Assembly: GCF_003073045.1 (NCBI RefSeq)
Contig: NC_037593.1
Location: forward strand, 12,966,735 to 13,030,734
Length of the DNA: 64,000 nt
DNA from: Pomacea canaliculata
Lineage: Eukaryota; Mollusca; Gastropoda; Architaenioglossa; Ampullariidae
Direction of reading: 5' to 3'
Shown: positions 1-64,000 of the stretch, piece after piece
How positions within the stretch are numbered: position 1 is the first letter of the stretch
Layout of the letters: every line of letters starts with the position of its first letter
Notes under the pieces: model-generated
The model's input: only the letters and a program-made list of their open reading frames with translations
Told to the model about the DNA's origin: nothing
Database searches by the model: none
Program-made: the position numbers and the translations under genes

Positions 1-1500
1 TCACAATTACACAGGCGGATTATCCAATGTTCTGCTTGTGTTTTCCACATCAATGTTGCTCACATCACTTGCGGCTGGCTGCTGTTCCTTGTTAGCGTCA
101 TGCTGATGGACATCTGTCTCTAACACAGGTTTCGGCGCATGTACCCAGGTAGTTGAAGGCGTCGAATAGGTGGTAGGGGAGAAGTGGGAACGTGACGGTG
201 AGGCCCCATGACGGTCGTCCCCCATCCGTCCTGACCTCTGATGGTGTTGTCTTTGGTCTTGCTGCCGTCGTTGCTCCCCCTGACGATATCTCTGTTGTCT
301 ATTTGGTTCCCTGCTTGGTCGCTGTTGCTGTCTTGTAACCCCCACCAGTTTCTTCTCTATGGGGTTGGTGTCTCCGTTCTTGATTTCCATTATGGATAGG
401 TCTATTAGTTTAACGAATAAACGACCTCCTGCCGCTGACCAGGCATCTAACACTCCATCGTGTTGCCGCAGACGATTTAGTCTTTGTACATTTAATTTAG
501 TCAGGTCTTCTGTGATGACAACATTTGAGCCCTTAAGTTTATTTCTTGTTTTGATCACCTGATCTCTGTCCTTGCGCGACACGAATTTTATGATCACTGG
601 TCGAGGTTTGTTTGTCGTCACTCTCCCCACTCGATGAAGTGTTGAAATTTTGGCACTATCAATATCTCTCAAACCAAGCACATTCTGAATCATATGCAGT
701 ATTTTTTTTTTCACATTCTGCAGGTGTTTCTTCTTTTCTGTCTCCCTGTATCCCGAACACACGTATGGATTCACGTCGTGAGTACTGTTCCAGCACGTTG
801 ATTTGTTCCTTCTGCTCTGCACATTGTATTCTCAAACTTTGTGATTCTTCCTCCAAGCTGTTTACTTGGTTTTGCGTTTGTTCTAAGATTTGTTTTAGCA
901 GATCGTTTTCAGTTCTTAATTCAACAAAGTGCTTGTAAGAATTTCTAATTTTTTATCAATTTGCTCAGCAAGTGAACATCTGCTGTTTTCTATCAGTTGT
1001 TTCATCGAATCGGTCGTTTTCTGTAAGGCCTCGAGTCTTTCTACAATAGCAGCATTGTCACCTTGTTTGACGACAAAGGCCTGTGTAAGTAGCGTTTGTT
1101 GCCTGTCTCTAGACTGCGACGGCCTACCTTTTTTGGACTTACTATCCGATCTCTCACGAAGACGGCCTGTTCTCTCTTCTCCGTCCGTTATTTTGGAGCT
1201 TTCCATCGCACTTTCTTCAGAACTTGAAGCCTTCTTTCTTTTTTTGTCCTTTTGTTTCATTGAGGCCATAACCTGGCCCGTGTTCACCAAAGCTTAGAGT
1301 TGTTTACGAAGTCGGCAGAAGCAGAACTCACCACGTCTCACAATCAGTTATTCTTTTGTAACACAGCGGGCGCAGAAACACAGCGGGCGCAGAAATCTTT
1401 CATTTGTACATTCCCTGATTCTTTTTTACTATTTTTTACTATTTTTTAAACATCTTCAACATCGATTGAAGCCGGTTTAGGGAAAATTTTTTCTCCCATA
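1..1500 (-). mobile_element. LINE (non-LTR retrotransposon), 5' part with ORF1
   Basis: A minus-strand non-LTR retrotransposon appears to enter from the left edge, with its 5' end near 1,500. Only the 5' leader and ORF1 lie in the window; the reverse transcriptase ORF would be beyond base 1. The leader holds a short direct repeat (ACAGCGGGCGCAGAAA, twice near 1,363-1,398). The right boundary is inferred from where similarity to the neighbouring Ig gene exon stops (about 1,548). The clade cannot be assigned from ORF1 alone. Confidence 0.6.
7..1290 (-). pseudogene. LINE ORF1 protein (coiled coil plus RRM-like domain), frameshifted
   Basis: Read on the minus strand from the ATG at 1,290, the product starts with a lysine/serine-rich basic segment, continues into a heptad-like coiled coil (EQINVLEQYSRRESIRVFG is its end), then an RRM-like domain with the LINE ORF1 pattern HRVGR...RPVIIKF...ITEDLT, and ends in a Gln/Arg-rich low-complexity tail with a stop at 7. 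This layout is that of L1-like ORF1 RNA-binding proteins. The reading frame changes twice, near 940 and at the A-run near 710, so this copy probably cannot make a full ORF1 protein. It lies directly downstream of a truncated Ig gene exon on the same strand. Confidence 0.65.
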
Positions 1501-1547
1501 CACAGGAGCATGTCCGTCAGCCATGCTGAACATCGCTCACCCACCCA

Positions 1548-2514
1548 TCTGACGTGATGTTGTTCAAAGTCACACTCCCGTCATGCCCCACGACTAGACG
1601 GCCCTACACAGGTCGTAAAAATAACAACAGAGATTGTATCATAGAGATAAGTGTCAATAAATACATCTATTAATCAATCCATAGATCAATCAGGCCATCT
1701 AGTTACCTCAAACATTCCTGTGGCAGGTACCGAGATGCTCGCCAGACTATTTTCTCCGTGAAAAACAAACGCGTCAAGAACAGTAACTTGAGGGTTTGGT
1801 TCATTCAGTATCAGGTTACTTCCCTTGCACTTGTGAAGTCTTGTGCCTGTGTCTTCTGCCTGCGAGGGATTTACAAACATTCCTTTCAAGCTGGTCACCG
1901 AGAAACCTGAATGAGGATAAAGTGTCAAGGAATATTACGATATTACATTAAATGGGGAATTTTTTTAATGAGTGTGTAGGGCTGATTATTATTGAGAAGA
2001 AGGGTCCATAAACTAAGTAAAACCAATGTCTGCTTTTATGTTCAGTAAACGTGTACCATAAATATGAAATTTGTATTTATAACATGAAATTTTGTTGAAT
2101 TTTTCTCGCTTTTATTATAGGTCTCTCTTTTAAGCTCACAGGAACATTTGTTTCAGCTTATCATCAGTAACAATGAAAAGATCGGAATAATAAATAGAAG
2201 TCAAAGATCTAAAGCAACAGCAGCACAATATCGTCTAATAAACAATTGTCACAAGCATGTCCAAGCCCAACATTCACAACCAATAAAATTAAATAACACT
2301 AGAATGAAAGATTCTCTCTCCAGGTTAACGATAATGAAGACCACTCACATCTGATGATGTTTTGTAACATTCCATTCACGTGCGACTGACGAGGACATAT
2401 CAGGCAAGTGATAACTACAATAACCTCAAGTCTTAACAAAGTTCAAATGAATAAGAAATTTAAGAAAAAAGGCTCACCATAAATGAAAAAGAGGAGAAGC
2501 AGTCTCAACGCCAT
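1548..2514 (-). pseudogene. 5' fragment of an Ig-lectin (FREP-like) gene, truncated
   Basis: Three exons are visible on the minus strand. Exon 1 (2,514-2,478) is 37 nt and encodes a signal peptide, MALRLLLLFFIYG, ending in phase 1 before GTGAGC. Exon 2 (1,906-1,707) encodes the first half of Ig domain 1, including KCKGSNLILNEPNPQVTV and SISVPATG, closely matching genes A-C. Exon 3 begins at 1,603 with GRLVVGHDGSVTLNN, but similarity to the paralogues is lost near 1,548, followed by a stop. The rest of Ig1, Ig2, the coil and the lectin head are missing here. Exon sizes and phases match the plus-strand genes, so it is a member of the same family in opposite orientation, cut where the LINE region begins. 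A continuation to the left of the window cannot be excluded. Confidence 0.7.
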
Positions 2515-3577
2515 TGCTGCTCCCAGGTGATGTGGCTGTTGTCTTGCTGATGAAAATATAGAGCACTTGCTTACAGGTTTCTTGAAGATTGTTAGTGTGT
2601 CAATCACAATGGACATTTGCGACACTCACCAAGATCTATGCTAGTCTTTACATATCTTGTAACATTTATAACTAACATTCAAGTCAGTGTGTGTGTGTGT
2701 GAGTGAGGATGTGCGTGTGTGTGTGAGTGAGAGAGAGAGAAGGAAATAATAAACGAGCGAATGATATTATTTAGGCCGTCAACACTATATTACAAGGGCC
2801 GGATGAACGCCTTACAGTGCATACAGACATAAAGCCACATAATCTTCTCAATCATTTACTCAGCAGAGTTACACAGATGTAACGCCTTAAAACGACTGGT
2901 GTAAAATGTTCAGTGAAATATGTGCAGCGGCCTATGTGCAGTTTCACCAACTTTACAACATACCGCACGGACATACAGACAAACTGACTGACCTTATGTG
3001 TCACGCAGACAGTCTTACTGGCTACTTACAAATTATCGTAGAGTGCAGACGGAACAACCTTGTCATCAACGCTGCTCGTCGTCAACCTCGCTAATTCGCC
3101 TGCTGCCGTCGCTATCGCCGCGATGATGTTGGCCAGAGGCTTTTATAGCATCTTGGACCAGAATCTCGCGCGGTGATGACGGAAGTTTCCACATCTGTTT
3201 TTCTTTATTTTTTGGAAGCTCGTTTTACGAATGTGCTGCAGTTATGTTAAACCCCTCTTCTACAGTGTTATATATTAACACTGTGTGATTGTATGTATAC
3301 CTCCTTTTTATCGAGGTTTGTTGGCCTTCAAACTGTAACATAAACAACTTCATTCTCCATCTATCTTCTCAGGCGGGTGGAAGACCATCAGATCTTTCCT
3401 GCCACTGGTAATATTAAAAGACCTCGCAAGTTTCAAGATAAACTAACTGAACTTCTGTATTTCACGAAGTCCTCTGGTCGTTTCATGCAATCTACTGACC
3501 ACCGCAGTTACTCCCAGATGTTCATCCTTACGACCAGTAACAACGGGGACCAGAATAACTAGTGATAGGGATATATG
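2515..3577. other. intergenic, no gene seen
   Basis: This AT-rich stretch holds a short GT/GA-rich low-complexity run (about 2,689-2,742) and no protein-like reading frame. It includes the upstream side of the minus-strand Ig fragment. Confidence 0.5.
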
Positions 3578-3693
3578 CAGTGTTCTCCATAGGAATGGGA
3601 ATCCCATGGGAATCCCATGGGAAACGTCCCATGGGACGGGATGGGATGGGATGGGACAGCACACATTTGTATTTCCCATGGTAGTCGATCCTT
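3578..3693. mobile_element. small MITE-like repeat with TGGGA tandem core, copy 1
   Basis: The segment begins CAGTGTTCTCCATAGGAAT, has a core of repeated CCCATGGGA and GGGAT units, and ends with a degraded inverted copy of its start. It is the same element as the one at 3,812-3,949, with a more eroded right end. Confidence 0.45.
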
Positions 3694-3811
3694 GATATTG
3701 TAAAATAAATTTACGCTGAAATTTGCATTGTCAGACTTTTTAAGCACAGGAAAAATACTTTTTTATTCCAGTTTCATTATGCCATGACTTTGTTAACATG
3801 TGTGCAATGTG

Positions 3812-3949
3812 CAGTGTTGTCCATAGGAATGTTATTACCATGGGAATCCCATGGGAAACGTCCCATGGGATTGGATGGGATGGGACAGGCATAAATTGCC
3901 ATGGGATGGGATGGGATGGGATAGAAAATATGTCCCATGGACAACCCTG
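3812..3949. mobile_element. small MITE-like repeat with TGGGA tandem core, copy 2
   Basis: Terminal inverted repeats can be read: the left end starts CAGTGTTGTCCATAGGAA and the reverse complement of the right end starts CAGGGTTGTCCATGGGA. Between them are CCCATGGGA palindromes and a GGGAT tandem run. The CAG...CTG ends resemble hAT-type MITEs, but no clear 8-bp target duplication was found, so the superfamily is a guess. Confidence 0.5.
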
Positions 3950-5490
3950 GATATATGTATGTCTGGATGTACGTACATATTTATTTTTCAATGAATTGGC
4001 AAATCGGGGAAAAAGTGAGCGTTGGGTTGCATTTGGTAAACTTATAGTTCTAATTTATTATTAAGTATTGCAGCTTTGAAGCACTGCTCGTGCATGATTT
4101 TGTAGATCATGGAAATAGTCAAGCAGCTGGACTACAGATAGAAATGTAGTACACACACACCCTCACAAACTAGCTTTCTCTTCCTCTCCTCTCTCTGCGA
4201 TTCTTTATCAACCTCTTTTTTTCTCTCTTCCTCTTTCATCCCCATCTCCGCTATTTCTCCCCACTCCTGGCTGCCCTCCACCTCACATCCTATTTTTTCC
4301 AAGAATGTGTCGCTGTCCTTGACCTGAACACGTTTCTACGCAGTTTTAACTGCCATGCACCACATCAGCGACTCGGTGCAACTTTTCTTTCTATGAAGAG
4401 TTCAGTGTCAGGTTTTTGGTGATGTCCGACAGCCACTTAATGTAGAATCTAAGAGAGTAAGCCTGTCAAAGTTGAACGGAACATTGTTATCGTTATTACT
4501 TATTTCGCTATGTAGTCTGCTGACTTAATGGTTGCTATATGGTTCATTATTGCCAATATTGTCGACTCAGTATCGCTGTCAGATGCCTGCTTGCGTTGCC
4601 TTTGTGTACTTTGACATGCTACACAGTGATACCTAGCTGGATCGTTTTTTCACCTTATAAGTTATTTTTACAAACATTTCTACTGGGGCAAACTAATTTC
4701 TAAATAAAATTTCTTGTAATAATAATATATAGCATTGACTTTCTAGGTCTGACATTCAGCTATTTTTTAATTTTTCTATAAATTGACAAATGGTTGGTTG
4801 TGCTGTTCTCATGTTACAACTACATCCGCAATACCACAACTGCAACCGAAGTGCTTACGTCAGTCAGTTGCCTGCATCCGCATACATTTTGTGGAAATCC
4901 GGGTCTGTGGGAATGTATGTAAAACTCTCTACAAATGTTCTTCAATTGATGCTTATCTTAGAAGTTTTCTTTTACACATTTGTGAACAGAAAGTGCGCAC
5001 TGTTGGAAATACAACGATCACAACTGTCTGTCTGTTGGTCGGTTTGTCGGTCGGTCTGTCGGTCTGCCTGTCTGTCTGTTTGTTTGTGACGCGTACTTAT
5101 GTTTATTTCGATGACCTACGAGCTCGTACATAATGTTTATTATAAAAGATTAGTTGAATATTTCTGAGGTCAGATTCACTTCACTTCACTGTACTATTTC
5201 ACAATGAGAATCAAATGCTTAGTCTCCCAGCAAGTAAGGCAAGGATGTAGAAACACCATGAGAGAGGTTCTAACTCTACAATCTATAAATAGCCTCTTGT
5301 GAGAATGGCCTGACTTGCAGACAGCACCTCAATCAAGACTGCAACAGGAGAGGAAGAGACAAAGCTTGCGACAAGCATAGTTTTCTTTGAAATTAAAGAA
5401 GGAAAAAATTCTTGTCATCTGCACTGCACAGTATTGTAAATTAGGAAGTTTGATTGTTCACTATGGTATTTAAGCTGAGTCGTTTAAACT
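3950..5490. other. intergenic; diverged 5'-flank copy of gene A/B/C upstream region
   Basis: No gene is seen. Between about 4,920 and 5,360 there is a diverged copy of the DNA upstream of genes B (12,415-12,720) and C (19,140-19,460): the word GATGCTTATCTT followed by a match around CAAGGATG, GTTCTAAC and CAGACAGCAC occurs in the same order in all three. It therefore probably belongs to the 5' region of gene A. Confidence 0.45.
5025..5088 (+). repeat. GTCT/GTCG tetranucleotide repeat
   Basis: An imperfect run of GTCT, GTCG and GTTT units. It lies in the diverged upstream flank of gene A, roughly where the B and C flanks carry the 9-bp TGTTGTATA minisatellite. Confidence 0.7.
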
Positions 5491-5494
5491 GTCG

Positions 5495-5690
5495 TTTATA
5501 AAACCCTCTTGTTTAGTTAGCGAATGTAACAGAACTCATCACAACTGATCACAAAGGAGTAGAGAAATTACATACCTTGGCAGTCTAGTAACAACAGATG
5601 TAGATACAGAAAAGAATGTGAGGAACAGACTAATCAAAGAAATTTGTAAGTCCAAATCGCTAAGCGTGGTTGGCCAAAAGAAACATGACA
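5495..5690 (+). mobile_element. short LINE reverse-transcriptase C-terminal fragment
   Basis: One frame reads YLGSLVTTDVDTEKNVRNRL followed by a lysine-rich stretch. This is the pattern seen just after the catalytic part of many LINE reverse transcriptases (YLG, then D...I/V..R). Nothing else of the element is recognisable, so it is a short dead fragment upstream of gene A. The call rests on one motif. Confidence 0.45.
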
Positions 5691-6071
5691 AAGGTTAGTA
5701 GAACGACAATTAAAGGACCCAAAACTGTCCTGAAGGTCTCTAGTGGATGCCTTATATGTGCTGCAGTAGGTATAAAGAAGAGCAACTTTTACGTGTTGCA
5801 CCAACATTTAGTTAGGTTTTATGTCAATAATCAAACTGTAATAACGCAGAAAGAAAAATCAAACTGCCAATGTCTGGGTTTTTTTTCTCCGGTTTACAGA
5901 TAGGCACGCGCAGCTTCCCACTTCACCCACCAAATATGTACGTGAGATATAACTTACAAAACATATCTGCACATTATATTATTATTTGTTGAGTTACCAC
6001 ATCTCCAGTTACAAGTGTGTTAACCATGTGTCTGTTCACAAGAGGTCACATCCCGCCGCATCCAAGACAAA

Positions 6072-9000
6072 ATGGCGGCAACATGGCTTCTCGTCACTCT
6101 CATCTGGGGTAAGTGTTCTTTGCTCTCATCTCACACTGCAGCTGAAACAAATCTCCACTTCTACTCTACCAAGACTGATAAATGTTGATTTCCTATGACA
6201 GCTAAAAGGCGGGAATCGAGTATCGAGAAGCGACTCATATATTTTTGTATTTACCAGACACCGCTGCTCCCATTATTCTGCCTTCAATGGAGTATACCCC
6301 TGTTACACAAAGCTGCCTCTCTTGAGAATCTGATTACAGTTACATCTTCTGCACTTGTGCATACGATTCCTTTTCAAGAATTAATTAATCCGGGAAATAT
6401 TTCTGTACTGACAAAACCGATCTGAAGAATATTTATTTCGTCGTTAAATGAAACCGATATAATCTGGACATTATCCATTCTCTAAATACAAAAATAGAAA
6501 TGACATGAACACATGAACAACGGCTATATGGTAACAGTTTTAGATTCATGTATCATTGGTTTAATTATATATCATTGTTGTAATATCCGCATACATACAG
6601 CAAGTACACATATACATGTTTCGGTTAAGACCTGCAGATAGTTGGTCACGTGTACCGTATTTATTTATATATAGTTGCTGTTATAATCACATCCCTTTAG
6701 TAAAACCAGCACAAGGTGCACTATATTAATATCTATGTGGTATTTAATCTACTACCTGAGATATTTATATATACTTCTTTAGAAAATATAAACATCATCA
6801 CGTTTGTCGCACGAGATTGATAATAGTGTGAACACATGCTTACTCATTACTTCCATTATAACTAAATGTACCCAACTATCATCTTCTATCTTCGGGTCCC
6901 CTGGCAGCCTGTTTAAAAGGAATGAGTGTGCATACCGCGGAGACAAACGAAACAGATCTCAGCATCGTGACACAGTGCAAGGGAAGTAACCTGACACTGC
7001 ACGAGGCCACTCCACGAGTTACTGTTCGTTACGTGTTTCGTGGAGGAGAAACTCTCGCCAGTGCGTCTGTACCGGCCACGGGAAAGCTTAAGGTAAGTGA
7101 TAAATAAAGAAGTAAATGGAAAAGTTTTGGTATATCTCTTATTTTTAAATATTTCTCCTTTTTTCACAGGGCCGTCTGATTGTGAACAGCGATGGACGAG
7201 TGACTCTGACCGACCTGAAGTCACATGACCTCGGGACGTACGGTGTGGAGGTGCAACTGGCTGAAGACAAGCGAATACACAGCATCGGACTGGTCGTCAG
7301 GGGTAGGAAAAATAAGCGGGTAGACAGAGTTGAAATGCAGAAAAAAAAGGATGTATATCATATAGCATTGGGCTGGTCGTTAGAGAAATCGTGTCACACG
7401 ACAGTTTTGTTTGCGTGACCGGCGGCAATGTTAGCTAAACAAAACATGTACATGAAATATTTTAATGTACTCTTTTATTTTCAACTTTCGATGCAGAACC
7501 GCCTAAAACAGTCGACGGGAAGTTATTTGTGATGAAGAATTACTTTTCAGACAGTGGTTCTATTCATCTAACATGTGGTACCTTTACAACTCTAGGCTTT
7601 CCGCCCGTTTCAGCAGTATGGAAGGTATGCTGAAGCAAATAAGCTCATAGTAGATTTTTAACAAGGAAGGAAAAAAGAAAAAAATTGAGGGAGTGGTAAA
7701 GAGAGAGAGAGAAAGAGAGAGAGAAAGAGAGAGAAAGCTAGCAATCGAGACAGTGCATGCACTTGCTTCCATAGAGATGAGATATAAAATAATGTTTGAC
7801 ACTTTCAGTCTGTTGAATATATATAAACTGTTAATTACAACTATGTAAGATTTGTGCTTTCTTGCTTATTTGCACACACATCAGTATCTGTGTGTGCGCG
7901 TGTACCTGAGTGTGTGTGTTTGAGCATGTACATTACATGCGTTTGCAAATGTCAAACAAGACATTTCACACACATACATGTACTTTATTTTCACAGGATC
8001 CCGCAGGTCGAGCACTAAGCAGCGATGGGTTTAAGGATGAGTACTTTTACCTGGATGTACCTGCCGACACGGCGGACTCTGGTGACTACTGCTGTCAGCT
8101 GGACTGCCGAGCCCCCGACTTCTGTTGTCTTGACGACCAGTCGCCGTTAAGGTCATGCGCAACGGTGCACGTGCAGACAAACAAGAAGGTCGAGGTCGTG
8201 ACAAAGGAGAGTGTGTCACTAGAAGCCTTTTCACAATTACAGCAGCAAGTCTTGGACTTGGCCAGGAGCCAGCAGGAGTCACATGACGGGGGATGCCGCC
8301 AGAGTGCTGTGACCGCGATAGCTCATCTGGCTGAACTTCAAGCCAAATCCGACGCTTACCTGAACACAGTAAAAAGCTTTGAAAAGGAGCTAGAGAGAAG
8401 CCTGGAGAATGTGAAGAACATCAGCGCAGAGGATCGAGTTAAACTACAAATAGAAACTAATCAGATGTTGCAGAATGTTCAACTTCAGCTGGATTATAAT
8501 ATTTCTAAAGCTATGGAAACCTGCAATGACTTTCAGCAACAGCTAAGAGTTGAAGATATGAAGCTCGAGTTAAACCAGACCACACTTTCTACAAGTGTAG
8601 AAGCCCTGGAACAGAGGTTAGACAAAGACTTCCTAGAAATGAGTAAAAGTAGTGCTAAGATGCAAAATAATCTCGAGACAAACATGAAGTCCATGCAAAG
8701 TCTTGAAGCGCAAATGAACAACTTCTCGAAGGTCGCTGATAAAAGATTTGTACAACTGGAAGCTGAGAGGACAAACAGAACGGCAAATCTCCAGCAAGCA
8801 ATAACTAAGGACGTATCAAAGTTAGAAGAAACACTGTCAGCACTCGAGAGAAAACTGTCAGCTATGGAGGAAACGTTCGAGAAAAAGATGGTACAGCAAA
8901 TATCAGACATGAAAATTTCCTTCACTCAATACCAACAGACCACTGCACAGGAACTGACCGACGTCAGAGGGAGAACGGACACTCGGCTGTCACAACTCGA

Positions 9001-9235
9001 GAGAAGACTGTCAACTTCGGAGAATACTATCAACAGTCATGTGACCAGCTCAAGCCAGTCACATACAAGCTTAGTTTCGGAGTTGGCGGCATTCGTTAGG
9101 AAGACAAATGCAGTGACTGAGTGTATGTATATATCTCTGCATTATTTTCAAAGTGCACGATTCGTTTGTTATAACTAATTAAGCGATGTATTCTTACATT
9201 TATTCTCCGAAGACAATGTACTCCTCTAAATCTTT

Positions 9236-9291
<56 letters not shown>

Positions 9292-10674
9292 TTTTTGCGA
9301 CAGATTACACGATTGACATGAAAAAAACGTTTGCACATTGAAAAAAAAGACATTTTTCTCCCCTAACTTCCCTTTCCTTCCAAATTGTGCGCTAAACATT
9401 TGTTCAAATATGTCTTGAAAATATTTGTATTGAAAATGAGTTCCTTCCTGTGTCTTTCAGCACTAAAGAATCAACTAACAACAATGAACAATCAGCTGAC
9501 AGCAAAACGATGTGAGTTGTTTGTTTTCTTTGTATGGAGCTCACATTTATTAAATGTTCTTAACAAGGTTAAATGTTCCCTTCAGTGGTGTTCTTCAATC
9601 AGGACTTGAATACTGTGTATCCTGACACAAATGAGAGAACACGCTCACGATCATCACCTCCACGTTATCAGGGTACCCGGGTACACTCACTCATAGACTA
9701 ACAAGACACACAGGCAGACGTCAGTTACAGCAGGATATATACCTTAAGTTAGATCAGTGATGCCCAACCTTTTTCGGCCTGCGGGCCATACACATTTCCG
9801 ACACGCGTGTCACGGGCCACTTTACCGCAAAAATACAAAAAAAAAAAAAAATAAAAAAATAAAAAATAGAGCAGATACCATTTTTATTAGAAACAAGTTG
9901 TACTTACCATTAATTATGTAGTAATTAGTGGGATATTTGAAGCTGTTTTCCCAAAACCAACTTCTGAATATCCGGCTGCATCGTAGAGACACCAAGTCGG
10001 AGAACTGAATCGAAATGTTTGTCCATCGAAAAAAAGATTGGGAAACGCCCCTACATAGGGATAAATACTTCTTCCTTTTTTTTTCTTTTTTTCCGTTTTT
10101 TAGGTCTTTTTTTATTACTAACATGCCGATTTCTTGCACTGTGGGCAGAAGTTTCGCGGGCCGGATGGCACCGCTTCGCGGGCCGAATATGGCCCGCGGG
10201 CCGTAGGTTGGGCATCCCTGCCTTACAGGTTTTTTCTTTGTGTTTTCGACTTATTGTTTTTATTACGCTACTAGCATCGAAAGATTTTACACCTAGACGT
10301 GAATTAGGGATTTATATATTTGTACGGTTTTTGTATTTAATTGCATGCATACTGTTTTTTTTTTTTTTGTCCTCTTGATTTGTGCTTTGTAAGCAGGTGA
10401 GTCTGGCGTCAAACACTTCTCGCCGCATGATCAGCCCAGTGATGGGTCACTGTGGAGAACTAAAACAGATCACGTCGACTTTACCCGCCCCTTCACAACC
10501 AAGCCGACGGTGGCTATTGGCATCACTAGTCTCGACGTAAGCAACTGGTCTAATTTGAGGATCCAGGTACGTGTTGGTACCATCTCCACTTCCGGTTTCG
10601 ACGTGCATGCCTCAGAGTGGAGTGATACATACACCTACAGCGTGGCTGCCGTCTGGATGGCTTGTAACGTCTGA
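6072..10674 (+). CDS. gene A: secreted Ig-Ig-coiled coil-H-type lectin protein
   Basis: Exons: 6072-6108, 6908-7092, 7170-7302, 7497-7624, 7997-9122, 9461-9511, 10397-10674. They join in frame to 645 aa. Residues 1-13 are a signal peptide (MAATWLLVTLIW). Ig1 spans about 14-118, with the B-strand CKGSNLTL but no F-strand Cys (TYGVEV). Ig2 spans 119-221 and is canonical (LTCGTF; DSGDYCCQLDC). Residues 222-553 form a long coiled coil ending in a 17-aa mini-exon. Residues 554-645 are an H-type lectin domain (VDFTRPFTTKPTVAIGI, SGFDVHASEWSDT, AAVWMAC), the fold of Helix agglutinin, which binds GalNAc. The layout is that of snail FREPs and CREPs with a different head, so a secreted pattern-recognition lectin that multimerises through the coil is inferred. 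Codon phase at every junction supports the model; the donor of exon 5 is GTATGT at 9123. Intron 6 carries a MITE absent from gene B. Confidence 0.85.
7700..7737 (+). repeat. GA-rich microsatellite in gene A intron 4
   Basis: An imperfect (GA)n run with GAAA interruptions. It is intronic and has no visible counterpart at the same place in genes B and C. Confidence 0.8.
9238..9291 (+). repeat. (CAT)n microsatellite in gene A intron 5
   Basis: A pure CAT/ATC trinucleotide run of about 18 units. Gene B has a TCC-rich run at the same intron position (16,554-16,604), so a trinucleotide tract was probably present before duplication and then evolved separately. Confidence 0.9.
9755..10220. mobile_element. 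hAT-like MITE in gene A intron 6
   Basis: The ends are inverted repeats of roughly 30 bp: left CAGTGATGCCCAACCT, right (reverse complement) CAGGGATGCCCAACCT, each followed by a GGCC-rich stretch. Such CAG-GG..CCCAACCT ends are typical of hAT elements. There is no transposase frame. An 8-bp target duplication is not obvious. Gene B lacks the element at the matching position (around 17,070), so it inserted after the A/B duplication. Confidence 0.75.
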
Positions 10675-11733
10675 AGAAAAAGCACGACAACGAGCAGCGC
10701 CTCTTCTTAGCGCGTGCCATCCATTCTCAGACAGATCTTAGATATCCCTGACCGTTTGTGATTACATGTACTTCCTGTTTACAACCGACAACTAAATCTT
10801 CAGATATTTTCTAATTTAAAAGTTGTCTGTATCTACCAGGTAACGTTCGTGTCAGCTACACATGGATGATAGATTTGTGCACTTTCATTTGGCATACTAT
10901 GAGAACCGGATATATGTATATATACACGTATACAATATATAAAATTCAATTACATAATGTTTTCTATTTCAATATTCTCACTGACATGCGCTCGCACACA
11001 CACACACACATACAGAAATTTGTGTAAGCACAACGGGCAGCTCAGGCGTTCAAACGATCAGTATATCGTTTGGAACTGCGATAATGTGGGTATGTGACAT
11101 TTTAAAATGTAGCTAATGAAAAAATGACTAATTTGTTATCGCATCTAAACATGGGTGTATATATATCTACAAACTCACATTGCCACATATATACAAAATA
11201 AAAACGTAAAATTACACATATCCACACAAATATTTACATGTAAGTCTACACATTTGTCCCTAACAATATCAAGACAAAAATGTATACACACTTCTACACA
11301 ATTACTGACAAATCTATGTATTCGTGTATACGCATATCGACACATAAATCTATTTATACCCCTGTGTTTATATATATATACTTATGTGTGCACATTACCA
11401 TTCTTAGGTCTCCCATTGCATTTACACAGGATTATCTCAGCCTGTCCATCCAAAAGCTGCCGTGCAAATAGATAGATGGCTGATTTATCTGGGATGATGT
11501 ATGCATGTTTTTTTTTTAGTCTGTCTCCATCTGGGGCCTCTCTCTCTCTCTCTTCCTCTGATTTGGTCGTTCTGTCTTTCCGTTTCTTGGTTTCCATCAC
11601 TGGTATGTTTAATATGGTTCTATAATTTTCCTTTTGTCATTCATTTCTCTCCATATATATATCTACAAGCTAAGTCTAAGTTTTTGTGTGTTCGCGAATG
11701 TGACCCTCCAGTGTACAGTTGTGTCGTGTACTT
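10675..11733 (+). other. gene A 3' untranslated/flanking region
   Basis: Sequence after the gene A stop is collinear with that after gene B (17,531 onward) apart from local insertions. A CA run and AT-rich words at about 10,910-11,400 make up most of the difference. No other gene is seen. Confidence 0.5.
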
Positions 11734-11739
11734 AATAAA
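11734..11739 (+). terminator. probable polyadenylation signal of gene A
   Basis: AATAAA in a context (TAATAAAGACATTCAAGCCAG) that is conserved at the matching place after gene B. About 1 kb after the stop codon. Distance and conservation support it, but no transcript end is known. Confidence 0.45.
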
Positions 11740-12717
11740 GACATTCAAGCCAGTCTCGCTCGTTACCACTCCTAGTCCCTGTCTGCTATAATTCATGTTG
11801 TTTGTTTATCACACTACAGCTTGTGCTCTAATGTGTTTACTTCAGTAGGTGTCAAGGTCGAGACAGCATGCAAACAGATCGTGTAGGCCTGGTTCTATAA
11901 AAAGAGTATATCTTCAAGTAGACTGTGTTTCAGGAAGTGGGGAAAACCTACATTAACACTGGCAGTTCTTTTCTGAACTAGTTTAATAACAGAAGGATAG
12001 TAGGGAGAGAAACAGTGTGTGTACTGCTCACCTAAGCGCTCTATGTATGCCACTGATATAAATAAAAACTATTTTTTTTATTTATAATAACTCTTAAAAT
12101 TCTTTTCTGTGTTCATTTTTCTTAATTCTACACACACTCTGTCATACTCTTCCCCGTGTAGCAGCTATTGTGTACCTCGACATATTGAACATTTGTGACA
12201 CCTACCTGGATCACTTTCATTTTTAGTATTACCAAAATATTTTTAACGGGCTATAAAAATAAAATGGTATAGCATGGTACTTTCTATAAACGTACCATCA
12301 AGGGGGCATTAAACATGACTATAAGTTATTTTCCTCTCGATAAACAAACATTTCCACCGAGAGGCAAGCACTGGGAAGTGAGAACATATGTATAGCTGTC
12401 TAAAACTCGCCTTCAAATGATGCTTATCTTCAAAGTTTTGCTCTCTCAAAGAAAGAAGCTAGTCATGCTGTTAAAAGCATGATGCCAACTTGTTTGCAAC
12501 CACTTTTATCTCTGTCTGTGGAGCACTGTGGCGGGGATTCAGTGACAGTTTAGTCTCCAGCAAAACACAAGACAAGGATGCGGGGAGCGCCACGAGCAAG
12601 GTTCTAAAACGAGAAACAGTTTCTGGTGAGCAGCAGACTGGCAGACAGCACGAAAGGAGGGGAACAGTCGATGTTTACGACAATCAGTGTTTGTGACAAA
12701 TTCTTGTCTGCACGGCA

Positions 12718-12806
12718 AGGTATGTTGTATATGTTGTATATGGTGTATATGTTGTATATGTTGAATATGTTGTATGTGTTGTATGTGTTGTATATGTTGT
12801 ACATGT
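12718..12806 (+). repeat. 9-bp TGTTGTATA minisatellite upstream of gene B
   Basis: About ten imperfect units of TGTTGTATA. A matching but longer array (19,460-19,601) lies upstream of gene C. The open frames it produces (repeating MLY) are a by-product of the 9-bp period. Confidence 0.85.
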
Positions 12807-13328
12807 TCAGTCATTAGGCGTGTCTACACACATATACATTATGCTTATTTCACTCACTGTATTTGTCTGCATATTGTTGTAGGATCAGTCAGCAAGCTTG
12901 TCTGCCCACTTCAGTATATTGTAAACTCAGTAGTTAAAAAAAAATAAAAAGAAAGGGAAAATAAATACTTATTCCATTTGGCTTATTAAGGTTAGTACGT
13001 TTCACAATTAATATATCATGTATTGTTATAATCATCAAAACGTTTACGGCAATAGTGTAGTTTGCAATCGAGTATTGCCTTCAAAATATTCGGTGTGCTA
13101 TCTAGTTTTTCTCTCTGATAAACATGGAAGCATGCGCAACTTCCCTTACATCCATATATACATATAAATGTATGTCTGTTAATGGTTATACAAAACGTAC
13201 ATACAAAACATTCATACCTAATAAACAGCTCATAACTTTCAAGTAATAAGATTATTGTTGAGATCATATTAATACACTTCCTGTCAATGATGTGTCTGTT
13301 TATAAGACCTCGCCTCCTGTCACTTGTA

Positions 13329-16300
13329 ATGGCGCCTGCATGGCTTCTCGTCGCTCTCACCTGGGGTGAGTGTTCTTCATTCTCATCAGTCCTTTTTCAC
13401 GCGAAATCTTCTTAATGTTCATTTCCAGTGAGAACTAAAAGGCGCAATATTGTGTCGGTAATAAGAAGCGATTCATATATCTTTGTATTTACCAGGCATC
13501 GCTTCTCCCATTACAATCAATTCTGTTTTCAAAAAGAACAAACCTCTATTAGATCATTTAGACATCCTTTCCTTCAGTCACCGTTCAGAAAGCTTCATCT
13601 CTTAAGAATCTGCATACAGTAACATCTTTTACACTTATCTTTGGGCAAGAAGCCAATAATCGGGGAAATATTTCAGTACTGACCAAAATATGCTATGAAA
13701 TATATTTCTTCCGTCTGTTAAACTGCAACAGATAAAATCTGGACATTGTTTATTATCAAGAGATAACTCAAAACTGGTGTGAATTCTTGAACTACGCCTA
13801 TAGAGAAATAGTTTTAGAGTTGGAGATCCTGTCATCACGGGGCGCGTGGGTGATGCAGGCCAAGACCTTCAGTGACCACGTGACCAACACCACGCCAGGT
13901 CTGGTCAGTCAGCGGGAGGGAAACAAAGGGCGAAATGCCACATCAAGTCCTAATACATATCTTTAGGGTAACCCTGTTGGCATCGTGTGGATATCGCTGC
14001 ATCACACCTCTTGAGAATCTTCACACGGTTGATAAAGGATATAATTATGTACAATTTTATATCTTTGATATGTCACTCTCTTCGTCTTTTCCTAATACAA
14101 TTAAAGTAATAGCCACTACAAACGCTAACTCAATGACAAATTTTGTAATTAGGTTCCCTGGCAGCCTGTTCCAAAGGAAAGAGCGTTGATGCCGCTGAGA
14201 CAATAGAAACAGATATAAGTAAAGTTGTGAGGTGCAAGGGAAGTAACCTAACACTGTACGAACCAGATCCACGAGTTACCGTTCGTTACGTGTTTCGTGG
14301 AGGAGAAACTCACGCCAGGTCTGGTCAGTCAGCGGGAGGGAAACTAAGGGCGAAATGCCACATCAAGTCCCCATACATATCTTTAGGGTAACCCTGTTGG
14401 CATCGTGTGAATATCTCTGCATCACACCTCTTGAGAAAAATCTTCACACGGTTGATAAAGGATATAATTATGTACAATAATTATTTTATATCTTTGATAT
14501 GTCACTCTTGGCTTTTCGTATTACAATTAAAATAACAGCCACTACAATTTTTGTAACCAGGTACCCTGGCAGCCTTTTTCAAAGGAAAGAGCGTTGATGC
14601 CGCTGAGACAGTAGAAACACACATAAGTAAAGTTGTGAGGTGCAAGGGAAGTAACTTGACACTTAATGAACCAGATCCACGAGTTACCGTTCGTTACGTG
14701 TTTCGTGAAGGAGAAACTCTCGCCAGTGCGTCTGTACCCGCCACGGGAAAGCTTGAGGTAAGTGATAAAGAAATGGACAGATGATGGACGTGCTGATGCG
14801 CCTAACAAATTTCACATTTCTAAATGCTCACGGTTTTTCTCAGGGCCGTCTGATAGTGGACAGCGATGGACGAGTGACTCTGATCGACCTGAAGTCACAT
14901 GACCTCGGGACGTACGGTGTGGAGGTGCAACTGGCTGAAGACAAGCGAATACACAGCATCGGACTGGTCGTCAGGGGTACGAAGAGAGAGAAGCAGTTAA
15001 TCAGAGCTGGATAATGAGTAGTCACGGCTTGTCATTAGTGGTAAAAAGATGGACAGGGGACAAAGAAGGCAGATGGATGAAAATGGCAGTCAGCCAGACC
15101 TAAGAAACGAAGGGATGAATAAAATTAGATATATCAGAAATTTTGAAGATGAATGCTTGAATAAATTTATATTTATGAATATAGATTTTAAATATCTAAT
15201 GCAGATTCGCCTGTAACCGCTGGCGAGCAGTTACTTGTGATGAGCGTGTCACATGACAGTTCTATTCGCCTGACCTGCGGCAATTTCACCTCCTTAGGAT
15301 TTCCGCCCGTTTCAGTCATGTGGAAGGTAAAAATAAATGCCATATGAAACTTGTGTATGTGTGCGATGGATAGAGAGAATGCTATGTTGTTAGTGTGTGT
15401 GTCCGTGTATTTATTCATGTGCACAAGAGAACAATCCAGTGGAGATGAACGTTCTCAGTTCTCTGTTTACAGGATCCCGCAGGTCGAACACTAAGCAGTG
15501 ACGGGTTTAAGGATGAGTACTTTTACCTGGATGTACCTGCCGACACGGCGGACTCTGGTGACTACTGCTGTCAGCTGGACTGCCGAGCCCCCGACTTCTG
15601 TTGTCTTGACGACCAGTCGCCGCTACGGTCGTGCGCAAAAGTGCACGTGCAGACAAACAAGAAGGTCGAGGTCGTGACAAAGGAGAGTGTGTCCCTAGAA
15701 GCCTTTTCACAATTACAGCAGCAAGTCTTGGACTTGGCCAGGAGCCTGCAGGAGTCACATGACGGGGGATGCCGCCAGAATGCTGTGACCGCGATAGCTC
15801 ATATGACTGAACTTCAAGCCAAAACAGACGATTACCTGAACACAGTGAAAAGCTTTGAAAAGAAGCTAGAGAGAAGCCTGGAGAATGTGAAGAACATCAG
15901 CGCAGAGGATCGATTTCAGCTGCAGAGAGAGACCAATCAGATTCTGGAGAACGTTCAACTTCAGTTGGATTACAATATTTCTAAAGCTATGGAAACCTGC
16001 AATGACTTTCAGCAACAGCTAAGAGTTGCACATATGAAGCTCGAGTTAAACCAGACCTCCCTTTCTACAAGTGTAGAAGCCCTGGAACAGAGGTTAGACA
16101 ACGACTTGCTAGAAGTACGTAAAAGTAGTGTTAAGATACAAAATAATCTCGAGACAAACATGAAGTCCATGCAGCGTCTAGACAAGCGACTGGAGGACTT
16201 CTCCAAGGCCGCTGATGAAAGATTTGTACAACTGGAAGCTGAGAGGGAAAACAGAACGGCAAATCTCCAACAAGCAATAAATAACGACGTATCAAAGTTA

Positions 16301-17530
16301 GAAGAAAAACTGTCAGCACTCGAGAGAAGACTGTCAACTTCGGAGGACACTATCAACAGTCATATGACCAGCTCAAGCCAGTCACTTACAAGCTTAGTTT
16401 GGGTGTTGGCGGCACTCGTTAACAAGACAGATGAAGTGACTGAGTGTATGTATATATCTCTGCATCATATCCAAACTGCAAGACTCGTTTGTAATAACTA
16501 ATTGAGCGATGTATTCTTACTATTATTCTCCAAAGACAATATACTCCTCTAAATCCTCCTCCTCCTCCTCCTCCTCTTCCTCCTCCTCCTCATCCTCATC
16601 ATTATCATTTTTGTGACAGATTACACGATTGACGTGAAAAAAACCCTTAGCCCATTGAAAATAAATAACATTTTTCTTCCCTTAGTTCTCTTTCCTTCCA
16701 AATTGTGCACTAAAGATTTGTTTCAATATGTCTTGAAAATATTTGTATTGAAAATGAGTTCCTTGCTGTGTCTTTCAGCACTAAAGCATCAACTAACAAC
16801 ATTGAACAATCAACTGACAGCAATGGAAAATCAGCTGACAGCAAAACGATGTGAGTTGCTTGTTTTCTTTGTATGGAGCTCACATTTATTATATGTTCTT
16901 ATCTAGGTTAAATGTCCCCTTCAGTGGTGTTCTTCAATCAGGACTGTGTATCCTACTGGCGCAAATGAGAGGACATGCTCACGATCATCACCTCCGCGTT
17001 ATCAGGGTACACGGGTACACTCACTCATAGACAAACAAGACACAGGCAGACGTCAGTTATCGCAGTGTATAGACTTTAGAGCTTTTTGCTTCGTGTTTTC
17101 GACTTATTTTTTCTATTACATTACTAACATCGAAAGATTTACACCTAGACGTGAATTAGGGATTGTTATATTTGTACGGTTTTTTTATTTATTGCATGTA
17201 TACTTTGTTTATGTCCTCATGATTTGTGCTTTGTAAACAGGTGAGTCTGGCCGCATAAACTTCTGGCCACATGATCAGCCCAGTGTGCGTCAGCCGAATG
17301 GGGAAGTGAGCAGAACTCACAGAGTTCACGTCGACTTTACCCTCCCCTTCACAACCAAGCCGACGGTTGCTGTTGGTATCACTCGTCTCGACGTAAGCAA
17401 CAAGTTTAATGTGAGGATCGATGTAGGTGTTGATACCATCTCCACTTCCGGTTTCGACATGCATGCCTACCAGTGGAGTGATACACACACCTACAGCGCG
17501 GCTGCCGTCTGGATGGCTTGTAACGTCTGA
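13329..17530 (+). CDS. gene B: secreted Ig-Ig-coiled coil-H-type lectin protein
   Basis: Exons: 13329-13365, 14573-14757, 14844-14976, 15205-15326, 15473-16445, 16779-16850, 17241-17530. They join to 603 aa, nearly a copy of gene A: signal peptide MAPAWLLVALTW, Ig1 (14-118), Ig2 (119-219, DSGDYCCQLDC), coiled coil (220-507) and H-type lectin head (508-603; VDFTLPFTTKPTVAVGI, SGFDMHAYQWSDT). Two differences change the rod: the coil exon is 153 nt shorter than in A, in frame, and the mini-exon is 21 nt (one heptad) longer. The first codons of Ig1 read AFFKG where A and C have ACLKG and ACYKG, so an N-terminal Cys is lost. An extra truncated copy of exon 2 lies upstream (14,165-14,318). Sugar binding and an immune role are inferred from the family, not shown here. 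Confidence 0.85.
13893..14720 (+). repeat. 420-bp local tandem duplication within gene B intron 1/exon 2
   Basis: Two units, 13,893-14,312 and 14,313-14,720, repeat the end of intron 1 and the first part of exon 2. All three borders fall on the word CGCCAG, which suggests microhomology-mediated duplication. Unit 2 leads into the full-length exon 2. The copies differ at several bases and by small indels, so it is not an assembly stutter of identical sequence. Confidence 0.8.
14165..14318 (+). pseudogene. truncated duplicate of gene B exon 2 (Ig1 half)
   Basis: After a good acceptor (CCCTGGCAG) the frame reads ACSKGKSVDAAETIETDISK and on to GGETHA, then the exon is cut at CGCCAG by the duplication junction. 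The first 149 nt match exon 2 of B and C; the last about 30 nt are missing. The junction supplies a GT, but splicing there would give a 154-nt exon that breaks the frame. It keeps the Cys codon that the full exon 2 of gene B has lost. Confidence 0.75.
16554..16604 (+). repeat. TCC-rich microsatellite in gene B intron 5
   Basis: An imperfect (TCC)n/(TCA)n run at the same intron position as the (CAT)n run of gene A. Confidence 0.85.
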
Positions 17531-18471
17531 AGAAGAAGCTGGACAACGAGCAGCGCCTCTTGTTAGCGCATGCCTTCGATTCTCAGACGGATCTCAGATA
17601 TCCATGACCGTTTGTGATTACTTCCTGTTTACTACCGACAACTAAATCTTCAGATATTTTCTAGTTTGAAAGTTGTCTATCTACCAGGTATCGTTCGTGT
17701 CAGCTACACATGGATGATAGATTAGTGCACAGAATAACACTGTCTTAGCGGCGTGTTTCATTTGGCAGACTGAGAAACGGATATATATATATATATATAC
17801 ACACAATATACAATATATAAAATATACAATATATAAAATTCAATTATTTAACCTTTTCTATGTCAATATGTTCACTGACATGTGCGCGCGCACGCACACA
17901 TACACACACACGTACGCACAAACCCAAATGCATATATAAAATTGTGCATACAAATAGTGGCGGGCGGCTTCATAACATTACATAATTCAGCAATCAGACA
18001 GAATAAAACTGTTTCGGCAGCTCTTTTGTAAGAGTGAGCAAGAGGAGGCTTGTTGTCAAGGTTCATTTGTTTGAGCAGGCTACGGTTACTGACCTATGGA
18101 CTGTGCAGCTGTGAACAATGAACTTTGCCATTCATCATATTTGAATTCCACCAAAAACTTTCCAGGATACGCATGTTGTTTCTCTCTCTTTCTCTCTGGA
18201 AGTCGTCCATTGGGAACAGTTCCGGAACTTTCTTTAACTTCATGTTTTCTTAGTCTGTCTCCATCTGAAGCCATTCTCTCTCTTTTCCTCTGAGTCTGTC
18301 GTTGAGTCTCTCTGTTCCTTTGTTTCCATCAATGGTATGTTTCTATGTTTTTTAAAAATATAATTTTCTTTTTGTCATTCATTTTTCTCCATATGTATAT
18401 CGACAAGCTAAGTCTAAGTTTTTGTGTGTTCGCGAATGTGACCATCCAGTGTACAGTTGTGTTGTGTACTC
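17531..18471 (+). other. gene B 3' untranslated/flanking region
   Basis: This stretch follows the gene B stop and contains a TA run (17,780-17,830) and a CA/GC-rich run (17,880-17,920). It is collinear with the gene A flank; no other gene is seen. Confidence 0.5.
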
Positions 18472-18477
18472 AATAAA
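18472..18477 (+). terminator. probable polyadenylation signal of gene B
   Basis: AATAAA in the same conserved context as the gene A signal at 11,734 (CAATAAAGACATTCAAGCCAG here). Confidence 0.45.
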
Positions 18478-19459
18478 GACATTCAAGCCAGTGTCGCTCG
18501 TTACCACTCCTAGTCCCTGTCTGCTATAATTCATGTTGTTTGTGTATCACACTACAGTTTGTGCTCTAATGTGTTTACTTCAGTAGGTGTCAAGGTCGAG
18601 AAAGCATGCAAAACAGATCGTGTAGGCCTCATTCCAGTAAAAGAGTATATCTTCAAGTAGACTCTGTTTCAGGAAGTAGGGAAAACCTACATTAACACTA
18701 GCAGTTCTTTTCTGAACAAGTTTAATAATAGAAGGATAGTAGGGAGAGAAACAGTGTGTGTACTGCTCACCTAAATACTCTATGTATGCCACTGATATAA
18801 ATAAAAACTTTTTTTTTTAAATTTATTTTAACTCTGAAAATTCTTTTCTCTGTTCATTTTTCTTAATTCTACACACACTCTGTCATACGCTGGCCCGTGT
18901 AGTATTTCTTATGTACCATGACATATTACACATTTGTGACACCTACCTGGATCACTTTCGTTGTTATTATTACCAAAATATTTTTACCGGTGTATAATAA
19001 TAATATGCTATAGCATATGGTACTGTCTATAAACGTACCATCAAGGGGAAATGAAAAATGACTATAAGTTAATTTCCTCTCGATAAACAAACATTTCTAC
19101 CGAGAGCCACGCACTGGGAAGTGGAACATATGTATAGCTGTCTAGAACTCGCCTTCAAGTGATGCTTATCTTCAAAGTTTTGCTCTCTCAAAGAAGGAAG
19201 CTAGTCATGCTGTTAAAAGCATAATGACAACTTGTTTGCAACCGCTTTTATCTCTGTCTGTGGAGCACCGTGTCAAGGATTCAGTGACAGTTTAGTCTCC
19301 AGCAAAACACAAGACAAGGATGCGGGGAGCGCCACGAGCCAGGTTCTAACCCAAGAAACAGCTTCTGGTGAGCAGCAGACTGGCAGACAGCACGAAAGGA
19401 GGGGACAGTCGATGTTTACGACAATTGGTGTTTGTGACAAATTCTTGTCTGCACGGCAA

Positions 19460-19601
19460 GGTATGTTGTATATGTTGTATCTGTTGTCTATGTTTTATAT
19501 GTTGTACGTGTTATATATGCTGTATATGTTGTATATGTTGTATATGTTGTATCTGTTGTATCTGTTGTATATGATGTATATGTTGTATAAGTTGTACATG
19601 T
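19460..19601 (+). repeat. 9-bp TGTTGTATA minisatellite upstream of gene C
   Basis: About fifteen imperfect TGTTGTATA units, more than upstream of gene B. It shows that the array length has changed since the duplication. Confidence 0.85.
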
Positions 19602-20128
19602 TCAGTCATTAGGCGTGTCTACACACATATACATTATGCTCATTTCACTCACTGCGTTTGTCTGCATTATGTTGTAGGATCAGTAAGCAAGATTGTTTGC
19701 TCACTACAGTATGTTGTTAACTCAGCAGTTAATGAAATAAAATGAAAGGGAAAATAATTATTCCATTTGGCTTATTATGGTTAGTATGTTTCATAATTAA
19801 TATATCATGTATTGTTATAATCATCAAAACGTTTATAGGCAATAATGTAGTTTGCAATCGATTATTGCCTTAAAAAAATTCGGTGCGCTATCTAGTTTTG
19901 CTCTCTGGTAAACATGGAGGCATGCGCAACTTCCCTTACATCCATATATACATATAAATTATGTCTGTTAATGGTTATACAAAACGTACATACAAAACAT
20001 TCATACCTAATAAAGAACTCATTACTATCAAGTAATAAGATAATTGTTGAGATACTATTAATAGATTTCCTGTTATGTGTTTGTCAATGATGTGTCTGTT
20101 TACAAGACCTCGCCTCCTGTCGCTTGTA

Positions 20129-23100
20129 ATGGCGCCTGCGTGGCTTCTCGTCGCTCTCACCTGGGGTGAGTGTTCTTCATCAAGTCCTCATACATATCTT
20201 TAGAGTAACCCTGTTGGTATCGTGTGGATATCTCTACATCACACCTCTTCAGAAAATCTTCACACGGTTGGTAAAGGATATAATTATGTACAATTTTATA
20301 TCTTTGATATGTCACTCTTGGCTTTCCGTAATACAAGTAAAATAATAGCCACTACAAACGCTTACTCATTACTTAAGTCAAAACTAAATGATCTAACTCA
20401 ATGACAATTTTTGTAAGGTTCCCTGGCAGCCTGTTACAAAGGAGAGAGCGTTGATGCCGCTGAGACAGTAGAAACACATATAAGTAAAGTTGTGAGGTGC
20501 AAGGGAAGTAACTTGACACTGAACGAACCAGATCCACGAGTTACCGTTCGTTACGTGTTTCGTGGAGGAGAAACTCTCGCCAGTGCGTCTGTACCCGCCA
20601 CGGGAAAACTTGAGGTAAGTGATAAATAAATGGACAGATGATGGACGTGCGGATATGATTAACCAATTTCACATTTCTAAATGCTCACGGTTTTTCTCAG
20701 GGCCGTCTGATTGTGGACAGCGATGGACGAGTGACTCTGACCGACCTGAAGTCACATGACCTCGGGACGTACGGTGTGGAGGTGCAACTGGCTGAAGACA
20801 AGCGAATACACAGCATCGGACTGGTCGTCAGGGGTAGGAAGAGAGATAAGCAGTTAAACAGAGCTGAATGATAAGTCATTAGTAGTCAAAAGATAGGGGA
20901 CAAATAAAGTAGAAGGATGAAAATGGCGGTCAGACAGACGTAAGAAACGAAGGGATGAATAAAATGAGATGTATCAGAAATTTTGCAGATGAATGATTGA
21001 ATAAATGTATATTTATGTGTATAGATTTTTGAATATCTAATGCAGATTCACCTGTAACCGCTGGCGGGCAGTTATTTGTGATGAGCGTGTCACATGACAG
21101 TTCTATTCGCCTGACCTGCGGCAATTTCACCTCCTTAGGATTTCCACCCGTTTCAGTCATGTGGAAGGTAAAGATAAAGGCAATATGAAACTTGTGTTTG
21201 TGTGTGAGGGAGAGAGAGAATGCTATGTTGTTAGTGTGTGTGTCCGTGTATTTATGCATGTGCACTAGAGAACAATCCAGTGGAGATGAACGTTCTCAGT
21301 TCTCTGTTAACAGGATCCCGCAGGTCGAACACTAAGCAGTGACGGGTTTAAGGATGAGTACTTTTACCTGGATGTACCTGCCGACACGGCGGACTCTGGT
21401 GACTACTGCTGTCAGCTGGACTGCCGAGCCCCCGACTTCTGTTGTCTTGACGACCAGTCGCCGCTAAGGTCGTGCGCAAAAGTGCACGTGCAGACGAAGA
21501 AGGTAGAGGTCAAGACAAAAGACAGTGTCTCCTTTGAAGCCTTTTCACAGTTACAACAGCAGGTCTTGCACTTGGTGCAGAAGCTGCAAGACTTACAGGA
21601 CAATAATCAACAAAACTCCTGTCAGAGCAGTGCGTCCGCGATGGCTCAGCTGGTTCACCGGCAAGCCAAGTGTGACCAGCTGGACACTTACATTACAAAA
21701 ATAGAGGCTTTGGAAGGGGATATAGTGAGAGACATAGAGAACTTGAAGAACACTACTACAGACGCCAACATTAAACTAGAGAGAGAAACGAACCAGACTT
21801 TGCTGAACTTTCAGCTTCAGGTAGATGACAAGATATCTACAGCTACAGAATCATGTAATGTTGGTCAACAGCAGATAATGACAACAGTTTCTGACAAACT
21901 AGAAGTGTTAGAAACGAGACTAAGCGAGGGCTTAGTTGAGTTACACAATGTTAGTGCCAGTGCCGACGATAGACTGGAGACAAACATGAACCGATCCCTG
22001 GAACATCTCCAGGAATATCAGTTGGAGCTGGGTACTAACATTTCCATAGCTGTGGAATCCTTCAGTAGACTTCAGGAACTTCTACTGACAACAGAAAAAA
22101 GACTGGAAATGAAGATAACAGCAGTTTCAGAAAAAGTGGACAACTTTGAATCCAGACTAAACAAAGATGGAGGCCTTGAATTAAACATAACCACAGCTTT
22201 GAACCAGGCTGAAGATTTGAGACAAAGATTAAACACAATTTCTCGGGCAGCTGACGATCACCGGTCACAGTCTAACAAGCAAATTGGAGAACTTCAAACT
22301 GGACTTGCTGGTCTGCAACAAACAGTAAACAACGTGACGTCACAGTTGGAGAAAACATTCAGACAGGTGACGTCAGATCTCAGGGTTACGATGACCAGCA
22401 ATGTCCAGACATTGACAAACCGAACAGCGAAAACTGAGGCTTCGGGTGTCGGACCTCGAGAAGAAACTGTCAGCCATCGACGAAGATAATCGTTTAAACT
22501 ATTCCACGATCATTGACACGATTTTGAAGGGTATGGGTATTGATATTTTTCTTCTACGATCGTTTAAAGAATACACACACACGCACGCATGCGCGCATAT
22601 CTTAAAATCCTTATCACCATCACAATGATAATAACCATCACCATCCACCACCAGTAGCGTAGTCCTCATGATCCAAACATCATGAAATATTTGTAATGTT
22701 TTTCTCGATGATCGAACCAGTGTGGTTTGTGGAAGAACAATGTTTAACTATTTTCGTTCTTTCAGGTCAGTGTCCTACGAAGAACGGCTTCGTGTTTTAC
22801 AGGGGAGCCTGCTTGAAGGTTTCAACGGCACGAGTGAGCTACGATTCTGCAGTATCACTCTGCGCGAGAGACGATGCTCACCTGTTCGAGGTCAAGTCGG
22901 CCATTTTAGACGAGGAGCGAGTGCGTTACGCTGTTAACAAAACAGGTAAACTGTGAGTGTGGAGTCAGAGTGAAAATGTATTTACACATTTTCAAATTTT
23001 GTTAACGAGCAACCAGGTAAAACCCAAGATTAATGAGTAAGTGTATTTGAAGGTTCTTCATGAAGCACATTAATATGACAAAAAAGGGAAGAGGCTGAGG

Positions 23101-23667
23101 AAAAAATGAAAAAAGCGAGAGAAAGAGAGAAGGAGAGAGAAAAAGGACCATGCGAGTCTACATCTATGTGTGCGGCTGTCAGTTTGTATGTTTGCGTGTT
23201 TGTCCTTGTCTGGAGCTGTCTCCTTGCGTCTCTGTTTCAATGTGCGCGCGCGTGTGTGTGTGTGTGTGCGCGACTATGTAGTAAATGAAGGAAAGATTGA
23301 ATAGATGTAGAGTAAAAATCATTAATATTTTTTATACCATCTTAATTTAATTTATAACTTATACACTATTTATTTTATTGAAACGACACACATTTATATA
23401 ACATAAATATAATTTATTTTTCATCACACAGGACTAACTAGTAACGACATCAGTCTTTGGTTGGGAGGATTCGACCTCGGGACATCCTATCATCGGAGTG
23501 ACGCACGTCCTCGGTCGTCTGGATGGGATTTACTTCAGCCGGGTTATTGGAACAGACATAAAGAATGTCTCTTACTACACCTGTCTCCCCAAACCTTTGC
23601 CCTTTACCAGCCTCACCGCTACAGATGCTCTGGCTCCTACAATTATGTTTGTCAGTACGATTTGTAG
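20129..23667 (+). CDS. gene C: Ig-Ig-coiled coil-C-type lectin protein (CREP-like), apparent frameshift
   Basis: Exons: 20129-20165, 20430-20614, 20701-20833, 21046-21167, 21314-22530, 22766-22945, 23432-23667. Signal peptide, Ig1 and Ig2 are almost the same as gene B up to about 21,495; the coiled coil after that point is different (roughly 220-565). The head is a C-type lectin-like domain: GQCPTKNGFVFYRGACLK opens it, then SLCARDDAHL, WLGGFDLG and the closing YRCSGSYNYVCQYDL. The usual calcium/sugar motifs (EPN or QPD, and WND) are not present, so calcium-dependent sugar binding is doubtful. Near 22,436 the coil frame shifts and would end after about 17 residues at 22,489; the next frame resumes a good coil (LEKKLSAIDEDN) and runs to a donor at 22,531. 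It is either a sequence error or a truncated Ig-coil product. Intron 1 is about 1 kb shorter than in B. Confidence 0.75.
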
Positions 23668-26569
23668 AAGAAACTCACGTAAACAGTCACGTAGCTGCGG
23701 ACGGTCCTGTCTGACCACGTAGAAGTCTGTGCAAAATGTTGCATCGTCCTAAATAACATTCAGACAGCGAGTAAAGTCAATCACGGGGCAAGGTGTGTGT
23801 GAAACAGAAAGAAAATCCAGTAACTGAACTCCCCAGTCTCAACATCATTGTGTATAGTCTCTAAGCATTCAAACATCCATTTTGTTGTCGTCTCTCCCTA
23901 TTTCTACAAATTTGGATACATATTCTGCTTCAGTTCTCGAGATACACGCCTACAAAAATTACCACGCAGAGAAGGATGTCACCCTGTTGTAACAGGTAGT
24001 AATCAATCGGAGAGAACTAACTAGTAGCAATCAATCGGAGAGAAGAGACAAATAATTAGTCCAGTCATGGCTTTCACATCATGAGTTCAGGGATATTTGT
24101 ATACCTCTAACTAGGGTATGGAGGAAAGTTATTCCTCAAAGCTTTAAAAAATAGAAGCTCGTTTTAATCTTAATCGGTGTATTTTAAAAAACTTATAAGC
24201 CCCATTGTGGACGAGGTGCAACATGGTGTCCTATTGACTTGAAGGCGCTTCTAAGAACCCAGGAAATATGTATTCTGTTCTTCGAGCGATATAAGAAAAT
24301 TTACCTACATAGAATTATAAAAAAAAAATTGTAAACACACCGACAACTGATGCTGTAAAATTGAACTGAGGATAAATGATGATTGATCATCTCTTTGAAA
24401 GACAAGAGATCGTTTGAATCTTGGAACAAAGTATATTTTCTGTGTCTTTTCTCAGCATTCAGGCTGCAACTTGCATTAAAATGATCATTACATTTTACTT
24501 TGATACTATCCAATACATAAACTTTTGTTACATTTGATATAAGAATGGTATATCACTGCATGCATTTGCTTTGAGATAGTGTGTGTACAGTCTGGTACAA
24601 ATAAACACATTTGATACCAGTTGCTATGTAACTCATTGAGATGCATTAAATAAAAATGAAACGTGTGCTCGTGCCACGTGTCCATGAGTGTGAATCTTTT
24701 CCACGAGTTTCCATCGTTTGTAGAAGTAACGGCTTTGAGTTTATTATCATGACAAGTTCATGGGGTTAGGGCCACGTCCTTTTAACACAAAAATATACTT
24801 TTACAGTTATCTCCTAACGCACTTTGACTGTCACATAAACAACACTTAATCTCGGTTCTCTGCCATTCCCAGGCGTGTCCTCGAAGAAAAAAAAAATAAT
24901 CCACGAATACATCAACGGTCAGAGCAGTGTGCCTGGTTCGTCCTAAGTAGTCCACACCACTTCCACTTCTTGGTCTACAATAACTCCTGGTAGCCGTGAA
25001 AAAAGAACGAAAATAATGCTGTCAACATTAACCGGGGTTGAAGATAAGACTCGAGCTTCTTGACCTCTCACGGTATCTGATGGAGGAGAGATATGTCGGC
25101 ATGAGCTGCAGGGTTTGCGGTTAAAAGCAGCTGGGTGGGACTATTTCGTATCATCACATGATCTCGGTGTTAGCAGCCCCACATCACCAGACGCAGTCGT
25201 GTAGAGGTGCGGCAAGGATGGCCTTGAAGGTCTCACAAAATGTAAAGCATGCAACAAGAAAATATAGTCTACAACACCACAAAAATATACTACATCATAC
25301 TAAAATAAATAATAATGATGATTGGAAAGACAGAAAACTTGACTGTCTTGTTCTTTCCTCTGGATCCTGTTCCAGAAAAGGAAATTCTCCATGAGAGTTG
25401 TGGCAAAGTATGTTTGCTCCACACATGACACAGTCCGCAAAAGAGCAAGAAAAAACCGTACATGTAAACATCTGTATCTTGTAATCTCTAAAGAATAAAG
25501 AGCTTAATGTTTGTGCTTTAAAAAAATAATCAAAGTGGCGTAGCAGGGAGACAGGCACAGATGTCGGCACGAAGGATGGTAAGGAGAAGGATGGAGGCAA
25601 GAAGGAAAACGGACGAGAGAGCAGAGGGAGAGGGGGCGACAAGAGGAGGTAGATTTATTACAGTGGGTGTTGGTGGGGATGGAACCGATAGCCTCAGGGT
25701 CTAATCTCTAATCTGTTGCAGGGTCTTTCTGGCAGCGCCACACGCACACAGCGGAGAAACTGGACGGACGCTTGAGAGAAACATTTTCCTGCGAATGATG
25801 TCGCCACCGTGGTTGTCAGGACTAGACAGTGAGTTGGTTATTGATATTAGTGCGCATGTTTGTGAAAAGAGAGAGCATGTCTTTGTGTCAACCGTTTTTT
25901 AAAATATTTTATGAATGTATTTTATCCTTTGCTTTATACTCTCTCTTGTGTACTCGCTAGTTGATAAATATATATCACAAACGGCTAATGTTTCAGCTTC
26001 CCTCCCAAGTCTGTATAAATGGATGTTCCTGCAGAGACCTTGTTTGGGGCTTAAGGCTGGTACAACGAGAAGACTAAATTTAACACTGTATATTATTTAT
26101 AAATATAGAAGGTCTTACGCCTCATACAATTTCTCGTGGAGGAGGAGTGGAGTTGATTATCTTTCTGCTAGGACTTGCGCCCTCATGACCTTTTACATTA
26201 GCACCAACCATTGATATTACTGACATGTTGTTACCTGCCTGCCGTAATTTTTACAACTTAGCTTTCTACCAAATTATTTTCTATTTATGTTTTTACCAAG
26301 CCTTCAGTAGCAAACCTATGCGTTACCGCATTATTTGTTTTTTTGCTTCTGTGTTACAAAATGGTCACGTGACAACCATGTCTGCCCATGTTCAAGTATT
26401 ACAAGAACTAGTCCCAATCAAACTGAACGTATTAATGTTTAAATGTATCTATGCAGACTAGTTACGATTTATTCTAATAAATTGTTCATTTCTGCGTGTC
26501 GTAAAACTGACAGTACATGTTCGAGTTACATAATGAGTTGTATTCAATGTATCTGCTTCAGGATTCTCA
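23668..26569. other. intergenic between genes C and D
   Basis: No coding region is seen. The first 950 bases probably include the gene C 3' UTR, with AATAAA at 24,600-24,605. A purine-rich run occurs at about 25,550-25,650. A non-coding first exon of gene D could lie here, but I cannot identify one. Confidence 0.45.
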
Positions 26570-31687
<5,118 letters not shown>

Positions 31688-34600
31688 AGGCTGCGTCATC
31701 AACCAGGGTGACATCACACTTGATATCAGCTGCCAAAGACGTTACCAAGACAAGATATTGCAGGACTGTGGCAAACACACGAACAAGGAAACAAGAACAG
31801 CAACTGAGCACAACGCAATTACAAGTGTTACCTCCCTTACTTTATCTCCTTGACAGTGTACAGCTTTAAACCAGAATTGCTCGCGCGCTCCTAGTGACAT
31901 TCATCCACATAACTATGTAATCACATTTGAAACTTGCTAACGTTACCAATACAAAAAAAAAAAAAAAAAAACGAAAAGATGTCAAGTTGATGCTAAAGAT
32001 GAAAGCGCAGCTCATGCACTCGATTTCAATGATCCAGACAAAACTGTTTTGGAAAGAAGTGAACGAATATTTGATAACTCTCTAGTTTTGCTGTAGTTAA
32101 CATTTCTGACCACAAAAAACCCAACAAATTCTAATTGTCAGTTTTTGCCTTCATGTTTGGTTACTGATTTTGTTCTTACAGCAATTAATCTTCCAAAGTA
32201 AATTCATATTAAAGAATGCACTGTGTAAATCTCCATTTTCAAGTTTTGCAATGCCTGAAAAAAAAAAAATAATAAAAATAACAGTTACACCGACAAGAGA
32301 TCTTATGGATCACCACAAGGACTGTGATAAATCAATGTTATTAAAATGCCAGTTATATAGGTGAGTGAGCATCTGAATGAGTGAGAGAAAAAAGTACAAA
32401 GAATAACAAAAAGAACAAATAATGAGAGGATGGCATTAAAAGTCCATAATTTACTAAGAAAGTACATTGGTCTAAACAAACTTAATAATAAGTCTAAGCA
32501 ATTCTTAAATAACAAATTGTAAAGAAACCTTGATTACTGCTACCAGTGTTTCATCAGTTGAATGTTTGGACAGATGTTACACTTTTGAATACAATTTACA
32601 TTGACCCCTGACTTTGTACATCTCCATTCTAAATGTTAAAAATGAGAAAGGCCATTCTATATCCTTCTCAGTTTTCTGTCCTAGCCCAGCCCCAGTTGTA
32701 AATCTCAAAAACAGCATGGTTCACAACTTTATGAACCATTCACAGCCACTCATAAATACCTTTCTATAATACGAGGAGGCACCAAACACCATACTATTAC
32801 CACAATACCATTTGGTTTATTACAAGTCCACAACCCTGCCTGATGTTTGAAGGTATGTGCACTTGTGTACAGGCTAAAGCTACTTGAAACTACATAAAAC
32901 AAAATTTTCTTGTCTCCCACATAAGTCATGATAGTGAAATTTGCTTCAGCAACCTTACACCTGTATTCTCCATCTTCTTTGCCAATCTCTCTGTCTCTCT
33001 TGCACTCTCTCACACACCTGAAAATATAACTACCAATGTTTATGCATGTAGTTACAGACACCAATCACCAAAGAGGTATGCTTTTCAGAAACCATGTGAG
33101 AAAACTGCTGACCCAGGAACTACAGTGACTTTCTGACTATTAATAACATACTGTCTAAAGCAAAACTGTGACAAGAAATGAAAATGTAATATACTCAGTG
33201 CATCGCTTTGAAAATCATGGTTTGAAGAGCAAAATATAATACAACAAAGGCTTCAAAGTGCCAGATCAAAGCAGCATATTGCATAACAAAGGTCACAGGA
33301 ATGTGCAGTACACTTGCATAGATGTTATTTTTCATCATTCTGATTGTTCTATAAAATGGTTTTATAATCATTTTGGCGTCAAGAGATCATATATTCATTA
33401 ACCTGTTATGCAATAAGATAAAGATGTAAGGATATGAAAACTTGTATCTGAAATCATGACCAAAAAAACAAAGCTGAAGTGAGTGCCAACCAAAAAAATA
33501 ATAATCAGGATACTTACAACAAAAGATACAAAATTTTAAATTAGGTTATGTGTTGGGCACACCTCATACATAGCTTCTTTCTTTCTAGGTACAGCAAACA
33601 GTGCAAAGAAATATCAATAAAAGTTGACATCCGAACTCATACCTTCTCCACAGCATCCATCCATTTAAACATGTTAAAGATACACTGGTGCAGAAAAGCA
33701 ATAAATATACCTTTTTTACAATTTGTCATCATATATTTATGAGCTTATTGAATAAATATCATGGTCCATGTGCCCTTGTATTATAAAGACCCTCAACAAA
33801 ATTAAATATCTTAAAAATAGAAACAGCTCTGAAATATGCTTTACAATTCACATAAAGCATCATAACCTGTTTTAAAAGGCAATGTGCAATCAAAATTGTC
33901 AGTGAATATACCAGACTAATGGGCAAGAAGATGATGAAACACCCAGTTTATAAGCAACAAGGAGCACAAGCATCAAAACAAATTAAGCTCATATATGGTA
34001 AAAAGAATCCTAAAGTGATGGTGTTATAATCTCAGAATTGGGAATTAGTATCATGTTTACAATCCATTTTTTTGGGGGGAAAAAGCACTCGGTTTATGGC
34101 GCAGCTGTGAAGTAAGGCACATCGTGACACTGCAACTGTTCTATAATTCATTCTCACAAGCCACAAGTACTCTTAAAGAATTGTTTGATCAGTCTTTTTT
34201 CCCCCAGATAGCAACATACAGTTGACTAGGAATCCCAAGAGCATCATCCCTTTGTAGGTCATTATGATCCAGTATGGTGAGGTTTGAAACATTCAGTAGC
34301 ATCATGCAATTCCAGAACTCCTGAATCTAGAAACTTTTAACCCCAGCCCTCAAGTGAGAGCTCTGCCCACAAATACTCTCCCCTTTCCTTGCATTCCACT
34401 CATCACAAGAAGCACACTTGAGGCATTGCACATAACAAGAGCAAGGGTGATATGAGTGAATTTTTTAAATACATAATTTCTGTTTTATCATATTGTGAGC
34501 AGGCTCAACCACAGGTCTAAATTTTCAACTTTTCTTTTAACTCAATGGCAGTGGACTGGCTTGCTATCATACTACAGTTGACAAACTAGGCAAATTTGTC

Positions 34601-35845
34601 AAGAGTTTTTGGAAATTTTTTCATCCCCTAACCAGAAGTACAGGGTAAGTAGCTGCTGCAAATATAAAGCTCATTTCAAGTTACTTCCCTTAGTTTAAAT
34701 TTACTGACTGGATTTCCAACTTCAATTGTACTTTCTGTGGTGAAATGAGCAAAACATATTCGTGCAGAGTGCTATTAAATTTGTTTCCTTAAAGTGGAAA
34801 ATAACTACATATCTTGAGATTTCTTCATTACTGATCTTCTTAAATCACCTTCAGATCAGTAGATTTATTTTTTTACTACATACCAAGTTTTTACTGTGAC
34901 CCTACTTCAAAACTGTTTCAGATTATGTGATCTATAAAAAAAGTGCTATTTTCTAGAGGCAGAATTTTCCTCCTAGATTAATTTCTATTTTATTAGTTTG
35001 TGGCATAATTTTATATTGTAAATTAACCAAAAATTTGGCAGCCTGTAGAAGACATTTTGCCTGAGAGGAAGATTAATGCTCTGAGTTATAAATCTTCAGC
35101 TTGGGCAGTTTATCAATGTATCTTTATAGCACGCTCAGCATTAAGGTTGTTGCCTTGTTTCAAATTAAAGGATCTTTCATTTAAAAAGAATAAATCATGG
35201 TTTTGCCCTTGTTATATGGAATGCCTTGATTGCAAATTGCAGGATTGAGTAAAATTAACATATGCACCTCTTGTTTAATCATCTATAAACCAGACACTTT
35301 ATACCATACTGCTGCATAAAAGATGGCAATGTGATATACACACCGGAAATTATGAATAGCCCAGAAATTTGTAATACTGCAACAGCAGATTTGAAAATAT
35401 GAAGGAATTACCACACACATAGTATGAGACAGACTGTACAGTTCCAATATTTCTGCTTTTTCAAAAGCAAAAATGTGTATCACCTATGGCATCAGTCAAA
35501 ACGATACTGGTAAACTGATCATGTCAATTCAGAATTTTCAAACAACTGTAAATGTTACATTAACATGAAGAGTTATGTACATTTTTATTAGATCTGTGTT
35601 CATGACTGATTTCATGCATATTTGCCTCAATGCCTATATGCATGGTTGTCTCAAAGTCAGTTTGTGTGTGTGTATGCGTGACTGTTGGTGCCTGCATTTG
35701 TTTTTTTATCTTAGAATCTTAACAGTTTGTAGTGACACTTTCATGAACACTGTACAAAAACTCTTTGCATGCCTAAAACGACCTCAGTGTCCTCTGATTT
35801 AAAAGAGATATCCTCTCAGTGGGCATGGGAGAAAGAGGTGTAGGT
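31688..35845. other. no coding region; likely 3' UTRs of gene D (+) and ABHD13 (-)
   Basis: An AT-rich stretch without protein-like frames. The left few hundred bases follow the gene D stop and end near a run of A (31,952-31,970). Most of the rest lies downstream of ABHD13 on the minus strand and may be its long 3' UTR. The two genes are convergent here. Confidence 0.5.
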
Positions 35846-38800
35846 TCAGACAGCCATGAGGGTATCCAAATTAACCGAGGTTTGCACAGCATGCGAGCGT
35901 ACGGCTACGCTGGCAAGGGGAGATCTGAAGTCTTCTTGATTTAGAACCTGCACAAAGAAGATTGTTTTGGATTTTGTTCATTGTCCAACACTTTGAAATC
36001 TTGCTTTACCAAACCATCAAAATATCATGTCATCACCATCAACATTGAAAAGAAAAAGACAACTGGCAACATTATTTGTGTCAAAAGAAGCCAAACTTGC
36101 ATTAAACACTGCTATTTGAAAGTAAAAATGTGTAACTATTACATCGATAACAAAAATCATCATTATTTTTACTGCATTATTCTTTTTATGTTTAATGTTC
36201 TTCCTCTAAGAGTAAAAGCTATTAAAAAATTTAAAAACATAGGTGACTATATTAACAATGCACACTTAAAACAAGAACATTATCTCTTCTCAAATTTGTC
36301 TTTTCTATTTTCCTTACATTTATCGCCTTTCTCACAGTTGCACAGTTGCATACTTTACACCTCTTTGCTCCTCCTTATGTGGTATATACAGTTATCTTCT
36401 CTCTTGCTCCACCTCCACCCATAAACACAGATACATACATGGAGGCATACATTCATGCACAGACACGTACTCCTTTAGAGGTTTTCCTTTTTTTTTAAAT
36501 TCTATTTTTCACTCTGCCATTCATGCTGCATGTTTACCTGATCCATAAAGCTGTAAATAGCTTCATAGTATCCTGGACACATCCAAGTTTCATTGTGTGT
36601 ACCATCAGGAAAGGTTTCTATTCTCTTTTTTTCGCTTCCTGAGCTCTGAAAACAGACCTGGGATGACTAAACTTTAATGTTTCTACGCATAAAAAAAAGC
36701 ATTCAACCCCCAGAAAAAAAACCTGTAATCTTTATACGGGGTACTTTTTCAGTCGAATGAAATAAATATTATTTGTGGATTAACCACAATTCCTGTTACT
36801 GTGATGTTTTCCTGTGATCATACAAGAAACCCTTTAATAGGTCTGCCGAAAGCAACACAGAAATAAATATGACTTAACAGGTAACTTATAGTCACACATT
36901 TCTAGCATTGTTCCTTAAGGCATTGTATCAGGTGTTTAGTACAAGTAGTTTCCATCTACTTTACCTACGAAAGAACTCCTCACCCCTACCATGTATGTGT
37001 ATTATTATATGTCCTCGCTAGCTTAATCTTTCCTAGACAAATTTCTACAATAGCAAATTAAGCATTTACTCACAGAATAAAGAGTCTGCATCATCTTTGG
37101 AGGCACAAGTTCATCTTTCAGACCACATATAAAGAGTGTGGCCTGGTGCATTTTAGGTATTCTCTTTTGTGTTGGAAACTGTAACCAAAAAGAAGAAATT
37201 CCAGGACTATGATCGCTAACCCCAGCCAACACATTCCATCAACACTTAGAAAGATATGAGTTTCCCAATTGTACATTACTAAAATTGTACCTAAAGGCAT
37301 ACTATCAAATAGCTTATAAAATGTCAAATAGTAGGTCATATGACTCAAAATCTTTTTTGAAAGTTACGTCCATTTTTCATATTCCTGTTGTTATTTTGCT
37401 AGCATCAGATACGGGTTAACTGTGCTGTTTAAATTCTCACCATTATTGTGGAAGCCATAGTGATACACATTAATAATTTCTTTACTGCAAAAGATGGATG
37501 TTAACCCTAACGGATATTTATGTGACCTATATGATAATGTAAATAATATGACGCATTCATTAGTCATTCAAAATACATGATGCTACTTAACTCTATGTGT
37601 GGAAATAAAATAATTACTTGAACTCTGTGCGAGCACGCGTGTGTGTGAGTGTGGATGAGGAAGCATTTGCTGCATTTACATACAAGCGAATACTTGTCTG
37701 CATCAAGGTGATCTGATGTGTGGAAATGTTGATTCCAATAAAGTCTTTTAGTATAATACATTTCTAAATATTTTAAACTGAAAATTGCATAGGTCCTCAC
37801 AAGTATCAATTCTCTTCAAATATGCTACTGATCACACTCAATTCCCAATCAACATTTCCATACCAAATTTTTGTAGCACCACCAAGGTATATAGGCAAAG
37901 AAGCCAAAACGGAAAATCTGCTCTCCCATGCTAGGAATGGAGATAAAAGTATTCTCAAGTATCACAGCCTTCACATGCTGAGCATAGAATGGACACGTTG
38001 CCAGGTACACAGCCACAGCTCCACCAAGCGATCGTCCGAAGACAAAAATCTGCTGCTTGTTAAGGTCGCTTCTCTGTAAAAGGAAGTCCATGCTAGCCTC
38101 TGCATCTAAGTAAAGGCCTGGAGAGGTTGGAAAGAAACTACATACACATCTTACTGCCACACAAGAACATGATAAAACATGAAGCATGAATGTCCTTTGA
38201 ATAAAAACAACTGCTAGCTGTACTAAAAATAAATTTCTTTAAACACTTCACTTTTCTAAAAGAGAAATAACTGGGTTTATTATATTTTTGTTTCTGGACA
38301 ATTAAGAGTTCTATCTTTATAATCTTGTGTACTTATGCCTTAAGAACTCAGTCTACAGGTCAAAAAATAAAGTCTGTGTGCAATGAACTTAAGCTAATGG
38401 ACTCGCTCACTCAGGTTAATAGTCTCACCCTGTTCTGAAGGGCTGCCTTCACTTCGGCCATAACCTCTATACTCCACCAACAACACATTGAACCCACAAG
38501 CTGTATACAATCCTAACACGTTATGCAGTCTGAAAAAAGCAAAAAACAAAAGCATTATTATAAATAAAAACAATTGCACAACCTTTCACCCAGCAAGAGC
38601 TAAATAGAGTGACACATGATTAATCTTGTAATTTTTTAAAAGCAAAATTAAATACAGCAATCCCTCACCACTTTGCGCCTCACCTTTCGCAGCTTTGCTA
38701 TTTTGCGGGTTTTTATAAGAAATTAATGGGAATAATGATTCGCGAATCTACACTTTTTTGCGGATTTTCTGCAAAATTTTTATCAGTGGAAAATATATAT

Positions 38801-40682
38801 ATTTTATGAATTTTTAGATGAAAAAAATCACAAAGAGTATAAAAAATATTACTAATATTAATATTATAAATAATAAAATTAATATGAATTACAGTAAACA
38901 GTGCATGTATTTACTCTGAAACAAGAACCAGCATCGCTTGCCTGAGATGCTACGTGCCTACTCACAATTGTAAGCAAACGACTGGTTGGTTGCTAGAGAA
39001 GCGACCAACCAGAGAGTGCTGCGTTATATCCTAGCCCCCAATTGGATCAGTACAGCGGCGCCTTGTGTACTTTTTCGTCTTTCATTCTATTACAGGTACT
39101 GTACTGTATTACTCTACAGTACATATTATGTGTTTGTTCTTTTATTTACTGTAAGGGTACAATACATGTGCAGAACAGTGTGGGAATGGTTATGAAGAAA
39201 ATGGGAAAAGGTTTATGTAGCATAAAAGTTTTGGGAAGGGTTTATAAAGCCTTAATATAGTGTATAAATACATAAATATATATACCATTTCTATTTCGCG
39301 GATTTTCGGTTATTGCGGGTGGTTCTGGAACGCATCTCCCATGATAAACGAGGGATTACTGTACAGTGAACTGAACACATCCCTGGTTCTTACTGTTATC
39401 TAAGTTTGGAAACAGTTACAAATCTAATTACCCCTTCAGGTTAAATCTTAGTCACATTCAAGAATGGGAAATTAGCAAAATGGCTGTTCCAATTAAATAA
39501 TTGTAAAATGTCCCAAATAAGCCCTCTCTCACACACATTGGTCTCTTTCTCACTTGCTTATACTTACCTATGTCCTACATTGCCAGCATTTCCATGAAAG
39601 TAGAGCAAAGTAGGCCGTCCAGGCTGAGGCTGTTTTACTAAAATGATGTTGATCTTCACCCTGTCTTTTGTTAAGATTGAATGATTTTCAAAAGGGAGAT
39701 GAAAGGCACTTGGGAGAATGACATACATGCGTGACTCTGGAGGCACATCAGGGTGATACAGTAGCATATCTTGTGCATTGTACATCAGACCTGCTCAGCA
39801 TCAAATGGGTGAAGAACGATATTGATTAAAAAGAAACATTCTCAGAGCCTGTATAAAGTGTACTCCTCACCTCCATCCTCCTGCCATATGGATTTTAAAC
39901 ATTAAAATTAGCATTGCCTAATCATCATACTAAAAGCAGTAATTTAAACACAAACTGCTTTAACATAATGATGCATATTCTTAATAACAATGACTATTAA
40001 TTATTTAGAGGCACTGATTTATGCCTGTTGACCTATTAAAATAACCATACAATGGCATACGTTGACTTGTTTAGCTAACCTATGACTTTATACACCCCCC
40101 CCCCCATTCACTCCACATTCAATTTGTTCTTTTTATTTGTACTTCTCATTCTTTTTCGGGTAACTCTTATAAAGATCTAAATGTCATTTATTCTAGGTTA
40201 CGATTTAAATGAAATGCATGATTAATATTTCTTCATAAAACAAAGCTGTATAATTTGTTGAAGAATCCACTGTGTGAACTGACTGACAGCTTGGTGAAGC
40301 TACAAATGCCTGCCTGATGTAACACTATTGTTATCCTCGGGATACTGGATACTATGGTTACTATCACTGCTATTTTCGTATAATAATTCCCTGCGGTACG
40401 ACTAGCGCTGATATTGTCACCGAAGAAAATTTAATTTAAAAGCTACTCACCGAGGACTCCAAGAACAAGTAGTAGGAAAGCCAGAATTCCTCCGTGGACG
40501 CAAAATACCAAGACAATAACTAAAAGACCCGTCGTACACAATCTCCAAAATCGCACCACAACTTTCAGAACGATTCGGCTGACAAGTTCTATAGTCGCAA
40601 ACCCTTTCCCAACGAAATTTCTTCTAGGCGGCATTTTCTGATCTTTTTCACCACTTTCCAAGTCTTTTTCAACCTCTAACAT
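35846..40682 (-). CDS. ABHD13: alpha/beta hydrolase domain-containing protein 13
   Basis: Minus-strand exons: 40682-40451, 39790-39568, 38529-38429, 38117-37864, 37178-37074, 36645-36538, 35947-35846; phases fit and give 374 aa. After a charged N-terminus comes one hydrophobic membrane segment (LLVIVLVFCVHGGILAFLLL), then the hydrolase: QDMLLYHPDVPPESR, the oxyanion/HGN motif YFHGNAGNVGHR, VEYRGYGRSEG, the nucleophile elbow FGRSLGGA (Ser), GLKDELVPP (Asp) and FPDGTHNETW (His). All three catalytic residues are present. A type II membrane serine hydrolase of unknown substrate is expected from the family. The last exon was chosen over read-through to a stop at 36,502 because 35,846-35,947 has a good acceptor, fits phase and is GC-richer than its surroundings. 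Met17 (MPPRR) is an alternative start. It is divergent with SMNDC1. Confidence 0.92.
38655..39361. mobile_element. Tigger/pogo-like MITE in ABHD13 intron 2
   Basis: The ends are inverted: left CAGCAATCCCTCACCA, right (reverse complement) CAGTAATCCCTCGTTTATC, each flanked by TA (38,653-38,654 and 39,362-39,363), the target of Tc1/mariner-pogo elements. The AATCCCTCG end is typical of Tigger families. No transposase frame is present, so it is a non-autonomous or internally deleted copy. Confidence 0.75.
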
Positions 40683-40891
40683 TTTTTAATAACAAATGTA
40701 ATCTCTGTCATGCTTTTTTTCATGAAAGGCACGCTTTTAACACTAATAGCTTTTCCTGCCTTGTAAATTGTTTTCAGGTGCTAGGAGGTCGCCATATCCG
40801 CTTGAAGAGTTCCCGTAGCACCTGCATGCATATTCATGTCTCACAATGTCGACGCCGCCCTGTAATCGAAAGCAGCGAGACGGAGCAAAGG

Positions 40892-40899
40892 CCGGAAGT
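40892..40899 (+). promoter_or_regulatory. ETS/GABP-like site
   Basis: CCGGAAGT matches the ETS-family core in the divergent promoter. Confidence 0.5.
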
Positions 40900-40905
40900 A
40901 GCCTG

Positions 40906-40917
40906 TGCGCATGCGCA
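40906..40917. promoter_or_regulatory. NRF1 site (perfect palindrome)
   Basis: TGCGCATGCGCA is an exact palindromic NRF1 consensus and lies 7 bp from the ETS-like site, a pairing common in metazoan housekeeping promoters. Confidence 0.6.
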
Positions 40918-41015
40918 ATAGTATCCGGAAACCGAGATCGCTGAACAGGTTTAGTGACAACGTTCAGTTCAAAAAAATATTCATTTCAGAATATTTGATT
41001 TGTTATATAGACGTT

Positions 41016-44000
41016 ATGGCAGAGGAACTACAGGAAAACCTTAAAACCTACAAATTACAGCTTCAGCAGGTAAATCTTTGCTTTTAGATGTCTGATTCAT
41101 CTACACGTAATAGAAGAAAGGTTTTGTTGTACTGTCCATCTTTATGATTGTGTGAGTGGAAAGTGCAGACTGCAAAACGTACCAATCTCTTGTCGACTAC
41201 AACTACATTATACAGTACTAGTTACTATACAGTAATAGTCACTAATCAAATTAAAAAACTGGCGTGCAGTACAATCTGGTGTGCAAAGATCAGTAGGGTA
41301 CTCGACAATGAGGACAATGACAATGATCAACTTTATTTGTACCAGTGCGCAATTAGAACATGTGCTCTAGCTACAGTAAGTTAAAAATAAAAGTAAAAGT
41401 AGAACAAGTTCACTGCAAGGTGCAAGATGTACATTAGCACACGAAAGGAAGACAATATATATATACTATAAAACAAACAACAAACTTTCATCAAGAATAA
41501 TCATGTGCAAATCTACAACAACACACACACACCACTGACACTTCATCTGCGGTTGAGCAGCTGGACCGCAGATGTCACAAACAATTTCAGGTGTCCGTTA
41601 CTTTTGCATATTGGCATGGAATAGCGTTTACCTGAGTTAATACAAATTCTCTGAATAGTACATGTTCAGGTATGGAAAAATTGCGCGAAGCTTTCCTAAC
41701 TGTTGATCACAAAAAGAAGCTAAATCCCTCTGTCCGACACCCATTATCTTAGAACAAATGTGGATAATACTGTTCAGACTGTTCCTATCATGGACAGAGA
41801 TTTTGAAACCAGCTTACAAATAAAAAAGATATAAGACTCTCAATAAACGACTGGTAGAAACGGCCTAAGATTGCTTGATGAACTGAAAAACTATTGAGCT
41901 TACGAAGAGGGTACATTCTTTGTTGGCCATGTTTAACAATGTGTTCGGTGTTTAAATTCCTTTTGAGCTGGCAATCAAAAATAGTTCCCTGGTACCTAAT
42001 AAAGTTAACAATTTCAACTGGTTTACAGTGTATCACACTGGGAGTAACAAAATCCTCTTTGATGCTCCTAAAGTCTATATTTACTTCTTTTGTTTTGTCT
42101 ACAGTTTAACTCCAGAAAGTTCTTGTCGCACCACTGTCCAAAATTTGTTAAGGCATTACCATGATCTTTCTTATGTTCTTGCAAAAGAGTTAACAATGCA
42201 GTGTTATCAGAGAACTTAATGAGGAAGCTGTTCTCCTCTGTTCTTCTGCGTCAGTGTACATGATAAACAACAGGGGTGATAGACAACAACCCAGTGCTTG
42301 TAACAACAATATCAGAATAATTACTATTTACATACACCCTCTGTTGTCTGCAAGTCAAAAAAATGGCAAAATACCTAATTAATTATTAGATTCCTTAAGT
42401 GCCAAAGATGGAATAATCAAACAGCTTAGTTACATTGTTTTTTTTAATGTGTTGTTTTTTTCTCTTTTGTATTTTTCAGGTTGAAGCATCTTTAACAACA
42501 GATCCAGAAAACTCAGATTTGCTGAAACTAAAGAATGATCTCCTGGTGGGTGTAGCAGATATAACACTTTAAGTTAAGCATAAGTTAAACTTAACACTTT
42601 AGAATAAGCACCTATATATCACTCTTAGACAAATTTCAATAATGTCGGATATTTTATCTTTTGAGGGATGGGCAAGGTGTGTGGTGAAGTCATGAATGCA
42701 TCATACAGATTATTTGCTGCGTATTGTTGACACTTTTCATACAGTGTGCAAGTTTTGTTTGTTTTGCTTTACAGAGGAATGTGTTCAAAACATTTGACAG
42801 TGTGGTTGTGAAAGTATCAACATTTGGATGCTTGACATGACATCTTTATGACATGTCATGCTTATGCAGGGGAGTACATTAGAATTTATTTTTTTTTAAA
42901 CTGGTACTAATTAAACCAACACTACAGTCGTAATATACTGGGGTTTTTTCAACTAAAGTCTTAACAATGAAACATATCATGAACTGTGGTCTACTAGGGT
43001 GGGGTTCAAAATACTCTTTAATTTAAAACTAGCTGATAGAGGAAGATAAATTTAAGATTTTTAAACAATTGCTTGCACAGTGGAATAAGAATTTAAATGA
43101 AATCATTGAGCACAAGAGTGTTGAAGGTAATGATTTATTGCAGCCCCATGATAGAGAGCTTCAGTGTTGAGGTATAAGTGATTTGTATAATCAATCTTGG
43201 AAGGTGAGAGGCTACAGTTTGGATACATTATCAAAGATCTGTTTGCTTTAAAAAGAGTTAGGGTACACCTCTGCATATGCAAGTGCATCTTTTGCAGTGT
43301 GCATGCATGCTTGGATGTTCGTGAGTATGCGTGTTTTAGGCTTTTTTGTTTGCTTGGGTTTTTTTTTTAAAAATTCTTCATGGGACTCCATCATTAAATA
43401 CTATGCAGACCAGAGGATAATAGTGCTACATCAGGCAGGCATTTGTAGCTTCACCAAGCAACCAGTCAGTTCACGCAGTGGATTCTTCTTCAGCTTTATT
43501 TTATGAAGAAAATTGTTACACCTATTAACTGCATATTTTATGTGGTCACTGATGCGAGTGGGGGTTAGAGAGTTGTCTGTTTTCAAGTGTGACTATATAC
43601 TGTCAAAAACTTTTGCCTTAAAATTGATAGCAAGTTTTAAAATTTATCAAACTTATCTAAATTAAAATAAATATATAATTTTAAAAGGAATTAATTCTCA
43701 GAAGGCATAGTTATGGTTATGATTCATGGTTTGTAAACATCCAAAAAGTGCATCATGATGTGACCCTAGAACCATTATGTCAAAATACTTGATTAGAAAG
43801 GGAATTCAAGAGGTGGCGTCTGCACAAAACTCAGCATGTAAAGGGATAATAAAAATATTTTAGGATCAAACTAGTACCAGTAGTATTTGCCTTCTGTGCA
43901 TACTAGTGCTGTTTATTTGTAGTTGTGGCACATGTACAAGTCATCACTAGGGGCACATTCGCTGTAACTGCACAGAGAGAACTTACACACAACTGCATCA

Positions 44001-47000
44001 GTACTCATGCCTGCCTGATGTCTAGACATTGTAAGTAAATTATGAAATAAACCAACCTAATGCCTCTGAGACTCTTGTTTTGTAGATGACGGCAGCTCCA
44101 CGCTACCTTTCCTATCGTTTGTGCTGCCCGTTGGGTTTTGCGTAAGTACTTCCCCAGCCATGCCGCTTTCTGCCAGTTGTCAGTTTTGGTTTCTTCCAGC
44201 GGCTGCCTCTTTCTTCCTTATGTACTGATTTTACTGCATAGATTTATTTGGAAACAGCACCTTGAAATATCTGAGCTAATTTGGATGTTGATGCTAGTTA
44301 AAGTGATAGGTAATAGTGTCAGAATCTTTGTCGAAAGATGGCATATGTTTTGCAAGTCATTAGGTGATTTTTATTTAATCCTTCCAGCAGAAATATTCTG
44401 TAGAAAACTGCATTATTTGGCAGTACCAAATTGCACGAGGTCCTGTAATTAGAGAATGAATAATAAAAAAAATCTGGGGTCTTTTTAGGTTTTAGCACAT
44501 ATAGATTTTGTGACCATGTAGTCTGTACACTTTGTTATTCAGAGGTTACTAAAACACTTTAAGCATCACACATTAATGTTCTGGAGTTCTTGTGTATCCT
44601 ACAGGAGGTCATCAACTTGACACAAGAGCTGATATCAGGTCATCGTGACACAAGTGCTGTGAGTGGTGATCAGGAGGAATTCACAGATGAAACGTCCACT
44701 GAACAGCCTCAGTACTCATGGAGTGTTGGAGACCGTTGCTTGGCAATGTTCTCTGATGATGGCCAGTAAGCTTCCTAAATAAATTTCTTTGTGATTTTTC
44801 GTGAACCCTTTTTGTGCCTTTTTTATGTGACAGATATGCACCACATAACCAATTAAGTCAGTTTGCATGTAGCATAGATGACTCTACAGATGATTATGAG
44901 GGTATTTCAGATCAAAGTGCCCATGTTCCTAGTTTCCACAACTTTAATGCTAAACCACAGTGAAAGAAATGCATGGAGCAAAATGTTCACGTGAGAATTG
45001 TGGTATTTGTGCAAATAGTTGAATTTAGCCAGGAGTTGTATTAGAGACTTTCTAATCCATTGCATATGGCATAAATCTGTTACCATTTCACTTATCGCTA
45101 ACACCTGCTTCATAGCAACACATATGTGCCAAGTCCAGTACTGAACACAACACAACAACAGTGAATATTATTTGTGCTGTTGTCACAGTGTACAGTGAAA
45201 TTGCACCATTTTGTCGCTTTACTGAATGGCCAAAGCTAGTGTTGAAAAACGTGCACTAGATGTGTGCACTTTCACAGAGATGCCTTCATTTTCCTGTGTG
45301 CAACCTGTTATTTTTCAAATGTGTAAGTCTTTGAGATGAATGGCATCAAATGATGATGTTTAATTGTGTGTTATGAGAGTTCTAACTGTGCTTAATTATG
45401 CATGTATATATTGCATGTCATGCGCTTGATTCTTTAAAAGGTACTATGAGGCAGTTGTTGAAGAAATACTAGAGGATGGTGCTTGCACTGTCACCTTCAG
45501 TGAATATGGCAACACAGATGTTACTCAGGTATGTGTTACCAGACATTTTGAGCCAGATTATCTATACATCAGTGTACCATAAAGTAAGAATAGTATGTAT
45601 AGGTTAGACAAAACTGTCAAAAAAAGTATTTTTTTAATGACTTCTTCAAATCATAAGAATTTATCTTTATTGTCTGTATAAGGCCAGAACCAAAGATTGT
45701 TTTTGGCTTGCAAAAGAACACTTACAAATAACATGTCACACATTGATAATGCATGCATATGCATACACACCCCTCATCCCGAACGAAAAAATTATAAGAA
45801 AGTACAATGTAATACAGTGCGATCTTATGAATCTTTGTGCCTGTTATTAGTGATGGTAATGGCTACTGGCACCCCAAAAAAATAAAAACTCTGGTATGCA
45901 TTTCTTCATGCAAAATAAAAATAGGAAGCTATAAAATTTGTTAAAAATCGAGGAAAAATCCATTTAAAATAATTTTGAAATTTAATTATCATTTCTAATA
46001 ATAACAATAATTTTTTAAAGAGATAATGTACATTCATTGTTTTGAGTAAGATGGAAATCAGTACATAAATGCAGATTCCTCTGCTGATATAAATTTTGAT
46101 ATTTGTTCCAATGGGGTGTTTGATTTTTCTCTGTTTGCAGTCTCCATTTCACCAATCAAAATTGTCTTCTTTTGATATATTTTTGTTTAGTTTTGTTTTT
46201 GATAAACTATCATGAGTTTAGTCTTAACAGGTTGGCATGCTTAAACCCATCGAAGAAGACAAAAAAAGAGTTGCAGAAAGTGCTAGTGGACCAGACGCGA
46301 AAAAGATTAAGTCCAAGTAAGTTTTAATTTTTGGACTCATGGTGGGCTTTTACCGATATACTAGTAGATGTACAATTACTTTAGTATATGTCTGCTTTAA
46401 CACATTCGTTCGAAATAGTCTGTAAATTTAAAATGTCAGCTTTGCACCAAATTAATCTCTGCAGAAAATATTAGCCAATTATATTTCTATTACATATCAC
46501 AGTGTCGTAATTGTCTATCCCTCCCCAACCATTTATGCAGTACATTGTTTTTGCAAAACAGGAAAGATCTGATGGCAGAACAGAGAGAGTATAAACGCAA
46601 GAAGTCTCAGAAAAAAGCCCAACGACTAAAGCAGTTGGAAGAGGAGAGGGAGTCTGAGAAGAACAAGTGGCTTGATTTTAATGCAAAGGTAAGTTTACTG
46701 CTGCTAGTGTGTATCCTAGTTTTGATGTTTGCTCAGTTATTGGCCATTTGTTTCTAGCAACTCAGACTTTCATTGTATTCTTTGTCATTAAGATCTATTC
46801 ATCCTATGTCTAAAATAGCATGCACAAATTAAAGTTGTGGAAAATAGTTTTTGTGTGGAATTCATTTTGTCAGTACTTTAATTCTTTAGGTTTTGATAGT
46901 ATCCCACATGCCTGCTGATCTACTTTGACTTTTGGTCAGGTATTTTCAAAGACAACTAAAGGAAAAGTAAAGAAGAGTATATTCGCAACACCAGATTCTA

Positions 47001-47086
47001 TCAACGGCCGTGTTGGTGTTGGAACTTGTGGTGTAAGTGGACGCCCAATGACTGCGTACCAGATGCAAGAAAAGTGGAAGAAGTAG
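41016..47086 (+). CDS. SMNDC1: survival motor neuron-related splicing factor 30
   Basis: Exons: 41016-41069, 42480-42545, 44605-44765, 45441-45528, 46231-46316, 46562-46688, 46940-47086; they join in frame to 242 aa, close to the 238 aa of the human protein. The N-terminal helix (MAEELQENLKTYKLQLQQ) is followed by the Tudor domain at about 70-125 (WSVGDRCLAMFSDDGQYYEA, TFSEYGNTDVT), whose aromatic cage residues are present and which binds symmetric dimethylarginine in Sm proteins. Then come a Lys/Arg/Glu-rich helix (QREYKRKKSQKKAQRLKQLE) and the conserved C-terminus (KKSIFATPDSINGRVGVGTC). It acts in the nucleus in assembly of the U4/U6.U5 tri-snRNP into the spliceosome. Intron 1 contains a LINE fragment, and intron 2 an exon-like segment. 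Confidence 0.95.
41310..42300 (-). mobile_element. LINE reverse-transcriptase fragment in SMNDC1 intron 1
   Basis: On the minus strand the frame at 42,036-41,788 reads VEIVNFIRYQGTIFDCQL, then HGQQRMYPLRKLNSFSVH and LGRFYQSFIESLISF. This is the region after the catalytic core in CR1/L2/jockey-type reverse transcriptases (usually FKFLG..., QQRLYFLRKLK, FYRS.IES). Degraded pieces upstream to about 42,300 (SPLLFIMYTDA) belong to the same frame family, with several stops. It is a dead 5'-truncated copy in antisense to SMNDC1. Confidence 0.7.
44086..44141 (+). other. exon-like 56-nt segment in SMNDC1 intron 2
   Basis: A GC-richer segment with an acceptor (TTGTTTTGTAG) and a strong donor (GTAAGT). 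If included, its 56 nt would shift the frame of the next exon and bring a stop after four codons (AGG TCA TCA ACT TGA). It may be a non-productive cassette exon; no transcript evidence is available. Confidence 0.3.
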
Positions 47087-50000
47087 TTGCAGATGTTGTG
47101 CTGTTACAAACTTCATGTGAATTTCAAATTTTCAGTGGAAATTCAATGACAGTTGTGTATGTTCCTTCCTGTCCATTACTTTCATATGTGTGCTGTCTGC
47201 TGCAAAATGGATTGTAGAGCAGAGAGATGATAGAGAGGGATGTAAGCATGCTTTTGTGTGTCTGTGTATGAGTGAGTGCAGCAATGCACATTACAAGAGA
47301 GTGTATATAATCAAAAAAATGGTGTGAGCAGAAGTGGGTGATTGTGCTTGAGTAAGAAGTTGCTTTTATGCTTAATAATTGAAAATTAATTTTGAGAATG
47401 CTGTTATCCAGTTTCTTTTATTTAAATAAATACATATTTTTTGATATGCTATGTAAATATGTTTCTGGAATAAGGTGGTAATGCAGTACACAGCAGCTAT
47501 TATATTTCTGTTCTCAAGGAAACCAGCTAAAGGGCTTCTTTTGGCAGTTCATATTCATAACGTAAAACCAGACATGACTCAGTTCATGGATGTGTTTCTT
47601 TCATTTTCAGCTCCTCGGGTGTAATCATGGAATGCATGGCAGGGGAATTTTTGTGGATTTTATGATGGTCACTTTTTAGGGGGTAAGGGAATTCCTCATT
47701 TAAAAGTGTTCATAGACATTTTACACTATAGTCATTTGCCAGAGTATCATTGTCAGCATGAGAATTAACTGAATAAATGTCTGAATGTCTCTCCACTGTG
47801 TGTGCATTACTTTCAGCTGTTGTAAAAGAATATGCAAATGATTAATATCACAAAGAGTCTCATGATTACATGTGTTCTGTCACTATGTCAGTCTCATTAT
47901 TGCGGTGTGCCATGTTATTCAATCTAGTATAATCATCTGTTGATGATCCTGTCACCAACATTACATGTGCACATTATGAAGACAGGCTTGATACATGCAA
48001 AATATAAAAGTGAATAAGTACATAATATTATTTCTCTGCCAAAAAAACTACCAGAGCTAGGTGTGTTCATTCTTTATCACAGCTAATAAGAGTCAAGGGG
48101 CAAGCAAGTGGAAACCAAACATTTTTTTGGTACTGTTTCCTGTAAGCGAATAAATTTCATGCACAGCCCGTCTCAATAAAACCAATCAATTGTTTGACAA
48201 AGAATCAGTTCATGAAAAGGCCTGTAATTACTGGGATAGAGACAGGGTAGAGTAAGGTTTCCCTTACAAATTTAAATTTCTTTTACAGCTGTAAACATGG
48301 TGCCTAAAATTTTATGTTATTGAGTATAGAGCTCTGTCACGTTTCACAGTCAAAACTTACTCTGGACAAATGGAGAAATCTCCTCTGGAGGCCCCATAAT
48401 GCCATTGGAATTTTGTAAGAAGCATCTGATCTAAAGCACACCTACCCGCCCACACATCACATGACCCAAGTCTGCCTTGGTTTTACCAATGTGGAAGCAT
48501 GACTATTTATGTCTTCGCCACCCCACGCCCCTCCATTTACACCTACACAAAGCTCTCTGTAGGCTTTTAATGAAAGAAGTTCTAGTGGATATAAATAACT
48601 GGCGTTTTGGTTCAAATACAATCCGCACTCCTAAATCGAAAGATTTGAGAGGCTGGGTTTGGGGGATAGGAAAGTTCACCAAGAGCCAAAGAGGGCACTT
48701 GTTATGTTCGTGGTTCACTACATTTCTCATCGGATGACTGCACACTTTTAACGCTCCAAATAAATCTGTAGCGACATTTTAAAAAAGCTTGACACGGTAA
48801 TGACTGTGTTGCTAAAAATATATTGAATCGTAGGTAACTTATTATCAATGGGAAACACCGGAAGTGTGGGGAGAGCAGTTTGTAATTATCGCAGTACTTA
48901 GTTTATGAATGTATATGTATATTGTATACACACAAAGAGAGAAAACCATGGAGGGAGGACTTTGTTTTTCTTCTTCTCTGCCCTGAGATCTTTTATTTCG
49001 GACACATTCCTGCATCAGCAGACTGAATTGTGTCTTGACTAAAGATCTCTTCACTACCATAATATATATATTTGAAATGTTAACATCATCAAACACATGA
49101 ACAGTAAATTCCTGATGAATTGCAACAACAAAATGTGTGTACCACCTAAAGGCTGCAGCGACCACTTGCCCTTGTGCTTAACTCGGTGCAGACGAGGAAT
49201 TAAAATTCCTGAAACCACGCACAAAACAGTTGCTTATCGTTTGTTTCAGAAACTGTGGATTCGGAGTTTCTTGCCGACCAGTACACTAAATAATGTATAC
49301 AACATAACACCCAGAAGAAGTCTTTACTGGCACAACCATGCAGTTCCTACATATATAACTATATCAAACCCTGCTCAACAAACAGGTAAAACATTTCTAT
49401 GATCCTGCATGGCTCGACCAGTAAACTCCAAAATGACCGTGACGGTTACCTACGACCATTATTATAGGTTCTTGGCTTACAGTTACTTCCGGTGCCGAAA
49501 AGGTAAAACAAAAGACAAGTGTTAGAGTAAGAGGTAGCTTTCTAGGGTAAGGTGAAATCCTTTGATGTTCACGCTCCTTGACCTCACGAAAGAAATAAAC
49601 GGGTGGCGCCCGCAGTCTTGTGAAGCGCATACAAACGGGTGTGGTTGGTAATATGGCTGGTTGCTGGTGTTTTATGCCCGATCAGAAACTAAGGCAACAT
49701 CTCGGCCAATTAAGCCGGTCCAACCCTGTTATCAGACTCTGCATCTAGAAAGAAATTAGGTTTGTTTTAGGGGAGGCGAGACTAAAATTCCGTTGGTCTC
49801 CCTCAACCAAACACTTCGCTTATTGACTTCAAATAGACGAAGACTTTGCTCTGTGTCTCCTCTATAGTGTCAAGAAACAGGTAGGTGGCAATGAGAGTGA
49901 CACAGTTAGTTATCTGTATGGGTGTGACAGGATGTATTTGTCGATCTTCATTGATGGTCTGCTCTTTCTCAGACTCACCCTGGACATCACAGACACAACA

Positions 50001-51061
50001 GATGCCGTAAATGAACAGTCCTGATCAAGACGTTGACTGGTCTGCAAGGATTTAAAGGAACTGTTCTTCTCTGGATGAATAGCTGAACAAAGAAATCGAG
50101 GTTGTGTGCTGCTGTCCCAGAATGGCAAACGTGTCCTGCTACCTGCTGACCGTATTTACAGTTTTTGTGTGTTCGTGCGTGCGTTAATATGGGTGCTTGA
50201 GTGTATGAGAGAGAGATAGGGTCAGAAACAGAAAAAAAGAAATACAGAGACAGAAGAAGAGATCACTCATGACAGTGACAAGTACAATTACAAAAGTAAT
50301 TAACTTTATCACGATGGCAACGTCTACGTCGACACGGCAAGAGCAGCTAGAGTGTAAGAAATTAACTTGTCAACAGGTACTCCTCGTGATTTACAATTTT
50401 TCTCCCTTATTTATTTTTTTACACTATTGCGTTTCCGGCTGCTGACAACAGTAGTTTTATAGCTTTGATATCCTGAAATTGCCTTTAAAAAAATCGACAC
50501 ACGTTGACACAAACACAGATAGACATATTATGCGCCCGCACACACACACACGTAGAAAAGGAAAGAAAGAAGCTTCTACTTCTACCCCCTACTACCACCA
50601 CACTCGCACAAAGAAAGAAAAAGAGAGGGTTACCTTCCCCCGACACACACGCACACAACTGTCACACATAAAACTCAGTGGAGAATGTCAGGGGGTTGCT
50701 GGGAAAGGCAGAACATGAGAGAGAATGCAGGAAATGGAAGGAGACAGAGAGAGAGAAGAGCGCTTATAGTGTTCAGTTCGTTCACTGCGTCCTTCAGAGC
50801 TGTAGAGGACATCCTTGAGGTGACGAGCGTACCCGTGTACCCGACTTCATACGCCCCCGCGTTTGTGGAATGGCTGCACTACAGATTGTCATTATTATGG
50901 AGTCTGTGCTCGATCCTCCCTGTGGCTGTTCGCGCACCCTGTTCACGAGGTGGGGAAGTCAGGGTGAGTCTACCGGCCTCACGTCGCGGGATTGGTTCGT
51001 TATTTTAACCGCCACCTGTCGCTTGCTTGACACACTTCTCTGAAAGCCTCGCACCTGAACA
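47087..51061. other. SMNDC1 3' UTR and intergenic region
   Basis: AATAAA at 47,772-47,777 is a plausible SMNDC1 polyadenylation signal about 690 bases after the stop. From 48,300 to 50,400 I see no gene. CA-rich and GA-rich runs occur at about 50,530-50,760. Confidence 0.5.
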
Positions 51062-51062
51062 G
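50760..51062 (+). other. possible non-coding first exon of FAXC
   Basis: A GC-richer stretch ends in CACCTGAACAG followed by GTAAGG, a strong donor, about 480 bp before the FAXC start codon. A 5' UTR exon is inferred; its start is unknown and the acceptor before 51,546 is weak. Confidence 0.3.
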
Positions 51063-51545
51063 GTAAGGAATGCATGCTTCCTACATACCTGTGATTTTTA
51101 GTGGATTGGTTATAAGGTGTTTGTAGAGACACCCGTACCCCGTTATCTTCTGCAAAACTTCAGTTATGGCGTGACAATTTCAAATTTTATTTTAATAGTT
51201 GTCCAATGTATATAAAATTTGTAATTTACTCACGTGTAAATATAAATCTTCAATTTTCGTTTATTTTTTATGAATTTTTAAATATAAAAACTATAACTAA
51301 ATTACCGGACTGGTGCTGTTCCAACTGTTAGTTTTTAGCTCTTAATATCCACATTGACTATCTTTGATTTAACAGTTTTATTTTATGCTACAAGTTTGTG
51401 AAATTTTGTTGATAGAAGCGACATCATCACGTATGAGGACGTACACTACGTCTTCTCAGTTCGTGAAAGCCACGTAGCACCTGCGCGGAGGAATACTTGA
51501 GCAGACGGAGGGAGAGGCTGTTTCACAACTGCACGCAGCATCAAC

Positions 51546-54500
51546 ATGTCCAGTGAACACCGCGCAGGCAGCGGCTGGTTTCCTTCCATCAAAACCGCGA
51601 TATTCGTTGTATTTGTTAGCATCATCTCGGTTTTTCTCTGCCGACACTTCTGGTCTGCTCCCGAGTAAGTGATGTTTGTTTCGACTGGCTGGAAGTGAGA
51701 TTTATAAGAATGTATATAAGTTTAGAAATTTAGTCCCGTTATGTCTTCTTTTTTTTTATTTGATCAGTTCTTTGTCCGACCATACCCCTTGTTTCCTTTG
51801 TGTCTGAATTATCGCTCGTCATCGCACGAATGTATGCACGTGCAAGCATTTTAACATGATCAAAGACGGAGACAGTCATAGGACTATATGTACTCGCTCA
51901 TGTTATCAGTCAAGTACAAAGTATCAAAACATTCAAAAAGAAAATGTATTTTACAGTTCTTGTATATTAAGTATTTTGATCTGACATTTACTTCTAGCCC
52001 ATGTCGACCTTCCTGTTGCGATTCAGCCTCGGTAGAAAGGTCACTCAAACCTAGGGGTTCGCCCGTTGTTATTGTAAGAAAAAAAACTTTCAAACTAGCT
52101 AGACCTCTGTTATCTAGTTTTTAGGCTGCTGACATGTCACTCTGTCAACCTTTAACATTCTACACACAACACTTGCCGGTCCTGGTGTAGTCAGGAGAGA
52201 GCTACAGTGAGGTTGAGCTAGAGGCAGGATTGTACACACGGGAAAAAAGAAAACACTTGGGGAACTTCTCATGTTGGCATCTCTCCAGTCCACACAGCTG
52301 CAGCACGCTGGATCACGTGACACGACACGCGTTAACATTTTTCACGTGTGGGCTCTGCTCGCACCTGAGAGAATGTCTTCGGCCGAACTCACACTTCTAC
52401 CTGGATGTGACACCTGTTCACACCGTTGGCCGGGTATTATTCGGGTATTCCAGGTTTTTTTTTCCAGTTCATGGCGCGAAACTGCCACTAGAGCAAAGAG
52501 CTTCTTTCTATCAAACTATCTTTCTATCTGCAGTCAGCCATTCCACGTGGTTGACGACTCACCTCACCTATTGCCCATTGATGTTTTTGCTCGACATGGG
52601 ATGAAAAACAACTGACGTCACATCCGTATAAACAACCAACTGGCGAGTATGCTGTGACGTCACGCCACTTCTGTCGACTGCTTACACCTGTAGAACATTC
52701 ATTTTAAGAAGTGCAAAATAAAACCCCCTAAAATAACCACGGTTCATTAATCACAACTCCACACCCGACTCCGCAATCTCCTGTGAACCATAGCTCGTAC
52801 CCAACCATAGACTCGACATGACATACGGTCGTTGCCCAAACGTCTTTGCCCTCTGATGAATAGGATCGACCGATGGCTACTCCAGTTACTCTAAGAAAGT
52901 TCTGCCGAGATTAATAATGCGAGACTAGATGCCGGTAAAAATTACTCTACGGCAGTTCAGGTAGAGTAAGACCCACCGACGGACCGACAGTAGAGGTGCA
53001 AGTTGTGTGTGGAAGCATATCTGATGCTGGAATGAACACGTATTTCGGGCTCAAATGAAAAGAAGTGGTATGGAAATTAGCTGCAAAGTTTATTGCTTCT
53101 TTCTCTCTCTCCGTTTCAGCGATTTCCACACTCCGAACGCTCCGAGGGATGTGGTGCTGCTGCATCAGCTGGGCCATGGCCTTCAGTGCCCCAGCCTGTC
53201 GCCCTTCGCCCTCAAGGTGGAGACTTACCTGCGCATGAATAACATATCGTACAAGGTGAGGTGTGCCGTGCAGGCTGTTTGATGATTCATTTCTTTTTAA
53301 TTTGCTTTTTTGTGAAGGTGTTACTGCAGGGTGGAGAGTCGTCAGTCTCTAGGTAGAACTCGCCGAGCATGCTCCTGGGTAGAATTTACATAATAAATAA
53401 AAACAGGGTGGTCCTCTTCTATCTGCAGGCAGATCTGTCTTTCCAACTGACTTTATTCACAGCTTTTTAATTTTTTTTTCTTCATCCGTTCCTGATGCCA
53501 ATCTTTCCGAACGTCTTTCCATCACATCTCTTTTGTCTTTCTGTTAATCATTTTCTGTTCCTTTCTGTTGGCGACTCCAGAGCCTCTATGACAGGAAAAT
53601 GGGACCCAAAGGGAAAAGTCCGTGGATCGAATACAACGGGGAGGTCATTCCCGACAGCAGTTTCATCATCGCCTTCCTCAACCGACAGTTCAACATCGAC
53701 ATGAACGCCTTCCTGACGCCGCATGACCGAGGAGTGGCCACTGCCCTGCAGCGGCTTGCGGAGGACAGCTTGTACTTGTGAGTCAGCCTGTCATACAACA
53801 TGTATGCGAGTGTGTGCGTGTGTGCGTACGCCCACTGAGCAGCTTTACATTGTTACACTGACGTCACAATGGTGTTGAACTTCTGCCGTGCAACCGTGTT
53901 TTGACAGTTATATTTTATACTGTCCAAATTCCCTTCATTCATATTTTTTGTGAGCAGAATCGAACGTGTGGGTTGGTGGGGGACACCGTTGTTGCCTTGT
54001 CCAGGTGCGTGCAGGTGTAAAATGGCGGTGACAGTAAATTTTCTGACGTCCCTTCTAAGCGCTCCTCCCTTGAAATGTAAACACTCGCCTCCCTTGCCTC
54101 GCAGCTGTAGCCGGGAGAACACCACAACCTGCAGGAATTTAACTTCAATGTAGTCTCGTCTGCAGGTTGTTGAAATGCTGGTCAAGAGATTTGCAAGACT
54201 GAATTTAAAACTGAGATTTCTCCTCCCTCAACCCTCCTGATATTCTGTTCCTTAAACGGAGTTGTATGTCCTTTTCGTTTGCTGTGAGGCAGTGCAGATT
54301 AAAAAAAAAATAAACAAACATTTACTGCTCACACACATTCTTGAGAACCTGCCTGCCTCTGGCTATCAACTCGTCTCCACTAGTGTAGCGTGTAGTGTTT
54401 GTCAGTCTGTTTGCCTGTCTGCGTGTCAGTCTACCCACGTTTTTGCTCTTTAATGTCGTGCAGCTACACTTGTTAAAAAGATTTTGATTTATTTTATTTT

Positions 54501-54778
54501 ATATTTTTGTTTTAATTTTCTAGTCAGCTCGGTCTCTGGAGAGCAGTTTACGACAAAGAGAAGGAAACGTTTCGTGGTATTGGTCTTAATTCTTTCTACA
54601 TTTGGATGCTCGAAAGAAAGGCTAAGGACGACGCATGGCATCATGGGATTGGCCGGCACTCGGAAGAGGAAGTCGCTGTAATAACCGAAAAGGACCTGTG
54701 GGCTCTCTCTGAAATTTTAGGTAAGCACAGGGAGGGGAAGTAGGTGAGGGTGTGAAACAAGATGACGATGGTGGTCCT

Positions 54779-54811
<33 letters not shown>

Positions 54812-54825
54812 TATTATTATTATTA

Positions 54826-54865
<40 letters not shown>

Positions 54866-55626
54866 TATTATTAACGTTTGAGTGAGCAAATCTGTGTGAG
54901 TGAATATTGGTATATAGAAAAATATAATTACTTTTATGTCTCTACTTTCTTATAAGTAGTCTGAAGATAGGTACAAACAACTGTTAAAACAAAACGGAAG
55001 GCAAACAATTTACCAGTACGATAATATATAAGGCCTGGACATCAGTTCACAGGTAAGTCAGGGAGTCTGGCATCAAATGGGTTAAGTTCATTGCTTGCTT
55101 ACTTTGCAGGTGACAAACATTTCTTTTTTGGTTCAACGCCCACGGAGGTGGACTGCACGCTTTTTGGCCATTTGAGTCAGTTTGTGTGGCAAGCACGTCG
55201 TTCACCTGGCGAAAAGCTTATTAACGGTAAATCTTACATCATGCAGGAGGCTGGTACAGGTAGCTTGACACACGTGACAGTGAGATCTTTTGTACAGACG
55301 GAACAAACTGATCTTATATATACTAAGCATAGTACGTACATTCACATACTCAGTGTCCACACTGATGCTCGCATACATTCCCACTGTATGTTATCCACAA
55401 TGTACATACTTATACACAGGTGCCACTCGCTATTCAACGACTGAGAGAGGTGGTGGAGTTTGCTCAGAATGTTTTCTAAAGCTGACGCTGTTGTTATGTT
55501 TTTCTTGTGTGTGCAGAAAAGTTTCCCAACCTGAAGTCCTACTGTGAGAGAATGAAAGAGAAATTCTGGCCGGACTGGAACGAACTTCTCTTCCACGCTC
55601 AGCAAGACAAGAGTGCGAGTTCATGA
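51546..55626 (+). CDS. FAXC: failed axon connections homolog (GST-like membrane protein)
   Basis: Exons: 51546-51664, 53120-53255, 53581-53777, 54524-54720, 55110-55226, 55517-55626; phases fit and give 291 aa. A single N-terminal membrane segment (IKTAIFVVFVSIISVFLC) is followed by a thioredoxin-like GST N-domain (VVLLHQLGHGLQCPSLSPFA, WIEYNGEVIPDSSFII) and a GST C-domain (HHGIGRHSEEEV, FFFGSTPTEVDCTLFGHLSQ, FPNLKSYCERMKEKFWPDW). This is the metaxin/Fax branch of the GST fold. The Drosophila orthologue acts in axon development; enzymatic activity is not established for the family. The ATG chosen is just upstream of the membrane segment. The protein is convergent with the PEBP gene across about 1.1 kb. 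Confidence 0.93.
54781..54873 (+). repeat. (ATT)n microsatellite in FAXC intron 4
   Basis: About 30 ATT units with a few single-base breaks, starting about 60 bases after the exon 4 donor. Confidence 0.9.
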
Positions 55627-56742
55627 GTTCATGAGCGAACGACTGTGTTTGCGCGAGTGCGCGCACGTGTTTTGAACTCCTTAACACTTTCTGGAAAAAA
55701 CATGTTGGCAGGGCAACCTTCACAAACACTGGCACACAACTCTTGGTGTTTCGATTGTTAAAATGGCATTTGGTCGACTGACCTCCCCTCATACCTGGAC
55801 TACCTGCTAGCCCCCACCTCCCACATTACAAATGTTGATTTAATACTAGTGTTGGTCAAAACACTACCTTCCACTGCTGATCTCAGATTGAAGACATTTT
55901 TGTGGTAAATACTCGATTCTAGAGGTTAGTCTTCATATTCTGCTGGAATCCTAAATTGAAAGACAAGGTGAGCGAGGATGGAAACATGCACGTGCGTTGT
56001 TGAGAGATGGGATGTAAATATTTATGTAAAAGCTGGTCTACATTAAAGTCTGTTTATCTCGTTTTTCTTTCATCGTGGATGTTGCTCACAGTCACTTGTT
56101 ATACAAGGTTGTTTATTAGTCATCGATGTGATGCAGTGTATTCATTAGTCATTGGGATCCAATGTTTTGTAAGTCGCTTAAATCGCACTTGGACTTCAGT
56201 GTTCAACTGGTCTTTTTGAATGTTGGCATTTAAACTCCTCTTGAAATATTTCATTATCATCGGTTTCACTAGAGCTAGGCGTGCTGTTTCTTGTGCCGAT
56301 GTAGCGAAACTGTAGCTTGGCAGACATCAAGGTAACTGCACATTCCTCACCTGATAAATTTTTCGAATTTTTTTTATTGAAATATCAAAGCATAAGAAAA
56401 TCTTAGCGATATTACTGGTTTATGAAGCTAACATAAAATACATTTGTTGATAATCAAAGTTGTTTGTTTCTCGATGTCATGTTGTTCTTTAAGAAATGAT
56501 TGATTTTAGTTGGAGAATGCATTCTACGTATTGAATGCCTTGCAGTTGACAGACATATCCATCTACACGAACCACTCGTACTTCAACACTTCATGGATGG
56601 ATGTAAACATTGTCCTACATTGTTTCAACTATTTCTCCTCCTAGAACTTTCAACATTCTTCCCACCTTCCCTACACGCCTACTCCTTGCTGAAGGAAGTG
56701 AGGAAGGAAGACAAATTAAAGAAATGCACTGAGAAGTGTCCC
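55627..56742. other. convergent 3' flanks of FAXC and the PEBP gene
   Basis: No gene is seen. The two flanking genes end toward each other, so most of this is likely 3' UTR from both strands. Confidence 0.5.
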
Positions 56743-59700
56743 TCAAGTCCAAAGGCTTGCTGTCAGTGCCACGATCAGATACAAAGCGCATGCGGTCTCG
56801 GATAGAGAGAAAGCAGCCCGCGAGGAACAGGGAACAGCATATCCGGGTACCCCGTGACACGCCACGCAGCGAGGCAACAGCCCAGCTCTCACGTACACCT
56901 CTCGCACAAACTCGTCAAACCTCGCTCTCATCCACGTGACCCCCAACAGCTTCAGGTTGTGCTCCGCTACCAGCGCTGACACGTCGTAGCGACACCTGCA
57001 GGCAGTCAACAAATACAATAACGAGTCAACCTCACAACCATCCTCTTCCTCCTCCTCCTCCTCATCATCATCATCCTTAATCTTTCATCGTCAGTCATCT
57101 ATTAAACTCTCCTTCTCTTTCTTATTCACATGGTCAGCCGTTTGCTGTGATCCACCAATAAGTGATGACGCAGCTCCAAACTGTCCTCATCGTCATCCCT
57201 GTCATAATCATCGTCGTTGTCGGTTTGTTTATACATCCTGAGGATGTGTTTTTTTAATTGTCATTTGATTTAATCTCATCATTCTTCCTCAAATAAGTAA
57301 ATAAATATAGTATTCATGAGAACAAGGTGACAACACCAGACTCCAACTTTGGAGCTGACCGGATGCACTAGACCTGCTTACCGCCCCCTGAAAGCCCAGC
57401 TGCAGTTGGGTGCCGAGTAGTCCAGACGGTCCGGGTCCAACTTGTACGGCTGTTCAAAGACGAGGTAGTAGTAGTGATGATGATGGGGATCTGGGGGCGC
57501 TGGACCCATGTATCCTTGCACCACGTCACCCGCCGCTACGTCAGCGCCCCGGATGTTGACCACTAGCCAGTGAAGGAAGGGCAGCCGTTCGTTTCCGAAC
57601 TCCGGCAATGGGACGTTTGGGTCGGCCATCACTAGAGTCAGGAGCTTGTCTGGAACAGTAACAGCATCCTGCATGCATGCATTTATTTATGTGTGTATGT
57701 CATCTCTATGATAGCAGAATTGGAGTAACTTTCTTGTTCGCATTTTCGTTAAAAAAACCAAAACAAAACAACCCTTCTTTCCGAAAAAAATCGAAGTTCT
57801 ATCACGTACTAAAATATGTACCAGTGCAGGTTTTTCGAGAACACAAAATTGGGTATACCTGTATATGTATTTATGTGTGCGTAAATATCGGTATGTTTGG
57901 ATATTTTTGTGTCTGTAGGTATGTGTGAATGTATGTATGGATAAACATATAATTATATGTTGATGGATATTTGTATTCCATCCATCTTTTGTTCAAAAGT
58001 GTGATCACAGACACACGAAAGCATGCACACGTGATTACAGATGTAGGAAGGCGATAAATAAAATGAATTATAAGAAATTTGTCGAAGCAGAAAAGGCTTC
58101 AAAAATTAGCACAATACTTTTTTTGTATGAAACAACTTTGAGTATTCGCCTGAAAGTTTACTCGAGGTAGGCGCTCTTATTTGTGGAAAGGCTCGAGGGC
58201 TTTATATTTTATAGTCTCCATGATATTTGTAACCGATAAACTAGAAAGGTCGTAATATTTTATTGCGCTAGGTATGAATAATCATGTAGCAGGCACGAAC
58301 CTTTGAAATCGCGTTGCGTGTCGGGAAAAGCCGTTGACATCGACAATGTGACGTAGACAATGACGTCACTGTGGGTGTGTGCAGGCAGCACTGTTGCGTC
58401 CCCCAAAGGATTCAACGAAAACGTTCTGGCCCTGCAAATAGATGTTTATTACTTAGCCCTGACTTGCATATTTAGTTCCTAGAGAAACAAGCGAATCTTT
58501 TACTTTATGGCTTTCTATGGCGCTACACGCTTACTTTTCTCGCACAATCAGACAGAAAAAAAACAGATGACAAATAACAACTTATCTCCCACAGGATCAT
58601 TTTAGATTATCTCACGCTGTAATAGTCTTTGTGCATCTCAAACATCCACACACACACACAGTACAGACTTGTAAAAGACATCGCTGTGACGTCGGCAACT
58701 CACGGATAGTGGAGGACGGAGCAGCAGGAGTTAACGGAAGTCGGCGTGGCCTCGAACGTGACGTTCACGTAGACATTAAGAGGGAGGGACTGTCCGGAGT
58801 ACGTCTTGTTTGGGATGAACTGTATGTTCTTCTTCTTGAGGGCTGCCAACACACACACACATTCATACACACACACACACACTCAGAGAGCTTAATATAT
58901 GGAGCTTATGTCATAGCGTTCTCTTTACTTCAGCATTTATTTTTCCAGACTAATGAAGCATCCATATTGCTATGTAAACAGCTGTTTAACCCCTCGGTCA
59001 GACGAATATCGTTGAGCGCTGGAGAACGCGAGGTTAAGTTGTTTGTGACGATCACAGGAAACTAGAGGATTTAAGGCAAACGCTACTGACATTGGAACTT
59101 TGGTCAACATGCTAAGTCCAAAATTGTCTTCAGATATTTCTCTTATGTATAAAACTTGTCTGGCCAGATATTTCCTGATACAAAAGATATGACTACTCAG
59201 CACCTTGCCTGACTAAACATGGACTTTAAAGAATCAGACCTATGAAACAGATTATGTAGCTAGGCGATCAGAAAATTCCCTTACAGACACTGTGCTAGTC
59301 ATGAAAAGAAAGCGACCTTCTTGGATATGGCATCAATTTAAACGAGAAGAATACAGGAACTCCCCCCCCCCCCACTCAAAATATATATATACACCAAAAC
59401 AAAAAAGAAGAAAAAAATACACCCCAAACCTCCCAATAAACCTAAACTAACTTTCCTCCCCCCCACAAAAAACAAACAAACAAACAAACAAAAACAAACA
59501 AAAAAATCAAATAACAGCAACAAAAACTTCACCATCAGACACAAAAAACCAACAAAACACAAAACAAAAAAACAACAAAAAAACAACAGCAACAAAAACT
59601 CCACCATCCGACACGAAGTGGGCGCAAGTATTCATGAAACCCCGACTTCGTGTAATTTCAGCAGCGTATGGATCTCCGGACACCCGTACCCAGTTGAGTG

Positions 59701-62700
59701 CAACAGGACCTGAAAACAGAATTACTCCGCATTACGAAAACATCATGTCGTGATCATCTGCTGTCGTGGAGCAGGATGTACTTTACTTTCTAATGCATGA
59801 ATGGATGCCGGGAAGCTCACATCGAGCAGACAGGTAAAACACTCACCTCAATGAGGAGTCAGGCTAGACATAAACAGGTGTTACAAAAATTTTAAGTGAA
59901 GACGAAAATGTGAAAAGCGGACTAAGTGGACGTCCCAGCTCCGGCATTCTTCAGTCTCTTACTTCACGTCACGTAAATACGTCAGAAGGACGTACAAACT
60001 GTCATCCGCTCTCAAAAGCTCTTAACAGCAAAAGTACTTTCCTAAGGAAGGGCAGGTGATTCATTCATTATACAGGAGCTAAATTAGATTGAAAACCCTA
60101 ATTAAAACATTAGTCAGCCTGGAAACAACATCGCAGTGTGCTAGACATTTTTCAGATTCATTCACGCGGAAAAGAATCGTGAAAGTGTGTTGTACTTGCC
60201 TTTCAAGCCGTGATGCTTGATGAACTCCTCCAGGTCAATGCCACTAGTTTTGTCGACGAGTTGCTTTGACCACTTGGAGTCCAGAGCCACTGGACCTGAC
60301 TGGCTGAATACCAGAAAGACGTAGGGGTTCTCGTTTCTTGTCGGATTCAGCGGACCCTCATATTGCTGTATTTCCTGAGTAACAGTTTTACTTTTAAAGG
60401 CAGCTAAAAAAGTCTTTTAAAGGTTTTTCTCAACATGCTGAGCAAATAATCATACTTGAAGGAAGATTTGACAGATTTTCAGGCAACGGCCATGAAAGGT
60501 ACGTCCTTCATCCCTTTTCTTGTCTCTGTCATTACCATTGTTTCTTGTCACTCTATCTCATTATCAGTCTGTCACAACTGTCTCTGCCTCTGTACTTCGT
60601 AATTTCTTTGATCTCCTTGTTTTTATCTCGTTCTGTCACAACCTGCATAACCTTTATCTCTTTATATATTTTTATATGTGTGTGTGTGCGAGCGCGTGTG
60701 TTTTTGCGTCTCTAAATGCCAAAAGATATGCTAAGAGTTTTTCGAAACTGTTTTTAACAAAATTATTCTTATTTCATACCTCTCCATCTGTTAGCCTGCT
60801 GGCGGGAATGTTGACATACAGCGCCTTGATGGCGAAGTAGCCGGCGTCGTAGAAGACCAGGGTGTGCAGGTCCTTGGTGTCAGCTGGCCACCAGGCCTTG
60901 GGCATGAAGCGCAACTCATAGGGGGTCATCACACTGAGGGACAATGGGTCTAAGGTGATCTCCCTTTCAAACTCGTAACTATATTCATTTTCACATGCCT
61001 TGTATTTGCCTGCAAAAAGCAAGAAAATAAGTAGAGAAAAATTAAAACAGATCATGCTTAAAAAAAAAAAAAGAAAAAAGAAAAAAGAAAACGTTTGTGT
61101 TTGCATTCATGTGTGTGTGTAGACTTGTATGCATGGTGCGTGTGGTGCACATAAATCACGGATCTTGATGTGTCTCCTAATATCAATACTCAGAATACGA
61201 TGAGAGAGAAAACACAATCACAGCAGACAAGAGACACTGGATAGCTAGGTTTTTTCCCCATTGAAACTTATTTGAACAAACATTTTCTGATTCAAGACAC
61301 ACACACACACAGGTAGACGGAATCAGAAGAGACAAATGTTCTTTTGTCACCTGCTGAAACTTGGTAGGTGATGTCCATGAAGCGGTCGAGCAATTTGAAG
61401 TCAAGCTGACCAGTGGGGGACAGTCTACTGGCCAGACTGTCGATGCTGTCGGCGCGGGGATTGTAACAGTCCGCGAAGAACTCCGTCTGACTTTGACAGC
61501 TTGAGTTGTAGCCCCTGCCAAACCAGAAGGCGCTGGGGTCCTCGGCCTGTGAGTTTAGACAGAGAGGAACTCCTACTTAAAAGTAGGTTTTTGTGAATGA
61601 TGAAACTATACCTAATATGGTAATATTACCAGGCCCCTGACTGAAGTTTTGTCTAGTCAGATACAGGCTTCGTGGTTTTGTTGGTGGTGCTTTCTGAAGA
61701 TCTAGAAAACCAAGGTGCCATCCACACGTCTTTTATTCTTCTGTACCTAGGTAAGTCTTTGTCAGGCCATAGAGGAAGGAATTAAATGAGTTGACAGCAA
61801 AAAAGGCATGCCTTGTATTAAAGACACTCACCGACACAGGTCAACACAAGACCTCAGTCACTGAAGACAGCCATAGACACCCCACAAAAAGCACAGATTT
61901 ACATAACAGATGGACTGAATATTGCAATGGTCTGTACAACTTACGGATAAGGACAGACTTTAACATCCTTTCAAACAACTAGTTCGAAGGGAAGAGGCTG
62001 ACAGAGCGGTGCGTGGTCTTGAAGGAGGAAAGTCCCAGCTGAGCTGCTCAAGAATTTTGAAAAAAAAACCACTGGTGTTCTGTGCCAAGTATTCTGAGAA
62101 AGCAAAGAATGTCCAAAGGATAAACGCAATCGGTAGTCACACTCCTTCCAAAAAGGGGCCAAACCTATAAAACCATTGGCTAATCAGCCACCTAAAGAAA
62201 GTAAAGCTAAAAGCACCTTATGCTGTGCAGAACAGCTCGATTTGATAGCAGGCACCAACAAAGAACAGAATACCTTACTAAAATATCATAACAGACGAAC
62301 AGTTCAAACGCATGTGAAATAGAGACCAAATTCATGGTCCATGGTAACGGCAAAGCAATCTACATGCACAGAAAGTGTGTGTGTGTGAGGGTGTGTGTGT
62401 TTAACGCCAAGCCAACAACTATAAGGTTCTAAGGTTATACCACGGCAATGCAGCCAGCCATGTAAACAGATGCTACATACAAAGAAAAACAGCGTGCCCG
62501 AGACTACATGCACAGAGCACGAGTAAAAGAGGGAAACAACTAAGTACTTGGGACCCAACCTCTCCAAAATTGCAGTTCCACGGCAGATATCAACATCAGG
62601 ACCGCTAAAGCAACAACAATAGCGAGGATGGGCGAGATCAAGACATCAAGTTTATTACGAAGTACAATTAGTACAAGTCTCGCCTGCTGAGCGGATGTGA

Positions 62701-63006
62701 AAGGTGGACTCTGTTTGCCAGACATTCGAGAACAAGAGCAAGAGGATGCTGTTCCGGATCTCGTACAGGGAGCAGACAGGCAATGACTTTGTACGAAGCA
62801 CGGTCGCCACACTCACAAGAAACTACTTTCAACAGTCAAGCGGCGAATAAATGCGGTCTTTGGTTCCCTTTGTCTGTATACAAAGGTCAGTTCATGAGTT
62901 ACAAGCCTAAAAAAAAAGATACCTACCCGCTTACGAATGCTGTCGAGACAAGACTGCACATCTTTTTCTCGCCGTAATTTCTCACAGGCTGAGTGTGGTT
63001 GACTCT
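56743..63006 (-). CDS. tandem PEBP-domain protein, 5' end not found
   Basis: Minus-strand exons: 63006-62927, 61546-61351, 61009-60780, 60374-60200, 59709-59641, 58842-58704, 58431-58301, 57649-57382, 56995-56743. About 513 codons are visible; the signal peptide or start exon lies upstream and was not found. The N-terminal part is Cys-rich (SACEKL, GRGYNSSCQSQTEFFADCYN). Domain 1 is a divergent PEBP fold (LVFYDAGYFAIKALYVNIP, YVFLVFSQSGPVALD). Domain 2 is more canonical: MADPNVPLP (DPDxP-like), LHWLVVNIRGADV, then the ligand-site histidines and YYYLVFEQP. PEBPs bind anionic phospholipids or act as inhibitors. The C-terminus ends in a hydrophobic stretch (ALYLIVALTASLW), so a GPI or tail anchor is possible. 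The donor of the exon ending at 60,200 is AG|GCAAGT, a GC-AG intron. The donor at 59,641 is weak. A LINE fragment lies in the first visible intron. Confidence 0.8.
57050..57075 (+). repeat. TCC/TCA trinucleotide run in a PEBP-gene intron
   Basis: A short (TCC)n(TCA)n run between the exons at 56,995 and 57,382. Confidence 0.7.
59340..59630 (+). repeat. A/C-rich low-complexity block in a PEBP-gene intron
   Basis: A homopolymer C run (59,361-59,372), A-rich runs and (CAAA)n tracts. Within it the motif AACAGCAACAAAAACT.CACCATC.GACAC occurs twice (about 59,512-59,542 and 59,584-59,614); the second copy lies next to the exon ending at 59,641. Confidence 0.7.
61785..62850 (+). mobile_element. LINE reverse-transcriptase remnant in a PEBP-gene intron
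   Basis: On the plus strand, antisense to the host gene, broken frames read KKACLVLKTLTDTGQHKT, then NRWTEYCNGLYNLRIRTD, a degraded RT core, then ISTSGPLKQ-type remnants and FENKSKRMLFRISYREQ...NDFVRSTVATL. The usual forms are RWTEYCS.LYN and LRISY.EH..ND.VR, found in molluscan LINEs with endonuclease and reverse transcriptase. Many stops and frame changes show a long-dead, internally deleted copy. Confidence 0.7.
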
Positions 63007-63010
63007 CTGC

Positions 63011-63048
<38 letters not shown>
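63011..63048. repeat. (AATC)n microsatellite at a PEBP-gene splice acceptor
   Basis: Nine or ten AATC units. On the minus strand the run reads (GATT)n and sits directly before GTTGCAG, so it replaces the usual pyrimidine tract of this intron. Confidence 0.85.
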
Positions 63049-64000
63049 GGCACAAACCCAGCTGCAAAGTAACATTTTGCTTGTTCATAAAAGGTTTTGG
63101 TAGTTGCTAGCTTCCTTCGTCAAGGGACGTAGTCCACAAGACGAAAGCATAACATTGACAAGAGTTATGTCCAGTGACTTCGCGGTGTTTGTTTTTTATT
63201 TTCTCTCGCTCTCGACAGGACTCAAGAAACTTTGTGCAGCCTTCTGCGGTTCCTTCTACAATGCAGCCACTACATTTATGTCTTCGTGTTTCGTTACCTC
63301 GCTTTGTCTACTCATTTCTTCGCTGGGAAAAGGGTGGGAGGAGTGAGGGTGGTGTTAGTACGTGGCACGTGCCTCCTCCTGTCTTCCTCAGGTTCGATGA
63401 CCTCTGTAGTATCTTGCCGCAAACAACAAAAGCAAATGTCAAAGTAAAGTTCACAACACTTCAAAGGCTTCAGCCTGGCGTTGCACCTGACAACATGGCT
63501 CATGGCTGGAGGTCAAGTCGTGTTTGTGAGTGGTGGAGGGAGGTACTTTCTTCCGAGTGGAAAAGTGGGTGTTGGTGATGACAGTGGTGATGGTAGAGAA
63601 AACATACTCTAATTGTCAGAACATCTCTGTGATTCGATAGCCTTGGTTGTGCAGTGACAAAGCATTATTTTGTCGAGAAGAAAATTTTTAATGATCGGGT
63701 ATTTCGGGTACTACGGTTTTCTTCATCTTATGTGTGTTCTACGTGTTTGTGTGTGCTTGTTGGTTTATGCCAAACATTTTGAGCTTGGCTTTGTAAATAT
63801 AGCGTTATATAAAAATTAACTGTTATTAAATAAATTTGAAAAATAAATGTCTGCCTATAGTTTTCTTGTTTTGACAGGGTATCCAGTAATGTTGATGCTT
63901 TTACTCGCACAGATATCGCATGAAACTGATCGGTACTTTATGTTCATTTTCCATTTGCTTAAGTGTATTGTAAAAAAACATGTTTATCGTCTGTGCACTC
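63049..64000. other. no feature recognised
   Basis: This is probably intron or upstream DNA of the PEBP gene. I looked for a minus-strand signal-peptide exon ending in a phase-1 donor and did not find a convincing one. Confidence 0.4.

Follow-up and report, generated by a model that had tools for sequence, protein, structure and literature searches.

HREP-type genes of Pomacea canaliculata: probable capture of an H-type lectin head through a phase-1 intron

The closest described relatives of the genes reported here are the HREPs, proteins with Ig-like and H-type lectin domains known from gastropod transcriptome scans (PMC8878817, published in 2022 and crediting Gorbushin 2019), to which the present genes are likened by the description in the relevant passages of that paper. 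The same passages and those of PMC10672478 name the QREPs, in which Ig is combined with C1q, while PMC9178244 describes a lectin of P. canaliculata that combines two Ig domains with SRCR, and PMC10875847, in the section concerned, gives gene conversion and exon shuffling as the means of FREP diversification. An earlier note on this DNA had proposed a possible fourth class of snail Ig-lectin, to be given up if Ig plus H-lectin proteins had already been described in molluscs; such a description stands in the HREP passages of PMC8878817 and, together with the naming of QREPs (PMC8878817, PMC10672478), rules out a fourth class. The two genes are best read, from their sequence, as known HREPs formed by lectin-head capture through a phase-1 intron, and novelty, if any, would lie in where the head came from and not in the class; no account of HREP origin was found in the portions of the literature searched, and Gorbushin 2019 itself may contain one.

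The window, by which is meant the whole stretch of 64,000 nucleotides analysed (C4:12966735-13030734, in a genome of 440,159,624 bases and 24 contigs), contains two HREP-type genes on its forward strand. Gene A (6072-10674) has seven exons (6072-6108, 6908-7092, 7170-7302, 7497-7624, 7997-9122, 9461-9511 and 10397-10674) and encodes 645 aa, and gene B (13329-17530) likewise has seven (13329-13365, 14573-14757, 14844-14976, 15205-15326, 15473-16445, 16779-16850 and 17241-17530) and encodes 603 aa. When spliced, each gene is read in one frame with the terminal stop as its sole stop, all six introns are GT-AG and the phases after exons 1-6 are 1,0,1,0,1,1 in both. The predicted proteins have the same order, a hydrophobic N-terminus followed by two Ig-like domains, a heptad coil and the H-type lectin domain, so that Ig-superfamily domains (assigned by profile, below the Pfam cut-offs) lie N-terminal of the lectin domain within one protein. 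In a hydropathy scan for a candidate secretion signal, the highest 11-residue value was found at the N-terminus in A and in the coil in B, whose N-terminus is hydrophobic too. The claim of two intact Ig-Ig-coil-H-lectin genes in the earlier note was thus borne out by open frames, GT-AG introns and H_lectin scores above cut-off, and the start at 6072, the stop at 17530 and the gene B junctions 16445/16779 and 16850/17241 are exactly as it gave them.

The HMM search that it had also proposed confirmed the H_lectin family for both proteins and not the Ig family, since none of the Pfam Ig models scored over its own cut-off when run against the whole A and B proteins. Ig1 is split over exons 2 and 3 (6908-7302 in A, 14573-14976 in B) and Ig2 is divided between exon 4 and the first part of exon 5 (7497-8176 in A, 15205-15652 in B). 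Searches with the single Ig1 and Ig2 sequences gave weak Ig matches. A profile of 12 Ig2 sequences from related loci, run against the PDB, found mainly Ig-fold chains with a few non-Ig chains lower down, the best being titin with a whole-sequence E of 9e-10 to which six weak domain matches contribute (best single-domain i-Evalue 1.3). The corresponding Ig1 profile of nine sequences also found mainly Ig-fold chains, again with a few non-Ig chains lower down, with CEACAM1/biliary glycoprotein as the best at 1.9e-4 (best single domain 0.17), and the conserved columns of Ig1 are without the second canonical cysteine. With the Pfam cut-offs unmet and the profile scores modest, the Ig assignments rest on profile resemblance together with the C...W...DxGxYxC pattern. 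According to the passages on the subject in PMC9334734, molluscan VIgL Ig domains usually miss the Pfam Ig cut-offs. The coil part of exon 5 (8177-9122 in A, 15653-16445 in B) was scored for heptads with a home-made measure and stands 5.9 s.d. (A) and 5.4 s.d. (B) above 300 shuffles per gene, none of which reached the observed value in either case.

Exon 7 (10397-10674 in A, 17241-17530 in B) encodes the H-type lectin head, which scores 64.2 bits in A and 60.3 bits in B with PF09458 (curated cut-off 24) and among solved structures matches Helix pomatia agglutinin (2ccv, 4.2e-10 over 80 residues). The agglutinins of Helix pomatia and Helix aspersa are free domains, whereas in A and B the head follows Ig-Ig-coil. 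Pfam searches of both proteins gave no match to Lectin_C, Fibrinogen_C, C1q, galectin or SRCR domains. When the two heads are compared with five sugar contacts of the Helix pomatia protein (Asp26, Arg63, Trp83, His84 and Tyr89), Arg, Trp and Tyr look kept and His is replaced by Ser, the alignment being ambiguous at Asp26. Between coil and head lies exon 6 (9461-9511 in A), a short heptad exon that ends in a cysteine codon; in B (16779-16850) it is longer by 21 bases, that is, by seven residues or one heptad.

Alongside A and B two further genes share the chassis exon plan with phases 1,0,1,0,1, as in CREPs and FREPs, the H-type lectin head being what sets A and B apart. Gene C (20129-23667, +) consists of chassis exons 1-5 followed by two exons for a C-type lectin head (Lectin_C 21.0 bits, below the cut-off of 22.6), and its coil frame is broken near 22430 with a stop at about 22487 and a coil-like frame continuing in another phase, which may reflect a pseudogene, an allele or an assembly error. 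Gene D (26570-31687, +) is a FREP, with a four-exon fibrinogen head (Fibrinogen_C 258.8 bits) and nine exons in one frame. Phase 1 after the coil exon was found in A, B and D. The earlier suggestion of an H-type lectin placed on a putatively secreted immune lectin chassis is upheld by this shared exon plan, the part of it that falls being the new class.

When the genome was searched for H-lectin domains, eight places were found (17 candidates scored), namely A, B and six on contig C6. Three of those on C6, at 3.113, 3.134 and 3.136 Mb, belong to genes with a signal exon, a short coil exon and an H-lectin exon, and the 3.136 Mb gene, judged by eye, has phase 1 throughout and includes an exon corresponding to exon 6; these genes share their last two exons with A and B, and in one of them the adjoining intron and 3' sequence are also alike. 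Thus 9290-9719 of gene A matches the 3.136 Mb gene at 72% on the DNA level, introns included, and 10454-10864 matches it at 68%, including sequence past the stop codon. The segment 9290-9745 (end of intron 5, exon 6 and start of intron 6) has three places in the genome (three candidates scored), A, B (85%) and C6:3136825-3137245 (72%, 7.6e-54), and a dispersed repeat as the source of the intron match was rejected on this count. The segment 10390-10900 has four (four candidates scored), A, B (86%), C6:3136161-3136532 (68%, 4.9e-36) and 93 bases of the 3.113 Mb gene (76%). On the protein level the heads are 52, 52 and 53% (A) and 60, 49 and 54% (B) identical to the 3.136 Mb gene and then its two neighbours, so the protein identity of the A head does not single out the 3.136 Mb gene.

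The putative junction lies in intron 5 of A (9123-9460), where an ATC microsatellite at about 9239-9292 is followed by C6 H-lectin similarity from 9290 on. The coil exon of A has its DNA relatives among the VIgLs of contig C4. It did not match any of the C6 loci examined, and 5900-8200 of the window gave nothing against these loci beyond matches of 23-24 bases (E >= 0.008). A related Ig2 exon was not found beside the C6 coil and H-lectin genes in the genome search with Ig2. None of the VIgL loci compared matched intron 5 in its 5' part (9123-9300), so that the junction is not recognisable on its chassis side. Intron 6 of A, but not of B, contains a repeat of about 470 bases (9749-10225) with at least 39 other genome copies at 88-92%. 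In two further C6 H-lectin exons, at C6:3572970 and C6:14305112, the match stops part-way and the frame continues without the usual end; the former is preceded by a short exon that ends in AKRC, as exon 6 of A and B does.

Similarity between DNA sequences carries no direction and the H-lectin tree is poorly resolved, with one of its six inner branches well supported, which leaves room for a reversed transfer in which an HREP supplied the last exons of the 3.136 Mb gene; since six of the eight H-lectin exons lie on C6, including the most divergent pair (26-29% identity to the others), and the signal-coil-H-lectin plan is common to the neighbouring C6 genes, we consider this direction unlikely. 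Still more improbable is that the H-lectin exons form separate short genes which happen to lie 3' of truncated Ig-Ig-coil genes. Such a layout would agree with the soon-reached stops when exon 5 is read through its donor (at 9178 in A and 16501 in B), by which a headless Ig-Ig-coil product is possible, but the phases of exons 5-6-7 match and the frame is open in both genes, on which grounds a separate H-lectin gene was rejected. The H-lectin genes of C6, moreover, each come with their own signal and coil exons, and no match to these genes is seen in A upstream of 9290.

It is likewise rather unlikely that A and B are decaying copies without function in which open frames persist because the copies are recent. 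The broken coil frame of the adjoining gene C is in line with decay, as is the head, where dN (0.160) is higher than dS (0.068) between A and B (31 versus 4 changes; dN-dS interval -0.007 to 0.184, touching zero), a pattern also compatible with relaxed constraint. Against this, the full frames and every splice site are intact in both genes, the indels of exon 6 preserve the heptad and constraint is seen in the Ig2 part (dN 0.014, dS 0.164, dN-dS interval -0.324 to -0.034).

When gene B was compared with A and C, a recombination breakpoint appeared at 15640-15655 (+), where Ig2 ends and the coil starts (maximum chi-square 246.6, reached in none of 2000 permutations). Informative sites left of it favour C over A by 81 to 6 and those right of it favour A over C by 279 to 25. 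Introns 1-4 of B and the 600 bases upstream are 89-93% identical to C and 44-64% to A (upstream 48.5%), and exons 1, 2 and 4 are 97.3, 95.7 and 96.7% identical to C against 86.5, 80.0 and 68.9% to A. The relation is reversed in the first 700 bases of exon 5 (93.9% to A, 73.8% to C), and beyond this exon B is 87.0% identical to A in intron 5 and 87.8% in exon 7. In exon 4, the A sequence is like that of other C4 genes while those of B and C are set apart. The three genes include at least one recombinant, with B as the simplest choice judging from these patterns and a direction that is open to reversal, as C could have taken its 5' half from B or the 5' half of A could have been replaced. Exon 3 (7170-7302, 14844-14976 and 20701-20832) is 97.7-99.2% identical in all three genes, although between A and B intron 2 is 59% and intron 3 is 44% alike, and this near-identity may reflect strong constraint or a conversion tract of the size of the exon. 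Inside intron 1 of B, a second copy of exon 2 that looks unused is located at 14167-14349.

Taken together, we put at about 0.7 the probability that A and B are HREP-type VIgLs which arose by transfer of a head from a C6-like gene, followed by recombination in B, with the immune role proposed below. The donor module would have consisted of the last two exons and part of an intron of a gene like that at C6 3.136 Mb, encoding a putatively secreted coil and H-lectin, and would have landed in a C4 VIgL gene, 3' of its Ig-Ig-coil exons. Since phase 1 is found both at the end of the coil exon and at the start of the incoming one, the frame would be held. A later recombination within exon 5 would then have joined a 5' half like that of gene C to a 3' half like that of A, giving B. 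The products are predicted to be soluble multimeric recognition proteins, in which the head may bind sugars of the GalNAc/Gal type carried by a microbe or a trematode larva. The coil may assemble the chains as trimers or larger bundles, and a signal may then be passed to hemocytes or other plasma factors by the Ig end; these roles are suggested by analogy with VIgLs and agglutinins. GalNAc-bearing larval glycans would be a plausible target; schistosome larval proteins are said, in the part of PMC5433772 dealing with them, to bear GalNAc-containing lacdiNAc.

A more specific proposal, which we regard as evenly balanced, is that the VIgL chassis has a phase-1 socket for swappable heads after the coil, that a single H-lectin was captured with its heptad exon from another chromosome at the intron microsatellite, that recombination in the coil exon passed this head to a second chassis and that the heads then diverged faster than the Ig part. 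If such a single capture is true, HREPs of other snails might be independent captures. The loci add a readable case of an invertebrate immune receptor family gaining recognition heads, with a probable donor gene, a junction within an intron, phases that match and a neighbouring gene that is recombinant, and worked examples with a source locus in the same genome would make the idea of exon shuffling testable across gastropods.

To place the two genes among their relatives, heads were sought near all chassis copies. A genome search with the 60-residue Ig2 part found 29 places (those at E <= 0.01 among 43 candidates), of which C4 holds 26. In the 5 kb that follow each exon on its own strand, a C-type lectin is found for 18 of the 29 at cut-off (19 when gene C is counted), an H-lectin for two (A and B) and fibrinogen for one (gene D), leaving eight without a head by cut-off and seven once gene C is counted as C-type. 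Of the head candidates, 150 of 360 for Lectin_C and 150 of 481 for Fibrinogen_C were scored, and the tally took in 30 of 143 Lectin_C places, chosen for lying on C4 or close to the chassis copies of C5 and C6, together with all eight H-lectin places and eight of the fibrinogen places listed; with this coverage some of the cases without a head may carry one, gene C being an example. By eye, among the matches listed, there were no C1q heads within 5 kb of the 29 exons. Near A and B no C-type lectin remnants were detected, the sole matches being gene C itself and others at E >= 0.089, so that replacement of a C-type head would be argued from parsimony. A lone C-type lectin VIgL, 93% like the C4 chassis, lies away from the array at C5:7874695, and at 1707-1889 on the reverse strand of the window there is a solitary Ig1 exon, which adjoins ORFs at 7-1293 that by eye resemble parts of a LINE.
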